The position numbers and the translations under genes were made by a program. This document shows, in pieces, positions 1-60,539 of a stretch of DNA of 60,539 bases. This stretch comes from Arthrobacter sp. H5 (lineage in GTDB: Bacteria; Actinomycetota; Actinomycetes; Actinomycetales; Micrococcaceae). Under the pieces are notes generated by a model. The model was not told where the DNA came from. It saw nothing but the letters and a program-made list of their open reading frames with translations, and ran no database searches. The DNA lies in NCBI RefSeq assembly GCF_000520595.1, contig NZ_KI915000.1:104845-165383 (forward strand), in the 5' to 3' direction. Every line of letters begins with the position of its first letter. Within the stretch, counting starts at the first letter, position 1.

Positions 1-432
1 AGCGCTGCCGCCCACGCACAAAACAAACGATCCAGCCGTAACGAGCCGCCCGCCAACATCCACGGTGTGCGGATCGGTAAAGACGGCGTTTCCCTGGATA
101 AGTTCGATGTTTAACCGTGCCATAACGGCGCTGTAACCCTTGGCTTCCAGCACCCGGTCCACGGTGGACCGAACCCGCCGCACAAGCTGCGGCCAGTCGA
201 CGGACGGCTCGCCAACCACAATGCCGTAGTCGCGCGCAGTTCGAACCTCGCGGTACAGCCTGGCGGTCTTGGCCAGGACCCGGGTGGGCACGCAACCGGA
301 ATTGATGCAGGTGCCACCCAGCCTGGCGCGCTCGACGACGGCCACCCGCGCTCCCAACTCTGCCGCACGGACCGCTGCGGCCATGCCCGCGGGCCCGCCG
401 CCGATCACCAGAACATCAACGTCGTATGTCAT
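1..432 (-). CDS. NAD(P)/FAD-dependent disulfide oxidoreductase, N-terminal part (3' end outside window)
   Basis: Only the first 144 codons are present. The protein opens with a Rossmann FAD-binding motif (VLVIGGGPAGMAAA), followed at about residues 39-48 by GGTCINSGCVPT, the redox-active CxxxxC of class I pyridine nucleotide-disulfide oxidoreductases such as dihydrolipoamide dehydrogenase, mercuric reductase and glutathione/mycothione reductase. The ATG at 432 lies directly before the FAD motif. The substrate cannot be told because the NAD and dimerisation domains are cut off. It diverges from the membrane protein at 517. Family assignment is secure; substrate is unknown. Confidence 0.85.
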   Translation of the reverse strand, partial: MTYDVDVLVIGGGPAGMAAAVRAAELGARVAVVERARLGGTCINSGCVPTRVLAKTARLYREVRTARDYGIVVGEPSVDWPQLVRRVRSTVDRVLEAKGYSAVMARLNIELIQGNAVFTDPHTVDVGGRLVTAGSFVLCVGGSA

Positions 433-503
433 GAACCCCATCTTGCCCGGTCCGGAGCATCGGGTGGAGTTCCCGGGCAGGTGCCTGGTGGATTCAAGGC
501 GGG

Positions 504-509
504 TAATCT
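504..509 (+). promoter_or_regulatory. Candidate -10 element of a leaderless promoter
   Basis: TAATCT lies 7 nt before the ATG at 517, which has no Shine-Dalgarno sequence. That spacing would start the transcript at or next to the start codon, the usual actinobacterial leaderless arrangement. No convincing -35 element is visible. Inference from spacing only. Confidence 0.35.
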
Positions 510-516
510 CGATGGT

Positions 517-1338
517 ATGAGCAAAGTGCAGGACCCGCAGCTGGCCACCAGACACAGCACGCTCAATCTCATCCCGGCGGTGTTGATCTCCCTTTCCGGG
601 TTTGTGATGTTTGCGCTGGAGCAGCGGCTGATTGGCTACGCCATTTTGGCCGTCGCGTTGGTCACTGCCTACTTCACCGGCAGGCAACTCTTCAAGGACT
701 TGTTGCTCCTGGCTATTGGCCTGGCGGCGATCAGCGCGGTCCCGATCACCACGGACATCAGCTTCAGCCACATGACGCTCATGGGCGCGGCAATGATTAT
801 TGCCGTCGGCCTGCCTTACTCACTGTCGCGGTGGGTCTTCAAAGATCACGCGATCCGCTTTCCCGTCCTCACTGGACAAAAGTGGACCAGGACCGAGCGC
901 TGGTACCTGCTCGCCGTCGTCGTCATCGGCTTCTTCCTGCTCCCGGTCTACATGATTCCCACCGGCGTCTTTGAAAACTGGCCTGCGGCGTCGGACCCTG
1001 ACACCGTTGCCCGGTTGTTCCTCGGGACCAACGTGCTGGGTATCTGGGACGAGCTGTTCTTCATCTGCACCGCGTTCACGCTGCTGCGGAGGCACATGCA
1101 GGACTGGCAGGCGAACCTGCTGCAGGCTGTGCTGTTCACGTCCTTCCTTTGGGAACTTGGCTTCCATGCCTGGGGCCCGCTGATGATCTACCCGTTTGCG
1201 CTGGTGCAGGCGTGGATCTTCAAGAAGACCAAGTCGCTCAGCTACATCGTCAGTGTGCACCTGCTCTTCGACTTTGTGCTGTTCCTGGTTCTCATCCACG
1301 CGCACAACCGGGAATGGTTTGACATCTTCCTGTACTAA
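517..1338 (+). CDS. CPBP-family intramembrane metalloprotease-like protein
   Basis: A 273-residue polytopic membrane protein with about eight hydrophobic segments. The C-terminal third carries the three spaced motifs of the CPBP (Abi/Rce1-like) family: WDELFF at about 177-182 (D178-E179 in place of the usual EE pair), FLWELGFH ending at H217, and SVHLLFD (H248, D252). In the family these residues line an intramembrane glutamic or metal-dependent protease site; whether this copy, with D for the first E, is active is unknown. The ATG at 517 was preferred to the upstream GTG at 481 because a TAATCT -10-like element sits 7 nt before it. Confidence 0.7.
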   Translation: MSKVQDPQLATRHSTLNLIPAVLISLSGFVMFALEQRLIGYAILAVALVTAYFTGRQLFKDLLLLAIGLAAISAVPITTDISFSHMTLMGAAMIIAVGLPYSLSRWVFKDHAIRFPVLTGQKWTRTERWYLLAVVVIGFFLLPVYMIPTGVFENWPAASDPDTVARLFLGTNVLGIWDELFFICTAFTLLRRHMQDWQANLLQAVLFTSFLWELGFHAWGPLMIYPFALVQAWIFKKTKSLSYIVSVHLLFDFVLFLVLIHAHNREWFDIFLY

Positions 1339-1417
1339 GGCGTGCAAGGCTGAATGCCACGTGTGAATACGGGCACCGGTTGGACACACCCCCGGTACCC
1401 TCTGACACCGTAGGACC

Positions 1418-2608
1418 ATGGACTTTCTCAACACGATCGCACCCTTGGTTGCCGTGGCAGGTGCGGTGGTTGCAGCTGTCGTGCTCGCCTGGATCATCCG
1501 CCGGGTGGCTGCACGCACGCTCCGCAAGGTCCCTCAAGTACAAGCGGTTACCAGCAGGGCGCGTGGGCCGCTCATCGCGGTGCTCTCCATCGCAGGTACA
1601 CGGGTGGCCCTGGCAATGACGGCGCCGGACACCCCTTGGTTCCCCGTTGTGGACTACATCCTGGTGCTGGGCATGATTGGATCGCTGGCATGGCTGCTCG
1701 CCGTACTACTGGTGATTGTCGAAGCCCTGGTGCTCCGAAAGTACAGCGCCGAGACCAAAGACCACCGCCGGAGACTCAGGCTGAAAACCCAGATCATGCT
1801 GGCCCGCCGCGTGGGCGTGGCAGTGATCATCACGCTGGCGCTGGCGAGCGTACTGCTCACGATCGATGAGGTCCGGGCGCTTGGCGCAGGGATTCTTGCG
1901 TCCGCCGGTTTGATTTCGATCGTCGCGGGCCTGGCGGTCCAGAGCACGCTGAGCAACGTGTTTGCTGGCGTGCAGTTGGCCTTCACCGACGCCATCCGGG
2001 TGGAGGATGTGGTGCTGGTCGAGGAACAGATGGGCACCATCGAAGAGATTACGCTCACCTACGTGGTGGTGCAGATCTGGGACGAACGCCGACTGATCCT
2101 GCCGTCCACCTACTTCACCAGCACACCCTTCGAGAACTGGACGCGCAGCCGCTCCGAACTGTTGGGAACCATTGACCTGGACCTCGACTGGCGGGTTCCG
2201 ATTGAGCAGATGCGCAGCCATCTCCAGCTGATTCTGGACCGCTCCGACCTCTGGGACCGCCGCACCGGCACCCTGCAGATCACCCAGGCCACCGACGGCC
2301 TGGTGCGTGCCCGCGTGTTGGTCAGCGCCGCCGACAGCGGCGCACTCTGGGACCTTCAGTGCCTCGTCCGCGAGGAGATGGTGGGCTTCATCCAGACCCG
2401 GTTCCCCGACGCGCTGCCGCGCCAGCGCTGGGAGGCGGTGGCGCCGTCGTCGTCGGCGATCAACCAAGCGAACGACGACGACGCCGCGCCCCCCGCGTCC
2501 GACGCACGCCTCTTCAGCGGTTCACCCCAGGCAGACCGCCGCGGAAGCGACTTCAGCGGGCCGGACGAGGATGTCATGGACGAGCGGGAAGGCGTCACCT
2601 CGCGCTGA
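1418..2608 (+). CDS. MscS-family mechanosensitive ion channel
   Basis: A 396-residue protein with N-terminal transmembrane helices (about 5-25, 65-100, 130-150), then the MscS pore helix and beta domain. The segment from about 155 to 235 is rich in Gly/Ala and reads through the family core (ILASAGLISIVAGLAVQ, then FTDAIRVEDVV and IEEITLTYV). Such channels open on membrane tension and release solutes on hypo-osmotic shock. The last 60 residues are hydrophilic and Asp/Ser/Pro-rich, probably cytoplasmic and disordered. It stands alone and converges on the debranching enzyme, with 15 nt between stop codons. Confidence 0.9.
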   Translation: MDFLNTIAPLVAVAGAVVAAVVLAWIIRRVAARTLRKVPQVQAVTSRARGPLIAVLSIAGTRVALAMTAPDTPWFPVVDYILVLGMIGSLAWLLAVLLVIVEALVLRKYSAETKDHRRRLRLKTQIMLARRVGVAVIITLALASVLLTIDEVRALGAGILASAGLISIVAGLAVQSTLSNVFAGVQLAFTDAIRVEDVVLVEEQMGTIEEITLTYVVVQIWDERRLILPSTYFTSTPFENWTRSRSELLGTIDLDLDWRVPIEQMRSHLQLILDRSDLWDRRTGTLQITQATDGLVRARVLVSAADSGALWDLQCLVREEMVGFIQTRFPDALPRQRWEAVAPSSSAINQANDDDAAPPASDARLFSGSPQADRRGSDFSGPDEDVMDEREGVTSR

Positions 2609-2623
2609 GCCACCCGATGCGTT

Positions 2624-4492
2624 TTAGAGGCCGCCCAACGCCTGTGCGATGGGAATCGACGACGCCGCTGCCCACGCCTGCGGCCTGCAGGAGGCGGGGT
2701 AGGGGACCGGCGGCCACATCTCGTCCGCGGAATGTCCCGAGAAAAGTTCGGGGAGTCGCCAGTCGAACCCTTCGGCGGCACGAAGCAAGCCACCGGCCAG
2801 CATCGCCGCTGAATCCACAAACCCGTCCTTGAGCATGCCGCTGATGATCATGCCGGTGTCGTGGCTCCAGACCGATCCGGCATGGTAGCGGGTAGGCCAG
2901 TAACCGCCATTGGTGGTGGATACCGTGCGGATGCCGTAGCCGGAGAACATGGTGGGGTCCATCAGTCTGCGGACCACTGCTTCCTTCTCTGCCTCGTTCA
3001 GGATCCCGGTTCCCAGCAGGTGACCCATGTTGCTGGTCACGCCGTCAACGGCGCGCTTGGATGCATCCAGGGCGATGGCCGGGTAAGGCCCCTGGGCATC
3101 GGTGCACCAGAAAGCCTCACGGAACCGAACTTCAAGCTTTTCCGCGTACCCGCGCCAGTTGTCAGCGCCTGGTCGCCCAAACGCCTCGAGCAGCGCGGCG
3201 CCGCCCTGGGCCGCCTCGTAGGCGTAAGCCTGTACCTCTGCGAGGGCAATCGGGCCGTCGGCCAGCGTTCCGTCATGCCAGCGGATCGAGTCGCCCGAAT
3301 CCTTCCACCCCTGGTTGGCGAGCCCATGCCCGCTGGTGTCGAGGTACTCAAGGAAGCCATCGCCGTCGGAGTCGCCGTGGTCGCGCAACCACACAAGTGC
3401 CGCCTCCAAATGGTCCAGCAGCCCCTCCACCTCGACTGCGGGCAGCCCGGCCCGCCACGCATCGTGCAGCAGGCAGATCCACAGGGGGGTTGCGTCGATG
3501 GTGCCAAAGTAGACCGGTGGCAGCGCAATGCCGCTGGTTCCCTCGGTGAAGGAGAGCGTCCCCCGGCGCACCTCGTGCAATATTTTTCCCGGTTGTTCGG
3601 CCGTGGCAGGATCGCTCGAATCACCCTGCCGCGAGGCCAATGCCCGCAGCGTAGAACCCGCCAGGGCAGTATCCACTGGTAGCAAAAGGCGCGCGGCAAT
3701 GAGCGAGTCACGCCCAAACATTGTGAAGAACCACGGTGCCCCGGCCGCGAGGAAGGTGTCCTGCGGCCGGTCTGCTGTTGCCATCCGGAGACCGTTCAGG
3801 TCTGACATGGATCGGTCCACCAGTTGCCGAAGACGCTGTTCCGTCACTACCGGCGCCGCGAGCGGCGCACTGTGCGGAGCAACCATGGGGGCGGCGGCAT
3901 CGCTCAGGTCAAGACGCCAGGGAAGCACGACGGCGCCGCCTGGCTCCACATCCACCATCCACGTCAGCTGGATGCGGTTGCCGTTGTAGTCCGCGCCGGC
4001 GCCCGGCGCATCGAGCTGGGCGGAGGTAGCGGGACCGCGCCAGTTCCACGTAGGACCGGTCAGCCCCAAATCCACAGTGTTGGCCGCCCCGGACTTGACC
4101 TTCTCCATCGGCGTGCTGTCAGCCGTGAGCGCACACTGCACGTCCAGATGAACCAGGAAGCTGTAGGCCGATTCAATCCGGATACTCTCGCTGATTCCAT
4201 TGGCATCGGCTGTGCGTGTCCGTGTCAGATACATCAGGGGGTCGGCCACGGGGGACTGGATCCGCACAAAGTAAAGGTAGTCGACCTGGCTTGCAGAGCG
4301 GACCTGGGTGGAGACCCACTCCGGTTCCACACCGTTGACGGTGAGTACGGCGTCGCTGATAACGCGGTCATCACCGCAGTGGATTCCCTGCGCGCCGACG
4401 CCGCGGATCTGCCCCTGCGGGTCTGCCCATGCCTGGACTGGCGCACTGAAAACGCCGGTGAGGTTGTGCAGGAAGGGCTGTAAGTGCGCCAC
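2624..4492 (-). CDS. Glycogen-debranching-type glycoside hydrolase (amylo-alpha-1,6-glucosidase family)
   Basis: A 622-residue cytoplasmic enzyme with an N-terminal beta domain of the GDE_N_bis type (about 5-190) and a C-terminal (alpha/alpha)6 barrel. Barrel motifs include FGRDSLIAARLLLP, FGTIDATPLWICLLHDAW and NQGWKDSGDSIRWHDG, which carries the acidic pair typical of this clan. It probably removes glucosyl residues from a saccharide brought in by the adjacent importer; the substrate is not evident. The start is GTG 4492 because AAGGAG lies 6 nt upstream; an ATG at 4528 has no such site. It diverges from lacI, and an operator half-site lies in its upstream region, so LacI control is likely. 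Confidence 0.85.
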   Translation of the reverse strand: MAHLQPFLHNLTGVFSAPVQAWADPQGQIRGVGAQGIHCGDDRVISDAVLTVNGVEPEWVSTQVRSASQVDYLYFVRIQSPVADPLMYLTRTRTADANGISESIRIESAYSFLVHLDVQCALTADSTPMEKVKSGAANTVDLGLTGPTWNWRGPATSAQLDAPGAGADYNGNRIQLTWMVDVEPGGAVVLPWRLDLSDAAAPMVAPHSAPLAAPVVTEQRLRQLVDRSMSDLNGLRMATADRPQDTFLAAGAPWFFTMFGRDSLIAARLLLPVDTALAGSTLRALASRQGDSSDPATAEQPGKILHEVRRGTLSFTEGTSGIALPPVYFGTIDATPLWICLLHDAWRAGLPAVEVEGLLDHLEAALVWLRDHGDSDGDGFLEYLDTSGHGLANQGWKDSGDSIRWHDGTLADGPIALAEVQAYAYEAAQGGAALLEAFGRPGADNWRGYAEKLEVRFREAFWCTDAQGPYPAIALDASKRAVDGVTSNMGHLLGTGILNEAEKEAVVRRLMDPTMFSGYGIRTVSTTNGGYWPTRYHAGSVWSHDTGMIISGMLKDGFVDSAAMLAGGLLRAAEGFDWRLPELFSGHSADEMWPPVPYPASCRPQAWAAASSIPIAQALGGL

Positions 4493-4552
4493 GTAAATCT
4501 CCTTGGGTTTGGTGCGGTTCCTCGACACTACTCGCCGAGTTCGTTATTAGAT

Positions 4553-4590
4553 CGTTCAAATTTACTGTTGACATCATATTTGAACGTTCA
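4553..4590. promoter_or_regulatory. LacI-type operator pair between the divergent genes
   Basis: CGTTCAAAT at 4553-4561 and ATTTGAACG at 4578-4586 form a perfect 9-bp inverted repeat. The right half is also part of an exact 10-bp palindrome TGAACGTTCA at 4581-4590, a form typical of LacI-family half-site pairs with a central CG. One site lies between the -35 and -10 of the lacI promoter and the other on the debranching-enzyme side. Autoregulation plus divergent control is the natural reading, but is inferred. Confidence 0.7.
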
Positions 4591-4596
4591 TATTAT
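4568..4596 (+). promoter_or_regulatory. Near-consensus housekeeping-sigma promoter of the lacI-ABC operon
   Basis: TTGACA at 4568-4573, a 17-bp spacer and TATTAT at 4591-4596 form an almost perfect sigma-70-type promoter, rare in such GC-rich DNA. The AT-rich block stands out from its surroundings. The operator palindrome fills the end of the spacer, so a bound repressor would occlude RNA polymerase. Confidence 0.8.
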
Positions 4597-4635
4597 TGTA
4601 CAGAGATGACGTGAACTTTGATCAAGGAGGTGCGC

Positions 4636-5670
4636 ATGGCCAAGGCCACGCTGGTAAGTCTGGCGGAGTCACTTGGGGTGTCCAGGCAGACCATCTCCAA
4701 TGTCATCAATGCCCCGCACCGGGTGAAGCCTGAGACCAGACTCCGCGTGCAGAGCGCCATCGAGCAAAGCGGGTACCGCCCCAGCGCCGCCGGCCGGCAA
4801 CTGCGCACCCGCCGTTCCATGAACCTTGGCATCCGCATGATGCCGGTGGTGGACGGCATTAACGGGTCCATTCTGGACCGCTTCCTCCACGCATTGACGG
4901 AGGCCGCCCAGCAGGACGGCTACCGGCTGACACTGTTCTGCGCCGACTCGGATGCGGATGAAATCGGCCAGTATGAGGAGCTGCTCAACGTGGCTGACCT
5001 CGACGGTTTTGTGCTCACGGGTACCCACTACGGCGATGACCGCACGGCCTGGCTGCTGGACAACGATGTTCCGTTCGCAGCGTTCGGCCGTCCATGGAGC
5101 AGCATCGAGGACCCTTTCACTTCACGCCACGCCTGGGTGGACGTGGACGGAGGCGCAGGCACCGAACAGGCCACCCGCCTGCTGATCGAACAGGGCCACA
5201 CATCCATTGGCTTCCTCGGTTGGCCCGTTGGTTCCGGCGCGGGAGATGACCGCCGCGCCGGTTGGCGCCGAGCCATGCACCACGCACGGTTGGCCACAAA
5301 GGGACTGGACATCCAGGCCGACGACGGCGTCGCGGCAGGCGCGCTGGGAGCGGAGCGCCTCGTTGAAGCCGGGGCAACCGCCGTCGTCTGCGCCAGTGAC
5401 TCGCTGGCGCTCGGTGCAGCAGCCAAGCTGCGCCAACTCCTGCCGGAGCAGAAAACCCCCGTAGTCATCGGGTTCGATGACACCCCGGTGGCTGCCGCCG
5501 TCGGGCTGTCCAGTGTTGCCCAGCCAATCGAGGACGCGGCGCGCCACATCATCGCGGTCCTAACCCACCATCTGTCCGGCGGACGCGACGGCGGTGACAA
5601 GCCCAGGAAGCACCTGCTCCTGGAGCCAACACTGACCCAGCGCACGCCGTACTCATTCAGCAGTATCTAA
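4636..5670 (+). CDS. LacI-family transcriptional regulator
   Basis: A 344-residue repressor. The N-terminal helix-turn-helix (about 4-25, LVSLAESLGVSRQTISNVIN) and hinge helix (to about 60, ending in YRPSAAGRQL) precede a periplasmic-binding-protein-like effector domain ending near 335. The ATG at 4636 has AAGGAGG 5 nt upstream, so the earlier in-frame TTG at 4618 is rejected. The sugar-binding gene follows after 39 nt, so it probably heads an operon with the importer and responds to that sugar or its breakdown product. The operators lie in its own promoter. Confidence 0.92.
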   Translation: MAKATLVSLAESLGVSRQTISNVINAPHRVKPETRLRVQSAIEQSGYRPSAAGRQLRTRRSMNLGIRMMPVVDGINGSILDRFLHALTEAAQQDGYRLTLFCADSDADEIGQYEELLNVADLDGFVLTGTHYGDDRTAWLLDNDVPFAAFGRPWSSIEDPFTSRHAWVDVDGGAGTEQATRLLIEQGHTSIGFLGWPVGSGAGDDRRAGWRRAMHHARLATKGLDIQADDGVAAGALGAERLVEAGATAVVCASDSLALGAAAKLRQLLPEQKTPVVIGFDDTPVAAAVGLSSVAQPIEDAARHIIAVLTHHLSGGRDGGDKPRKHLLLEPTLTQRTPYSFSSI

Positions 5671-5709
5671 CCGTTCAATCACCACCACATCAATATGAGG
5701 AATCAGACA

Positions 5710-6972
5710 ATGAAGACTGGCAAGCCTACGACAATCCGAAAGAAGATGGCCGTCGCCGCCACGGCGGCAGCGGCACTCGCCCTGAGCGCCTGTGGAGGCT
5801 CCGGCTTCTCCGAGTCAGCCGACGAGGGCGCTGACCCCGCCGCCGGACCGAGTGATGCACCCATCAGCGTGCTCATCGGCTCCTCCGGTGACGCGGAAAC
5901 CGACGCGGTCAACGCAGCGGTGGATGCCTGGGCCGGCGAATCGGGCATGGACGCCTCCGTTGACGTGGCGTCCGACCTGACCCAGCAGCTCAGCCAGGGC
6001 TTTGCCTCCGGCGAGCCCGCGGACGTGTTCTATCTCTCGACCGACGCGCTCGCCGGCTATGCGGCGAACGGATCCCTGGAACCGTACGGCGACGACCTCA
6101 CGAACAAAGATGACTACTATCCCGCACTGAAGGAAGCCTTCACCTATGAGGATCAGTTCTACTGCGCACCGAAGGACTTCTCCACTCTGGGGCTCGTCAT
6201 CAACACCACCATGTGGGAGGAAGCGGGATTGACCGACGACGACATCCCCACCTCCTGGGAAGAGCTCGCCGCTGTCGCTGAGCAGCTGACCACCGAGGGA
6301 ACTGTTGGTCTGGGCTTCAGCCCCGAGTTCCAGCGGCTTGGCGTGTTCGCCGCACAGGCAGGCGGCGGTCTGGTGACGGACGGCGCAGCCACCGTGAACA
6401 GCCCGGAGAACGTTGAGGCTCTTACCTACGTGAAGCAGATGATGAACGACGGCGTCGCCTCCTATTCATCTGAGCTTGGTGCTGGCTGGGGCGGCGAAGC
6501 ATTCGGCAAGGGCCTGGCGGCCATGGTCATCGAGGGTAATTGGATAGCAGGCGCCATGACCAACGATTTCCCGGACGTTGACTACCAGATTGCGGAGCTT
6601 CCCGCCGGCCCTGCCGGCCAGGGCACGCTTCAGTTCACCAACTGCTGGGGAATCGCTGCGGACAGCGACAACATCGAGGGCGCCAAGCAGCTCGTTGAGC
6701 ACCTGACGTCCGCTGAAAGCCAGCTTGGCTTCGCAGAAGCCTTCGGTGTGATGCCGTCTATCCAGTCGGTTGCCGAGGAATGGGCCGCGGAGTACCCGGA
6801 CCTGGCACCATTCATTGCCGGTGGCGAGTACGCACAGAACCTTCCCACGGCGCCCGGAACCATCGATGTCCTGACCGAGCTCAACGCACAGCTCGAATCG
6901 ATCAAGACCGGTGACCCCCAGCAGATCCTCGACAGCGTCCAGGGTGACATGGAAGCCGCACTCGCGGGCTAA
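5710..6972 (+). CDS. Carbohydrate ABC transporter, solute-binding lipoprotein
   Basis: A 420-residue family 1 solute-binding protein. The basic N-terminus and hydrophobic stretch end in the lipobox LSAC (lipidated Cys28), anchoring it outside the membrane. An acidic Asp/Gly/Pro linker follows, then the two-lobed fold with a typical ADVFYLSTDALAGY segment. Start ATG 5710 has GAGGAA 7 nt upstream; the ATG at 5695 would put that site inside the gene. It is the first structural gene after lacI, with the two permeases downstream. The ligand is unknown; the neighbouring debranching-type enzyme suggests an alpha-glucoside or maltodextrin. Confidence 0.9.
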   Translation: MKTGKPTTIRKKMAVAATAAAALALSACGGSGFSESADEGADPAAGPSDAPISVLIGSSGDAETDAVNAAVDAWAGESGMDASVDVASDLTQQLSQGFASGEPADVFYLSTDALAGYAANGSLEPYGDDLTNKDDYYPALKEAFTYEDQFYCAPKDFSTLGLVINTTMWEEAGLTDDDIPTSWEELAAVAEQLTTEGTVGLGFSPEFQRLGVFAAQAGGGLVTDGAATVNSPENVEALTYVKQMMNDGVASYSSELGAGWGGEAFGKGLAAMVIEGNWIAGAMTNDFPDVDYQIAELPAGPAGQGTLQFTNCWGIAADSDNIEGAKQLVEHLTSAESQLGFAEAFGVMPSIQSVAEEWAAEYPDLAPFIAGGEYAQNLPTAPGTIDVLTELNAQLESIKTGDPQQILDSVQGDMEAALAG

Positions 6973-6987
6973 CGCCCGCCCCAGATC

Positions 6988-7027
6988 CCGCGGCAGCGTC
7001 CGGCCCGCAAGACGGGCGCTGCCGCGG
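6988..7027 (+). terminator. Intra-operon hairpin after the binding-protein gene
   Basis: CCGCGGCAGCG (6988-6998) and CGCTGCCGCGG (7017-7027) form a perfect 11-bp GC stem around an 18-nt loop that can itself pair (GCCCG/CGGGC). No T-run follows. Placed between binding protein and permease, it probably stabilises upstream mRNA or partly terminates transcription, giving more binding protein than permease. Confidence 0.6.
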
Positions 7028-7063
7028 ACCTTCACAACGCTCTGCCAAAACAATGAGGTTCAC

Positions 7064-8263
7064 GTGGCAAACACAACGGTATCCAAACCCGTAGGGTCTC
7101 CGCCAGCGCAGCGACCCAAGCGCAAACGCACAAGCATCCAGGGGCAACAGGGCCTGGCCGGGTGGCTGTTCATCGCCCCGGTAGTGGTGATCCTGGGACT
7201 TTTTCTGGTGATCCCGGTGCTCATGGCGGCGTGGGTCAGCCTGTCCGACTGGACCGGCCGCGGCAGCCCGTTGTCCGGAGATGTCAACTTCATCGGCGGC
7301 AGCAATTACAGTGCCATCCTGGGTGGCGAGGGCCTGGCTGCCCGCGACTTCGGCACGTCCATCCGCAACAACTTTTACTACGTGCTGCTGGTGGTTCCCC
7401 TCCAGACTGCCCTGGCACTGTTCCTCGCCGTGATGGTGAACAAGCAGGTACTCAAAGGCCGCGGGATCTTCCGCACCGCCTTCTATTTCCCTTCGGTGAC
7501 CAGCTCCGTGGCCATTACGGTGCTGTGGCTTTTTCTCTTCAGCGCCACGGGCGTGGTCAACAAGGTCCTCTCCTTCTTTGCGGTGGAAGGCCCCAACTGG
7601 TTCCAGGATCCCCGCGGCGTGATCCACATAGTCCTGTCCGTCTTTGGCGTGTCACAGGCTCCTGAGGCACTCCAGTCGCCGGGCTTCCTGGGGATTTCCG
7701 GGTGGGAGTGGCTGGCCGGGCCATCCGTGGCCATGAGCGCTTTTGTCCTGATGGCAATCTTCACCACGTCCGGCACCTTCATGCTCCTGTTCATTGCCGC
7801 GCTGCAGAACATCAGCGGCGAGGTGCAGGAAGCGGCAATGGTGGACGGCGCCAGCGGCTGGCAACGGTTCTGGCAGGTCACGCTGCCCATGCTCCGTCCC
7901 ACCCTCTTTACGGTGCTGACGCTCGGGTTGATCGGCACCTGGCAGGTATTCGACCAGATTTACACCGGCACCCAGGGCGGTCCCGGAAAAACGACGCTCA
8001 CGCCTGCCTATCTGTCCTTCAACTCGGCCTTTAATAATCAGCGCTGGGGAGAGGGCGCCGCCATCGCCTTCATTCTGTTTGGGATCATTGTGGTCCTCAC
8101 CCTGCTGCAGCGTTGGGCGCTCCGGGAAAAAGACATACCAAAACGACGGCGGATGGTGCCCGTGGGTGCCAACCCACAGTCAATGGCCGCGCAAGCCTCA
8201 GCCGAGAAGCACGCACGCCGCACAGGCACTGACAATGGCAATCGCGAGGGGAACAGCAGATGA
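7064..8263 (+). CDS. Carbohydrate ABC transporter permease (MalF type)
   Basis: A 399-residue inner-membrane protein. A Pro/Lys/Arg-rich cytoplasmic N-terminus (1-30) precedes six or more transmembrane helices. The EAA loop contacting the ATPase is visible as EVQEAAMVDGASGWQRFWQV followed by TLPMLRPT. The GTG at 7064 has GAGG 5 nt upstream and begins just before the basic tail. The stop overlaps the next permease's ATG (ATGA), indicating translational coupling. No ATPase gene is found in this operon. Confidence 0.92.
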   Translation: MANTTVSKPVGSPPAQRPKRKRTSIQGQQGLAGWLFIAPVVVILGLFLVIPVLMAAWVSLSDWTGRGSPLSGDVNFIGGSNYSAILGGEGLAARDFGTSIRNNFYYVLLVVPLQTALALFLAVMVNKQVLKGRGIFRTAFYFPSVTSSVAITVLWLFLFSATGVVNKVLSFFAVEGPNWFQDPRGVIHIVLSVFGVSQAPEALQSPGFLGISGWEWLAGPSVAMSAFVLMAIFTTSGTFMLLFIAALQNISGEVQEAAMVDGASGWQRFWQVTLPMLRPTLFTVLTLGLIGTWQVFDQIYTGTQGGPGKTTLTPAYLSFNSAFNNQRWGEGAAIAFILFGIIVVLTLLQRWALREKDIPKRRRMVPVGANPQSMAAQASAEKHARRTGTDNGNREGNSR

Positions 8264-9150
8264 GCACCGCAACAGCACCCGCCCCCGAGACCGAGGCGCC
8301 CAAGCCGCCGTCGAACCGTCGCAGGAAGGTCACCCGCGGCGCATGGATCTCCTATGGCGTGCTCATAGCTTTGGCCCTGATCTATATCTTTCCGTTCCTG
8401 GTGCAGGTGGCCACGTCCTTCAAGTCCGAACCCGAAGCCGCGGAAAACCCATTAGGCCTGGTGCCGCAGCACTGGACCTTCGCGGCGTATGACCAACTGT
8501 TCGCCAATTCGGACTTCCCCATCTGGGGAATGAACTCCTTCATTGTCACGGTGTTTGTGACCCTCGGCAGGGTGTTCTTCAACTCCCTGGCCGGTTACGC
8601 CTTGGCGCGGATAAATTTCCGCGGCCGCGCACTGGTGTTTGCGTTGTTGGTGGCGGTGATGGCGGTACCGGGTGTTGTACTGCTGATTCCCAAGTTTCTG
8701 GTGATCAACCAGTTGGGCATGTATGACTCCTACACCGGCATGATTTTGCCCTTGCTCGCCGACGCCGCCGGCGTGTTCATCATGAAAAACTTCTTTGAAT
8801 CCATCCCGGCAAGCGTGGAGGAACAGGCGCGGATTGACGGCGCAGGGACGTTCCGCACGTTCTGGTCCGTAGTGCTTCCCATGGCGCGGCCAGCGGTCAT
8901 GACCATTGTGATCCTGTCCTTCCAGGGATCGTGGAACGAGCTGAACCATTTCATCATTTCAACGCAGGACCCGGCGCTCACCACTCTCACCAAGGGCGTG
9001 GCCCAGCTGGCGTCCGGTCAACTGAGCCAGGGCACGCAGTATCCGCTGAAGCTGGCCGCAGCCGCGCTGATGACCATTCCGGTGGCCATCGTCTTCTTCA
9101 TTTTCCAGAAACGGATCATGAACGCTTCAGCGGGAGCGGTGAAGGAGTAA
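8260..9150 (+). CDS. Carbohydrate ABC transporter permease (MalG type)
   Basis: A 296-residue partner permease with six predicted transmembrane helices. Its EAA loop reads SVEEQARIDGAGTFRTFWSV then VLPMARPAVMT, as in MalG-type subunits. The operon ends here without an ATP-binding subunit, so the importer must borrow one; the SugC/MsmK-type ATPase at 37563-38873 is the only candidate in the window. The gene converges on the epimerase, with 13 nt between stops. Confidence 0.92.
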   Translation: MSTATAPAPETEAPKPPSNRRRKVTRGAWISYGVLIALALIYIFPFLVQVATSFKSEPEAAENPLGLVPQHWTFAAYDQLFANSDFPIWGMNSFIVTVFVTLGRVFFNSLAGYALARINFRGRALVFALLVAVMAVPGVVLLIPKFLVINQLGMYDSYTGMILPLLADAAGVFIMKNFFESIPASVEEQARIDGAGTFRTFWSVVLPMARPAVMTIVILSFQGSWNELNHFIISTQDPALTTLTKGVAQLASGQLSQGTQYPLKLAAAALMTIPVAIVFFIFQKRIMNASAGAVKE

Positions 9151-9163
9151 GCCTCCAGCCCGG

Positions 9164-10201
9164 CTATTTGCTGGGGTGCAGCAGTGGCGAGCCTTTCAGC
9201 CCCGATCCGCTGTCTATGCCGTCCAGCACTTGCCGGATGGCGTCAATCGAGGTGTACTCCGGTTTCCAGCCCAGCACCGCGCGCGCGTGGTCGGTATTCA
9301 TGACGGGAGCCTGGGCAGCCATGTCTATCCAGCCGGGATCGGTGGTCTGTAACCGCAGCGTCCACGACGCCGCCACCAGGGAACGCAGGAGCGGAACCGG
9401 GATATTCAGCACACGGCGCGCGCCAAGGATGCCCGCAACCAGCTCCGGGGTGAGCACCGGGTTTGCCGCAATGTTGAAGGCCCCGCTGGCCCGGTGGCTG
9501 ACGGCCAGCCAGTAGGCCTGGGCCACGTCGTCAACGTGCACCGCCTGGAAGACAAGCTGGGCGGGAATGGGCAGCACCTGCAGCAGCCCCAGCCGCTTCA
9601 CCAGCCCCTTGGGTACAAGCGGACCGAGGAAATAGCGGCCTATTTCACTGCCTGCTTCGGTGTTGAAGCTCAGCCCGGGCCGAAGCCGCGCAACGGGAAT
9701 CTCGGGGTAGTTCGTCTCGAACTCGTCCAGCAGCTCCTCCTGTGCGGCTTTGAAGCGGCTGTAGTGGGAGGACGCGATCCCGCTGGTTGGCCAGGTCTCG
9801 TCCACCGTCTCATCCTTAGGCGCGGGACTGTAGGCAGCCACGGAGGAGGCGCAGACAAAGTGCCTTACGCCGGCGTCGGCCGCCGCGCGCAGCGCATTCT
9901 GGGTGCCAATGACGTTGGTCCGGTGCATCGCTGCTTCGTCGCGGTTCGGCTGGATTGCCCAGGCCAGATGTACGACGGCGTCAGCCCCTTCCAGCGCAGT
10001 AGTCAGGTTGGTGCGGCCACGGTCGGTGCCCACGTCGGCGCTGTGCCACTCGACGCCGGAATAGGGCTCCTGGTCCGTGGACGGCAGACGCCGCGCGATT
10101 CCGACGATGCTGATCGATGGATCTTCCTGGGCCGCGAGCCGTAGCCGGCGCAGCAAGGCCGTGCCCACGTTTCCCGTTGCCCCGATGACAGCTATTCGCA
10201 T
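9164..10201 (-). CDS. NAD-dependent epimerase/dehydratase (extended SDR)
   Basis: A 345-residue extended short-chain dehydrogenase/reductase. The N-terminal dinucleotide-binding motif is IAVIGATGNVGTALL; VVHLAW and VCASSVAAY follow. The catalytic Tyr-Lys pair is visible as SSHYSRFKAAQE (YxxxK spacing). Substrates of such proteins are nucleotide sugars or other hydroxy/keto compounds; nothing here narrows it. The ATG has AAAGGA about 8 nt upstream. It diverges from the YihY-like gene across a 166-bp intergenic region. Confidence 0.88.
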   Translation of the reverse strand: MRIAVIGATGNVGTALLRRLRLAAQEDPSISIVGIARRLPSTDQEPYSGVEWHSADVGTDRGRTNLTTALEGADAVVHLAWAIQPNRDEAAMHRTNVIGTQNALRAAADAGVRHFVCASSVAAYSPAPKDETVDETWPTSGIASSHYSRFKAAQEELLDEFETNYPEIPVARLRPGLSFNTEAGSEIGRYFLGPLVPKGLVKRLGLLQVLPIPAQLVFQAVHVDDVAQAYWLAVSHRASGAFNIAANPVLTPELVAGILGARRVLNIPVPLLRSLVAASWTLRLQTTDPGWIDMAAQAPVMNTDHARAVLGWKPEYTSIDAIRQVLDGIDSGSGLKGSPLLHPSK

Positions 10202-10285
10202 GAAGTTGAGTCCTTTTATCGTCAGTGCCGTGCCTGCAGTGGCTGGACCGCACTCAGAGCGCCGTGGCGATTTTGCGGACCTCAG

Positions 10286-10303
10286 TCAACAGTAAACTGT
10301 TGA
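10286..10303. promoter_or_regulatory. Operator-like palindrome in a divergent intergenic region
   Basis: TCAACAGT-AA-ACTGTTGA is a perfect 8-bp inverted repeat. It overlaps the TTGAAC -35 hexamer of the rightward promoter candidate, so a bound regulator could block it. The regulator is not identified. Confidence 0.45.
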
Positions 10304-10329
10304 ACCCCTATTGCCATAGTAAGTATCCT
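10300..10329 (+). promoter_or_regulatory. Candidate promoter of the YihY-copper-protein operon
   Basis: TTGAAC (10300-10305), an 18-bp spacer and TATCCT (10324-10329) resemble a housekeeping promoter. It lies about 40 nt before the start codon at 10368. Confidence 0.45.
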
Positions 10330-10367
10330 TATGGTTCCGTTGGGGGAGCACGTTACCGGGAGGCACC

Positions 10368-11468
10368 ATGAACAAGAAGAGCCCTGCCGACGCTGATTCT
10401 CCTGAAGCGGCCACGCAGGCGAAGGCGGCAGTCAGCCCCGCTCCGGATGATCCGCGCAAACCTGACGATCCGACGGATATCCGTCGGCCAGCGTGGGGGT
10501 ATGTCTTCAAAAGGACGCTGCGGGAATTCAGCAAGGACCAGTGCACCGACATCGCGGCAAGCCTCACCTATTACGCGGTGCTCTCGATCTTCCCGGCACT
10601 GCTGGCTCTGGTATCCATCCTCGGTGTGGTGGGTCAGGTTGAAGCGACCACCGCTCAGCTGGTGACCATTGTTGACGGCGTGGCGCCGGGCGCCGACACT
10701 GCGCTACTTGAATCAACGGTGCAGCAGCTGGCTTCGTCGTCCACGGCGGGGCTGACCCTTGTAGTCGGCATTCTGGGCGCCGTGTGGTCCGCCTCCGGGT
10801 ATGTTGGCGCGTTTGGCCGGGCCATGAACCGCGTGTACGAGGTGGAGGAGGGCCGCCCGTTCTGGAAGCTGCGCCCCACCATGCTTGGCGTGACGGTGGT
10901 GGTGCTGCTGCTTGTGGTGCTGATGGCGTTACTGCTGGTGCTTTCCGGGCCGGTGGCGGAGTCGGTGGGCAACGCCATCGGGCTTGGTGCAACGGCCCTG
11001 CTGGTGTGGAACATAGCCAAGTGGCCGGTGCTGGTGGCATTCGCCGTCGTGATGATTGCACTTCTTTACCACTGGTCACCCAACCTGCAGCAGCCAAAGT
11101 TCAAGTGGACTAGTCTGGGCGCATTCATTGCCCTGCTGGTCATGGCGGTGACCACCACGGGCTTCGCGTTCTACGTGGCGAACTTCAGCAGCTACGGCGC
11201 AACCTACGGAGCGATCGCCGGCGTGATAGTCCTGCTGCTGTGGTTGTGGCTGATCAATTTGTCACTGCTGTTCGGCGCCGAGTTCGACGCCGAGCTTGAG
11301 CGGGGGCGCCAACTGCAGGCAGGTATTGAAGCCGAGGAAACCATCCAGTTGCCGCCGCGGGACACCAAGCAGAGCCGAAAGAAGCGGGACAAGGAGCTCA
11401 TGGACATTGAGAATGGCCGGGAACTTCGCAGAAAATACGGAAGACAAAAGGAACGGAGTAAGTCATGA
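10368..11468 (+). CDS. YihY/BrkB-family inner-membrane protein
   Basis: A 366-residue protein with a hydrophilic N-terminus (1-50), about six transmembrane helices and a basic Lys/Arg-rich C-terminal tail (about 320-366). The segment DIAASLTYYAVLSIFPALLALVS (given here only as its start and end) and WSASGYVGAFGRAMNRVYEV are characteristic of the YihY/BrkB family, once misnamed RNase BN. The molecular function is unsettled. ATG 10368 has GGGAGG about 5 nt upstream. The stop overlaps the next gene's start by 4 nt. Confidence 0.9.
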   Translation: MNKKSPADADSPEAATQAKAAVSPAPDDPRKPDDPTDIRRPAWGYVFKRTLREFSKDQCTDIAASLTYYAVLSIFPALLALVSILGVVGQVEATTAQLVTIVDGVAPGADTALLESTVQQLASSSTAGLTLVVGILGAVWSASGYVGAFGRAMNRVYEVEEGRPFWKLRPTMLGVTVVVLLLVVLMALLLVLSGPVAESVGNAIGLGATALLVWNIAKWPVLVAFAVVMIALLYHWSPNLQQPKFKWTSLGAFIALLVMAVTTTGFAFYVANFSSYGATYGAIAGVIVLLLWLWLINLSLLFGAEFDAELERGRQLQAGIEAEETIQLPPRDTKQSRKKRDKELMDIENGRELRRKYGRQKERSKS

Positions 11469-11875
11469 GCCACATTAAGAGCATGATCGACGCCCACCCC
11501 AAGCAGGCCGGTGACCTTCCGGCTGATCAACTGGCGCAGGCCATCAAGGCATGCCTGGACTGCGTTGCCGTGTGCGGCAGTTGCGCCGACGCCTGCCTGG
11601 CGGAAGAAGGCATTGAGGAACTGCGGCACTGTATTCGCACCGACCAGGACTGCGCGGACATCTGTCTGGCCACGGCACGGATGCTGCAACGGCAGGGCGG
11701 ACACCATACCGCTGTGCTGCGGCCACTTCTGGAGGCCTGCGTCGCAGCCTGCCGTAACTGCGCTGACGAGTGCGAGCGGCACGCCGGCATGCACGAGCAC
11801 TGCCGCATCTGCGCCGAACACTGCCGCAGGTGCGAAGAAGCTTGTGCGGCGTTGCTGGTGGCGTTGTCCAACTAA
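11465..11875 (+). CDS. Cysteine-rich four-helix-bundle copper-binding protein
   Basis: A 136-residue small protein with 17 cysteines and several histidines in repeated CxxC/CxxxC patterns (CLDCVAVCGSCADAC, EACVAACRNCADEC, EHCRICAEHCRRCEEAC). This matches the four-helix-bundle copper-storage (Csp/DUF326-like) family, where cysteines inside the bundle bind many Cu(I) ions. No signal peptide is seen, so it should be cytosolic. It overlaps the end of the YihY-like gene and is probably translated with it, a partner not expected from copper handling alone. Confidence 0.88.
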   Translation: MSHIKSMIDAHPKQAGDLPADQLAQAIKACLDCVAVCGSCADACLAEEGIEELRHCIRTDQDCADICLATARMLQRQGGHHTAVLRPLLEACVAACRNCADECERHAGMHEHCRICAEHCRRCEEACAALLVALSN

Positions 11876-11877
11876 CC

Positions 11878-11950
11878 CATCGACTCTCCCCAAAATGACC
11901 CTTTCAGCTTCATTTTGGGGTTGAGAAGGTCATTTTGGGGAGAGTCGATG
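11878..11950. repeat. 23-bp perfect inverted repeat with an extra core copy in the loop
   Basis: Positions 11878-11900 and 11928-11950 are exact reverse complements (23 bp) separated by 27 nt. The loop holds a further direct copy of the core CATTTTGGGG at 11911-11920, so the left arm can pair with either of two partners. It starts 3 nt after the copper-protein stop and may terminate transcription, but size and structure suggest a dispersed palindromic element. Confidence 0.85.
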
Positions 11951-11988
11951 AAGCGGTCCGGGCCACCAGCGAGGATTAAGGTAATCAG

Positions 11989-12975
11989 ATGAGCGATTCC
12001 GAGAACAGCACCAACGGCAGCTACGTCGACGCCGGTCAAGAGTTCACACGCGACACCGCCTACATCGAAACCCGGATCACACGCGACGGCGCTGACGGAT
12101 TTCCCGTCGAGGCCGGCCGCTACCGGCTCATCGCCGCGCGGGCATGTCCCTGGGCGAACCGCGCCATCATCGTGCGGCGGCTGCTGGGACTTGAGGACGC
12201 CATTTCGCTGGGCACCCCCGGACCCACCCATGACAAGCGATCCTGGAAGTTTGACTTGGATCCCAGCGGCAAGGACCCGGTTCTTGGCATAGAGCGGCTG
12301 CAGGATGCCTACTTCAGGCGGGATCCCGATTACCCCAAGGGGATTACTGTGCCTGCAATAGTCGACACTCGCTCGGGTGCTGTGGTGACCAACAATTTCC
12401 CCCAGATCACCCTCGACTTTTCGTCTGAATGGCAGGAGTTCCACCGCGAGGGAGCCCCGGACCTGTACCCGGAAGCACTGCGTGCTGAGATCGAACAGGT
12501 CAACAAGCGCGTTTTCACCGAAGTGAACAATGGTGTTTATCGCTGCGGGTTCGCCGGTTCGCAGGAGGCGTACAACGACGCATACGACCGTCTGTTCGCG
12601 GCCCTGGACTGGCTGGAAGAACGGCTCATGCGACAGCGGTTCCTGGTGGGTGACACCATCACGGAAGCCGACGTGCGGCTCTTCACTACGCTGGTGCGTT
12701 TTGACCCGGTGTATCACGGGCACTTCAAGTGCAACCGCAACAAACTCACCGAGATGCCGGCACTGTGGGGCTACGCCCGCGACCTGTTCCAGACACCCGG
12801 ATTCGGCGACACCGTGGATTTTGACCAGATCAAAAAGCACTATTACGTGGTCCACGAGGACATCAACCCCACCGGAATCGTGCCCAAGGGACCCGATCTG
12901 GCGAACTGGCACAGCGCGCACGGACGGGAGCGGCTGGGCGCGAGGCCCTTTGGGGACGGCACCCCGCCCGTCTGA
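11989..12975 (+). CDS. Glutathione S-transferase-like protein (glutathionyl-hydroquinone reductase type)
   Basis: A 328-residue protein with the GST-xi architecture: an N-terminal thioredoxin-like domain with active-site RACPWANR (Cys53-Pro54-Trp55), then an all-helical C-terminal domain with long insertions. In characterised relatives the Cys removes a thiol from quinone or aryl conjugates. Actinobacteria normally use mycothiol rather than glutathione, so a mycothionyl substrate is probable here (inference). The ATG at 11989 follows a weak GAGGATTAAGG region. It lies between the large inverted repeat and the iron-regulated operon. Confidence 0.87.
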   Translation: MSDSENSTNGSYVDAGQEFTRDTAYIETRITRDGADGFPVEAGRYRLIAARACPWANRAIIVRRLLGLEDAISLGTPGPTHDKRSWKFDLDPSGKDPVLGIERLQDAYFRRDPDYPKGITVPAIVDTRSGAVVTNNFPQITLDFSSEWQEFHREGAPDLYPEALRAEIEQVNKRVFTEVNNGVYRCGFAGSQEAYNDAYDRLFAALDWLEERLMRQRFLVGDTITEADVRLFTTLVRFDPVYHGHFKCNRNKLTEMPALWGYARDLFQTPGFGDTVDFDQIKKHYYVVHEDINPTGIVPKGPDLANWHSAHGRERLGARPFGDGTPPV

Positions 12976-13033
12976 TACCCGAGCGACCGTTCTGATAATT
13001 AGGCAACAGAAGCGTTTCCTAATCCCGGGAAAC

Positions 13034-13052
13034 ATAGGCTAGCCTTACTTAA
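13034..13052. promoter_or_regulatory. DtxR/IdeR-type iron box
   Basis: ATAGGCTAGCCTTACTTAA matches the 19-bp DtxR/IdeR consensus TTAGGTTAGCCTAACCTAA at 15 of 19 positions. It lies 28 nt before the first fecCD start, where bound Fe(II)-regulator would block transcription. The match was counted by eye. Confidence 0.7.
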
Positions 13053-13079
13053 GTCGGAACAGGACCAAGGGAGGCGTGC

Positions 13080-14138
13080 GTGGCGGTTGATGCTGTAGCT
13101 GCTCCTGTGAGGAGCCCCCGGGCGGTTCCGGGCGGCAAGTCGGTCAAGGTGCACCGCGGCTGGAAACTACTGGCCGCCGTCGTCGTGCTTGTACTGATCA
13201 GTAGTGCTTCCCTGGCCTTCGGTGCCCGGGCCGTCAGCTTTGAAACCCTGATTCAGGCACTCACGCAGTTCGACCCCGCCAACGGTGATCACGCCGTCGT
13301 TCTTTCGCGAATTCCACGCACTGTGACCGGGCTCCTGGTTGGTGCAGCCCTGGGAGTCGCCGGTGCAGCCATGCAGGGAGTTGCCCGCAATCCACTCGCC
13401 GACCCCGGCATCCTCGGGGTCAACGCGGGTGCCGCGCTCGCCGTGGTGCTGGGAATCTACGTTCTCGGGGTCACCGAGGTCACCGGCTACATCTGGTTTG
13501 CATTTGTCGGTGCCGCAGCCGCAGCCGCCCTCGTCTACGCCGTGGCCAGTCTGGGGCGGGAGGGCGCTACACCCATTAAGCTGGCGATCGCGGGCGCCGC
13601 ACTCACGGCCGGGCTGAGCAGCCTTATGAACGCCGTGCTGGTATCCAGCAGGCAGACGTTCGACAGTTTTCGGTTTTGGCAGGTGGGGTCCGTGGCCGGG
13701 CGTGGCTGGGACATCATTCTGCCGGCTGTACCGTTCCTTGCTGCCGGCCTTGTCCTGACGCTGCTTACCGGCCGGGTGCTGAACAATCTCTCACTGGGCG
13801 ATGATATTGCCCGCGGACTCGGCCAGAAGGTTGCGCTGTCGCGGGCAGTCGCTGCCCTCGGCGTCGTCGTGCTCTGTGGTGCTGCCACTGCTGTTGCCGG
13901 GCCCATAGCATTTGTGGGGTTGGTGATACCGCACCTGGTCCGGGCGTTCACCGGCCCCGATTACCGCTGGATTCTTCCGTTCTCGCTGGTTTTCGCGCCC
14001 ATGCTGCTGCTCGGCGCGGACATCATCGGCCGCGTGATCCTGCCTCCAGCAGAGGTCCAGGTTGGCATCATGACGGCGGTCATCGGAGCGCCGGTCTTCA
14101 TCTGGCTGGTGCGTCGGCGGAAGCTGGCCCAGCTGTGA
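13080..14138 (+). CDS. FecCD-family iron-siderophore ABC transporter permease
   Basis: A 352-residue polytopic protein with about nine hydrophobic segments. Family landmarks are IPRTVTGLLVGAALGVAGAAMQG, quoted as IPRTVTGLLVG then GVAGAAMQGV, NPLADPGILGVNAGAA and GPIAFVGLVIPHLVR, the last near the ATPase-contact region. GTG 13080 has GGGAGG about 5 nt upstream. It is first in a four-gene overlapping operon after the iron box. No solute-binding protein gene is present, so the ligand-capture subunit must be elsewhere. Confidence 0.93.
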   Translation: MAVDAVAAPVRSPRAVPGGKSVKVHRGWKLLAAVVVLVLISSASLAFGARAVSFETLIQALTQFDPANGDHAVVLSRIPRTVTGLLVGAALGVAGAAMQGVARNPLADPGILGVNAGAALAVVLGIYVLGVTEVTGYIWFAFVGAAAAAALVYAVASLGREGATPIKLAIAGAALTAGLSSLMNAVLVSSRQTFDSFRFWQVGSVAGRGWDIILPAVPFLAAGLVLTLLTGRVLNNLSLGDDIARGLGQKVALSRAVAALGVVVLCGAATAVAGPIAFVGLVIPHLVRAFTGPDYRWILPFSLVFAPMLLLGADIIGRVILPPAEVQVGIMTAVIGAPVFIWLVRRRKLAQL

Positions 14139-15172
14139 GCGCCGCCACCACTGAGGTCATCATCGCTTCGGCCCGCGGTCAGCAGGGCACTGCGCGTAGA
14201 AGGAAACTGGCCGCACTGGCTGCGTTGATCTTTGTGCTGTTCGCCGTCACTGTCCTGCTGGGCCGCTATACGGTGACCATTCCGGACTTTTTCCGCATCC
14301 TTGGCGGAGCGGACATTCCCGGTGCCAGTTTCATTGTCATGGAAAACAAGCTTCCGCGGGCGGTCATTGGCGTGCTGGTGGGCTGTGCGTTTGGCGTGGC
14401 CGGGGCTGTCTTCCAGACCATGCTGCGGAATCCGCTGGCAAGCCCCGACATCATCGGAATCAGCTACGGAGCCAGCGCATCGGCCGTCGCGGCGATTGTG
14501 TTGTTCGGCGCCTCGGGGCTGGTGGTTTCCGGTGCGGCGCTGCTGGGTGCGTTGGCTGTTGCACTGGCCATTTACGCTATTTCACGCCGTGGAGGAGTAG
14601 GCGGCTATCGGCTGATCCTCGTGGGCATCGGCTTCTCGGCGGTGTTGCACGCCTGCGTGAACTTTCTGCTGACACGCACAGACATCACCGTTGCAGGTGA
14701 AGCCCTGATCTGGCTGAACGGGTCGCTCAACTCCAGCAACTGGGACCGGGCCACTGTGCTGGTCCTGGCACTCGCCGTACTGCTTCCGGCCGTTGCCGCT
14801 CTTTCCCGCAACCTCCGCGGCCTGGAACTCGGGGATGACACCGCGGCTGGCCTCGGCGTTCCGGTGGAACGGTCGCGGCTTGGCCTGATCATTGTGGGGG
14901 TTGGACTGGCGGCTGTTGCTACGGCGGCCGCCGGGCCCGTTGCTTTCATAGCCTTCCTTTCAGGCCCAATTGCCCGCCGGATCCTCACGGGACACAATTC
15001 GTTGGTGGCCGCCGGTCTGACCGGCGCCGCTATTGTTCTTGCCGCCGACTTTGTCGGGGCCAACCTGATTCCAGACGTTTCCCTGCCGGTCGGAGTGATC
15101 ACGGGTGTGCTCGGCGCTCCGTTCCTCCTCTGGCTGCTGGTAACGTCCAACCGTTCCGGCCAAGGAGGCTGA
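14135..15172 (+). CDS. FecCD-family iron-siderophore ABC transporter permease, second subunit
   Basis: A 345-residue FecCD permease paralogous to the upstream one; the two would form the heterodimeric channel. Motifs: NKLPRAVIGVLVG, NPLASPDIIGISYGA, AAAGPVAFIAFLSGPIARRI. The GTG start overlaps the previous stop (GTGA). The ATPase gene follows after 1 nt. Confidence 0.93.
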   Translation: MSAATTEVIIASARGQQGTARRRKLAALAALIFVLFAVTVLLGRYTVTIPDFFRILGGADIPGASFIVMENKLPRAVIGVLVGCAFGVAGAVFQTMLRNPLASPDIIGISYGASASAVAAIVLFGASGLVVSGAALLGALAVALAIYAISRRGGVGGYRLILVGIGFSAVLHACVNFLLTRTDITVAGEALIWLNGSLNSSNWDRATVLVLALAVLLPAVAALSRNLRGLELGDDTAAGLGVPVERSRLGLIIVGVGLAAVATAAAGPVAFIAFLSGPIARRILTGHNSLVAAGLTGAAIVLAADFVGANLIPDVSLPVGVITGVLGAPFLLWLLVTSNRSGQGG

Positions 15173-15173
15173 A

Positions 15174-16142
15174 ATGTCATTAGAGGCGCAAGACCTGACG
15201 TTGTCCTATGACGAACGCACTGTGGTCGAAGGACTCTCGGTGGAGCTCCCGGCCGGCAAGGTAACGGTGATTGTCGGTGCGAACGCGTGCGGCAAGTCCA
15301 CGCTGCTGCGCGGCTTGGCGCGCCTGCTGAAACCCGCTGCGGGCACCGTCATGCTGGATGGGAAGGACATCCACTCGCTGTCCACCCGCGCCGTCGCCAG
15401 AACCCTTGGCCTGCTTCCCCAAACACCCGTGGCACCGGACGGGATTACGGTGGCCGATCTCGTGGGCCGCGGCCGCTACCCCCACCAGGGCTGGTTCAGA
15501 CAGTGGAAACCAGAGGACGACGACGCCGTCGCTTCCGCTCTGCAGGCCACCGACACGCTGGAACTTATCGACCGGAACGTGGATGAACTCTCCGGCGGGC
15601 AGCGCCAGCGGGTGTGGATTGCCATGGCGCTGGCCCAGCAGACCGACATACTCCTGCTGGATGAGCCAACAACGTTCCTCGACGTCACCCACCAGATCGA
15701 AGTGCTGGACCTCATCACCGACCTCAACCGCAGGGCAGGCACCACGGTGGCCATCGTCCTGCATGACCTGAATCTCGCGGCGCGCTACGCCGACCACCTG
15801 ATCGCCATGAAAGGCGGCCGCATCGTGGCGGAGGGCACCCCGGCCGAGGTGGTCACGGAGGCAAACGTCGACAGTATCTTCGGGTTGCGGTCGAGGGTGC
15901 TGCCGGACCCCGTATCGGGGACTCCCATGGTTGTGCCCATCGGGCGGCACGGCACATTTAACGCAGGACCGGTGACCGTGTCTCCGCGCGCTTCGCTTGG
16001 TCGACAACCGGACTCTGAGGACCCGGACTCTCCGGTGACCGGCCAAGGGCCGCCAGGCCCGCGTGGAGATCGGCCAACGCAGGGCTACCTGCCCAACCCC
16101 CAGGACGAAATCCCGGCAACGAACATGGAGAAGGCATCGTGA
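15174..16142 (+). CDS. Iron-siderophore ABC transporter ATP-binding protein with C-terminal tail
   Basis: A 322-residue ATPase. Walker A is GANACGKST (about 38-46), the signature LSGGQRQR is near 138-145, Walker B is ILLLDEPTTFLD and the switch His lies in VLHDLNLA. This completes a FepC/FecE-type unit with the two permeases. FecE-type ATPases are usually 255-275 residues; this one adds about 55 Pro/Gly/Asp-rich residues after 265 with no recognised domain. Its TGA overlaps the start of the siderophore-interacting protein. Confidence 0.93.
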   Translation: MSLEAQDLTLSYDERTVVEGLSVELPAGKVTVIVGANACGKSTLLRGLARLLKPAAGTVMLDGKDIHSLSTRAVARTLGLLPQTPVAPDGITVADLVGRGRYPHQGWFRQWKPEDDDAVASALQATDTLELIDRNVDELSGGQRQRVWIAMALAQQTDILLLDEPTTFLDVTHQIEVLDLITDLNRRAGTTVAIVLHDLNLAARYADHLIAMKGGRIVAEGTPAEVVTEANVDSIFGLRSRVLPDPVSGTPMVVPIGRHGTFNAGPVTVSPRASLGRQPDSEDPDSPVTGQGPPGPRGDRPTQGYLPNPQDEIPATNMEKAS

Positions 16143-17254
16143 CCGAACTCAGCACACAGCCCACCGTCCGCCGCACCACAGCGCAGGGTGCCGTGTCAAC
16201 GGTGCTTGCCTTCGACGTCGTCGTTACCCGGGTTGAGCGGATCAGCGCCAATTTCCAGCGGATCACGTTCGGGGGGTCCTGCTTGAGCGATTTTGGCGTC
16301 CAGGGCAGCACGCTGGACCTGCGAATCAAGGTCATGATTCCCGCCTCCCATGGGAACCGCGCGGACATGGCGTCCCTCATGGACTCAGAAGGGACGGGCT
16401 GGTACCAGCGCTGGTTGGCGATGGACGCGGACGAGCGGGGCGCCATGCGCACCTACACTGTGCGCGGGGCCCGCTGCGGTGGTGAGGCGCCAGAGGTGGA
16501 CGTTGACTTTGTCATGCATTTCGACGCCGAAGGCAATGGCGGTCCCGCATCGCAATGGGCTGCCGCGGCGGCTCCAGGGGACCGTGTCTGGCTGATCGGC
16601 CCCAACGTGCAGGCTGCCACCTGTGCCACCGCCGGCTCCTATGGTGGCATTGAATGGCGCCCGGGGATGGCGCAGAATGTTCTGCTCGCCGGGGACGAAA
16701 CAGCGGTGCCTGCCATCAGTGCGATCCTTGAGTCGCTGCCCGCGGACATCAAGGGTCATGCGCTCCTTGAGGTCCCCGATGCGGAGGACTTTCAGGACAT
16801 CGCCACTGGCTCCGGTGTTGAAATAACCTGGCTGGCGCGGGGCGTGCGCCCGCAGGGGGAGTTGCTGGATGCGGCGGTGCGCCAGGCGGTCAGGCTTCCG
16901 GGCTGGGTTTCGCTCTCGTCACCATTCAGCGTTGCGTTGGGTGCGGATTCGCCGGCCGGGCTGGCGCTCGCCGCCGCAGCATCAGCCCGCACCGCGGCGG
17001 GCCCTGAGCCTGAGGAGATCGACGTCGACAAGACCATTTTGTGGGAAACGCCCCAACTGCTTGATCAAGGCGCCGTAGGAAATTCCCTGAATCCGGATCG
17101 GCCACCGGGCGCGCTCCCGTTCTACGCCTGGATTGCGGGCGAGGCAGCGATGGTGCGCGGGCTCAGACGCTATCTGGTGCGTGACGTGGGCATTGACCGC
17201 AAACAGGTTGCTTTCATGGGGTACTGGCGGCAGGGCAGGGCCGAGACCTCCTAG
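16139..17254 (+). CDS. Siderophore-interacting protein (FAD/NAD(P)H ferric-siderophore reductase)
   Basis: A 371-residue protein of the SIP/ViuB family, with an N-terminal FAD-binding beta barrel (motif RTYTVRGAR near 104) and a C-terminal NAD(P)H domain (LLAGDETAVPAISAIL, later FYAWIAGEAAMVRGLRRYLV and KQVAFMGYWRQG). It should release iron from imported ferric siderophores by reduction in the cytoplasm. The GTG overlaps the ATPase stop, so it is coupled to import and shares the DtxR-type control. Confidence 0.93.
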   Translation: MTELSTQPTVRRTTAQGAVSTVLAFDVVVTRVERISANFQRITFGGSCLSDFGVQGSTLDLRIKVMIPASHGNRADMASLMDSEGTGWYQRWLAMDADERGAMRTYTVRGARCGGEAPEVDVDFVMHFDAEGNGGPASQWAAAAAPGDRVWLIGPNVQAATCATAGSYGGIEWRPGMAQNVLLAGDETAVPAISAILESLPADIKGHALLEVPDAEDFQDIATGSGVEITWLARGVRPQGELLDAAVRQAVRLPGWVSLSSPFSVALGADSPAGLALAAAASARTAAGPEPEEIDVDKTILWETPQLLDQGAVGNSLNPDRPPGALPFYAWIAGEAAMVRGLRRYLVRDVGIDRKQVAFMGYWRQGRAETS

Positions 17255-17269
17255 TTTTTGATAACGGAA

Positions 17270-17298
17270 TTGTAACTTTTCCGTGGTTGCCCTATTCT
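17270..17298 (+). promoter_or_regulatory. Promoter upstream of the c-di-AMP riboswitch
   Basis: TTGTAA (17270-17275), a 17-bp spacer and TATTCT (17293-17298) form a good housekeeping promoter. The expected transcript start near 17305 gives a leader of about 230 nt that contains the riboswitch. Confidence 0.6.
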
Positions 17299-17344
17299 TG
17301 ATGGGAGCCATTCGCAACATCGTAGCTCCTGGCCCGCACGCCAA

Positions 17345-17518
17345 ACCCTGTCAGCGGCCCAGTCCGTCAATATTTTATGACAGGGGTGGAGGACCCACTT
17401 CCGGCAGCATGCTCGCTGCCTTGGGGTGAAGCCCGCCGCGCAATGCCGTGTCTGACGCATTGCAGAGCGGGCCGAGTCAACTCTTGCTCGAATCCGACAG
17501 CTAACTCCGCCGGCGTTA
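17345..17518 (+). ncRNA. c-di-AMP riboswitch (ydaO/yuaA class)
   Basis: The leader carries the conserved landmarks of the class in order: GGAGGACCCACTTCCGG (17388-17404), a small GCAGC/GCTGC hairpin, TTGGGGTGAAGCCCG (17421 on) and, near the 3' end, AATCCGACAGCTAACTCC (17491-17508). In actinobacteria this riboswitch precedes cell-wall hydrolase genes and normally turns them off at high c-di-AMP. Here it lies directly before an M23 peptidase. Confidence 0.88.
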
Positions 17519-17532
17519 CAGAGAGGTCTATT

Positions 17533-18270
17533 TTGTCCCAGCCGGCCAAGACCGGGCGCCGTCGTGCGTCCGGACCCGCTTCACCCGTCAAACCCGCGGG
17601 GCCGCGGCGCCGCCTGCATGCCCTGCTGGTTGCCGCCGGTGTAGTCACGGCCGGCGCTGGCGTTGTTCTGGGGGGCCTTTCACCGCTGGAGTCCGTTGAG
17701 GAATCGCGGGTAGACGCCGCTGCCTCCGCGCCCAAAGTGACCGCCGAGCCCGAGGCCGCCATGGATTTCAGCCGGGAGCGCCTGAAGGCGACGCGGAGTG
17801 AACGCGCGGCGGGTGCCGACGCCCAAACCGCCAAGTCACTGTCCAGTGGTGTGACCAAGCAGGAAGAGGCTGAGGAAGAGCAGGGACTGGGTGCCCCACT
17901 TGAGAGTCTGTCGATCGCCTCGCCGTTTGGCTACCGGGTCAACCCGTTGGGCGGGACAGGCACCGAACTGCACACAGGTACCGATTACGCCGGATCCTGC
18001 GGAACGCCGGTGTTGGCATCGGACTCGGGCACTGTGGTGGAATCGGGATGGCATGCCTACGGCGGCGGTCAGCGCATTGTGGTGGACCACGGTGAAGGCA
18101 TCAAGACCAGCTATAACCACCTCGGCAGTCTCGGAGTTTCAGTAGGGCAGGAAATCGGACGCGGAGACAATGTTGGAGCTGTAGGCACCACGGGCAATTC
18201 CACCGGCTGCCACCTGCACTTCGAAGTGATCGTTAATGACGCCCCCGTGGATCCGCAGGGACATTTGTAG
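17533..18270 (+). CDS. M23-family (LytM-type) metallopeptidase
   Basis: A 245-residue exported cell-wall hydrolase. A basic N-terminus and hydrophobic segment (about 28-50) act as signal or anchor, followed by a low-complexity Ala/Glu linker and the LytM domain from about 125. Zinc ligands and catalytic residues are visible in HTGTDYAG (H..D), YNHLG and HLHFEV. The start is TTG 17533, in frame with AGAGAGG about 6 nt upstream and directly after the riboswitch; an upstream in-frame start would lie within the aptamer. Expression is presumably lowered by c-di-AMP. Confidence 0.87.
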   Translation: MSQPAKTGRRRASGPASPVKPAGPRRRLHALLVAAGVVTAGAGVVLGGLSPLESVEESRVDAAASAPKVTAEPEAAMDFSRERLKATRSERAAGADAQTAKSLSSGVTKQEEAEEEQGLGAPLESLSIASPFGYRVNPLGGTGTELHTGTDYAGSCGTPVLASDSGTVVESGWHAYGGGQRIVVDHGEGIKTSYNHLGSLGVSVGQEIGRGDNVGAVGTTGNSTGCHLHFEVIVNDAPVDPQGHL

Positions 18271-18390
18271 GGCGGGGCCCTACCAGTACGAAGGCAGCAA
18301 AGGTGCGCAGATTGATACTGATCTGTGTTGTGCAGCCTGAGGACCTCATCAGGACACCAATTGTCCACGTCGGTATTAGCATGTTTGGTT

Positions 18391-19002
18391 ATGGGCTCTG
18401 ACACGGATGACGGCGGGATGGTCGTCTTGCCCGCAAACTATGCCGCCTGCGAAGATCTGGAAGCGATTTTCGGTGCGCGCGGCCCGGCCCGTAATTGCCA
18501 GTGCCAGCGGTACAAGCTGCAGCCACGGGAATCCTTCGCATCATTTCCAATCGAGGAACGCACCCATCGGCTACGCCGACAGGTCTCGTGCGGCCAGCCG
18601 AAATCGGAGAGCACCAGCGGGCTGGTTGCCAACCTTGATGGCGAGCCCGGCGGCTGGTGTGCGGTTGAGCAGCGCACTGCGTATGCGGGGCTGGTACGAA
18701 ACTGCCGTGTGCCCTGGCTGGACCGGGCGGAGGACAAAGCAGACCACACCGTTTGGGCGGTGACCTGCATCTTTGTTCGGGCTGAATTTCGGCGGCGGGG
18801 GGTCAGCCAGGCGCTGGTAAGTGCCGCCGTCGATTTCGCCCGTCAACGCGGCGCCCGCGCACTCGAGGGATACCCGATCATCACCACGGATGTCCTCTCC
18901 GAAGAGCTCCACGTCGGGATACGCAGCGTTTTCGCCGCAGCCGGCTTCACCGAGGTCAGCGCCCCGACGCTGCGCCGTGTGGTGATGCGGATCGACTTCT
19001 GA
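18391..19002 (+). CDS. GNAT-family N-acetyltransferase
   Basis: A 203-residue protein. The acetyl-CoA-binding region is FVRAEFRRRGVSQALVSAAV (about 129-148), with the R-x-x-G-x core, followed by a typical helix and GARALEGYPI. The N-terminal part has CQCQRY and several other cysteines, as in a common actinobacterial GNAT subgroup of unknown substrate. The ATG at 18391 has no Shine-Dalgarno sequence; GTG 18421 is possible instead. It converges on the small membrane exporter. Confidence 0.8.
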   Translation: MGSDTDDGGMVVLPANYAACEDLEAIFGARGPARNCQCQRYKLQPRESFASFPIEERTHRLRRQVSCGQPKSESTSGLVANLDGEPGGWCAVEQRTAYAGLVRNCRVPWLDRAEDKADHTVWAVTCIFVRAEFRRRGVSQALVSAAVDFARQRGARALEGYPIITTDVLSEELHVGIRSVFAAAGFTEVSAPTLRRVVMRIDF

Positions 19003-19069
19003 TCACACGTCGTGCGCGGGCCGGGCAATCCCACGCCCTCATCGGCGCCGTCCCGCCGTCGTACCGCTG

Positions 19070-19540
19070 TTAGAAGAGCAAACCCACGCCAATGGTGGCG
19101 ATGATGCCAAACGCCACTCCCCAAAGGATGATGGCTATGGTCTGCCAGAGCAGCACGGCATTCTTTTTCGCTCCGAAGGAAATCATGGCCACTGAGGTGA
19201 TGTGGGTGGGCAAGATAGTAGGGCCGAGCAGACTCACTCCTGGCACTCCGAACTTGTCGAAACTCCGGCGCAGTTTCTGGCGTTTGGGTGAGGCTGACTC
19301 ACCCGCAGGGCGCGCCACCTTGCCGCGGATATTCCCGCTGAGGCTGATGAGGAGCCACACGGCGATGACGTTGCCGACAATCGCCGCTGCGATCGCGATC
19401 GGCGGGTTGATCCCCGAGATGACCCCGATCGTGGCGGCACCTTCGGAGTCGACGAATGGTATGGCCCCAGCGACCATCACGCCGACCCACTGCAGGGGCA
19501 GCGGCAGGGATTCGGTAAAACCTTGCAGGGACTCAATCAC
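19070..19540 (-). CDS. Small multidrug-export-family membrane protein
   Basis: A 156-residue protein with four hydrophobic segments matching the Sm_multidrug_ex family: VGVMVAGAIPFVDSEGAATIG, quoted as AGAIPFVDSEGAA, then GNVIAVWLL, a basic loop, and GPTILPTHITSVAMISFGA. The family name rests on weak functional data. The start chosen is GTG 19540, with AAAAGG about 7 nt upstream; the longer reading from 19627 adds residues with no family resemblance. It diverges from the MerR-like gene. Confidence 0.75.
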   Translation of the reverse strand: MIESLQGFTESLPLPLQWVGVMVAGAIPFVDSEGAATIGVISGINPPIAIAAAIVGNVIAVWLLISLSGNIRGKVARPAGESASPKRQKLRRSFDKFGVPGVSLLGPTILPTHITSVAMISFGAKKNAVLLWQTIAIILWGVAFGIIATIGVGLLF

Positions 19541-19694
19541 TATGAGCCTTTTGAGTTGAAGGTTGGGCGTTCGAGTTGAGAAGCACCCACTACGGGTGTC
19601 CGCGATTTCCGTGGACAAATTCATCACACACCCGGCCCTTAGGTCACACTCAAGCTCTTACAAGGGTGATCTCGGTCACATGGAGTGAAAGGGC

Positions 19695-19725
19695 TTGACT
19701 GTGCCCCAGGGTCACAGTCTGAACT
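19695..19725 (+). promoter_or_regulatory. MerR-type promoter with dyad operator
   Basis: TTGACT (19695-19700) is followed by a 7-bp inverted repeat, GACTGTG (19697-19703) and CACAGTC (19713-19719), and a weak -10 at about 19720-19725. The 19-bp spacing with the dyad between the hexamers is the hallmark of promoters activated by MerR-family proteins. Confidence 0.65.
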
Positions 19726-19741
19726 GGCACAGATCGCGGCA

Positions 19742-20311
19742 ATGGGCGAGGCAGACGAGCATCCTGAGGAGGCACTGAAGGTCCTGGACGCAGAGTTGGC
19801 CGCCACCATGGACCGGCTTCAGCGGATCCGCGCGGAATTGGCGCTGATGATGCAGAGTCAACTGCCCACGGACCTGCCGCCGGAGCTGGCCTCGGTCACC
19901 GGCGATATGTCTCAGAGTGACCGGGCACTCATGGTTGTGTACGGCCGCGTCCTCAGCTCGGCTGGCATTGACGCCATGAGACAGATGCTGAAGGACTACC
20001 CCCAGGATCCTGCCGACGTCGAGCTTGACGAGCTGCCGGCGGACGCTGACGAGGATACCAAACGCGACCTGGCAGCCAGGCTCCTACCCCATGTCCTCAA
20101 AATACACAGCGCATACCCGGACATGATCACCTCCCAGCTGAAAGCTCCCGGTGGGGCCGAGCACGTGGCCGGCACCATCAACCTGGCTATGAACGACCTC
20201 TACAATGCCGCCCAACTCGATGTTTTCCGACGCGTAGGGAATGAACTCCTCAAACGTGCCGGTCAGATCGATGCCGGAGAGCCGCCACCCGCGGGCACCC
20301 GCGCGGACTAA
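19742..20311 (+). CDS. MerR-family effector domain lacking the DNA-binding domain
   Basis: A 189-residue mostly helical protein. VLDAELAATMDRLQRIRAEL (about 15-34) is a coiled-coil helix like the dimerisation helix of MerR regulators, and the rest resembles the effector domain of actinobacterial MerR proteins (TDLPPELA, MNDLYNAAQLDVFRRVG). The winged helix-turn-helix expected before it is missing: only about ten residues separate the start from the coiled coil, and a MerR-type promoter lies immediately upstream. It may be the remnant of a full regulator after deletion, or a stand-alone sensor domain. The condensation-domain gene follows after 21 nt. Confidence 0.65.
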   Translation: MGEADEHPEEALKVLDAELAATMDRLQRIRAELALMMQSQLPTDLPPELASVTGDMSQSDRALMVVYGRVLSSAGIDAMRQMLKDYPQDPADVELDELPADADEDTKRDLAARLLPHVLKIHSAYPDMITSQLKAPGGAEHVAGTINLAMNDLYNAAQLDVFRRVGNELLKRAGQIDAGEPPPAGTRAD

Positions 20312-20332
20312 AGCGGAGACGAAAGTGAGACT

Positions 20333-21667
20333 ATGCAGAACCAAATGCTGAACAACAGGACGGACCAGTATCTTCGTCCACTCGGTGCTTTCGAACGCAC
20401 TATCGACCTGTACATGCACCGTAACCCGGTTCAGCTCTCCCTGACGATGGAGCTGAACCGTGACGTCTCCGAAGAAGAGCTGGCCCGGGCGTTGCGGGAC
20501 CTCCAGAGGCTTCACCCGTTGCTTGCTGCCGACATTGATCGGACCGACCATGGCCATCTTCCGGCGGGCGCCGTGTTTCGACACTCAGCCAACGCAATAC
20601 CCGTGCGGCTTGCCCGCAACACAACCTGGACGCGCGAAGCCGCCATCGAGCAGACGGATCCGATGAAGCCTGCGCCGGGTCCGCTCGCCCGCGCCGTCCT
20701 GATCCCTGCACACAACAGGCAGGCGGGAGCCACCATCGTCATGACCTTCGCCCACCAAATCACGGACGGAAGTGACGCCTTGCGCGCCATGGAGGATCTC
20801 GCAAGTCTCCTTGCCGGTTCAACGCCCACCCCGTCGGATCTTCCTGCGGCGCAGGAAGATCTCCTCGTCAACCTGGCGCCGGCATTCACTGCCCTCGACA
20901 AGGGCGCCGCCGCAAACCAGTCCGGGGACCTGGTAGCTGACGCGATGCCGCCACAGCCGGGCGGACTGCGTCCCTTTGACGGATCGCTGCCAATCCTCCA
21001 GGCGGACGAACTCGACTCTGCCGCGACCCTGCAGCTCGTCGGGCGCTGCCGTGCCGAATCATGCACGGTGCAAGCCGCCTTGTGTGCGGCGGTGGCTTCA
21101 ATTCTGTTCGAGCCGGCAACGCGGGCCCGGGTGCGGATCAACGTGCCGATTGACCTGCGCCGCGCCGCGGACCTGGAGGACGGCGTAGTCGTTCGCTTCG
21201 GCGCGGCCGTGATCGTCCTCGACTACTTCGCCGAGGTGGGCTTCTGGGAGCTCGCGCGGAGCGCCGCCGTTCAGCTCCGGGCCGCACGTAGTTTGGGGAC
21301 GGTCCGAGCCTCCGCTCTCATGCTCGCGCAGGCCGCTCCGTCAACCGCTGATGATGCGGAGGCAGCGATGCTCGCAGCGACCACGGCCGACATCGAAATC
21401 ACCAACCTGGGAGTTGCCGACGTAACCAACGCGAGTGGCATGCGGGCGGTGTGGGGTCCAACCATGACCACGCAGGTCGCCGGGGAGCAGATCCTTGGCG
21501 TTGTCACCCACGGTGACGTGCTGCGCATGGTTAACCTCACCCTGTCGAGGAACTCGTCGGGAACATCCGCCGCGAACTGGACGCGGCATGCCGGCACCCC
21601 TATACGGGCCCACCACCAGAGACGTCACAGGGTGGGTGAGGCGAGGATCCGGGCCAGAGTGCGCTGA
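20333..21667 (+). CDS. Condensation-domain/acyltransferase-like protein with a probable C-terminal frameshift
   Basis: A 444-residue protein of the condensation/PapA-like acyltransferase superfamily. The catalytic motif appears as FAHQITDGSD: H141 with D145-G146, the first His of the usual HHxxxDG being Ala. The later NVPIDLRR resembles the structural motif of the C-terminal lobe. After codon 403 the reading turns Arg/His-rich, while the -1 frame reads VEELVGNIRRELDAAC and stops at 21639. One base has probably been lost near 21541-21543, and the intact gene would end at 21639. Substrate unknown; the gene may be regulated with the MerR-like protein before it. Confidence 0.72.
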   Translation: MQNQMLNNRTDQYLRPLGAFERTIDLYMHRNPVQLSLTMELNRDVSEEELARALRDLQRLHPLLAADIDRTDHGHLPAGAVFRHSANAIPVRLARNTTWTREAAIEQTDPMKPAPGPLARAVLIPAHNRQAGATIVMTFAHQITDGSDALRAMEDLASLLAGSTPTPSDLPAAQEDLLVNLAPAFTALDKGAAANQSGDLVADAMPPQPGGLRPFDGSLPILQADELDSAATLQLVGRCRAESCTVQAALCAAVASILFEPATRARVRINVPIDLRRAADLEDGVVVRFGAAVIVLDYFAEVGFWELARSAAVQLRAARSLGTVRASALMLAQAAPSTADDAEAAMLAATTADIEITNLGVADVTNASGMRAVWGPTMTTQVAGEQILGVVTHGDVLRMVNLTLSRNSSGTSAANWTRHAGTPIRAHHQRRHRVGEARIRARVR

Positions 21668-22536
21668 CCCGTGGCGTGCATTGCCGGGTTAGTCTCGACG
21701 TAGTACCAAACGAGGCCCATCGCCTGCTCAAAGGCCCACGCCTGCCCCCGCGACCATTCAAGATCGGTGCAGACAAGCTTGCGCCGGAACGCCTCGCGGG
21801 GAGCATGCTCAAGGAGGTGCCACGCACTCACCAGGTCCAGCGCCGGGTCAGCGGCCGCGAGACCGCCGACGTCGAGGATCCCGCTCAGCCGTCCCGCCTG
21901 AACAAGGACGTTGCCGGGAATGAGGTCCCCGTGATTCATCACATCAGGGTGTTCCCGGGGGAGGGCACGCAACTTGTTCCAGAGAGTGTGGGCACGTCCG
22001 ACGTCGATGAGACTCTCACTTCTGCGGAAGCATTCCTTCATCCACGCATCATGACGGGGAAAATCACCTCCGCGTCCTTTTCCATTGAAACGCCGCCCGC
22101 GGGTGGGGATGGAGCGGACGTCACAGATGAAGTCCGCAATATCTTCAGCGAAACCGTCCGAAACTGCCACGTTCTCAGTAGCGACCGCGCCCTCCAGCCA
22201 CGTCTGAACCGACCAGGGCATTGGGTAGCCATGGCACGGAACGCCGATGGCAACCGGCTCAGGAGTCGGAACGTGCGTGTGGCCCAGGAACTCCCGGGAC
22301 GCGAATGCCTCCTCCTCCAGGCGTTCCCGGGCTGGACCGGGTTCTTGGGGTTGCAGAGGGAACCTTGCGGTCAGTTTGCTGCCGATCCGGTAGATGGCGT
22401 TGACCGTACCCTGCGATTCGATGGGCGAGACGGGGAGGTCTTTCCACTGGGGAAACTGTTCCGCGATCAGGCCGCTGACCACCGTCAGCGGTAAATCGAG
22501 TTGATCAGCGTGCATTCTGGTGGGTTCCGCGGTCAT
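21625..22536 (-). CDS. Aminoglycoside phosphotransferase (APH)-family kinase
   Basis: A 303-residue protein of the APH/choline-kinase fold. The catalytic loop is NHGDLIPGNVLV (HxDxxxxN) and the metal-binding segment GILDVGGLAAADPALDL has D followed by VG rather than the commoner FG. Such proteins phosphorylate aminoglycosides, macrolides, homoserine or sugars, so drug resistance should not be assumed. The ATG overlaps the stop of the CDF transporter gene, so the two are co-transcribed. Confidence 0.85.
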   Translation of the reverse strand: MTAEPTRMHADQLDLPLTVVSGLIAEQFPQWKDLPVSPIESQGTVNAIYRIGSKLTARFPLQPQEPGPARERLEEEAFASREFLGHTHVPTPEPVAIGVPCHGYPMPWSVQTWLEGAVATENVAVSDGFAEDIADFICDVRSIPTRGRRFNGKGRGGDFPRHDAWMKECFRRSESLIDVGRAHTLWNKLRALPREHPDVMNHGDLIPGNVLVQAGRLSGILDVGGLAAADPALDLVSAWHLLEHAPREAFRRKLVCTDLEWSRGQAWAFEQAMGLVWYYVETNPAMHATGQRTLARILASPTL

Positions 22537-23222
22537 TGAGTCTCAGCAGCGTGCCCGGGTTCTTCCGCAGCCTCGTGCACGGCTGCGTTGGGCGCGCAGC
22601 AGGAGTCACCTTTCCAGGCCGCTACGCCTTCCTTCACCGCGACCGCAGCGATCGCCAGAGCTGCCAGCGGGTCGGCCCAGGCCCAGCCCAGGGTGCTGTT
22701 GAGGACAAGCCCCACCAGCAACACGGCGGAGAGGTAGGAACACAGCAGCGTCTGTTTGGAATCGGCCACCGCGGAGTGTGATCCCAGTTCCCGGCCAGCC
22801 CGCCGCTGTGCCCAGGAGAGCACAGGCATGACGGCCAGGCTGACCGCGGCAAGCGTGATTCCTACGGGGGAGTGGTCCGGCTGCCCGGCGCCGAACAGAC
22901 CTCGCAGGGCGTCAATCGTGACGAACAGCGCCAAACCGAAGAAGGAAAACGCGATCAGCCGCAGCGCTGTTCTCTCCCGGCGCTCCGGATCGGGGGCCGC
23001 GAACTGCCACGCCACTGCAGCGGCGGACAACACTTCAACAATCGAATCCAGTCCAAACGCAATCAGGGCCGACGACGACGCAATGGTCCCGGCGGCAAGT
23101 GCAACAACTGCCTCAATGACGTTGTAGATGATTGTCGCCGCGACAAAGAGCCGGATCCGGCGGGACAGGATCGCTTGCCGTTCCGGACCCAGGTGAGCGG
23201 TACGCACCGCGTGTGAATTCAT
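22533..23222 (-). CDS. Cation diffusion facilitator (CDF) family transporter
   Basis: A 229-residue membrane protein with about five to six transmembrane helices. The zinc-site helices of the family are recognisable: SSALIAFGLDSIVEVLSA (family HxxxD-like position as FGLDS) and GSHSAVADSKQT. It lacks the long cytoplasmic C-terminal domain, and the C-terminus has CC and His/Glu residues (DSCCAPNAAVHE) that could bind metal. ATG 23222 is preferred to TTG 23228. Likely an exporter of divalent cations. Confidence 0.82.
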   Translation of the reverse strand: MNSHAVRTAHLGPERQAILSRRIRLFVAATIIYNVIEAVVALAAGTIASSSALIAFGLDSIVEVLSAAAVAWQFAAPDPERRERTALRLIAFSFFGLALFVTIDALRGLFGAGQPDHSPVGITLAAVSLAVMPVLSWAQRRAGRELGSHSAVADSKQTLLCSYLSAVLLVGLVLNSTLGWAWADPLAALAIAAVAVKEGVAAWKGDSCCAPNAAVHEAAEEPGHAAETQ

Positions 23223-23308
23223 CGGCAACAGCTTTCAGATTTCGGGGCCAGGTCTGCCGGGCCGATCCCATGGTACACGGTTGCGTGTATCGAATTCGGA
23301 CCTGGAAC

Positions 23309-23350
23309 GACGACGGCGCGCACCCACTTGGCTGGGTGCGCGCCGTCGTC
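23309..23350 (-). terminator. Strong intrinsic terminator
   Basis: Arms 23309-23326 and 23333-23350 form a perfect 18-bp GC-rich stem with a 6-nt loop. It lies between the stop of the universal stress gene and the next gene on the same strand. No long T-run follows, as is common in high-GC actinobacteria. Confidence 0.8.
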
Positions 23351-23392
23351 CTTGGCTGGTGCTCTCTTGGTCAATCACCGGTTGTGGAGGGC

Positions 23393-23788
23393 TTACGCCA
23401 GCTTCACCGCCAGCACGTTGCAACGCGCACCGAGCAGGATTGTCTGCGCCGTGGAATCGATGATCAGCTTTCCAACGGGTGTGCGGTGCCGCAGTCCGAT
23501 GACAATGAGCTCGGCACCGCTCTTTTCGGCCGCGTCCAGCACATCCTCGGCAGCTGTGTCTTTCGACGTGCCGTGGTGCACTGCGTACTCAACACCGGAG
23601 GACCTGAGGGTCTGCTCCAGCCTCGCCATGTCAGCGTCATCGGCATAGCCGGGATCAACCAGCCGGTCAGCCCTGGTGGTATTGACCACCACCAGGGAGG
23701 CTCCACGGCTCCGCGCTTCGTCGACGGCAGCTGACGCAGCGCCGTCGCCCAGTTCGTTGGGAACGTAGCCCAGCACTATGACGCTCAT
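23393..23788 (-). CDS. Universal stress protein (UspA family)
   Basis: A 131-residue single-domain Usp protein. It starts MSVIVLGYVPNE and has a degenerate nucleotide-binding loop, with GLRHRTPVGKLIIDSTAQ near 100-117 in place of the canonical GxxGxxxxxxGS. Its ATG overlaps the proposed original stop of the tctA remnant, the usual arrangement in tctCBA-usp operons of related bacteria. Its original promoter probably lay upstream of the lost genes, so present expression is uncertain. Confidence 0.85.
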   Translation of the reverse strand: MSVIVLGYVPNELGDGAASAAVDEARSRGASLVVVNTTRADRLVDPGYADDADMARLEQTLRSSGVEYAVHHGTSKDTAAEDVLDAAEKSGAELIVIGLRHRTPVGKLIIDSTAQTILLGARCNVLAVKLA

Positions 23789-24640
23789 CGGCCGCGCTCC
23801 TCGGCTCCGCGGGAACCGTCTCTGTTTCCATCGCCCGCTGACGGCGCCTCAACCAGAAGAACAGCGCAAAGATGATGATGAGGACAATGTAGATGCCTGC
23901 TGCGATCGGGGTGCTGACCAGGGCAACCGGGTCACCCTGCGAGATCGCCAGGGCGCGGCGCAGCTGATCCTTGAAGATCGGCCCCAGGATGATGCCCACC
24001 ACCAACGGGGAAATGGGGTAGCCGTACCGGCGCATGAAAAAGCCCAGTATGCCAATGACCAGCAGGATAAACACGTCCACAGGGGTGAACTTGACTGAGA
24101 ATGCACCCATTGCGGCGAAGACCAGGATCCCCGCATAGAGGTAGGGTCGCGGAATCTGCAGAATTTTCACCCAGATCCCTACGAGGGGCAGGTTCAGCAC
24201 CAGCAGCATGAGGTTGCCGACGTAGAGGTTTGCAATCAGAGCCCATACCAGCGCGCCCTCAACTTCGAACAAGAGCGGGCCGGCCTGGATGTTGTAGCGC
24301 TGGAACGCTACCAGCATCATTGCGGCTGTCGCCGTCGTCGGAATACCCAGGGTCAGCAGCGGCACCAGGACACCGGCGGCTGCCGCATTGTTTGCGGACT
24401 CCGGTCCGGCAACCCCTTCGATGGCGCCCTTGCCAAACTGCTTCTTGCGCTCGCCCTTGGCAAGCTTCCTTTCAGACGCATAGGAAAGGAAGGTCGCGAC
24501 GTCGGCGCCGCCGGCGGGAATGGTTCCCACCGGGAATCCGATGAACGTTCCGCGGAGCCAGGGCTTCCAGGAGCGCCGCCAATCGTCACGCTTCATCCAA
24601 GTGGTCCAGTTACCGGTCACCGGAATGACCTTGACCGGAC
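23785..24640 (-). pseudogene. Truncated tripartite tricarboxylate transporter permease (TctA remnant)
   Basis: About 270 residues matching the C-terminal half of TctA (normally about 500): [40 protein letters not shown] and [14 protein letters not shown] are family motifs, followed by several membrane helices. The first half is missing; homology stops near 24640, where a regulator fragment begins on the other strand. Near the 3' end one C appears lost (CCC at 23811-23813): restoring it gives PRGAEERGR and a stop at 23785-23787 overlapping the usp start. As read, the frame runs on to 23667. TctB, TctC and the sensor kinase are absent. Confidence 0.82.
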
Positions 24641-24644
24641 CATG

Positions 24645-25203
24645 GCGAAGACGCGAAGCTGCCGGACATCTCAGGTATCGAAGTTCTCCGTGCGGCACGG
24701 AACCTGCCGGGCGATCCCGTGGACGTTATTGCGATCACGGCTGCCCGGGAGCTCGAAACGTGCGCGCAGCGATGGCGGGCGGAGTGCTGCACTATCTGGT
24801 CAAGCCCTTCAATTCAAGGGTGCTGCTGCAGCGGCTCGATGATTACGTTGGGCACCGTTCGAGCATTCTGCAGCACAGCTCGGGGGAAGGGGGGCCCCTC
24901 GACCAGGACCGAATCGACCGTTTGCTTGCCCCTCCTCCCGGCTCACGCTCATTGGCGTCCGTGCAGGTTCAGCAGCAGCTGCCCAAGGGGTTGTCCGGGC
25001 CCACGCTTGAGGCCATCGTGGGGGACCTCCGCTCGTCCACCGTGGGAGCTTCCGCGTCGGAGGTAGCCGGAAGGCTGGGCCTGGCGCGGGTGAGCGCCCG
25101 ACGTTACCTTGAATTCCTGGTGGCACAGGGCAGCGCACGAATCACTCCGAAGTACGGCGCGGCGGGCCGTCCGGAAAAGTTCTACCTCTGGACGGGAAAC
25201 TAG
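24645..25203 (+). pseudogene. Truncated and frameshifted CitB/DcuR-type response regulator
   Basis: The reading starts mid-receiver domain at LPDISGIEVLRAARNLPG, just after the phospho-acceptor Asp, so about the first 55 residues are lost. A one-base loss at 24760-24761 (acg-tgc, expected acg-gtgc) shifts the frame; downstream GGVLHYLVKPFNSRVLLQRL carries the conserved Lys-Pro. A helix-turn-helix follows (ASEVAGRLGLARVSARRYLE), ending in KYGAAGRPEKFYLW. This regulator class usually controls dicarboxylate or tricarboxylate uptake, matching the TctA remnant beside it. Not expected to be functional. Confidence 0.82.
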
Positions 25204-26162
25204 GGTTCCGGGTTGGTCAGGATCGCCGGATCCTTTTTCCCGTATGGCATCTTGAGCTTCAGCGAGCGGGCATCAACGCGGAAGGCCATGTGCGTCCCTT
25301 TGCCCAGCGGGTCGCCGTCAAGCTGGATTTCCAGCGGAGAGTCGAGTTGCACTTCCGCTTCCTTGCACTGGAAGTATTCCAGCGACGGGTCTTTGCTTTT
25401 TCCTCGTGTGAATAGATTGCCTAGCACCCCAAACCATCCGAGCTTTCCGCTCGGCGCGATGGTCATGAGGTCCAGCAGGCCGTCGTCGATTTTGGCACCG
25501 GGGAAAATCTCCAGCCCGCCCTGGACCTTCCCGCAGTTGCCTCCCATCACGCTTCGGAGCCTGCGCGTGAACTGTTCGCCGCCGTCGAGCGTGATTCGCG
25601 CCTTGGCGGGCTTGCCCTGAAGGTTTCGGAGCCCGGCGTCGACGTAGGCCAGCCAGCCCACCTTGTCTTTCAGATCATCCCGGGTATCCGCCATGATCGA
25701 CGCATCAAAACCAAGGCCCGCCATCACCAGGAAGACATGGGCATCCTGTGCCCGGTCCACCGTCACATAGACAACGTCAATGTCCCGTTCAGTACCCAAC
25801 AGCGCCGCCTTCGCGGCTTCCTCCGGATTGTCGACGGCGATGCCGACGTTGCGCGCGAGCAGATTTCCCGTACCGAGGGGGACAAGTCCCAGCGCGGTCC
25901 CCTTGCCCGCCAGCTGCTCTGCCACGCATCGGACGGTGCCGTCACCACCGGCAGCGATAACGACGTCGACACCTGCCTTGAGTGCCTCCTGCGTCTGTCC
26001 CCTACCCGGGTCGTCTTCAGTGGTTTCGAGGCACAGCACCTCGTCCCAGCCTTCGCTCTCACACAGCGCTGAGACGATGTCCCGGATGTCGCCGCCGGTG
26101 TCCTTGATCGGGTTGACGATGAGGGCGGCGCGTTTGCGTCCGGTATCTGAGGAGGTGGCCAT
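25200..26162 (-). CDS. Diacylglycerol kinase-family lipid kinase
   Basis: A 320-residue cytoplasmic enzyme. The DAGK catalytic domain includes VVIAAGGDGTVRCVAEQL (about 69-86, GGDGT nucleotide-binding loop) and LGLVPLGTGNLLARN. A C-terminal beta domain holds VRAT-like metal/lipid-binding residues (LEIQLDGDPLGKG). It phosphorylates diacylglycerol or a related lipid. Its stop overlaps the stop of the decayed response regulator on the other strand. Confidence 0.9.
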   Translation of the reverse strand: MATSSDTGRKRAALIVNPIKDTGGDIRDIVSALCESEGWDEVLCLETTEDDPGRGQTQEALKAGVDVVIAAGGDGTVRCVAEQLAGKGTALGLVPLGTGNLLARNVGIAVDNPEEAAKAALLGTERDIDVVYVTVDRAQDAHVFLVMAGLGFDASIMADTRDDLKDKVGWLAYVDAGLRNLQGKPAKARITLDGGEQFTRRLRSVMGGNCGKVQGGLEIFPGAKIDDGLLDLMTIAPSGKLGWFGVLGNLFTRGKSKDPSLEYFQCKEAEVQLDSPLEIQLDGDPLGKGTHMAFRVDARSLKLKMPYGKKDPAILTNPEP

Positions 26163-26266
26163 GGGATCCTTAGGAAGTTCGGACGTTTCCCACGAGCCTA
26201 TCCGAGCGCCGGCGGATAGTGAGACTGGTTATGCTGGATTTCCCAGCAATCCATCAAGGAGGAACC

Positions 26267-26467
26267 GTGGACAAGGATCAGGAAGAACCTCAGGACAAGG
26301 ATCCGGAAACCATCAACCCCAAAGGCGGATCGCCCACGTTTCCCAACCTTCCGTCGTCGCACCCTACCGGCGACACGAGGGAGTTTGGCGGCTCATTTGA
26401 TGAGACGGAGCACCACTCCCAGAATGACCTCGCCCATCAGGAAAAAGACACAGGGAAGGACGCCTAG
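26267..26467 (+). CDS. Small acidic hypothetical protein
   Basis: A 66-residue hydrophilic protein rich in Asp, Glu, Pro, His and Gly with no hydrophobic segment, probably disordered. It was accepted because GTG 26267 has a strong AAGGAGGA site 3-5 nt upstream and because it ends 5 nt before the SGNH hydrolase start, suggesting co-translation. No family is recognised. Confidence 0.6.
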   Translation: MDKDQEEPQDKDPETINPKGGSPTFPNLPSSHPTGDTREFGGSFDETEHHSQNDLAHQEKDTGKDA

Positions 26468-26472
26468 AAAAC

Positions 26473-27261
26473 GTGGAATTCTCTCAGCGGTATGTGGCCC
26501 TCGGCGACTCCTTCACTGAAGGGGTAGGCGATTGGGATCCGTCCAGTCCCAATGGCGTCCGCGGATGGGCGGACCGTGTGGCGCAGCAGCTGATCCTCGC
26601 GGAGCCGTCCTGGGGGTATGCAAACCTGGCGATCCGCGGACGAAAGTTGCGCCAGATCATGGCAGAGCAGGTAGACGGAGCGCTGAAACTCGAGCCGACC
26701 CTGGTCACCATCTATGCCGGAGCCAATGACATCCTGCGTCCGCGCATTGACATTGATGCGCTGATGGCAGAGTACGACGCCGGTATCGCCAAACTTGTTG
26801 CGTCCGGTGCCGCGGTGGTCATGTTTACCGGCTTCGACTCGTCGGGCTCTGCGGTGTTCGGCCGGACGCGTGGCCGCACTGCGATTTACAACGAGCTGGT
26901 GCGGGAAATAGCAGACAGGCACGGCGCGGATATTGTGGACTACTGGCGGCTGAGGGAGTTCCAGAACTGGGATTACTGGGATACGGACCGCCTGCACATG
27001 GCGTCCTCGGGCCACACCCTGATGGCCATCAGGGTGTTGGAGGTGCTCAAGTCCTCGCATTCGATCGACCTGCCGGAACTCGAAACCCGGCCCGCGCTGT
27101 CGCGGCTCAACCAGCTCCGCGCCGACGCCAAGTGGGCGCGCGATTACCTCACGCCCTGGGTTGGGCGGCGGCTGAGGGGCATCTCCTCGGGAGACACGAT
27201 TACCGCAAAGTATCCCCAGCCGGTCCGCCCGGACTGGTCCAGCAGTTCTGTACGCAGGTGA
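26473..27261 (+). CDS. SGNH/GDSL-family hydrolase
   Basis: A 262-residue esterase-like protein. Block I YVALGDSFTEGVGD carries the nucleophile Ser, block III is YAGANDI (G-x-N-D), and block V is DRLHMASSGH with the catalytic Asp/His. No signal peptide is seen, so it is probably cytoplasmic. The GTG at 26473 is close behind the small acidic ORF. Substrate unknown; the family includes esterases, lipases and acetylxylan esterases. Confidence 0.9.
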   Translation: MEFSQRYVALGDSFTEGVGDWDPSSPNGVRGWADRVAQQLILAEPSWGYANLAIRGRKLRQIMAEQVDGALKLEPTLVTIYAGANDILRPRIDIDALMAEYDAGIAKLVASGAAVVMFTGFDSSGSAVFGRTRGRTAIYNELVREIADRHGADIVDYWRLREFQNWDYWDTDRLHMASSGHTLMAIRVLEVLKSSHSIDLPELETRPALSRLNQLRADAKWARDYLTPWVGRRLRGISSGDTITAKYPQPVRPDWSSSSVRR

Positions 27262-27300
27262 TCATGGTCAGCTTGCTTATTTTTGTGCCAGAATTGCGTC

Positions 27301-27789
27301 ATGACAGCCGTTAAGTGGTTAAGTCCGGCGGAACGGCAGGCATGGCTGGCCTTGTACGCGGTGGCAACCATGTTGCCGGGAACACTGGATGCCCAACTGA
27401 ACAAAAGGGCAAAAATCACGCTTTTCGACTACCACGTGCTGGCCATGCTCTCGGAAGCCGAGGGCCACACTCTGCCGATGAGTGAACTGGCGGGCAGGTC
27501 CAACGCCTCCTTGTCGCGGCTCAGTCATGTGGTGACAAAACTGGAGGACCGCAGCTGGGTGCGGCGCAGCCAGAGCAACAAGGACGCCCGCGTGACGACA
27601 GCCACGATCACGGCCGACGGTCTGCAGAACCTGCGCGTCCTGGCCGAGGGCCACGTGCAGCATGTGCGGAGCGTGGTATTCGACGCCCTCGACGCGGAGG
27701 ATGTTGCCGATCTGGAACGCATCGGCAGGAAGATCCTCTCCCGGATGGATGAACAACACTGGATCCTGCGCCAGGCCCTGCCCCTGTAA
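27301..27789 (+). CDS. MarR-family transcriptional regulator
   Basis: A 162-residue winged-helix protein. TLPMSELAGRSNASLSRLSH is the recognition region and WVRRSQSNKDARVTTATIT the wing with the conserved D-x-R. The ATG at 27301 has no clear ribosome site and may be leaderless. No divergent or downstream target is obvious; the SGNH hydrolase is upstream on the same strand. Confidence 0.9.
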   Translation: MTAVKWLSPAERQAWLALYAVATMLPGTLDAQLNKRAKITLFDYHVLAMLSEAEGHTLPMSELAGRSNASLSRLSHVVTKLEDRSWVRRSQSNKDARVTTATITADGLQNLRVLAEGHVQHVRSVVFDALDAEDVADLERIGRKILSRMDEQHWILRQALPL

Positions 27790-27889
27790 CAGTGCCTCCC
27801 AGCGAAGGGTGGGCGATTGGTCTTAATCCAGCCCAGCTCCTAGAATGGAAGGGCATCAGGTGGCAGAGCGTGCGCAATTGCTCCGGTTT

Positions 27890-27908
27890 TCAGGAATCAT
27901 TTTCCTGA
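27890..27908. promoter_or_regulatory. Zur-box-like palindrome
   Basis: TCAGGAATCATTTTCCTGA has perfect 7-bp arms around TCATT and contains ATCATTTTC, the core of actinobacterial Zur boxes. It lies 125 nt before the bL28-bL33-uS14 cluster, whose Cys-free members are typical Zur targets. The exact promoter is not resolved. Confidence 0.55.
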
Positions 27909-28033
27909 CGATCGGTAGTTAGGGGCTCAAGTTGCGCGGAAACGCAGGCATCTCTCGATAGTCATCGAGCAACGCTCCTGAACGCATTTCATGGCAGGTC
28001 ACACTGCCGAACATTTATTTTTGGAGGATAGTC

Positions 28034-28270
28034 ATGGCAGCTCACTGCCAAGTGACTGGAGCCGAGCCGGGCTTTGGGCACAGCATTTCGCACTCGCACC
28101 GCCGCACCAAGCGCAGGTTCGACCCGAATATTCAAAAGAAGCGCTACTGGGTTCCGTCCCTGCGCCGCAACGTGACGCTGCAGGTTTCGGCCCGCGGTAT
28201 CAAGACCATTGACGTGCGCGGAATTGACGCCGTCGTCGCCTCGATCCTGGCGCGGGGAGTGAAGCTCTAA
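28034..28270 (+). CDS. rpmB: 50S ribosomal protein bL28
   Basis: A 78-residue ribosomal protein of the large subunit, highly basic, with [20 protein letters not shown] and a single Cys (Cys5), so no zinc-binding CxxC pairs. GGAGGA precedes the ATG by about 6 nt. It begins a three-gene ribosomal protein cluster and shares its last base with rpmG's start codon. Confidence 0.95.
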
Positions 28271-28437
28271 TGGCAAAGGACAAAGACGTACGTCCCATCA
28301 TCAAGCTGAAGTCTACGGCCGGCACCGGTTACACCTACGTAACCCGGAAGAACCGCCGTAATGACCCGGACCGCATGGTTCTGATGAAGTACGACCCCAA
28401 GATCCGCAAGCACGTCGAATTCCGAGAGGAGCGCTAA
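28270..28437 (+). CDS. rpmG: 50S ribosomal protein bL33, cysteine-free form
   Basis: A 55-residue protein ([20 protein letters not shown] at its start, [12 protein letters not shown] in the middle). It has no cysteine, whereas the zinc form has two CxxC pairs. Such C-minus paralogues replace the zinc form when zinc is scarce. The ATG overlaps the rpmB stop (TAATG). The gene is too short for many ORF finders. Confidence 0.95.
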
Positions 28438-28441
28438 ACAC

Positions 28442-28747
28442 ATGGCTAAGAAGTCAAAGATTGCTCGCAACGAGCAGCGCAAGGTCATCGTTGAGCGTTA
28501 TGCTGCAAAGCGCCTCGAGCTGAAAAAGACCCTGGTTGATGAAAACGCAACCGATGAAGCACGTGAAGCTGCACGCCTCGGCCTGCAGAAGCTGCCACGC
28601 AACGCTTCGCCGGTCCGCCTGCGCAACCGTGACCAGATTGACGGACGCCCCCGCGGCACGCTCCAGAAGTTTGGCATTTCCCGTGTGCGTTTCCGCGACA
28701 TGGCACACCGTGGCGAACTGCCCGGCGTAACCAAGTCAAGCTGGTAA
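28442..28747 (+). CDS. rpsN: 30S ribosomal protein uS14, cysteine-free (zinc-independent) form
   Basis: A 101-residue uS14 with the family C-terminus ([19 protein letters not shown]) and the [20 protein letters not shown] core. It has no cysteines, while the zinc form found in the main ribosomal operon is about 61 residues with CxxC pairs. Together with Cys-free bL33 this points to a zinc-starvation set. GGAGCGC lies upstream. Confidence 0.95.
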
Positions 28748-28766
28748 CCACCACGCAGCCTTGAGG

Positions 28767-28803
28767 GCTGGAGCGGCGACTTTGAACAAGTCGCCGCTCC
28801 AGC
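28767..28803 (+). terminator. Intrinsic terminator of the ribosomal protein cluster
   Basis: Arms 28767-28782 and 28788-28803 form a perfect 16-bp stem with a 5-nt loop (TGAAC), followed by TGTTTAA. It starts 20 nt after rpsN and rules out an upstream TTG start for the next gene. Confidence 0.88.
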
Positions 28804-28832
28804 TGTTTAACGCCACATCGAAGGGTCGCCCC

Positions 28833-30032
28833 GTGCCGAGCCGTAGCCTGATGCAGCCGCCCCTGCTCCTGCTGTCCGCCGGCGGATTCCTGGCCGTTGC
28901 TACGGAAGTCCTCCCCATCGGACTGCTGCCGCTGATGGCAGCCGATCTGGGCGTGTCAGGGTCCGCGATCGGACTGCTGGTTTCCGCCTACGCGGCGGTG
29001 GTGGTGTTCGCCTCCATCCCGCTGAACTCCTGGACCAGCAAACTTCCGCGTAAGCCGCTACTGGTTGGGCTTCTTATTGGCTACGGCGCAAGCAACCTGG
29101 TGGTGTGCCTGGCAGACAGCTACGCCGTCGCGCTGACCGGCAGGCTGCTGGCGGGGGCCTGCCACGCATTGTTCTTCGCGGTGCTGTTTGGGTATGCGTC
29201 ACGGCTGGCGCCAAGGGGCCGGCTTGGCGGTGCGGTTGCCCTCGTGAACGCTGGGAACGCCGTCGCCATTGCAGGAGGCGTGCCGCTCAGCACCTGGCTG
29301 GGCGCGACGGTCGGCTGGCGCTGGGCATTCGCATGTGCCGCAGGCCTGGCCTTTCTGCTGGCTCTGGGCGCCGCGCGTTTGATGCCCCCAAGCCCCGGCT
29401 CCTCGCTATCCGGAGGTGCACAGCTGCGTGTGGTTCTCAGAGAGAAGTCCCTTCACCGCGTCATCGCAGCGGTAATAGTACTGGTAACCGCCCAGTTTGC
29501 CCTTTACACCTTCATCACCCCGCTGCTGCTTGAATCCGGCTTTACCCGCGATACCGTCGGTCTCGCGCTACTGGCGTACGGCGCGGCGGGAGTGCTGGGC
29601 CTGAGCCTGCTTGCCCGGTTTACCGATTCCCATCTGCGCCGTGGCCTGCTGGTGTCCGTCGCGGTGATGGCCGCCGCCGTCGTACTCATTGCTTTGCTGG
29701 GCGGAACGCCAGGCTGGACGCTGGTACTCGTTGTTGTCTGGGGGATATTCTTCGGCCCTGTGCCGTCCTACGTGCAGACGGCGGCCATGAATTCCGCGCC
29801 CAGCCAGCCCGAGACGGTCTCCGCCATCCACAATTCCACCTTTAACATCGGCATCAGCGCCGGCGCGTTTATTGGGGCGCAGACCGTGCTGGTGGCTCCG
29901 CCGTCGGGGATCGGATATGTCAGCGCTGCGCTGATGCTGGTGGCTCTTGTAGTTGTGCTGACCGGCCACAAGGACGGCTTTCCCCCGGCAACAACGTTGA
30001 ATTTCCGGCGATTTGGGCGCAAAAACCCCTAA
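28833..30032 (+). CDS. MFS transporter (DHA1-type drug/sugar efflux)
   Basis: A 399-residue protein with 12 predicted transmembrane helices of the AraJ/Cmx-like efflux subgroup. ATEVLPIGLLPLMAADLGVS marks helix 1 and LAGACHALFFAVLFGYASRL the helix 4-5 region. GTG 28833 has GAAGGG about 7 nt upstream; the longer reading from TTG 28761 would run through the terminator hairpin. Substrate unknown. Confidence 0.87.
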   Translation: MPSRSLMQPPLLLLSAGGFLAVATEVLPIGLLPLMAADLGVSGSAIGLLVSAYAAVVVFASIPLNSWTSKLPRKPLLVGLLIGYGASNLVVCLADSYAVALTGRLLAGACHALFFAVLFGYASRLAPRGRLGGAVALVNAGNAVAIAGGVPLSTWLGATVGWRWAFACAAGLAFLLALGAARLMPPSPGSSLSGGAQLRVVLREKSLHRVIAAVIVLVTAQFALYTFITPLLLESGFTRDTVGLALLAYGAAGVLGLSLLARFTDSHLRRGLLVSVAVMAAAVVLIALLGGTPGWTLVLVVVWGIFFGPVPSYVQTAAMNSAPSQPETVSAIHNSTFNIGISAGAFIGAQTVLVAPPSGIGYVSAALMLVALVVVLTGHKDGFPPATTLNFRRFGRKNP

Positions 30033-30141
30033 ATATGCGCCAATCTGCGGGAGTTTCCCGTTCAAGCTGGTAAGTTTTCGCACAGAAGCTTTTCGAAACC
30101 GTGAAGCTCTGCGAAATCCAACAAGTCCAGGAGGACATACA

Positions 30142-30432
30142 TTGGCTAAGAAAGAGACCAAGAACCGCAGCGAACTGGTTGCCGAGGTAGCAGCAAAGGC
30201 TGACACCAGCCAGACTGCAGTTAACAGCGTGCTTGATGCCCTGTTTGATGTACTTGCATCCTCCGCAGCTTCCGACGTCAAGGTCACCATTCCAGGCTGG
30301 TTGGCAGTCGAGCGCACCGAGCGTGCAGCGCGTACCGGCCGCAACCCCCAGACCGGTGAGACCATTCAGATTGCCGCCGGCAGCAGCGTGAAGCTGACCG
30401 CAGGCTCCAAGCTGAAGGCTGCAGTCAAGTAG
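30142..30432 (+). CDS. HU-family nucleoid-associated DNA-binding protein
   Basis: A 96-residue HU/IHF-type protein. KNRSELVAEVAAKADTSQTA is the dimerisation helix region and RTGRNPQTGETIQIAAG the DNA-binding arm. The start is TTG 30142, giving LAKKETKNRSEL, with AGGAGGA about 6 nt upstream; the reading from 30013 has an unrelated N-terminus. A 109-nt AT-richer leader precedes it. Confidence 0.93.
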   Translation: MAKKETKNRSELVAEVAAKADTSQTAVNSVLDALFDVLASSAASDVKVTIPGWLAVERTERAARTGRNPQTGETIQIAAGSSVKLTAGSKLKAAVK

Positions 30433-30453
30433 TCTGCCGTCCCTCAGGACAGC

Positions 30454-30488
30454 TGGCCGTCACCGCGAAGGTGGCGGCCACTCCTGTT
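30454..30488 (+). terminator. Intrinsic terminator after the HU gene
   Basis: TGGCCGTCACC (30454-30464) and GGTGGCGGCCA (30470-30480) form an 11-bp stem with one G-T pair and a 5-nt loop, followed by CTCCTGTTT. It lies 21 nt after the HU stop. Confidence 0.7.
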
Positions 30489-30542
30489 TAACGGCTCGGG
30501 ACAGTTCGCGCCGGTTGGCCACAGTTCAACGGCGGGTAGACA

Positions 30543-32648
30543 ATGGAAGGCGTGGCAACAACAACCAAGGATTCCAAGCCGTCAGGCAGCACCACCGCGT
30601 CCTCCGCGATAAAGCCCGGCCTGCTGATCGCGGCCGGGGCCATCGTCCTGCTGGCGCTGGTCCTGGCATTGACCTTCTCCGGCGCGGCCGCTCCCAGACA
30701 GCTGGGTGACCCGGGAGCATTGACACGGTGGGGTCTGCCCATCTCGAAGGCTGTGCTTAATGTTTCGGTGGCAGCGGTCATCGGTTCTCTGGTGTTCGCC
30801 GTGATCATCCTTCCCCGGCAGCAGGGCAACAACCGCAGCACCGAAACCGGCGGTGAGCACCCGGCGTTTGCCCGCGTGATGGTGCTGGCATCAGCCGCTT
30901 CGGTGGTCTGGACCATCGCGGCCCTCGGCGTCCTGGTGTTTACCTATTCCGACGCCGCCGGTCTGCCGCTCAGCGGGGACCCCGCCTACACCGAGGGTCT
31001 TGCCTCCTACCTCACCGACTTCGACACCGGACGCGCCTGGCTCTCCACCACCATGATCGCGGCGATCGTAGCCACCATGACCTTCGGCGCCCGCTCGGGC
31101 GTCTGGCTGGCCCTGACGGGCCTTCTTGCCATCGGCGGGCTGCTGCCCATGTCCCTGATCGGACACTCCGCCAGCGGCGACGACCATAACGCGGCGGTTA
31201 ACTCAATCCTCCTGCACCTGGTGGGAGTGTGCCTGTGGATCGGCGGCATCATTGTGCTCGCCGTCATCGGGGGGAAGCTCGGGCCGCTGACACAGACTGT
31301 CCTCAAGAGGTTCTCCGCCCTGGCCGGCTTCGCATTTGCCCTGGTGTTCTTCTCCGGCATCATCAATGCCAGCCTGCGCATCACCGAACTCCCGCAGCTG
31401 AGCTCCGAGTGGGGCCTGCTTGTAACCTTCAAAACTGTTTCCACCATCCTGCTGGGTGGCATTGGATTCATGCACCGTCAGTGGATCATCCCGCAGCTGA
31501 GCGGAGCCAACCTGTCCGCGCGCCGGGTGTTGTGGCAGCTCATTACCGTTGAGCTCCTGATCATGGGCGCAGTGTCCGGCGTAGCGGTCGCTTTGGCCCG
31601 GACCGCACCGCCGCGGTCCGAGGAGCTTGCTCCCGAGGCCTCGCCGGCACGCCTTCTCACGGGCTATGAGCTGCCACCGGAGCTCACGCCGGAGCGCTGG
31701 TTCACCGAATGGCGTCCCGACTGGCTGTGGATCGCCTTCGCCGTAACAGTCGGGGCTGCGTACATCCTGGGAACGATCAAGGTGCGACGACGCGGGGACA
31801 GCTGGCCGATTGCCCGCCTCCTTTGTTGGCTGGTGGGGCTGCTTGCCCTGACCTACGTCACCTCGGGCGCGCCGGCCGTCTACGGAATGGTGCTCTTCAG
31901 CACCCATATGGTGGGGCATATGGCGCTCACTATGGTGGTGCCGCTGTTCCTGGTCCTGGGTGCGCCGGTGACGCTGGCGCTCAAGGCACTGGTCCCACGT
32001 GGCGACGGCACCCGGGGGATCCGTGAATGGACCCTGGTGATTGTCCATTCCCGGTTCTCGAAGATTGTCACGCACCCGTTGTTCGCCGCAGGAAACTTTG
32101 TGGGATCGATCATCATCTTCTACTACTCGCCGCTGTTCGGGTTTGCCCTGCGCGAGCATGTGGGACACGAACTGATGAACCTCCACTTCCTGATCACGGG
32201 CTACCTCTTCGTGTTGAGCATGATTGGAACCGATCCTGTTCCCCGCCGGGCGCCCTTCCCGCTGCGAATCCTCCTCCTGTTCGCCACGATGGCGTTTCAT
32301 GCCTTCTTTGGGGTGGCGCTGATGGGCAGCACCTCTCTGTTGCAGGCGTCCTGGTTCGGCAACATGGGCCGCGACTGGGGGCCATCCGCGATCGCCGACC
32401 AGCAGATCGGCGGCGCAGTGACCTGGGGTATCGGAGAGGTGCCCACGCTGCTGGTCGCTATTGGCGTGGCGATTATGTGGTCCCGCAGCGACGCGCGGGA
32501 GTCCAAGCGCACCGACCGCGCGGCGGACAGGAATAACGACGCCGACCTCACCGCTTACAACAACATGTTCGCCAATCTGGCCGAACAAGACAAACACCAT
32601 AAGCGGCGGGAAACGCCGTCGGAAGAAACTTCTGGGAGACGTGAATGA
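30543..32648 (+). CDS. Fused copper-resistance CopD / cytochrome c oxidase assembly CtaG membrane protein
   Basis: A 701-residue protein with about 14-15 transmembrane helices in two modules. The N-terminal half (to about 360) resembles CopD, a copper-import membrane protein, with His in SLIGHSASGDDHNAAVNSIL and FMHRQW. The C-terminal half (about 390-650) is the CtaG caa3-assembly domain, with STHMVGHMALTMVVPLFLV, EHVGHELMNLHFL and FHAFFGVALM supplying conserved His. The basic/acidic tail is cytoplasmic. The fusion suggests copper is passed directly to cytochrome oxidase assembly. The stop overlaps the thioredoxin-NHL start (ATGA). Confidence 0.88.
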   Translation: MEGVATTTKDSKPSGSTTASSAIKPGLLIAAGAIVLLALVLALTFSGAAAPRQLGDPGALTRWGLPISKAVLNVSVAAVIGSLVFAVIILPRQQGNNRSTETGGEHPAFARVMVLASAASVVWTIAALGVLVFTYSDAAGLPLSGDPAYTEGLASYLTDFDTGRAWLSTTMIAAIVATMTFGARSGVWLALTGLLAIGGLLPMSLIGHSASGDDHNAAVNSILLHLVGVCLWIGGIIVLAVIGGKLGPLTQTVLKRFSALAGFAFALVFFSGIINASLRITELPQLSSEWGLLVTFKTVSTILLGGIGFMHRQWIIPQLSGANLSARRVLWQLITVELLIMGAVSGVAVALARTAPPRSEELAPEASPARLLTGYELPPELTPERWFTEWRPDWLWIAFAVTVGAAYILGTIKVRRRGDSWPIARLLCWLVGLLALTYVTSGAPAVYGMVLFSTHMVGHMALTMVVPLFLVLGAPVTLALKALVPRGDGTRGIREWTLVIVHSRFSKIVTHPLFAAGNFVGSIIIFYYSPLFGFALREHVGHELMNLHFLITGYLFVLSMIGTDPVPRRAPFPLRILLLFATMAFHAFFGVALMGSTSLLQASWFGNMGRDWGPSAIADQQIGGAVTWGIGEVPTLLVAIGVAIMWSRSDARESKRTDRAADRNNDADLTAYNNMFANLAEQDKHHKRRETPSEETSGRRE

Positions 32649-34654
32649 CTGAGACTTCGCTGCGTACCGGCTACCGCGTGCGCGCCTCCGAACTGACCGG
32701 CCGCAACTGGCTGAACACGGGCGGACGGCAGCTGCAGCTCGAAGACCTGCGGGGCAAGATTGTCATTCTCGATTTCTGGACGTTCTGCTGCATCAACTGC
32801 CTGCACGTCATCGACGAGCTGAGGCCGCTGGAGGAAAAGTACTCCGAGGTGCTGGTCACGGTGGGCGTCCATTCGCCCAAGTTTGAACATGAGGCGGACC
32901 CTGTTGCCCTGGCATCGGCGGTCGAACGGTACGACATCCATCATCCGGTGCTCGATGATCCGGAACTGACCACCTGGCAGGCCTACACGGCCCGGGCCTG
33001 GCCAACGCTGGTGGTGGTGGATCCGGAAGGTTACATCGTTGCCCATCTCTCCGGCGAGGGACACGCTTCCGGCCTTGAGTCGCTGGTTGAGGAACTGGTG
33101 GAGGAGCACTCAGCCAAGGGAACCCTCCACCGGGGCAGCGGCCCGTACGTGCCCGCGGAGTCCACAGCGGGCGATCTGCGGTTCCCGGGCAAGGTTCTGG
33201 CGCTGCCGGAGACCGGGACGTTCCTGGTCGGTGACACCGGCCATCACCGTCTGGTTGAGCTGGAAGCTGACCTGGTGACGGTGCGGCGCACCATTGGTTC
33301 GGGAGAGCGGGGATTCGCCGACGGCGGACTGGACGAAGCCCGGTTCAACGAGCCGCAGGGCCTTGCGCTGCTTCCCGGCGCCATCGCCCGGCAGGTGGGG
33401 TACGACGTCGTTATCGCTGACACGGTCAACCACCGGCTGCGCGGGCTGGCCCTGGCGGACAGCCGCGTATCCACGATTGCCGGCAACGGTGTGCAACGGC
33501 TCCTCGATGCGGAAAACCAGATCAAGGCACGCCCGGTCGAACTGCAGGAAACGTCACATGACCTAGGCGGCTACACGGGCGAACCCCCCGAAGACGCCAC
33601 TCCCCGGCTGGAGGACACCCACCTGGGCATCAACCCCACAGCCATCTCGCTGTCCTCGCCCTGGGACGTCATCTGGTCCTCAACGCTTGAGCGAGTGGTC
33701 ATCGCGATGGCCGGGACACACCAGATCTTCACCTTTGATCCGCTGACCGGATCGGTAGATATTCTTGCAGGAACGGGTCTTGAGGGGCTGCTCGACGGCG
33801 ATTCCTCCGCAGCCTGGTTTGCCCAGCCCTCTGGGCTCACCGAGGACGCCCATGGGAACATCTGGGTGGCCGACTCCGAAACTTCGGCGGTGAGGATCCT
33901 CAGCTTCCTCTCCGTGAACGGACGCGTACGCGTTCAGGTTCAGTCAGCTGTTGGCACCGGCCTCTTCGATTTCGGCTTCAGGGACGGCGGCGCTGACCAG
34001 GCCCGGCTTCAGCACCCGCTGGGCGTCACCGCGCTGCCTGATGGCTCCGTGGCCATCGCGGATACCTATAACGGTGCCGTGCGGCGCTATGATCCCGCAA
34101 CGCGGCAGGTTTCCACGCTGGTCCGGGGGCTGGCCGAGCCGTCGGACGTGCTCGTGGACCAGGCGCCGGTAGCCGACGGCGGCGAGCCCCTGCTCATCGT
34201 CGTCGAAGCGAACAAACACCAACTGGTCCGCGTGCCCATCCCTAAGGAAGCACTCGCCGTGGACGAGGGTGCCTCGCAGACGCAGCGGCCGAAGACCGCC
34301 GTCGTGCCCGGACCGCTGGCAGTGACCATCCGTTTCAGCGCGCCCAAGGGCCAAAAGCTCGACGACCGGTGGGGCGACCCTACGCAGCTGAAGATTTCAT
34401 CCTCCCCGGAATCGCTCCTGGTATCCGGGGGTGGTACGTCTGTGGGGCTGCAGCGTGAACTGGTGTTGTCGGACGAGATCACCGAGGGCGTGCTGCACAT
34501 CACCGCGAGGGCGGCTGCCTGCGACGGCGAGTTGGGCGGCGAGATCCCCGACCATGCGGCCTGCCACCTGTACCAGCAGGACTGGGGCATACCGGTGAAC
34601 TTCAGCGCCGACGGCGAGACGGAGTTGACGCTGGACCTGCGCGGGCTGGACTAG
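32645..34654 (+). CDS. Thioredoxin-like domain fused to an NHL-repeat beta-propeller
   Basis: A 669-residue protein. The N-terminal thioredoxin fold (about 20-165, TlpA-like) has active site WTFCCINCLHV (Cys49-x-x-Cys52, with an additional Cys48) and cis-Pro in ARAWPTLVVVDP. The rest contains NHL repeats (IADTVNHRLRG, VADSETSAVRIL, IADTYNGAVRRY) forming a propeller, then a beta-rich tail. No signal peptide is seen. The overlap with CopD-CtaG suggests a role in redox control of copper delivery or cytochrome assembly; this is inferred from context only. Confidence 0.85.
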   Translation: MTETSLRTGYRVRASELTGRNWLNTGGRQLQLEDLRGKIVILDFWTFCCINCLHVIDELRPLEEKYSEVLVTVGVHSPKFEHEADPVALASAVERYDIHHPVLDDPELTTWQAYTARAWPTLVVVDPEGYIVAHLSGEGHASGLESLVEELVEEHSAKGTLHRGSGPYVPAESTAGDLRFPGKVLALPETGTFLVGDTGHHRLVELEADLVTVRRTIGSGERGFADGGLDEARFNEPQGLALLPGAIARQVGYDVVIADTVNHRLRGLALADSRVSTIAGNGVQRLLDAENQIKARPVELQETSHDLGGYTGEPPEDATPRLEDTHLGINPTAISLSSPWDVIWSSTLERVVIAMAGTHQIFTFDPLTGSVDILAGTGLEGLLDGDSSAAWFAQPSGLTEDAHGNIWVADSETSAVRILSFLSVNGRVRVQVQSAVGTGLFDFGFRDGGADQARLQHPLGVTALPDGSVAIADTYNGAVRRYDPATRQVSTLVRGLAEPSDVLVDQAPVADGGEPLLIVVEANKHQLVRVPIPKEALAVDEGASQTQRPKTAVVPGPLAVTIRFSAPKGQKLDDRWGDPTQLKISSSPESLLVSGGGTSVGLQRELVLSDEITEGVLHITARAAACDGELGGEIPDHAACHLYQQDWGIPVNFSADGETELTLDLRGLD

Positions 34655-34657
34655 CGG

Positions 34658-35641
34658 CTAGTACTCCACCACCGGAGTAACCGTGATTTCCTCATCGGTG
34701 ACCGCCAGCCTGGCAGTGAAGCCGAAGTCCTGCGGCACGCTGATGGGCTCGATGGTGCCGGTGAAGAGGTCCTGAAGGCTGGTGTCCAGCTGGGCCGTGC
34801 CGGTGAGGGGGGCCATGACCCAGTCGCCGTTGAAGGGTTCGATGGACACCGTCGGATACTCGGTGATGGACCATTTGATCTCGCCCGCCACGCGGTTTTC
34901 CGTCTGGAACGCGAAAGGGCAGTTGGCCGGCTGGAAGACAGTCTGCGTGGCACACGTATCCAGGAAGCTCCTGATTTGCGCGTCCACTGCTTCGGAGAGC
35001 TCTTCGGTGGCCTGTGTCGCGAGTGCTATGCGCCCTGCCGATCCCTGCCTGGAGGTCACTGACAAAGTCTGGGCTGGGGCAGCGAAGAACTGGCTGGTGT
35101 AGTGGGCTTCCAGCCCGCCCGGATAGAACACGGCAAACTGATTGCGGCCATCCGGCATGAGTACGCGGGTTCCGTTAACCGTTGCCTCGTTCTCGTTGAT
35201 CACCGAAACCTCCACAACCGGCAGGACGGCAGGAACAAACTCCCAGCGGTTGAAGAACAGCCACTCAGTGCCGGTCTTCTCCAGCACAAACCCGGTGGAG
35301 TGCTCCACTTCGCGGATCATGTACGTGACGGGAACGTCAACCCGGCCGTCTCCCGCTTGGAGCGGCTCTCCAATCTGGACGCTCTCTACCGCAGCCGCGG
35401 ACTGCTGAAGGGCCGGTCCATCAAGCAGCGCCGCATTTGCTTCCGGCATTGACGCGTTGAGCAGCCCCAGCGCACGCTCCCCGTCGCCGTCCTTCAACGC
35501 TTCGAGGTAGCTCTCAACCTGCTGTTCCGGGCTGAAGACGTGAACGTTGACGATGTAAATGGTGGTGATGGCACCCGCGATCGCCAGCATCAGCCCAAGC
35601 AGCCATGCTGCAAGGACTTTTATCACGCGGGAGGATTGCAC
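34658..35641 (-). CDS. Membrane-anchored hypothetical protein
   Basis: A 327-residue protein with one N-terminal membrane helix (about 8-31, VLAAWLLGLMLAIAGAITTI) and a large extracellular part. Residues about 36-110 resemble the small NTF2-like/DUF4878 fold of secreted actinobacterial proteins (VESYLEALKDGDGERAL), and the remainder is beta-rich with two cysteines (DTCATQ, PANCPF) that could form a disulfide. No enzymatic motif was recognised. It converges on the NHL gene and lies upstream of nothing on its own strand. Confidence 0.65.
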   Translation of the reverse strand: MQSSRVIKVLAAWLLGLMLAIAGAITTIYIVNVHVFSPEQQVESYLEALKDGDGERALGLLNASMPEANAALLDGPALQQSAAAVESVQIGEPLQAGDGRVDVPVTYMIREVEHSTGFVLEKTGTEWLFFNRWEFVPAVLPVVEVSVINENEATVNGTRVLMPDGRNQFAVFYPGGLEAHYTSQFFAAPAQTLSVTSRQGSAGRIALATQATEELSEAVDAQIRSFLDTCATQTVFQPANCPFAFQTENRVAGEIKWSITEYPTVSIEPFNGDWVMAPLTGTAQLDTSLQDLFTGTIEPISVPQDFGFTARLAVTDEEITVTPVVEY

Positions 35642-35699
35642 GCTATTACGTTACCCGTAGTAACAGGCAACATTACTAACTGTGTGACACACGCCGGGT

Positions 35700-37403
35700 T
35701 CAGAAAAGCCGACGACGGCGCCTGCGCTTGGTGCCGAACAGGCCGCGCATCAGCTCGCTTCCGATCACGCCTGCCGCCTTGAGTGCGAAGTCCCTCATCT
35801 CGGTGTTGTTCTCCGTGCGCTGTGCCGGCGGTGCCTGTTCTGGCTGCTTTCGTGCTGGCTGTTCCGGCATCTGCGGGACACTTGCCGGGCGGGTGCTGGG
35901 CCTGCCGAGGATCTCTTCTTCGATGCGGCGTGCCTCGGCATCGATCTCTGCCTGGGACATCGGGCGATCGGAATTTTCTTCTCCGCCGGGTGTTGGTGCG
36001 GTTCTGCCGCTCCCGGCGCCCGCCGGCAGGTTGGCGGCAACGCCGTCATTCGTTTTTCCACTGAGCTTTTCGAACGCGGAATGGCTGTCGACGGGCGTGC
36101 CATAGTCCGTCAGGAGTGGAGAAGCGTCGACAATGGCCTGCACCACTGATGCCTCCGATGGTCCCATGGTGGACACCGGTGAGGTCATCCTTGTCCAGGC
36201 GACGGGTGTGGGTGCACCGTTCTCATTCATGACGGTGACCACTGCCTCGCCGATGCCGGCTGAGGTGAGCACCTCTTCCAGGTCATACGGACTGGTGGGA
36301 AATGTGGAAACGGTGGACTTCAGCGCTTTGGCATCGTCGGGGGTGAAGGCCCTGAGTGCATGTTGCACCCGGTTGGCCAACTGGCCCAGCACGTCCGCCG
36401 GTACGTCCTTGGGGGTTTGGGTGACAAAGAAGATGCCCACACCCTTCGAGCGGATGAGCCGGACAGTGGCCTGGATGGAGCGGAGAAACTCCTTGGACGC
36501 GCCGTTGAACAGCAGATGCGCCTCATCCAGGAAGAACACAAGCTTGGGCTTGTCTGTGTCTCCCACCTCCGGGAGTTCAGCAAAGAGGTCCGCGATGAGC
36601 CACATCAGAAAGGTGGAAAAGAGCTGGGGTTTCTGCTGGAGGGTTGGAAGCTCCAGACAACCGATGATCCCGCGCCCGTCATCTGCGGTTCGGAGCAGAT
36701 CCCCCGTGTCGAACTCCGGCTCGCAGAAGAATTTGTCCATACCTTGCGCCTCAAGGGTGATCAGCTCCCGGAGGATAACTCCCGCAGTGGCCTTGGAGAG
36801 TCCCCCGAGTTCCTCCAATGCGGACTTCCCGGTAGTGGAGGTCAGGAACGTGATGACGGCGCGCAGATCCGCGAGGTTATACAGCTCGAGGTCGTTCTTA
36901 TCCGCATAGTGGAACACCAACTGCAGGCTGGATTCCTGGGTCTCATTGAGGTCAAGGACGCGGGATAGCAGCAGCGGTCCAAACGCTGAGATAGTGGCGC
37001 GGACGGGCACTCCCATGCCGTCGCCGCCCAGGGAGTAGTACTCCACCGGAAAGCTCTTCGCTTCCCAGGCCTGGCCTACGCTGACGGTGCGCTTAAGGAG
37101 TTTCTCGGAACCGTTGCCCGGTGTGGATAATCCGGTCAGGTCTCCCTTGATGTCCGCCAGGAAAACCGGCACCCCGTGGGAGCTGAGCTGCTCCGCGATC
37201 ACCTGCAGGGTAATGGTCTTTCCGGTGCCCGTGGCGCCAGCCACCAGGCCGTGCCTGTTCATCATGGCCAGGGGCAGCCGCACGGCCGCATCCTTGTGGA
37301 TCTCACCACCAATGATGCTTGCACCCAAGTGGACCGAAGCACCCTCGAAGGTGTATCCCGACGTTATGTCAGCTGCATGCTCCGCGGTGTCTTTGCTCGC
37401 CAT
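35700..37403 (-). CDS. HerA-like (DUF853) P-loop ATPase
   Basis: A 567-residue ATPase of the HerA/FtsK superfamily. Walker A is GATGTGKTITLQV (about 56-68), and Walker B is LVFFLDEAHLLFNG. FVTQTPKDVPADVLGQLANR and the C-terminal arginine finger region fit DUF853. Residues about 450-545 are a Pro/Glu/Arg-rich linker, and the protein ends in a run of arginines and RRRRLF. HerA proteins translocate DNA, but DUF853 members are uncharacterised. No NurA-like nuclease gene is adjacent, so it is not a classic DNA-end-resection pair. Confidence 0.87.
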   Translation of the reverse strand: MASKDTAEHAADITSGYTFEGASVHLGASIIGGEIHKDAAVRLPLAMMNRHGLVAGATGTGKTITLQVIAEQLSSHGVPVFLADIKGDLTGLSTPGNGSEKLLKRTVSVGQAWEAKSFPVEYYSLGGDGMGVPVRATISAFGPLLLSRVLDLNETQESSLQLVFHYADKNDLELYNLADLRAVITFLTSTTGKSALEELGGLSKATAGVILRELITLEAQGMDKFFCEPEFDTGDLLRTADDGRGIIGCLELPTLQQKPQLFSTFLMWLIADLFAELPEVGDTDKPKLVFFLDEAHLLFNGASKEFLRSIQATVRLIRSKGVGIFFVTQTPKDVPADVLGQLANRVQHALRAFTPDDAKALKSTVSTFPTSPYDLEEVLTSAGIGEAVVTVMNENGAPTPVAWTRMTSPVSTMGPSEASVVQAIVDASPLLTDYGTPVDSHSAFEKLSGKTNDGVAANLPAGAGSGRTAPTPGGEENSDRPMSQAEIDAEARRIEEEILGRPSTRPASVPQMPEQPARKQPEQAPPAQRTENNTEMRDFALKAAGVIGSELMRGLFGTKRRRRRRLF

Positions 37404-37428
37404 AGCTCACAGCGTACACAGCGGAGCC

Positions 37429-37500
37429 CGGTGATCGACCAGGGCCGCCGGGGGCGGGCGGATCGGTGATCGACCAAGTGCCCGCTGGGGCGGGCGTGGA
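37429..37500. repeat. Degenerate tandem repeat in the intergenic region
   Basis: CCGGTGATCGACCA at 37429 and TCGGTGATCGACCA at 37465 begin two similar units of about 36 bp, each ending in a G/C-rich GGGGCGGGCG. The second unit contains a short GCCCGC/GCGGGC hairpin after the ATPase gene's stop region and could terminate the sugar-import operon. Confidence 0.5.
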
Positions 37501-37516
37501 GATCCGGTTGGTTGGT

Positions 37517-37556
37517 GGGTCTCCACGCGGTCGCGAGCGACCTTGGCCGACCACTG
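37517..37556. repeat. Dispersed intergenic repeat, copy 1
   Basis: The unit begins GGTCTCCACGCG and ends GCCGACCACTG, around a GTCGC/GCGAC inverted core. It matches the copy at 42675-42721 at both ends. It resembles short palindromic repeats scattered between genes in Micrococcales genomes (established pattern; identity not checked). Confidence 0.5.
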
Positions 37557-37562
37557 TTAGGC

Positions 37563-38873
37563 CTAGCTGGCCGCTGCGTGCCTGCCGCCCTCTTGCCCGG
37601 TTTGAGACCCGCCTTCGTGCCCGTTCGACGCGTCGCGCTCGCGGGCCTGATCGATCTCCTCGGCGCGCTCCTGGTTGGCCTCTTCGGTGAGCGCAGCACC
37701 CGCTTCCGCATCGCGGGTAAGGTTTTCGCCGGTCTCCGGATCGAAGAGGTGCAGTTTGCGGGTGTCCAGCCAGATCTCTGCCTCGCGGCCGCCACGGATC
37801 CGACTGGCGGCATCCAGGGTCACTACAATCTGCGGACGCAGTTCATCGGCGTCCATGTCGCGTGCCAGGTTGTTCAGCAGTTCGCGGACCTCCGGCGAAG
37901 GATCGAAGTTGATGTACCCGTACTGCTCATTGCCCAGCCATTCGGTGTGCGTGAGCGTCGCGTTGAAGGTGGAGCCGTGTTCGCGTTTGGACTCCTCGAC
38001 CAGCTTGGCGTCTTCAAAAAACTCGGGCCGCACGCCTACCAGCACCACCTTCTTCCCCTCCGCCTTGGCTGCCTTTTCCGCGGGAACATCCAGGTCGCCG
38101 AGAGCAGTCTGGAGCTTGTCGTTCTCGATGGTTGCCGGGAGGAAGTTCATGGATGGCGAGCCGATGAAGCCCGCCACAAACAGATTGACCGGCTGTTCGT
38201 ACAGCTCGCGCGGGGACGCAATCTGCTGCAGCTCGCCCTTCTTGAGCACGGCCACGCGGTCGCCGAGCGTCATGGCCTCCGTCTGGTCGTGGGTCACATA
38301 CACCGACGTGACACCCAGCCGGCGCTGCATCTGCGATATTTCGGACCGCATCTGTCCGCGGAGCTTGGCGTCCAGATTGGACAGCGGCTCGTCAAACAGG
38401 AATGCGTCCGCCTGACGCACAATGGCCCTTCCCATGGCCACCCTCTGGCGCTGCCCACCCGAAAGGTTGGCCGGCTTGCGCTGCAGATGATCCGTGAGTT
38501 CCAGGGTGGACGCGGCTTCGGTCACCAGCTTGTTGACCTGCTCCTCGCTGTGCTTTCCCTTCGCCAGGCGCAGCGGGAAGGCGATGTTTTCATACACTGT
38601 GAGGTGCGGGTAGAGCGCATAGTTTTGGAACACCATGGCCAGGTTGCGGTCGCGGGGAGCCTTGTCATTGACGCGCTTGCCGTCAATCAGGAGCTCACCG
38701 TCGGTGATGTCCTCCAGACCCACGATCATGCGCAGGAGGGTGGACTTGCCGCAGCCGGAAGGTCCAACCAGAATGATGAATTCGCCGTCTGCGATGTCAA
38801 TGCTGATGTCATTGACGGCAGGGAATCCATCGCCGTATTTCTTGACCAGGTTGTTGAGGGTAATCGAAGCCAT
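37563..38873 (-). CDS. sugC: Sugar ABC transporter ATP-binding protein (SugC/UgpC/MsmK type)
   Basis: A 436-residue ATPase. Walker A GPSGCGKST (37-45), Q-loop VFQNYALYP, signature [14 protein letters not shown], Walker B FLFDEPLSNLD and the switch VTHDQTEAM are intact, followed by the MalK-like regulatory TOBE domain from about 240. Family members are 360-395 residues; this one has about 40 extra Glu/Gln/Gly-rich residues at the C-terminus. It closes the LpqY-SugA-SugB operon, and as a multi-purpose-type ATPase may also power the orphan importer at 5710-9150. Confidence 0.88.
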   Translation of the reverse strand: MASITLNNLVKKYGDGFPAVNDISIDIADGEFIILVGPSGCGKSTLLRMIVGLEDITDGELLIDGKRVNDKAPRDRNLAMVFQNYALYPHLTVYENIAFPLRLAKGKHSEEQVNKLVTEAASTLELTDHLQRKPANLSGGQRQRVAMGRAIVRQADAFLFDEPLSNLDAKLRGQMRSEISQMQRRLGVTSVYVTHDQTEAMTLGDRVAVLKKGELQQIASPRELYEQPVNLFVAGFIGSPSMNFLPATIENDKLQTALGDLDVPAEKAAKAEGKKVVLVGVRPEFFEDAKLVEESKREHGSTFNATLTHTEWLGNEQYGYINFDPSPEVRELLNNLARDMDADELRPQIVVTLDAASRIRGGREAEIWLDTRKLHLFDPETGENLTRDAEAGAALTEEANQERAEEIDQARERDASNGHEGGSQTGQEGGRHAAAS

Positions 38874-38905
38874 TTTTTGAGAATCCTTTTCTTAGACAGG
38901 GGCAG

Positions 38906-39754
38906 TTAGCCCTTGACCGCGCCCTGGGTGAGGCCTGAAACAATCTGACGTTGGAACAACAGCACCAACAGGACAATCGGAATGGTGACAATAATGGCCG
39001 CCGCCGAGATGGCGCCTGTGGGTGATTCGAACTGGGACGCGCCCGTGAAGAACGCCAGGGCTGCTGGAACCGGTCTCGCCGCCTCGGTCGACGTGAGCGA
39101 TATGCCGTAGACAAAGTCGTTCCAGGCGATGAAGAAGGCGATGATCGCCGTCGTGAACACACCCGGCGCGGCCAGTGGCACGATCGCCTTCCGGAAGGCC
39201 TGCCACGTTGTGGCGCCGTCCACCTGCGCCGCCTGTTCAAGTTCCCACGGAATCTGGCGGAAGAATGCCGCGAGGGTCCAGATGGAGATGGGCAGAGTGA
39301 GGGACAGGTACGGGATGATCAGGCCGAGCCAGGTGTCATACAGGCCAATGGTCCTCCACAGGTTGAACAGCGGGGTCACAATCGAGATCACCGGGAAAAT
39401 GGAGACAGCCAGTGCGGTGGTGAGGATCAGCTTCTTGCCGGGGAAATCCAGCCGCGCGATCGCGTAGGCGCACAACGTTGCGAGGACGACGGCGATCGCC
39501 GTCGCGATCAGCGAGATGCCGATGGAGTTCCGCAGTGAGCTGAGGAACAGGTCCTGAGCGTCGCCGACAAGGATCTGCTCGTAGTTCGATGTAGTTGCGG
39601 CGCCGGGCGAGGGCAGGAAGCTTCCATTGGTCAGGTCGCTGGGGGATTTGAAGGACGTGGCCAGGATGGACGCCACGGGGAACAGTGCGTACACCAGTAC
39701 CAGGACGGAAATGACTGCCCACCAGACTTTTTCGCGCCGGGAAGAGTTCTTCAT
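38906..39754 (-). CDS. sugB: Sugar ABC transporter permease (SugB/MalG type)
   Basis: A 282-residue membrane protein with six helices. The EAA loop is ELEQAAQVDGATTWQAFRKA then IVPLAAPGV. The start codon shares one base with the upstream permease stop (TAATG), so the two are coupled. Gene order matches lpqY-sugA-sugB-sugC of mycobacteria. Confidence 0.88.
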   Translation of the reverse strand: MKNSSRREKVWWAVISVLVLVYALFPVASILATSFKSPSDLTNGSFLPSPGAATTSNYEQILVGDAQDLFLSSLRNSIGISLIATAIAVVLATLCAYAIARLDFPGKKLILTTALAVSIFPVISIVTPLFNLWRTIGLYDTWLGLIIPYLSLTLPISIWTLAAFFRQIPWELEQAAQVDGATTWQAFRKAIVPLAAPGVFTTAIIAFFIAWNDFVYGISLTSTEAARPVPAALAFFTGASQFESPTGAISAAAIIVTIPIVLLVLLFQRQIVSGLTQGAVKG

Positions 39755-40722
39755 TATTTTTCTCCTCTCGTGCCAGCAAGATCAACCTTGAAGATCTTGA
39801 TGGCCGCGAAACTGATGAGTATGACGCAGATGAACAGCAGCACCGACACGGCTGAACCGAGTCCTATCTCCAGCCGGCTGATCGAGGTGCGGTAGGCCAG
39901 GAGCGAGAGCACCTCCGTGTTGTTCTCACCGTTGGTCATGATGAATACGTTGTCGAATATTCGGAAGGCGTCCAGCGCCCTGAAAAGCACAGCGACCATG
40001 ATCGCTGCTTTCATATTGGGGATGACCACCTTGCGCATCTGTTCCCACCAGGTGGCGCCGTCCACCTTGGCGGCCTCGGTGAGCTCGTCCGGGACCTGTG
40101 CCAGCCCGGCCAGCAGGAGCAGCGAGATGAACGGAGTGGTCTTCCAGATCTCCGATGCCATGATCACAAACAGGGAAGTCCCGGTCTGCGCGAACCAGTT
40201 CAGGTCCGAGTCGATGCCGGGCACCCAGTCGAACCAGGCGTTGACGTATCCCGAGTTGATGTCGAAGGCGTAGAACCAGGCGTAGGCCGAAACCACCGTA
40301 ATGATGCCGTACGGCACCAGGATCGCGGTCCGGAGGATGCCGCGGAGTGACTTGAGTGCCTTGCTCATCACCAGTGCCAGCGCGAACCCGAGGACAAGTT
40401 CGACGGCGACTGTCACCACCGTGATCAGCAGGGTCACCAGGAGGTCCCGCCACCACACCTCATCGGAGAGGATGGTGATGTAGTTGGCGAACCAGATGAA
40501 CTCGCGTTCGTCCGGCGCCGTCAGTCGGAAGGCGAAAAGGGACTCGAAAACCGCCTGCAGGATCGGGTACAGCGTGACCAGCAGCATGACGATGAACGCT
40601 GGGCCGGCCAGATACCAGCCCAGGCGTCGTTCAGCCTTGACCCGGTCGCTGTGCATTTTCTTCGCTGACTTGTCCGATCGTTTGTTGCCGGTGTCCGGTT
40701 TGTTGATCGTTGAGCTACTCAC
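39754..40722 (-). CDS. sugA: Sugar ABC transporter permease (SugA/MalF type)
   Basis: A 322-residue permease with a charged N-terminal tail (1-33) and six membrane helices. It closely resembles mycobacterial SugA in stretches remembered from that family, such as AILVPYGIITVVSAYAW, SEIWKTTPFISLLLLAGLA and LFRALDAFRIFDNVFI. The EAA loop is ELTEAAKVDGATWWEQMRKV then VIPNMKAA. The GTG overlaps the SBP stop. The resemblance is the main reason for proposing trehalose as the ligand. Confidence 0.88.
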   Translation of the reverse strand: MSSSTINKPDTGNKRSDKSAKKMHSDRVKAERRLGWYLAGPAFIVMLLVTLYPILQAVFESLFAFRLTAPDEREFIWFANYITILSDEVWWRDLLVTLLITVVTVAVELVLGFALALVMSKALKSLRGILRTAILVPYGIITVVSAYAWFYAFDINSGYVNAWFDWVPGIDSDLNWFAQTGTSLFVIMASEIWKTTPFISLLLLAGLAQVPDELTEAAKVDGATWWEQMRKVVIPNMKAAIMVAVLFRALDAFRIFDNVFIMTNGENNTEVLSLLAYRTSISRLEIGLGSAVSVLLFICVILISFAAIKIFKVDLAGTRGEK

Positions 40723-42047
40723 AGCAGCTTCTCCCCTCTGAGCACGGCAGTAATGAACTCCTGGGACTCCTCGGGGGTGACATCAGGGTCCACCTCGTTG
40801 GGCGGGCTCCACTCCTGCTGCAGTCCAGTGGAGATTTCGTTGTAGAACGGGGTTTGGGGCCGCGGAGCCGCGAGCTCCAGGGAATCTCGGATTGTCTCAG
40901 CCATTGGGAACTGTTCTTCGATAGCCGGGTCTTCGTAGGCCTCGGAGTTGGACGGCGGGTTCCCGTTGGTGATGAAGTATTCGGTCTGATTCTCCGGCTG
41001 AACAATACACTCGATCGCCTCATAAGCCAGCTCAGGGTTCTGGCTGTTAGCACCAACCCCGAGGTTGATGCCTCCCAGCGGCGGCGCGGTGTCCTCGCCC
41101 TCGTAAACCTGTGGGTAGAGGGCCCAGCCGATATCGTCGATGACCGATTGCTCAAGTGTCCCTGCTTCGACGCCGCTCAGGGTCGCGGGCCAGACGAACG
41201 GATAGTTGACCATGAAGGATCCCTCATTCCCTTGGAAGAGGGTCAGCGATGTGTTCTCGGTCGAGGTGGGGAGCCCGGGCCCGCCAAGCCCTTCGTCGCC
41301 GATGGTTCCGATAATCCGGGCGGCTTCCACTCCTGCTTCGGAGGTAAGGCCCAATTGCAGTTCGTCGGCTGGCGCTTCGGGATTCTCGAGGATCTGGCCG
41401 CCGGCGGATTCAATCAGCGCATTGATCCACACGGTCATCGACTCGGCGGGAGAACCCTGCACGCCCAGGAGCTTCTCCTGTTCGGTTGCGGCTTCCATGA
41501 GCTGGTCCCAGGTGACTGGCTGGGACATGTCCAGCCCGGCGGCCTCGGCCACGGATTTGCGGTACCAAAGAATCTGAGTGTTGGCCCAGAAGGGCACCGT
41601 GACCAACTCGTCCTTCCAGGTGGCCCCGGCAAGGGCGCCATCCAGGGTGTTCTCCGTGGTGGCCTGTGCGACGTCGTCGGGAACCGGTGCCAGGAAGCCG
41701 GGTTCAGCGAGCTCGGGGATGAACGGCGGGTCGATGCTCATGATGTCCATCGAATCGTCGCCGGCTGCGAGCCTGCGGGCCAGCTGTTCACGCTGCGCCG
41801 CGGCATCCGTCGGAAGCAGCGAGGTTTCGATCCGGTAGGCCCCGCCGGCTTCCTCCGTGCACTTCGCCGCAATGGCTGCCTGTCCACCGGCGTCGGGATT
41901 GATGTACCAGGTGAGCGTCTCCACGCCGCCGTCCGCCGGGCCGCACCCGGTCATCGCCATGGTCCCTGCAAGCAGGGTTGCACATGCCCCTGCGTAGGTC
42001 CGGCCTTTGGCCAGACGTTTTTTCCTTCGATTTCCCGGCAATCCCAC
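40719..42047 (-). CDS. lpqY: Sugar-binding lipoprotein (LpqY-like)
   Basis: A 442-residue solute-binding protein with lipobox MTGC (lipidated Cys35) after a basic start. Segments such as QREQLARRLAAGDDSMDIMS, WANTQILWYRK, NYPFVWPA and GGINLGVGANSQ parallel LpqY, the trehalose-binding protein recycling trehalose released from mycolate metabolism. Arthrobacter lacks mycolates, so trehalose here would be a nutrient or osmolyte. GTG 42047 has GGAGG about 5 nt upstream. Ligand assignment rests on similarity and gene order. Confidence 0.82.
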   Translation of the reverse strand: MGLPGNRRKKRLAKGRTYAGACATLLAGTMAMTGCGPADGGVETLTWYINPDAGGQAAIAAKCTEEAGGAYRIETSLLPTDAAAQREQLARRLAAGDDSMDIMSIDPPFIPELAEPGFLAPVPDDVAQATTENTLDGALAGATWKDELVTVPFWANTQILWYRKSVAEAAGLDMSQPVTWDQLMEAATEQEKLLGVQGSPAESMTVWINALIESAGGQILENPEAPADELQLGLTSEAGVEAARIIGTIGDEGLGGPGLPTSTENTSLTLFQGNEGSFMVNYPFVWPATLSGVEAGTLEQSVIDDIGWALYPQVYEGEDTAPPLGGINLGVGANSQNPELAYEAIECIVQPENQTEYFITNGNPPSNSEAYEDPAIEEQFPMAETIRDSLELAAPRPQTPFYNEISTGLQQEWSPPNEVDPDVTPEESQEFITAVLRGEKLL

Positions 42048-42201
42048 CGTGCCTCCACATCGTCGTAGACAGCCCGGTCAGGCGGCAGAGGTTAGCCAGC
42101 CAGACCAAAGCAGCCTTGTCATTGTGACCATATGCCCTGCACGGAAATTACGCTAGGACATAAGGCGGTGCGGTGGGCCGGTGTTATCGGATTGGGGCTT
42201 T

Positions 42202-42630
42202 TTAGATCAGCGTTGAGTTGTTGAGCGCGTGCGGTGGGCGTTCCAGACCGGCCGTCAGGCCTTCCGCGGGATCGTTTCCCAGCTCGATGATCCTGTTCTC
42301 TGCGTTGACGTGAACAACGATCGGCACAAAAGCGCGGGCCTCATCGGTGGTCATGTGCGCGTAAGTAATCAGGATGACGGTGTCGCCTTGATGGATCAGG
42401 TGCGCGGCCGGTCCGTTGATGCCGAGCACTCCGGAACCACGCTCGCCGGCGATGGTGTAGGTTTCCAGCCGGGCACCGTTGGTGACGTCCACAATGGAGA
42501 CCATTTCGCCGGGCAGGATGTCCGCGGCGTTCAGCAGATCCAGGTCAACGGTGACGGAACCGACGTAGTGAAGGTCTGCGTGGGTTACCGTGGCGCGGTG
42601 GATCTTGGATTTAAACATTGTGCGGTTCAT
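42202..42630 (-). CDS. panD: Aspartate 1-decarboxylase
   Basis: A 142-residue pyruvoyl enzyme making beta-alanine for pantothenate and CoA. The start [20 protein letters not shown] aligns with E. coli PanD and fixes ATG 42630. The proenzyme is cleaved at Gly-Ser in YVGSVTVD; the Ser becomes the pyruvoyl group. Residues [11 protein letters not shown] and the C-terminal strand are also conserved. It stands alone here, without panB or panC. Confidence 0.93.
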
Positions 42631-42674
42631 CAGCATCAAGTCTACCGCCGGGCAAAGTGTCCGGCTATGTGGGC

Positions 42675-42721
42675 TTGGTCTCCACGCGCTCCTTCGTCGC
42701 TTGGTCGACCACCGAGGTCAG
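42675..42721. repeat. Dispersed intergenic repeat, copy 2
   Basis: It begins TTGGTCTCCACGCG and ends TTGGTCGACCACCGAGG, matching the copy at 37517-37556 at both ends with a different centre. It lies between panD and the decayed ABC ATPase. Confidence 0.5.
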
Positions 42722-42738
42722 CGGTCGGGGCACGGCGT

Positions 42739-43423
42739 TCAGTGCGCGCCAACGGTCGCCTCCGCGGCACTCAGGCGGCCGTCCCGCATAGTTGCGACGG
42801 CATCCGTCAGGGAAATGAACTCCGTGTCATGCGTGACCATGACTGTGGCAACGGCGAAGTCACGAGTGAGTGCTGCCAGGAGCTTGACCACGGACTCGGA
42901 CCGGGCGTGGTCAAGTGCGGCAGTCGGTTCGTCCACCAGCAGCACCTTGGGATTGCCCATGAGGGCGCGGGCTATGTTGACGCGCTGGCGCTGCCCACCG
43001 GAGAGCTGGTGCGGGCGGCGCGACGCAGCGTCCGCGAGTCCGACGACGTCGAGCAGTTCCAGGGCCCGTTTCCGGGCATCACGGGGCGGGTGTCCGCGCA
43101 GATGCGCCGTGATCAGCAGCTGTTCCACGGCTGTCAGTGATGCCAGTAGGTTGGGCTGCTGGAAGACGATTCCCACCGTGTCGCGGCGCCGTCACATCCC
43201 TGTCGCTGAGCGCTGCGGTGTCCGTTCCGTCCAGGACCACCAGTCCCGACGTCGGGCGGATGAGCGTGGAGCCAACGGCCAGAAGGGACGACTTCCCGGA
43301 ACCCGAAGGACCGGCCAGCGAAACTATATCCCCGGTCCGCACCTTGAGGTTCACGTTGTCGAGGGCTTTGATGGTGCCGGTACCGTCCGGGTATTCGAGG
43401 GTCACATTCACGAGGTTGAGCAT
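42739..43423 (-). pseudogene. ABC transporter ATP-binding protein (LolD/MacB type), frameshifted
   Basis: The first frame from ATG 43423 gives MLNLVNVTLEYPDGTGTIKA with Walker A AGPSGSGKSS. The second frame gives [14 protein letters not shown] (Q-loop), [29 protein letters not shown] and VTHDTEF. They join if one C is removed near 43184-43190 (gcgccgc instead of gcgcgc). As sequenced, translation leaves the frame before the Q-loop, so no working ATPase is made. The FtsX-type permease expected beside it is absent. This could be a sequencing error, but the neighbouring kinase is also broken. Confidence 0.82.
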
Positions 43424-43435
43424 TGTTCTTCCATT

Positions 43436-43507
43436 TCTGCCCACTGAGCGGGGCTGATGAGTGGGCATGTCCGTACATGCCCGGTGGGAATCGGGTTTCG
43501 GTGGGCA
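43436..43507. repeat. Nested palindromic element, copy A (diverged)
   Basis: Four copies of a GTGGGCA core in alternating orientation: TCTGCCCACTGA (43436-43447), GAGTGGGCATGT (43459-43470), ACATGCCCGG (43475-43484) and TCGGTGGGCAC (43498-43508). The inner pair forms an 8-bp stem GGGCATGT/ACATGCCC with a CCGT loop. It spans the gap between the two divergent broken genes and supplies the kinase's apparent start codon. Copy B is at 47244-47317. Confidence 0.75.
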
Positions 43508-44207
43508 CTCGAGGAGTTGCAGCGTACGCGCCGAACTCGCCGAAACACAGCACCGCGCCGGTGTGCTCGCCGAGCGGGAGCGGCTCGCGCGCGACATTCA
43601 CGACACCCTCGCGCAGGGGCTGTCCAGCATTGTGCTGGCTTCGCGTTCGGCCGGCTCGGCGCTGGGATCGGGAAATGTGGAGGCGGCGCGGGAGCGGCTG
43701 CAGACAGTGCAGGACACCGCCGCGGAAAACCTTGCGGAGGCGCGGCGGTTTGTCCGTGGGGTCACCTCGCCCGAGGAGTCACTGGCGTCCAGCCTGCGCC
43801 GGCTCTGCGAGAGCACCGAGCGGCAGGCGGCGGCACGGGTTGCGTCGCTGCGGCGCCGGTTCGCCGTGAACGGCGATGCCGCCGGGCTTCCCGCACCGTA
43901 CGAGGTCACACTGCTGCGTGCCGCGCAGGCGAGCCTCGCGAATGTGGCTGCGCACGCGGGCGCAGCGGCCGCCGTCGTTACTCTTGGGTTCCTGGACGAT
44001 GATGTCACCCTGGACATTTACGACGACGGCGCCGGCTTCGATCCGGCAGCGCTGCCGGAGGTGCCGCGCGCGGATGGGACGGGCTTCGGGCTGCTGTCCC
44101 TTCGAGAGCGTGTCCGGGCTCTGCGCGGAACGCTGAGCGTCGAGTCGGCTCCGGGTGAGGGCACCGTCGTGGCGGTGCGGCTACCGCTGGGGGAGGGAAC
44201 CCTGTGA
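43461..44207 (+). pseudogene. N-terminally truncated NarL-type sensor histidine kinase
   Basis: The longest reading (248 residues) holds only the linker, dimerisation helix (ERERLARDIHDTLAQGLSS with the phospho-accepting His) and HATPase domain (DIYDDGAGFDP, GFGLLSLRERVRALRG). All membrane and sensor segments are missing. The first 20 residues are translated palindrome. Another frame reads FRWALEELQRTR at 43496-43531, natural for this linker, so a small indel near 43526-43531 has also occurred. The partner regulator overlaps its stop. If translated at all it would be a soluble kinase fragment. Confidence 0.78.
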
Positions 44208-44848
44208 GCGAGATCCGGATGCTGCTCGTGGATGACCACCCCGTGGTGCGCGCCGGGCTGCGGTCCATGCTCACCGACTTCGAAGGAATGACGGTGGTGG
44301 CGGAGGCGGCCGATGGAGCGGGCGCCCTTGCTGAGCTTGGACGGCTCACCGCGCTCGGCGAACCGGTGCAGGTGGTGTTGATGGACCTGCAGATGGGGAC
44401 CGGGATGGACGGGGTGACCGCGACGTCGCGGATTCGTGCGCTGGACGGACCGCCCGTGCTGATCCTGACCACCTACGACAACGACGCCGACATCCTCGCC
44501 GCGGTGGAAGCCGGGGCGGCGGGCTACATGCTCAAGGATGCTCCTCCGGAGCAGATCCGGTCGGCGGTGCTGGCCGCGGCCTCGGGGCGGACCGCGCTCG
44601 CTCCTGAAGTTGCTGCGCGGCTCATGGGGAGGATCCGCAACCCCGAGCCAGCGCTGTCCGCGCGGGAGGTGGAGCTGCTCGAGCTGCTGGCAACCGGCCT
44701 GGGGAACAGGGAGCTGGCGCGGCAGATGTTCATTTCAGAAGCGACCGTCAAGACGCATCTGGTGCATATTTATGGGAAGCTCGGGGTCGATAACCGGACC
44801 GCCGCCATCTCCGAGGCGCGCCGGCGGAGGATCATCCGCGGGGACTGA
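44204..44848 (+). CDS. NarL/FixJ-family response regulator
   Basis: A 214-residue two-domain regulator. The receiver domain has LLVDDHPVVRAGL, phospho-acceptor Asp61 (VVLMDLQM), LTTYDNDADI and Lys in MLKDAPP. The LuxR-type helix-turn-helix follows (LSAREVELLELLATGLGNRE, then ATVKTHLVHIYGKLGV). The GTG start overlaps the kinase stop, the normal coupling of such pairs. The regulator itself is intact although its kinase is truncated, so it may be uncoupled from its signal. Confidence 0.92.
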   Translation: MSEIRMLLVDDHPVVRAGLRSMLTDFEGMTVVAEAADGAGALAELGRLTALGEPVQVVLMDLQMGTGMDGVTATSRIRALDGPPVLILTTYDNDADILAAVEAGAAGYMLKDAPPEQIRSAVLAAASGRTALAPEVAARLMGRIRNPEPALSAREVELLELLATGLGNRELARQMFISEATVKTHLVHIYGKLGVDNRTAAISEARRRRIIRGD

Positions 44849-44851
44849 TTC

Positions 44852-45712
44852 TCATACGTCCGGGGCCTTGCGGAGCGCCCGGCCCATGATGGCGGTGCTG
44901 AGCGCGTCAACGAGTTCCTGGTTTGCCAGCGGATTGCTGAGCAGGGTGAAATCCACCTCGCCGACAGGCGGCAGGTTGAAACGGTTGCTCACCTGGACCA
45001 GGTCCTCCGGGATGAGTGACTGCGGGAAAACAGCGAGGCCTATTCCTGCCCGTGCCGCGGCCAGGACCCCGTTGATCTCCCGGGTGTTGCAGGTAATCCG
45101 CCAGGTCCGGCCGGCCTTCTCCAGAGCGTTGATGGCCATTTGGCGGCTCAGGCTCGGCGCCTGGTAGACGATCAGGGGAACGGGCGCTCCTTCTTCAAGG
45201 GAGGTCTTGCCGTGGCCCGCCCAGACCAGTTGATCGCGCTGAACCAGCGCGCCCTCTCCGGTGCCGGTCATGTACTTCATGAAGATCAGATCCAGCTGGC
45301 CGGCCCTCAGTCGACGCAGCAGCAATGGGCTTTGCGTCACCGTGAGCTCCAGGTTGATCTGCGGGTACAGCTGCCGGAAATGCCGAAGGATGCGGGGGAG
45401 TTGGGTGATGGCAAGATCGTCGGCAACCCCAAACCGCAGCCGTCCGCGCATGGCTGATCCGGAGAAATAGCTCATTGCCTGCTCCTGGGCGGCCAGGATG
45501 GTGCGGGCAAAGCCGGCCATGGCGTCACCGTTGTCGGTCAGGCGGACGTCCCGGGTGTCGCGGGCTATCAGCCCCCTCCCCGCCGCGGCCTCCAGCTTGC
45601 GGACGTGCTGGCTGACTGTGGGCTGGCTGAGGCCCAGCCGTGCGGCGGCGCCCGTGAAGCTGAGGGTTTCGGCGACGGCGAGGAAGGTCTTGAGTTGGAC
45701 GGGTTCAAACAC
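44852..45712 (-). CDS. LysR-family transcriptional regulator
   Basis: A 286-residue LTTR. The winged helix-turn-helix (FLAVAETLSFTGAAARLGLS, then QPTVSQHVRKLE) lies at 9-50, and the co-inducer domain spans about 90-280. It diverges from an MFS exporter, the classic arrangement in which the regulator controls the neighbour. The shared 126-bp region is AT-rich (ATTACGTTATCC, CTAGTTATAG) and probably contains its binding sites. GTG 45712 is the start. Confidence 0.92.
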   Translation of the reverse strand: MFEPVQLKTFLAVAETLSFTGAAARLGLSQPTVSQHVRKLEAAAGRGLIARDTRDVRLTDNGDAMAGFARTILAAQEQAMSYFSGSAMRGRLRFGVADDLAITQLPRILRHFRQLYPQINLELTVTQSPLLLRRLRAGQLDLIFMKYMTGTGEGALVQRDQLVWAGHGKTSLEEGAPVPLIVYQAPSLSRQMAINALEKAGRTWRITCNTREINGVLAAARAGIGLAVFPQSLIPEDLVQVSNRFNLPPVGEVDFTLLSNPLANQELVDALSTAIMGRALRKAPDV

Positions 45713-45838
45713 GATGAGGGCTCCCGAAGATGTTCTATTACGTTATCCAATACTAGTTATAGCCAGCATACGCTTTGATAATGGCGGGGTGCTGCGTAGC
45801 GTTGAACGCGTTCCCATCAGCCTATTCAGGAAGAAACC

Positions 45839-47212
45839 TTGGCACCCCCACGCCCCTCCGTCCACGCCGGAGACCCCACGCTGACCGCACCCATCCCGAT
45901 TATCACCAAGCGCCCCGCTTGGCGCGACACCTTCATTTCCCTCCGCATCCCCAATTTCCGGCTCTTTGCCATCTCCCATCTGATTGCCGTCGTCGCCGTC
46001 TGGATGCAGCGCATCGCGCAGGACTGGATGGTTCTGCAGCTCTCCGGCTCGGTCACCGCCGTCGGAATCACGGTGGCAATGCAGTTTGCGCCGTTCCTGA
46101 TCCTGGGACCCTGGGGCGGAATCATCGCCGACCGTTATTCAAAGCGGATCCTGCTGATCATTACCCAGAGTGTTGCAGCGCTGTCGGCCACGGCAATGGC
46201 GGTCCTCGCCCTGTCCGGGGTGATTCAGGTCTGGCATGTCTATGTCATTGCGCTCGTGCTTGGCCTGGTGACTGTGGTGGATGCACCTGCCCGGCAGGTT
46301 TTCGTCAATGACCTGGTGGGACCAACCCACCTCCGCAACGCAATCAGTCTCAACTCCTCCATCTTCCAGGTCGGCGCAATGGTGGGCCCCGCGATCAGCG
46401 GCGTGCTCATCGTGGCCATCGGTGGAGGCTGGGCATTCGCCGTCAACGCCGTTGCCTGCGCGTACACAGTGCTGACCCTCGCAATGCTGAAAACCGATCA
46501 GCTGGCTGTCGCGGTGCGCGCACCCAAGGCAAAAGGCCAACTCCGCGAAGGGGCGCGGTATGTGCTCCGCAAACCGGCAATTTTCTGGAGCACCCTAGCG
46601 GCTGGATTTGTTGCCGTGTTCGCTTTGAGCACGCCTGTACTGATGGCAGCGTTTGCGGACAACGTGTTCAACTCGGGGGCAGGGGGTTACGGCTTCCTGA
46701 ACTCGGCGCTCGCGGCCGGTTCATTGGTGGGAGCACTGGCATCTACCCGTCGGACCACGCTGCGGCTTCGCGGAGTCCTTGGCGGCGCGGCCGCATTTGG
46801 TGGCTTTATGGTGCTCGCGGCCTTCGCCCCGAACCAGGCGGTTTTCGCGTCTCTCATGTTCTGTGCGGGAATTGGCTGTCTGTGGTTTGTCACCGGTGCC
46901 AACCAGTTGGTTCAGGTTTCCTCAAACCTGGCCATCCGGGGACGCGTCATGAGCCTCTACATGATGGTGCTCATCGGTGGTCAGGCGATTGGCGGACCAA
47001 TGATGGGGTGGGTGGCTGAGAACCTCAGCCCGCATACCGCCCTGCTCATTGCAGGAGGTGTTCCCGCGATTGCGGCGGGTGTCATCGCCGTTGTACTGGC
47101 TCGGCGTGGCCAGCTCACGCTCCGCTTCCGCTGGACAGCAGAGCCACATGAGCGACGGCGGCTGGTTGCCATCGTGCGGAAATCGAACGTGCGCGAACAC
47201 CAGCCTGCGTAG
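45839..47212 (+). CDS. MFS transporter (EntS/MFS_3 type)
   Basis: A 457-residue protein with 12 predicted transmembrane helices. IPNFRLFAISHLIAVVAVWM and RIAQDWMVLQLSGS resemble EntS-like exporters, and LGPWGGIIADRYSKRILLII is the helix 2-3 loop. Helices are followed by a basic tail. TTG 45839 has AGGAAG about 7 nt upstream. It is divergent from, and probably controlled by, the LysR gene. The substrate may be a siderophore or drug; neither is shown. Confidence 0.87.
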   Translation: MAPPRPSVHAGDPTLTAPIPIITKRPAWRDTFISLRIPNFRLFAISHLIAVVAVWMQRIAQDWMVLQLSGSVTAVGITVAMQFAPFLILGPWGGIIADRYSKRILLIITQSVAALSATAMAVLALSGVIQVWHVYVIALVLGLVTVVDAPARQVFVNDLVGPTHLRNAISLNSSIFQVGAMVGPAISGVLIVAIGGGWAFAVNAVACAYTVLTLAMLKTDQLAVAVRAPKAKGQLREGARYVLRKPAIFWSTLAAGFVAVFALSTPVLMAAFADNVFNSGAGGYGFLNSALAAGSLVGALASTRRTTLRLRGVLGGAAAFGGFMVLAAFAPNQAVFASLMFCAGIGCLWFVTGANQLVQVSSNLAIRGRVMSLYMMVLIGGQAIGGPMMGWVAENLSPHTALLIAGGVPAIAAGVIAVVLARRGQLTLRFRWTAEPHERRRLVAIVRKSNVREHQPA

Positions 47213-47243
47213 GTTGGGCTGCCTGCCCGCATCCGCGAACGTT

Positions 47244-47317
47244 TCTGCCCACTGAACAGCCTTATTCGGTGGGCATGTTCGGTTATGCCCACCGAATCCG
47301 GGCGCTCAGTGGGCAGA
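47244..47317. repeat. Nested palindromic element, copy B (well preserved)
   Basis: An outer 12-bp perfect inverted repeat TCTGCCCACTGA/TCAGTGGGCAGA (47244-47255 and 47306-47317) encloses an inner 13-bp perfect repeat ATTCGGTGGGCAT/ATGCCCACCGAAT (47264-47276 and 47285-47297) with an 8-nt loop. All four arms share the GTGGGCA core. The element lies between the MFS gene and the ynfA-like gene and resembles copy A at 43436-43507. Confidence 0.85.
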
Positions 47318-47341
47318 TTCAACTGCGGGCAATAATGGGGC

Positions 47342-47683
47342 ATGACCACAATCCGCATTATTGTGCTATTCGTATTTGCTGCACTCGCCGAGATCGGCGG
47401 CGCCTGGCTTATCTGGCAAAGCGTGCGCGAGGCGAAGCCTTGGTGGTGGGCGGGGCTCGGGGTCATGGCGCTGGGCACGTATGGTTTCATCGCCACACTG
47501 CAGCCGGATGCGAACTTTGGCCGGATTCTTGCTGCCTACGGCGGGGTGTTTGTGGCGGGGTCGTTGGCGTGGGGGATGGTGCTGGACGGTTTCCGGCCGG
47601 ACCGATGGGACATCATCGGCTCGATGATCTGCCTCATCGGGGTTGCTGTGATCATGTTCGCACCACGGCCGGGGGCGGCGTAG
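47342..47683 (+). CDS. YnfA/UPF0060-family membrane protein
   Basis: A 113-residue protein with four transmembrane helices, related to small multidrug resistance transporters. [20 protein letters not shown] (helix 1, with the family Glu) and [25 protein letters not shown], quoted as [14 protein letters not shown] then DGFRPDRWD, are family hallmarks. The function is not established in most bacteria. The ATG at 47342 lacks a clear ribosome site. Confidence 0.92.
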
Positions 47684-47698
47684 GCCGGGGATTCCTGG

Positions 47699-47769
47699 AG
47701 CGGGCGACGGGAATCGAACCCGCGTATCGAGCTTGGGAAGCTAGCGCTCTACCATTGAGCTACGCCCGC
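47699..47769 (-). tRNA. tRNA-Gly (anticodon CCC)
   Basis: Reverse-strand sequence folds into a cloverleaf: acceptor GCGGGCG/CGCCCGC, D arm GCTC/GAGC, T arm CGGG/CCCG with the TTCGATT loop, and anticodon loop TTCCCAA, reading CCC. The anticodon stem CTAGC/GCTCG has one T-C mismatch at positions 28-42. The discriminator base is T and CCA is not encoded. TAGGGT at 47799-47794 (reverse) may be its -10. Confidence 0.93.
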
Positions 47770-47918
47770 ACTGCGGCTTAAACCGCTTCATAAACCCTAC
47801 AACATCCGGGTGCCTGTCCGGGACGGGCACCGGACGCGGACACCGGAGCGGACAGACTGCACCCGGCTATCGGCGACGGCGTTGCCGCGGCCGGGCAGGG
47901 AGCCCACCGGTTCAGTGC

Positions 47919-48203
47919 TCAGCAGTCCGGATCCGCCGCCTTGTCCTGATCTGATTCCCCTTTGGCACGCTCGATCAGCTCCTTCCATGGCCCGGCCACA
48001 GCACTCTCCGTCACAGTGACTTCCCGGTAGCCCACGCTGATCTGGTAGACAAACCGGTCCCTCTGTGCGTCGTCGTCGGTGGACCCTTCGGCCTCCGCCA
48101 GGAGCGGCAGCCACCGTTCCTCCGCTTCCGTCCGGCTCACCTCCACGCTCCAGGTACGGGTGATGCCCGCGAATCCACCGGACTGTGACACCACAATTTT
48201 CAC
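47919..48203 (-). CDS. Emfourin-type protealysin inhibitor
   Basis: A 94-residue cytoplasmic protein matching the emfourin family of inhibitors of protealysin-like M4 metalloproteases (MKIVVSQSGGFAGITRTW start; central DRFVYQISVG and the C-terminal GPWKELIERA helix). The start overlaps the protease stop by 4 nt, so enzyme and inhibitor are made together. The acidic C-terminus is unconserved. Confidence 0.88.
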   Translation of the reverse strand: MKIVVSQSGGFAGITRTWSVEVSRTEAEERWLPLLAEAEGSTDDDAQRDRFVYQISVGYREVTVTESAVAGPWKELIERAKGESDQDKAADPDC

Positions 48204-49243
48204 GTCACCACCCCCACTTCCTTCCAGGCGTAGTCGACAGCCAGCGCTTCCTCGGATCCTTCTCCAAACCGTTCCACTGCCGCATCAAAAGTGACGGAGG
48301 CAAACAGCTTAAAGTCGCAGTCCTCGGGTACTTCACCGCCCACCGCGGCGTCATACCAAATCTGGCCCGCCCGCTCCCAGGCCCTGCCGCCCAAGCGCGT
48401 AGCCGCAAGATAGAACGCGTGGTTTGGGATGCCCGAATTGATGTGGACGCCGCCGTTGTCGGACGTTGTTTCGACGTAATCCGCCATGGTGGCGGGCTGG
48501 GGATCCTTGCCCAGCACGTCGTCGTCGTACGCGGTTCCGGGCGCCTTGAGCGAGCGCAGGGCGTTTCCCTCCACCTGCTCCGTGAAGATTCCCTCGCCCA
48601 CGAGCCAGCTTGCAGTGTCAGCCGTCTGCGCCTTCTCCCGCTGCTCCACCAGGACACCGAAAACGTCGGAAATGGACTCGTTCAGGGCGCCGGACTGCCC
48701 GCGGTACTGGAGGTTGGTGGTGTATTGCGTGAAGCCATGGGTGAGCTCATGGCTGATGACCGTGAGCGATCTGGTGAAGCGGTCAAAGACGTCGCCGTCG
48801 CCGTCGCCGAAGACCATTCGGGTACCGTCCCAGAACGCGTTGTCATACCGTTCGCCAAAGTGGACGGTGGCGTCGAGGGGATGGCCGGCGTCGTCAATCG
48901 AAGACCGGCCATAGATGTCGCCGAACAGCGAGTAGGTGGCGCCCAGGCCGTCATACGCTTCATCCACTGCGGGATCGCCGGTGGGCTCCCCGCCTTCCCG
49001 GCGCACGGTTTGGCCCGGCAGCTCCTCCAGCCCGCCCGCGTCCGAAATGGTGCGGCGCAGGGCGAGGACGACGGCGGTGCCCGCGCCCGGCGTAGGCATG
49101 ACGGGTGTCGCGGAACGCGCGGCGTGCAGCGGATCCAGCTGCTGCAATGCGTGGCGCGCGGCCGCTGCTGCGCCTGCGTGGCCGGGATCCTGCAGGCCGG
49201 CGAGCCGGGTGAGCAGATACGGCGGAACAATGCTGCAATACAT
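48200..49243 (-). CDS. Protealysin-like M4 metallopeptidase
   Basis: A 347-residue thermolysin-type protease. Zinc motif HELTH gives His165, Glu166 and His169, with the third ligand Glu189 in GALNESISDVFG; GGVHINSGIPNHAFYLA carries the catalytic His region. The short N-terminal pro-segment begins with the protealysin signature SIVPPYLLTRLA and there is no signal peptide, unlike secreted thermolysins. Protealysins act on intracellular or exported protein targets in other species. It is paired with its inhibitor downstream. Confidence 0.93.
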   Translation of the reverse strand: MYCSIVPPYLLTRLAGLQDPGHAGAAAAARHALQQLDPLHAARSATPVMPTPGAGTAVVLALRRTISDAGGLEELPGQTVRREGGEPTGDPAVDEAYDGLGATYSLFGDIYGRSSIDDAGHPLDATVHFGERYDNAFWDGTRMVFGDGDGDVFDRFTRSLTVISHELTHGFTQYTTNLQYRGQSGALNESISDVFGVLVEQREKAQTADTASWLVGEGIFTEQVEGNALRSLKAPGTAYDDDVLGKDPQPATMADYVETTSDNGGVHINSGIPNHAFYLAATRLGGRAWERAGQIWYDAAVGGEVPEDCDFKLFASVTFDAAVERFGEGSEEALAVDYAWKEVGVVT

Positions 49244-49335
49244 ATGGCCTCCTTGGTTGCGTCCAACCTAGCCGCCCGCGCTGACAGTATTCAACGGGCC
49301 TGCGGGTGGTCGGCGGTGCCCGCTGGAACGGTGGG

Positions 49336-49341
49336 TACGCT
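49336..49341 (+). promoter_or_regulatory. Candidate -10 element of a leaderless promoter
   Basis: TACGCT lies 6 nt before the tryptophan dioxygenase ATG at 49348, a spacing that would place the transcript start at the codon. No convincing -35 was seen. Confidence 0.35.
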
Positions 49342-49347
49342 GAGGGT

Positions 49348-50202
49348 ATGAGCGTGGAGCGGAACACCCGCAATCTTGAGGCCGGAATCGAACGGGACTT
49401 CGCGGCAAGGATGAGCTACGGCTCCTATTTATCGCTGGATGAGCTGTTGAACGCACAGCATCCGGTCAGCCAGCCTGAGCACCACGATGAAATGTTATTC
49501 ATCATCCAGCACCAGACCTCCGAATTGTGGCTGAAGCTGGTGCTGCACGAACTGCGTGCCGTGCGGTTGCGGCTCCAGGCCGATGACCTGCGGGCGGCGA
49601 TGAAGGGCATAGCCCGGATCAAGCACATCCAACGGTCGCTGACCGAGCAATGGTCGGTGCTGGCCACCCTCACGCCGTCGGAGTACGCGGAGTTCCGCGG
49701 ATCGCTGGAGGCTGCGAGCGGTTTTCAGTCCTACCAGTACCGGGCGGTGGAATTCCTTTTGGGCAACAAGAACCAGGGGATGCTGCAGGTCTTCGCCGAC
49801 GACGCGCAGGCGTACCCCCTGTTGTGCGGGCTCCTGGAGGAAACCAGCATCTATGACGAGTTCATCCGCTATCTGCACCGGAGGGGCTACGGCGTTCCGG
49901 TCGAACTGCTGGAACGGGATGTCCGTGCGGCCCATGAGTTCAACGGCGGGCTGGTCCAGGTGTACAAGGTTGTCTACGAAAATGCGTCCGATCACTGGGA
50001 TATCTACGAGGCGTGCGAGGAACTGGTCGACCTGGAGGATAATTTCCAGCTGTGGCGGTTCCGGCACCTGAAAACCGTAGAGCGGACCATCGGCCACAAG
50101 AAGGGAACGGGCGGGTCTTCAGGGGTCGGTTTCCTGCAGAAGGCTCTTGAGCTGACGTTCTTCCCGGAGCTGTTTGCGGTGCGCACGGAAATCGGAAGGT
50201 AG
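49348..50202 (+). CDS. kynA: Tryptophan 2,3-dioxygenase
   Basis: A 284-residue heme enzyme opening the indole ring of tryptophan to N-formylkynurenine. Family motifs are YGSYLSLDELLNAQ, HDEMLFIIQHQTSELWLKL (distal His), SGFQSYQYR, and LVDLEDNFQLWRFRHLKTVE containing the proximal heme-ligand His, with TGGSSGVGFL at the substrate site. ATG 49348 is chosen because MSVERNTRNLEAG matches the family start. Kynureninase and formamidase genes are not next to it; it is followed by dcd on the same strand. Confidence 0.95.
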   Translation: MSVERNTRNLEAGIERDFAARMSYGSYLSLDELLNAQHPVSQPEHHDEMLFIIQHQTSELWLKLVLHELRAVRLRLQADDLRAAMKGIARIKHIQRSLTEQWSVLATLTPSEYAEFRGSLEAASGFQSYQYRAVEFLLGNKNQGMLQVFADDAQAYPLLCGLLEETSIYDEFIRYLHRRGYGVPVELLERDVRAAHEFNGGLVQVYKVVYENASDHWDIYEACEELVDLEDNFQLWRFRHLKTVERTIGHKKGTGGSSGVGFLQKALELTFFPELFAVRTEIGR

Positions 50203-50212
50203 GGTTCTGGGG

Positions 50213-50218
50213 TATTTT
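50213..50218 (+). promoter_or_regulatory. Candidate -10 element of a leaderless promoter for dcd
   Basis: TATTTT ends 6 nt before the GTG at 50225, in an AT-rich patch within high-GC DNA. This fits a leaderless transcript. No clear -35. Confidence 0.4.
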
Positions 50219-50224
50219 TAGACC

Positions 50225-50800
50225 GTGCTGATTTCAGACCGCGACATCCGAACCGAAATTGCCGGCGAGCGAATTGTGCTCGATCCCTATGACCCGGCGA
50301 TGGTCCAGCCGTCCAGTGTGGATGTGCGCATTGACCGCTACTTCCGGCTTTTCGACAACCACAAGTACGCGCATATCGATCCGGCCGAGGACCAGCCGGA
50401 TCTGACCCGGCTGGTTGAGGTTGCCCCGGATGAGCCGTTCATCCTGCACCCGGGCGAATTTGTGCTCGGCTCCACCTACGAAACGGTAACGCTTCCCCAC
50501 GACATCGCTGCCCGGCTGGAGGGCAAATCCTCGCTGGGACGGCTTGGCCTGCTGACCCACTCCACCGCCGGTTTCATTGACCCAGGGTTCTCTGGCCACG
50601 TGACACTCGAGCTGTCCAACATGGCTACGCTGCCGATCAAGCTGTGGCCCGGATCCAAAATCGGCCAGCTGTGCTTCTTCAAACTCACGTCTCCCGCCGA
50701 ATATCCCTACGGATCCGGCAAGTATGGAAACAGGTACCAGGGGCAACGCGGCCCGACGGCGTCGCGGAGCCACCTCAACTTCCACCGGACGGACATTTAG
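50225..50800 (+). CDS. dcd: dCTP deaminase
   Basis: A 191-residue trimeric enzyme. [20 protein letters not shown] and PSSVDVRID open the fold, [20 protein letters not shown] contains the catalytic Glu and the nucleotide-binding loop, [14 protein letters not shown] and [10 protein letters not shown] complete it. It converts dCTP to dUTP, and the mycobacterial homologue hydrolyses onward to dUMP, so bifunctionality is possible. The GTG start is leaderless-type; the gene lies 22 nt after kynA but is likely independently transcribed. Confidence 0.95.
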
Positions 50801-50933
50801 CCTCCCTCCCCGTGTCGCACTCGATACCGGTCAGCGCACTTACTTCCGGCAGGCGCGCCGCATATATCGGGTGCGGCAGCGGTCGCGCAAATCAGGCGCG
50901 GCAACGTGGAAGAGGCGCAGCAGGGGGAAACGC

Positions 50934-52286
50934 TTAGTGGGAGGGCACGACGGCGGGAGTCACCTTGGCGGGTGGCTTCACGGGGAGCAGCACCAGTAGG
51001 CCGGCGAGCAGGACCACCAGAATCCCGACGATTCCATAGAGTTGTCCGCCGAAAATGGTGATCGAGAGAGCGAAGAGGGCGGGCGCGAGGAAGCTGACTG
51101 CACGGCCGGTTGTCGCATAGAGCCCAAAGAGCTCGCCCTCTTCGCCGGCAGGTGCAAGCCGGGCCAGGTACGCCCGTGAAGAAGCCTGGGCAGGGCCAAC
51201 AAAGAGTGTCAGCATGAGACCGAATATCCAGAACGTCGTGTCGCCGGTCCACTGAAATCCGAAGACCTCGAACGTGGAGACGCCGAGCACCAGCACGGCA
51301 GTCCCGGCTATCAAAAGTCCAATCAGCGCCACGATAATCACCCGCTTGGGCCCCAGCCGGTCATCAAAGTAACCACCGATCACCGCGCCGATCGCGGCAA
51401 TCACATTGCCGACAATCGCAAACACAATGACCTCACTGAGTGAAAATCCGAAGGTTCCCGCGGCGATCACGCCGCCAAAGGTAAACACAGCGGCAAGTCC
51501 GTCGCGGAAGATTGCGCTCGCCAGAAGAAAGTAAATGGTGTGCGGACTGGATTTGAAGATCGCCTTCACCCGGCGGACCAGCAGTCCGTAGGAGGCAAGG
51601 AATCCCAGCTGCGCCGCCTGCTGCTGCCTCGGCACTTCGGGAACCACAAACATCACGGGCAACGCGAACGCCAGGAACCAGATTGCGGAAAAGACCGCAA
51701 CCAGGCGGATGTTCAGGCCATCGGCCGTGTTGGAGCCAAACCAGTCGACCACAGGCTGGACAAAGGCCACAAGCACCAGGATCAGCGCGATGATGCCGCC
51801 CACATAGCCCATGGCCCAGCCGAACCCGCTGATGCGGCCAACGCTGGCAGGCGTGGAGATTTGGGACAGCATCGCGTTGTAGTTCACTCCCGCAAACTCA
51901 AAGAAAATACTGGCGAGCGCAATCAACGCCACGCCGAGGATGAGCAGTTCCGGGCGGGGATAGACGAAAAAGCACAGTGCCATCAGGACTGCCACCACAA
52001 GGCTGTTGACACCGAGCCACAGTTTGCGCCGGCCACCGGCGTCCGACCGCTGACCGGTCACCGGCGCAAGGAGCGCGATCAGAAGTCCGGCAACCGCGAG
52101 TCCCCAGCCAAGCACAGTGGACGCCTGAGCTTCTCCGCCGAACGCGTCGGAGGTGAGGTACACGGTGAAGACAAAGGTCACCATGACGGCGTTGAAGGCA
52201 GCCGAGCCCCAGTCCCACGACGCCCAGGCGAGCACTGGTCTGGAGAATATGCGGTGGGAAGCAGGTTTGGCAACGGAAGTGCTCAT
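50934..52286 (-). CDS. MFS transporter (UMF1/Atg22-like)
   Basis: A 450-residue protein with about 12 transmembrane helices. WASWDWGSAAFNAVMVTFVF, VTGQRSDAGGRRKLWL and AGVNYNAMLSQI are typical of the UMF1/Atg22-like subgroup. The start chosen is ATG 52286 (MSTSVAK), because TAGCAT ends 7 nt before it; the long reading from 52397 runs through that promoter. Substrate unknown; relatives include amino-acid or drug exporters. Confidence 0.85.
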   Translation of the reverse strand: MSTSVAKPASHRIFSRPVLAWASWDWGSAAFNAVMVTFVFTVYLTSDAFGGEAQASTVLGWGLAVAGLLIALLAPVTGQRSDAGGRRKLWLGVNSLVVAVLMALCFFVYPRPELLILGVALIALASIFFEFAGVNYNAMLSQISTPASVGRISGFGWAMGYVGGIIALILVLVAFVQPVVDWFGSNTADGLNIRLVAVFSAIWFLAFALPVMFVVPEVPRQQQAAQLGFLASYGLLVRRVKAIFKSSPHTIYFLLASAIFRDGLAAVFTFGGVIAAGTFGFSLSEVIVFAIVGNVIAAIGAVIGGYFDDRLGPKRVIIVALIGLLIAGTAVLVLGVSTFEVFGFQWTGDTTFWIFGLMLTLFVGPAQASSRAYLARLAPAGEEGELFGLYATTGRAVSFLAPALFALSITIFGGQLYGIVGILVVLLAGLLVLLPVKPPAKVTPAVVPSH

Positions 52287-52400
52287 ATCGTGCATGCTAT
52301 CCGGTTCACGTACCCCAACCGGTGCAGCACGCTGTTTATTCCCAACGGCAGGTGACTTTTGCACTGGGCTGATCACGTCCACCCGGCTGTATGCCAAGGG

Positions 52401-52406
52401 TAGAAT
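52401..52406 (+). promoter_or_regulatory. Candidate -10 element of the Mrp operon promoter
   Basis: TAGAAT is a good -10 match about 60 nt before the mnhA start. The -35 is not obvious. Confidence 0.35.
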
Positions 52407-52463
52407 AGATCAAAGCCCTTGACCGTCAGCTGACCGTCTCATGTGAGAGATCAGGAGATCATC

Positions 52464-55463
52464 GTGCTCATCGTGCTCATCGCCTTGTTTGCGGTGGCAC
52501 TTGCGGCGCCCCTGATCTTCCAGCGGATGGGTCGTTCCGCCTTCTACGTCCTGGCCGCCGTACCGGCCGCGGGTTTCGTCTGGCTCATTGGAACTTACAG
52601 CCGGTACACCGGGGACAATCAGGCCCTGGCCAACGGGCAGCCCAATGCGCCGCCGTCGTCGGTGGTTTCCTGGATACCGGGACTGCAGCTGGAACTCGCG
52701 TTCCGTCTGGACGCGCTATCGGCGCTGATGTCGATTCTCATCCTGGGGGTCGGCGCCCTGGTTCTCTTCTACTGTGCCCGGTACTTCAAGCAGGACGACC
52801 CCAATATCGGCCCGTTTGGCGCACAGCTGCTGGCGTTTGCCGGTGCAATGTTCGGGCTGGTCATCGCCGATAACCTCATTCTGTTGTTTATCTTCTGGGA
52901 ACTGACCACGGTTCTGTCCTACCTGCTGATCGGATACTCCCGCCACCGGCTTGCGGCCCGGCGTGCGGCCCTCCAGGCGCTTATCGTCACCACCTTTGGC
53001 GGTCTGACTATGCTGGTGGGCCTCATCATGCTCGGAGAGACGGCCGAGACCTACCGGCTCTCCGACATCCTCGCCCGCGCGGAAAGCCTGACGGGCCCTC
53101 TTCTCGACATCGCCGTTGTACTTGTTCTGGTGGGGGCGGTTTCCAAATCGGCCCTCGTTCCGTTCCACTTCTGGCTTCCGGGAGCAATGGCGGCTCCCAC
53201 TCCTGTCAGTGCGTACCTGCACGCCGCGGCAATGGTCAAGGCCGGCATCTATCTGATAGCGAGGTTTGCTCCGGGATTCGCCGAAACAACTTTCTGGCTT
53301 CCCATGGTGATGGTGCTTGGCCTCGCAACCATGCTCATTGGCGGCTGGCGGGCGCTGCGCCAGCATGACCTTAAGCTCCTGCTCGCCTACGGGACGGTCA
53401 GCCAGCTCGGCTTCCTCACCATGGTGGTGGGACTTGGCGGGCCGGAAGGTGCGCTCGCGGGGCTGGGCCTCCTGCTGGCGCACGGGTTTTTTAAGGCAAC
53501 GCTCTTTCTGGTGGTCGGCATTATTGACCATCAGTCGGGAACCCGGGATATCCGGAAGCTGGCCGGCCTGGGTCGTTCGGCGCCCATCCTCGCCGGAGTC
53601 TCCGTGATTGCAGCCGCGTCGATGGCGGGTGTTCCGCCACTGTTTGGCTTCGTGGCGAAGGAATCGGTGTACGAGACCTTTGTGCACGCCGCCGAAACGG
53701 GGCCGGCGGGCGTGGTCCTGCTCAGCGGAGTGGTCCTGGGTTCAATTCTCACCTTCGCCTACAGCGCACGGTTTGTCTGGGGCGGATTCGCGGGGAAGGG
53801 CCGGGAGGCAACGCCGTTCAAGCGCGTGGAGGGGGCCTTCCTGTTTGCGCCGGCGCTGCTGACTGTTGCCACAGTGGTGTTTGGGGTCTGGCCCACTCCG
53901 TTGGATGCCATCATTCAGCCCTACACCACCTTGTTCGAGCCCGACGGCGAACCGGCGCACCTTGCGCTGTGGCACGGCGTGACGCCGGCGCTCATCCTGT
54001 CCCTGCTCACCATCGCTGCCGGACTGGCGCTCTTCTGGTTCCGCGAGAGAATGGAAAGGACCCAGAGCCGGCTTCCACTGTTGGTGGACAACGAGCGGGG
54101 CTACAAGAACATCATCGGCGCGCTCGATGACGCGGCCGTGTGGATCACCGGCCGAACCCAGCGTGGTTCGCTCGCGTTCTATCTGTTTGTCATTCTGACC
54201 ATGGCTATCGTCACCCCACTGGCAGCGTTGGTGTTCTACGATGCGCCCCTGCCGGATCAGTGGCACTGGGCCGACTCGCCCGCCCAGGCCGTTGCCGGCG
54301 TCGTCATTATCCTGGGGGCCTTCGCCGCCGTCCGGGCCAACAAGCGGTTTATGGCGGTCCTGATGGTCGGTGTGACCGGCTATGGAATGGCGCTGGTTTT
54401 TGCGCTGCAGGGGGCGCCAGACCTCGCGCTGACCCAGCTGTTGGTTGAAACAATCGTCTTGGTGGCCTTTGTGCTTGCGCTCCGCTCCCTGCCGGCACGG
54501 CTGTGGCAACGCGAGCCGGGGCGGAAATACAGGGTACTGCGCGCCGTCCTCGGATTGTCTTTTGGGCTGGTGATGGCCGCTATCGCGATGTCCGCGATGG
54601 CTTCGCGGGTCGCCACACCCATTTCGCTCGAGTTTCCCGGCCTTGCCTACAACGACGGCGGAGGCGAAAACATAGTCAACGTCACCCTCGTGGATATCCG
54701 GGCCTGGGACACCTTCGGCGAAATCTCAGTGTTGGCCATCGCCGCAACCGGCGTGGCGAGCCTGATCTTCATCCGCGGACGAGGGGACGGCCGGATCAGG
54801 GCACATGGGGTGAAGAGCGGTTCTGTAGACCGCGGGCAGGAGCACATCGACGAGTTCGGCCGGGAAGCAGCCGCGCTGGCGCTGGCGAAGAAGTTCTCCA
54901 CCGTTGCGCGCGACGCGTGGCTTGTTGCCGGGCGCACCCTTGCCCCGGAGCGCCGCTCCATCATCTTCGAAGTGGTTACCAGACTGCTGTTCCACTCGAT
55001 CATCATCTTTTCAATCTATCTGCTGCTCGCGGGCCATAACCTGCCGGGAGGCGGCTTCGCAGGAGGTCTGATGGCGGGGCTCGCCTTGACTATCCGCTAC
55101 CTGGCAGGGGGGCGCTTTGAACTTGCCGAGGCAAGTCCCATCAGCGCGGGACTGCTCCTGGGCGCGGGCCTGGCGACGGCCTCCCTCACAGCGATCACAC
55201 CGGTGATCCTCGGCGGCGCGGTATTCCAAAGCGCCATTATCGAATTCACCTGGCCGGTCTTCGGGGACATCAAATTTGTCACCTCAACCATTTTCGATAT
55301 CGGCGTCTACATGGTGGTTGTGGGGCTGGTGCTCGATGTGCTCCGCAGCCTCGGCTCCGAAATAGACGAGCGCAGCGAGGGCCAGTCCGCATCCGCAGAC
55401 CCGGCAGGGATGAAGGCCCAACATCAGGAGCATTCCGAGTCCGGCGAGGAGGTTGTGAGGTGA
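52464..55463 (+). CDS. mnhA: Na+/H+ antiporter (Mrp) subunit A fused to subunit B
   Basis: A 999-residue protein with about 24 membrane helices. The NuoL/ND5-like domain (to about 750) has LLFIFWELTTVLSYLLIGYS, FHFWLPGAMAAPTPVSAYLH and the lysine helix LLAYGTVSQLGF. The end (from about 840) is a MnhB-type domain: FHSIIIFSIYLLLAGHNLPG, GFAGGLMAGLALTIRYL. A separate mnhB is absent, so A and B are fused, as is usual in actinobacteria. GTG 52464 has AGGAG 6 nt upstream, preferred over GTG 52443. Confidence 0.92.
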   Translation: MLIVLIALFAVALAAPLIFQRMGRSAFYVLAAVPAAGFVWLIGTYSRYTGDNQALANGQPNAPPSSVVSWIPGLQLELAFRLDALSALMSILILGVGALVLFYCARYFKQDDPNIGPFGAQLLAFAGAMFGLVIADNLILLFIFWELTTVLSYLLIGYSRHRLAARRAALQALIVTTFGGLTMLVGLIMLGETAETYRLSDILARAESLTGPLLDIAVVLVLVGAVSKSALVPFHFWLPGAMAAPTPVSAYLHAAAMVKAGIYLIARFAPGFAETTFWLPMVMVLGLATMLIGGWRALRQHDLKLLLAYGTVSQLGFLTMVVGLGGPEGALAGLGLLLAHGFFKATLFLVVGIIDHQSGTRDIRKLAGLGRSAPILAGVSVIAAASMAGVPPLFGFVAKESVYETFVHAAETGPAGVVLLSGVVLGSILTFAYSARFVWGGFAGKGREATPFKRVEGAFLFAPALLTVATVVFGVWPTPLDAIIQPYTTLFEPDGEPAHLALWHGVTPALILSLLTIAAGLALFWFRERMERTQSRLPLLVDNERGYKNIIGALDDAAVWITGRTQRGSLAFYLFVILTMAIVTPLAALVFYDAPLPDQWHWADSPAQAVAGVVIILGAFAAVRANKRFMAVLMVGVTGYGMALVFALQGAPDLALTQLLVETIVLVAFVLALRSLPARLWQREPGRKYRVLRAVLGLSFGLVMAAIAMSAMASRVATPISLEFPGLAYNDGGGENIVNVTLVDIRAWDTFGEISVLAIAATGVASLIFIRGRGDGRIRAHGVKSGSVDRGQEHIDEFGREAAALALAKKFSTVARDAWLVAGRTLAPERRSIIFEVVTRLLFHSIIIFSIYLLLAGHNLPGGGFAGGLMAGLALTIRYLAGGRFELAEASPISAGLLLGAGLATASLTAITPVILGGAVFQSAIIEFTWPVFGDIKFVTSTIFDIGVYMVVVGLVLDVLRSLGSEIDERSEGQSASADPAGMKAQHQEHSESGEEVVR

Positions 55464-55945
55464 GCGTCAACATTACGTTGCTCGTGGTGATGGCAGCCCT
55501 CTTCGCGGCCGGGATCTACCTGCTGCTCGAGCGAAGCCTGACCCGTGTGCTGCTGGGCCTGATCCTCCTGGCGAACGGAGCCAACATCCTGCTGCTGTCC
55601 ACCGGCGGTTTCGCGGGCCTGGCACCGCTCTATGACGCCGATATCGCACCTGAGGAGTACAACGATCCGCTCCCGCAGGCATTGATCCTCACCTCCATTG
55701 TGATTTCCTTTGCCGTCACGGCATTCATGCTCGGCATCATCTACCGATCCTGGATCCTTGGCCGGCAGGACGAGGTCCAGGACGACATCGAAGACCGCAG
55801 AGTGGCGGGCCAAGGCAGCTTCGACGCCGAGGACGACGCCGATGTGCCCATCGAAACCACCGAGTTCACACCGGTCGAAGAGGCAGAAGAAGCACCCGGT
55901 TCGCAACGGCCCGGACTCGCACAGGATACAAAGGAGTCGCGGTGA
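55460..55945 (+). CDS. mnhC: Na+/H+ antiporter (Mrp) subunit C
   Basis: A 161-residue NuoK-like protein with three helices (LVVMAALFAAGIYLLLERSL, LGLILLANGANILLLSTGGF, ALILTSIVISFAVTAFMLGI) and a long acidic tail from about 115 (EDDADVPIETTEF). The GTG overlaps the mnhA stop. Subunit C is an essential part of the hetero-oligomeric antiporter. Confidence 0.93.
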   Translation: MSVNITLLVVMAALFAAGIYLLLERSLTRVLLGLILLANGANILLLSTGGFAGLAPLYDADIAPEEYNDPLPQALILTSIVISFAVTAFMLGIIYRSWILGRQDEVQDDIEDRRVAGQGSFDAEDDADVPIETTEFTPVEEAEEAPGSQRPGLAQDTKESR

Positions 55946-57552
55946 ATATCTCCAACCTGGCTCCACTGGCAGTGGTCCTGCCGTTCCTTGGTGCGGCGAT
56001 CGCCTTCGTGCTCATCCGCCACTCACGGTCCCAGCGGGCTGTCAGCATCTCGACGCTCAGCCTGACCTTGCTGGTGGAACTGTTCCTCCTCTTCAACGCG
56101 GCCGGGCACGGAACCACCGCAGTCTTCATTGGCGGCTGGCCCGCTCCTTTCGGCATCACCATGGTGGTGGATCAGTTTTCGGCTTTGATGCTGGTTGTCT
56201 CTTCGGCAGTGAGCCTTGCTGTGCTGATCTATGCCACAGGCCAGGGTATGGCGGATGGTGATGAAGACGGACCCATTTCCATCTTCCATCCCACGTACCT
56301 GATCCTGGTTGCCGGCGTCTCCAACGCGTTCCTCTCCGGGGATCTCTTCAACCTCTACGTTGGATTCGAGATCCTGCTGACGGCAAGCTATGTGCTGATG
56401 ACTCTCGGTGGAACCAGCCCACGCATCAGGGCCGGGGTCACCTACGTGGTGGTGAGCGTTGTCTCCTCCTTGCTGTTCCTGATAGCCATCGCGATGATTT
56501 ACGCGGCAACGGGCACCATCAATATGGCGGATTTGTCATTGAAACTGGCCGAAATAGACCCGGCAACCCAGCTGATGCTCCACCTCATGCTCCTCGTCGC
56601 CTTTGGTATCAAGGCGGCGGTCTTCCCGCTGTCCTTCTGGCTTCCCGACTCCTATCCGACAGCGCCGGCACCGGTCACCGCAGTGTTCGCGGGGCTGCTG
56701 ACCAAGGTGGGCGTGTACGCCATGGTCCGCACGGAAACCCTCCTGTTCCCGGGCGACCGCATCAACACCCTGCTCATGATCGTGGCACTGCTTACCATGA
56801 TCGTTGGAATACTGGGAGCGCTTGCGCAATCGGACATCAAACGTATGCTCTCCTTCACCCTGGTCAGCCATATCGGGTTCATGGTCTTTGGTCTGGCCAT
56901 CTCCACCGTGATCGGCCTCGGCGCAGCTGTGTACTACGTGGCCCACCACATTATTGTTCAAACCAGTCTTTTCCTGGTGACCGGACTCATTGAACGGCGG
57001 GGCGGCACCGCAAACATGGACCGGCTGGGCGGGCTGGCCAAGCTGTCACCGATCCTGGGCGTGCTCTTCTTCATCCCCGCCATGAACCTGGCCGGCATAC
57101 CGCCCTTCTCCGGTTTCCTGGGAAAGCTGGGCCTGCTGCAGGCAGGGGTGGAACTGGGAACGCCGGTTGCCTATTTGCTGGTCGGGGCCAGCGTGCTCAC
57201 CAGCCTGATCACACTCCTCACCATCGCAAGGGTCTGGAACCGGGCATTCTGGCGCAGGCCCGAGGATGCCACCCACCCGGATCCCATCCTGATGGCCAGC
57301 AAAGAAGACGGCACCGCGGTGAGGACCTCACGGCATGTGATCTCGCGCAGCAGCGGGCGGTTCGCCGGCCGTGCAGCAGTCAACCTGCTGCCGCGCACCA
57401 TGGTGGGTCCCACCATTGGCCTTGTCGCGATGGGTGTGTCCCTCACACTGCTTGCAGGACCGCTGTTTTCGCTCAGTGACCAGGCGGCACAGGAGATGCT
57501 TGAGCGCACCCCGTACATCGACGCGGTACTTGGCGAGGGGACGGCACCATGA
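55942..57552 (+). CDS. mnhD: Na+/H+ antiporter (Mrp) subunit D
   Basis: A 536-residue NuoM/N-like subunit with about 14 helices. LFNLYVGFEILLTASYVLMT carries the conserved Glu, FPLSFWLPDSYPTAPAPVTA the proton-path loop, and SDIKRMLSFTLVSHIGFMV the lysine helix. With subunit A it forms the ion-translocating pair. The start overlaps mnhC by 4 nt. Confidence 0.94.
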   Translation: MNISNLAPLAVVLPFLGAAIAFVLIRHSRSQRAVSISTLSLTLLVELFLLFNAAGHGTTAVFIGGWPAPFGITMVVDQFSALMLVVSSAVSLAVLIYATGQGMADGDEDGPISIFHPTYLILVAGVSNAFLSGDLFNLYVGFEILLTASYVLMTLGGTSPRIRAGVTYVVVSVVSSLLFLIAIAMIYAATGTINMADLSLKLAEIDPATQLMLHLMLLVAFGIKAAVFPLSFWLPDSYPTAPAPVTAVFAGLLTKVGVYAMVRTETLLFPGDRINTLLMIVALLTMIVGILGALAQSDIKRMLSFTLVSHIGFMVFGLAISTVIGLGAAVYYVAHHIIVQTSLFLVTGLIERRGGTANMDRLGGLAKLSPILGVLFFIPAMNLAGIPPFSGFLGKLGLLQAGVELGTPVAYLLVGASVLTSLITLLTIARVWNRAFWRRPEDATHPDPILMASKEDGTAVRTSRHVISRSSGRFAGRAAVNLLPRTMVGPTIGLVAMGVSLTLLAGPLFSLSDQAAQEMLERTPYIDAVLGEGTAP

Positions 57553-58118
57553 CCCGCCAGCGGATACCATTCATCACCGAACTGCCGCTGATTATCTGGC
57601 TGGTAATTGTGTGGGGCGCGCTGTGGCAGGACTTCAGCCTCGGTAACCTGATTTTCGGTGCCCTCATTGCGTTTGCCGTGGCCAACCTGTTCTACCTCCC
57701 GCCGGTGGAGCTCAGCGGCCGGTTCAACCCGCTGTACGCGGCGGGCTTTGCCGGACGGTTTCTCTACAAACTGGTGGTTGCGAGCTTTGAAGTCTTCTGG
57801 CTTTCGCTGAGGTATGGGCCGCGGCTCAAGAACGCAGTGGTGGCGGTCAAACTACGCAGCCCGTCCGACCTGTTGGTCACCGCGACGGGGCACGCCATCT
57901 CCCTGATCCCCGGTTCCCTGGTGGTGGAGGTGGACCGGTCCACGTCAACTCTTTACCTCCATTGCCTCAATGTGTCCACGCCCGCGGAAGCCGACCGCGT
58001 CAGGCGGGACGTCCGTAGAACCGAAGAGTGGTTGATCCGTGTGATGGGTACCCGGGAGGATCTTGCGATTCTGCGCACGGAGGAGCGCTTCGAGAAGGAA
58101 AGGGCGGCAGGAACATGA
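57549..58118 (+). CDS. mnhE: Na+/H+ antiporter (Mrp) subunit E
   Basis: A 189-residue subunit. Two N-terminal helices (about 10-55 and 75-95), then a cytoplasmic domain with LVTATGHAISLIPGSLVVEV and VDRSTSTLYLHCLNVSTPAE, family hallmarks. The ATG overlaps the mnhD stop and its own stop overlaps mnhF. Confidence 0.92.
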   Translation: MTRQRIPFITELPLIIWLVIVWGALWQDFSLGNLIFGALIAFAVANLFYLPPVELSGRFNPLYAAGFAGRFLYKLVVASFEVFWLSLRYGPRLKNAVVAVKLRSPSDLLVTATGHAISLIPGSLVVEVDRSTSTLYLHCLNVSTPAEADRVRRDVRRTEEWLIRVMGTREDLAILRTEERFEKERAAGT

Positions 58119-58372
58119 CCATCGTGGTTTGGATTGTGGGGGCAATTCTGGGGGTCGCCGCCCTGTGCGCCGTCTACCGTGTGGCACGCGGCCCGTCGAT
58201 TCTGGACCGGGTGCTAGCACTGGATGTGCTTCTCGCCATCATCGGAGGAGCGCTTGCGGTGGACATGGCCGTCAACGGTCACCTCGATAATCTGGTGCCG
58301 CTGGTGGCCATCTCGGTGATCGGTTTCATCGGATCGGTGACAGTTGCGCGGTTTGTCACGGAAAGGAAGTGA
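58115..58372 (+). CDS. mnhF: Na+/H+ antiporter (Mrp) subunit F
   Basis: An 85-residue protein of three helices with the family core RVARGPSILDRVLALDVLLA (the Gly-Pro-Asp-Asp region) and IGFIGSVTVARFV. The ATG at 58115 overlaps the mnhE stop (ATGA), so the longer reading from 58028 is rejected. Confidence 0.93.
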   Translation: MTIVVWIVGAILGVAALCAVYRVARGPSILDRVLALDVLLAIIGGALAVDMAVNGHLDNLVPLVAISVIGFIGSVTVARFVTERK

Positions 58373-58375
58373 GTC

Positions 58376-58756
58376 GTGGCTGATTTGGTCTCTGACGTCA
58401 TGGTTGCGTCCCTGATGATTGGCGGGGCTCTCATGTCCCTGGCCGCCGCCGTCGGGCTCCTGCGTTTCCCTGACCTGATGGCCCGCATGCACGCGGCCAC
58501 CAAACCGCAGGTGCTCGGCCTGCTGTTCTTCCTGCTGGCAATTGCGGTACAGCAACGCAGTTGGCAGGTGCTTCCCGTGCTGCTCGTGGCCTGGATATTC
58601 CAGATCCTCACGGTTCCGGTCTCCGCCCATATGGTTGGCCGTGCGGGTTACCGCACCAAACACCTTCGCAAGGACCTGCTCAGTATCGACGAGTTGGACG
58701 AAGTGGTGGAGCGGGCGGCAACCAAACGACGCGAGAGTGACCCTGCGGGGCAGTAA
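58376..58756 (+). CDS. mnhG: Na+/H+ antiporter (Mrp) subunit G
   Basis: A 126-residue last subunit, three helices with the conserved VGLLRFPDLMARMHAATKPQ and a hydrophilic C-terminal tail. It starts 3 nt after mnhF. The operon A(B)-C-D-E-F-G is complete and should expel Na+ in exchange for H+, giving salt and alkali tolerance. Confidence 0.93.
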   Translation: MADLVSDVMVASLMIGGALMSLAAAVGLLRFPDLMARMHAATKPQVLGLLFFLLAIAVQQRSWQVLPVLLVAWIFQILTVPVSAHMVGRAGYRTKHLRKDLLSIDELDEVVERAATKRRESDPAGQ

Positions 58757-58886
58757 AAGCATCCATCCGGGACAGTCACGGACCTCGGGCTTCACGGCAC
58801 GGAGGAAGCTAGCAGCAGGCCGGGGTGGCAGCTGCCGGGGCTTTCTGTGCCGCCGGCCGGGCTGCCCTGACCCCAAGCCAGCGATA

Positions 58887-59147
58887 CTAGGAAATGTGGC
58901 GGGTTTTCGCAAACCGATCGATGGCCCTTTGGGTGCTGCGGTTGGTTAGTACACGGATGGTGGTACTGACCGCGCCGGAGATCACTGCGAAAATCAGGGC
59001 CGAGCGCAGACTGTTTTCCAGACCGTCCTTGTCCTTGGGCGGCGGATTTCCAGTGGCCTTCTGCCAGATAAAGTCCACCAGTTGCGTGCCGACAAGGCCT
59101 GCTCCGATGCCCAGTCCGACGCCCAGCAGTTTGAATATCACGTTCAT
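58887..59147 (-). CDS. DUF4235 domain-containing membrane protein
   Basis: An 86-residue protein with an N-terminal hydrophobic segment (FKLLGVGLGIGAGLVGTQLV), a Pro/Lys loop (TGNPPPKDKDG) and a second helix ending in an Arg-rich stretch. This is a common actinobacterial family of unknown function. GGAGACACC precedes the ATG. It converges on the Mrp operon. Confidence 0.82.
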   Translation of the reverse strand: MNVIFKLLGVGLGIGAGLVGTQLVDFIWQKATGNPPPKDKDGLENSLRSALIFAVISGAVSTTIRVLTNRSTQRAIDRFAKTRHIS

Positions 59148-59267
59148 GGTGTCTCCTTCGATTGGGGATGCCTGTTCCTAGCCTAGCGCGGTGGGGCGGG
59201 CGGAACGACGCCGTCATGAATGCACCGGGATGGACCGCAGGTGTAGAGTTGGAGGCGCTAATAAATA

Positions 59268-59377
59268 CGACAGGGGAGCGCTGTCAAAGCATGCACCATT
59301 GCTTTGATGAGGCGCTGAGAGTGCGGACCACCGCAGACCCTCGAACCTGATCCGGCTAGTACCGGCGAAGGGAGTCG
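59268..59377 (+). ncRNA. TPP riboswitch (THI element)
   Basis: The conserved TPP aptamer landmarks are present: GGGGAGC (59274-59280), GCGCTGAGAGTGCGG (59312 on), ACCCTCGAACCTGATCCGG (59337 on) and CTAGTACCGGCGAAGGGAG (59355-59373), closed by a CGAC/GTCG P1 stem. It lies about 70 nt before the YkoE-like gene and is expected to turn thiamine-precursor uptake off when thiamine pyrophosphate is plentiful. Confidence 0.95.
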
Positions 59378-59444
59378 AGTTCTCTTAGGTGCCCGGCGGC
59401 CTGCTGGAGCACCTCCCCTCCTGTACCTCAGGAGGAAATTTCTT

Positions 59445-60044
59445 ATGGCTACTATCAAAGCCCCTACCCGCAACCGCTACGAGTGGCGGATTGTGGACAT
59501 TGTTGTTGCATCGGTGATTGCTGTAGCAGTGGGCGTGGTGTTCTTTGCCTGGTCCGCCGGTTACGCCGGCATTTCGGCGATCACCGCCGCGTTCCCGCCG
59601 CTGGCTGGCCTCTACACGGGCGGCTGGCTGATCGCAGGTGTGCTCGGCGGGTTGATCATCCGGAAGCCGGGCGCCGCCATCTACTGCGAGGTACTCGCCG
59701 CAGCCGTCTCCGCGCTGTTGGGAACCCAGTTTGGCCTGGCAGTCCTGCTTTCCGGGCTGGTCCAGGGCATTGGCGCGGAACTGATCTTCGCGCTGTTTCT
59801 CTACCGCCGGTGGAACGTCGGGGTGGCTCTGCTGGCCGGTTTGGGCGCGGGCCTGGCCCTCGCCATCAGCGAGAACATCTTGTATAACGTCGAATGGGCT
59901 CTGGAGTGGAAGCTCCTGTACGGCGTGTTCGCGGCAGTCTCCGGCATAGTCATCGCGGGCCTCCTTTCCTGGCTGGCCGTGCGCGGATTGGCAAAAACCG
60001 GAGTGCTGTCCTCCTTCGCGGCCGGCCGCACGGCCGATGTCTAG
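59445..60044 (+). CDS. ECF transporter S component, YkoE-like (thiamine/HMP uptake)
   Basis: A 199-residue membrane protein with five to six helices. WRIVDIVVASVIAVAVGVVF, PPLAGLYTGGWLIAGVLGG and GIGAELIFALFLYRRWNVGV match the YkoE family of substrate-binding ECF subunits, usually under TPP control. AGGAGGAAA precedes the ATG by 9 nt. The ATPase subunit starts 2 nt after its stop, and the TPP riboswitch precedes it, so it most likely takes up thiamine or its HMP precursor. Confidence 0.88.
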   Translation: MATIKAPTRNRYEWRIVDIVVASVIAVAVGVVFFAWSAGYAGISAITAAFPPLAGLYTGGWLIAGVLGGLIIRKPGAAIYCEVLAAAVSALLGTQFGLAVLLSGLVQGIGAELIFALFLYRRWNVGVALLAGLGAGLALAISENILYNVEWALEWKLLYGVFAAVSGIVIAGLLSWLAVRGLAKTGVLSSFAAGRTADV

Positions 60045-60046
60045 CG

Positions 60047-60539
60047 GTGGAAACCACACCGGTAGCGGTCACTGCCGACGGCTGGGGCTGGCGTCATGCA
60101 GGGCGACGGAAGTGGGCCGTCCGCGATATTGACCTTTCCATTGAGCCCGGTCAGCGCGTTTTGCTGCTGGGTGCCTCGGGTGCGGGTAAATCGACGCTGT
60201 TGCACGGTCTTGCCGGAACCCTGGGCGACCACGGGGAAGGTGAGCAACAGGGCACGCTGTCCCTTGACGGACAGTGGCCTTCCCACTCACGGGGCAGGTC
60301 CGGGCTGGTGCTGCAGGATCCGGATACGCAGATAGTCCTGGCGCGTGTGGGCGACGAAGTGGCGTTCGGCGCTGAAAACCTCGCCGTGCCGCGCGCGGAG
60401 ATCTGGCCGCGGGTGCGGCAGGCGCTCGACGACGTCGGGCTTGATGTCTCCTTGGAACGCCCGACGACGGCGCTCTCCGGTGGGCAGAAACAGCGCCTTG
60501 CGCTCGCGGCGGTCCTCGCGATGCAACCGGGGTTGCTGC
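60047..60539 (+). CDS. ECF transporter ATP-binding protein, YkoD-like (3' end outside window)
   Basis: The first 164 codons of an energy-coupling-factor ATPase. From GTG 60047 (VETTPVAVTADGWGWRHAGR), Walker A is GASGAGKSTLLHGLAG, the Q-loop LVLQDPDTQIVLARVGDEVA and the signature LSGGQKQRLALAAVLA. YkoD proteins hold two such domains, and the second presumably lies beyond the window. The start is 2 nt after the S-component stop, without a Shine-Dalgarno sequence, suggesting translational coupling. Confidence 0.88.
   Translation, partial: METTPVAVTADGWGWRHAGRRKWAVRDIDLSIEPGQRVLLLGASGAGKSTLLHGLAGTLGDHGEGEQQGTLSLDGQWPSHSRGRSGLVLQDPDTQIVLARVGDEVAFGAENLAVPRAEIWPRVRQALDDVGLDVSLERPTTALSGGQKQRLALAAVLAMQPGLL

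Follow-up and report, generated by a model that had tools for sequence, protein, structure and literature searches.

How does one half of a tricarboxylate transporter gene come to lie against one half of the gene for its own regulator? The question is raised by a 60,539-nt stretch of the genome of the soil bacterium Arthrobacter sp. H5 (the window; positions 104845-165383 of contig C28 in our genome set, in which H5 is G000), where the 3' part of tctA, on the minus strand, abuts the 3' part of a CitB/DpiA-type regulator gene, on the plus strand. The initial annotation read this arrangement as the product of an internal deletion, followed by decay of both remnants, and named an assembly join as the alternative. 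The genome is a draft of 104 contigs (4.33 Mb), rated 99.84% complete with a contamination of 2.53%.

Table 1. Features at and around the junction (positions in the window)
Feature	Position	Strand	Basis
Stretch between the M23-peptidase and DAGK genes, 6,929 bp	18271..25199		Gene comparison with relatives
Intact usp (universal stress protein gene), next to tctA on its downstream side	23393..23788	minus	Pfam Usp, 1.9e-14
tctA remnant, C-terminal part plus frame-shifted tail before usp	23789..24659	minus	Pfam TctA, 5.9e-73
Deletion junction	24659..24660		Matches on both sides in 17 relatives; 24659 is the base common to both inferred old ends
Regulator remnant, end of receiver plus linker plus C-terminal HTH (residues 59-244)	24660..25203	plus	Matches to relatives
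Diacylglycerol-kinase (DAGK) family gene, convergent with the regulator remnant	25200..26162	minus	Pfam DAGK_cat, 1.9e-21; ORF coordinates

Two gene remnants and their junction

Matches to relatives on both sides confirmed that the C-terminal half of TctA meets the C-terminal part of the regulator, and placed the junction at 24659|24660, slightly to the right of the range of about 24640-24655 given at first. The left-hand matches stop at 24659 in 15 of 18 relatives' loci (the other three stop at 24630, 24656 and 24657), the right-hand matches begin at 24659 or 24660 in 17/17, and the inferred old ends overlap by one base. These old ends were deduced from relatives with about 78% DNA identity, H5 being distant from all compared genomes, and for five loci (L035, L042, L045, L047 and L049) the breakpoints were extended by hand 1-29 bases past the BLAST ends. 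The DNA match to relative G022, which served for residue numbering, was far above chance level for both sides (E = 2.6e-309 for usp plus tctA and 2.3e-88 for the regulator).

The tctA remnant is retained from residue 223 of 519 and shares 90-92% amino-acid identity with six relatives. Its 841-base piece covers only positions 223-422 of the 423 in the TctA profile (PF01970), as compared with 1-422 in G022, and a whole PF01970 domain, the mark of a working TctA membrane component, is absent from the window. The tail of the remnant, a poorly conserved region, is out of frame with the G022 stop and 19 bases shorter than in six clade relatives (counted by eye). The adjoining usp is 78-81% identical at the amino-acid level to the tctA-adjoining usp of the six nearest relatives. 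Directly downstream of usp lies a strong, terminator-like inverted repeat (23306-23353; 21-nt arms, 95%), short matches to which recur elsewhere in the H5 genome and in relatives.

On the other side, the regulator is retained from residue 59 of 244, just past aspartate 56 of the receiver, the presumed phospho-acceptor in this family, which is therefore lost; the receiver domain with its aspartate, by which a CitB/DpiA-type regulator is recognized, is thus lacking. G022 yielded a match to the Response_reg profile, whereas the piece 24763-25200 of the window, the sole piece scanned, yielded none. A frameshift lies between 24760 and 24763, as 24659-24760 and 24763-25200 match relatives in different frames, and from 24763 the frame is open through to the stop. 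The piece from 24763 matches the DpiA-like HTH_64 profile with E = 6.9e-4. Its 20.2 bits fall short of the cut-off (27), and so do the 20.9 bits of the intact G022 regulator. A PADLOC scan of the regulator piece returned 0 families. The regulator remnant (plus strand) and the DAGK gene (minus strand) share a four-base palindrome at 25200-25203, in which their stop codons overlap. Of the one-base losses proposed earlier, the one at 24760-24761 thus corresponds to a real frameshift; the tctA tail is likewise out of frame, the exact spot proposed there, 23811-23813, being unconfirmable in so poorly conserved a region.

The intact locus in relatives and the missing segment

The block of regulator, kinase, tctC, tctB and tctA predicted from the window was found in relatives in the predicted order and orientation. 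A DNA search matched 28 of 38 genomes and, in the genus query, 31 of its 38 genomes, H5 counted in both. Both halves are matched in 28 of the 37 other genus genomes, at separate places, and a match spanning the join occurs in H5 alone. Relatives in which the truncated halves stand side by side, which would have pointed away from a deletion, were looked for, and the halves are adjacent in 0/37.

All five genes, each in one frame, form an unbroken block in 25 of 29 same-genus loci; in G007 and G013 the kinase match shows a single stop, very close to its end, which was taken as the kinase's own. The remaining four comprise three broken loci (G009, G010 and G047) and one interrupted by a contig end (G014). 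In 25/29 loci usp adjoins tctA; within the DNA examined, none was found near tctA in G005, G008, G009 and G010.

The positions corresponding to the two sides of the break are 4,125-4,231 bp apart in 16/17 relatives and 3,119 bp apart in G010 (locus L039 of G014, with its regulator on another contig, was excluded from this measurement). In G022 the stretch between them contains tctB, tctC and the gene for an sCache-type kinase, together with the 5' parts of tctA and the regulator gene. These comparisons, which the initial annotation had proposed as a check, support an internal deletion that removed the kinase gene, tctC, tctB and the 5' parts of the flanking genes, about 4.15 kb in relatives' terms, and it is the intact locus in relatives together with a measurable missing segment that marks the H5 locus as a probable deletion pseudogene. 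The missing stretch, in its G022 version, matches the H5 genome only on contig C2, at a paralogous TctCBA-like set (44/36/57%). At the locus itself tctB and tctC are absent, and TctA, TctB and TctC, which together define a TTT transporter, are not encoded together there.

Two further loci came up in these comparisons. In G004, locus L052 shares its srpbcc, arsR and ribD neighbours with G022, and its usp-tct-kinase-regulator block is divergent (usp 50%, tctA 61%, kinase 34%), which may reflect an in-place replacement. L102 (WNZI01000006.1), titled 'Vibrio cholerae strain 35D', bears an Arthrobacter-type tct locus, and its title looks wrong.

Chromosomal place and origin of the junction

The neighbourhood of the remnants differs from that of the intact locus. 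Besides usp and the tct remnant, the 6,929 bp that separate the M23-peptidase gene from the DAGK gene hold genes for a GNAT protein, a small export protein, a PapA-like protein, an APH-family protein and a cation-efflux protein. An M23 peptidase homologue, 49-56% identical to that of the window, lies near DAGK in 6/9 relatives' loci, with 9-152 bp between the stop codons; none was found beside DAGK in the other three (G022, G002 and G023). In the DNA examined around relatives' tct loci (58 loci, some genomes being represented twice) there was no counterpart of the window's dagk, czc, aph or m23 genes, and homologues of the G022 tct neighbours sit on contigs C83, C38, C2 and C63 of H5. The difference in place indicates that the module was relocated as well as cut, before, during or after the deletion; the earlier account of the locus, sound as to the deletion, was in this respect incomplete. 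Two riboswitches also lie in the window. One, a c-di-AMP riboswitch (17346-17530), precedes the M23 peptidase ORF or overlaps its start; the other, a TPP riboswitch (59262-59390), lies near the window end.

The history that we favour, with high confidence, starts from a complete usp-tctA-tctB-tctC / kinase-regulator block in the ancestral H5 lineage, which would have encoded TTT-family solute uptake and a CitA/CitB-type two-component system. A single deletion, about 4.15 kb in size, would then have taken the 5' part of tctA, the whole of tctB, tctC and the kinase gene, and the 5' part of the regulator gene; the leftover ends would have joined via their one-base overlap, and the module would also have moved. 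So short an overlap is more suggestive of end joining than of recombination between repeats. A repeat scan of 17000-26500 placed none at the breakpoint among those listed (20 of the 41 families of direct repeats and 25 of the 45 inverted pairs), and a 20-nt direct repeat of 90% identity (24188/24963) lies inside the two retained halves and hence did not mediate the join. A Ku domain was found in all six genomes searched (H5 and five relatives), which makes end joining possible in H5, and we infer that the join was made in this way. With the tctC-kinase promoter region deleted, neither half is likely to yield a working protein.

Two or more separate events, such as relocation of already separate pieces or an insertion followed by an excision, could also have made the junction, and both the new neighbourhood and the spread of usual-neighbour homologues over four other contigs would fit such a history. 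However, from usp to the regulator stop the halves are ordered and oriented as in the intact module and, gap aside, reach just as far, and we consider a composite origin unlikely.

The single deletion is also much better supported than an assembly join, in which the halves truly lie apart, or the missing 4.15 kb lies between them in the chromosome. The draft state and contamination level of the genome could allow such an error, and runs of 100 N occur in two examined stretches on other H5 contigs. Against this, the window contains no N at all, the missing stretch occurs nowhere else in a genome rated nearly complete, a one-base overlap of the inferred old ends leaves an assembler nothing to join by, the frameshift in each half fits genes that were already broken, and GC content is steady over the junction (0.617-0.631 in the 1-kb windows overlapping it). 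We therefore regard a false join as quite improbable. In a search of the H5 genome against itself each half was found once at full identity, the only further match (71%) being to a TctA paralogue, and a megablast of 23000-26300 against plasmids gave zero matches.

Preservation of the remnants and comparison with other loci

Both remnants are well kept. Against the six nearest relatives, the mean non-synonymous difference of the tctA remnant is 0.057, as compared with 0.020 within that group of relatives; the corresponding pairs of values are 0.129 and 0.066 for usp, 0.185 and 0.097 for the downstream regulator piece and, with four of the six relatives, 0.138 and 0.075 for dagk. Sites invariant in relatives are changed at 6/202 positions in the tctA remnant, 1/91 in the regulator pieces (0/22 plus 1/69) and 3/72 in the intact usp; the remnants do not differ significantly from usp (Fisher, p = 0.44 and 0.70), and the per-relative change counts are biased low, as most relatives have a close sister and H5 has none. 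We accordingly rejected relaxed selection as a clock for the break. Clear decay is confined to the two frameshifts: the later decay claimed at first holds for these and does not extend to an excess of amino-acid change over intact neighbours. Such preservation implies either that the break is recent relative to the divergence of H5 or, for the regulator piece, that something still holds it. A tree of the tct pieces places H5 beside a six-member clade with support of 87/83, below the starred level, and the dagk plus gdsl tree does not resolve its placement. Horizontal import of a ready-made remnant was rejected, since the remnant groups, with modest support, beside the nearest clade.

Breaks of other kinds occur at the same locus in several relatives, a point missing from the earlier account. 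In G009 (A. agilis UMCV2; L178) the 3' part of tctA and usp are missing; G010 (L177) lacks the 5' parts of the kinase gene and tctC and carries frameshifts; G047 has a frameshift in the kinase gene; and in Arthrobacter sp. H20 only the C-terminal part of the regulator is left. All four loci are orthologous to the H5 tct locus, each broken differently from it. G009 and G010 are single-contig assemblies, so breakage there is not a draft-assembly effect. By the genus query, 29/38 genomes have an orthologue of the regulator with some 63% identity or above, in one stretch in 28 of them (that of G043 came in two stretches in one search and one in another); G004 holds a 45% relative at a comparable locus, and only the C-terminal part is found in H5 and G042, the latter very probably H20 (record NZ_KI914717.1). 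No regulator above 45% was found in G001, G011, G016, G017, G045 or G048, of which G016, G045 and G048 are less than 90% complete. This uptake locus has thus been repeatedly lost or broken within one Arthrobacter group.

The least ordinary point is the conservation of a receiver-less, DNA-binding regulator half in both H5 and H20, which recent loss explains equally well. The H5 remnant might still be produced as a small receiver-less DNA-binding protein, as its frame is open from 24763 to the stop with a single invariant site changed there, and the independent H20 copy (L116:10022-10393, from about residue 115) keeps 51/51 covered invariant sites and directly follows a co-oriented HPr gene. 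Yet recent loss predicts the same conservation, the old promoter is gone, visual inspection upstream of 24772 showed no clear start accompanied by a ribosome-binding site, and a frame long enough for a receiver is open in 79 of 80 named loci, H20 being the only one without it; production of such a protein is very doubtful. It is just as doubtful that deletions twice freed this DNA-binding half, in H5 and in H20, and that the one in H20, at the least, still serves as a regulator independent of phosphorylation.

The H5 locus, then, is best read as an ordinary deletion pseudogene in a relocated uptake module, and raises no new question of mechanism. It offers a clean example of how an operon with divergent outer genes leaves a transporter-regulator scar upon deletion. 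Gene callers may annotate the remnants as a 'TctA' of 343 aa and a 'regulator' of 227 aa, leading to misleading predictions of citrate-type uptake. Elsewhere in the H5 genome there are two full TctA paralogues, on C2 and C12, and three CitMHS matches over the cut-off, the best with 61.8 bits, as compared with best matches of 150-186 bits in G010, G051, G042 and G009. Within the collection of papers searched, none combined the tripartite tricarboxylate transporter, Arthrobacter and a pseudogene.

Deletion pseudogenes generally consist of two truncated genes joined with minimal overlap, with frameshifts on both sides. The H5 scar is distinguished from these only by its partners, a transporter and its own regulator, which were brought together because both flank the operon.

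The intact locus of relatives has a counterpart in Corynebacterium glutamicum, where CitAB is reported to control citH and tctCBA (PMC3353115), and either transporter is enough for growth on citrate. Akin to this system, the intact Arthrobacter relatives carry genes for a CitA/CitB-family kinase and regulator together with those for a TctCBA (TTT) transporter. In C. glutamicum, however, citAB adjoins citH and the system is functional, with citrate tested as substrate (PMC3353115), whereas in the Arthrobacter relatives the kinase and regulator genes face tctCBA, the genes for a putative tricarboxylate transporter, and in H5 the block is broken.
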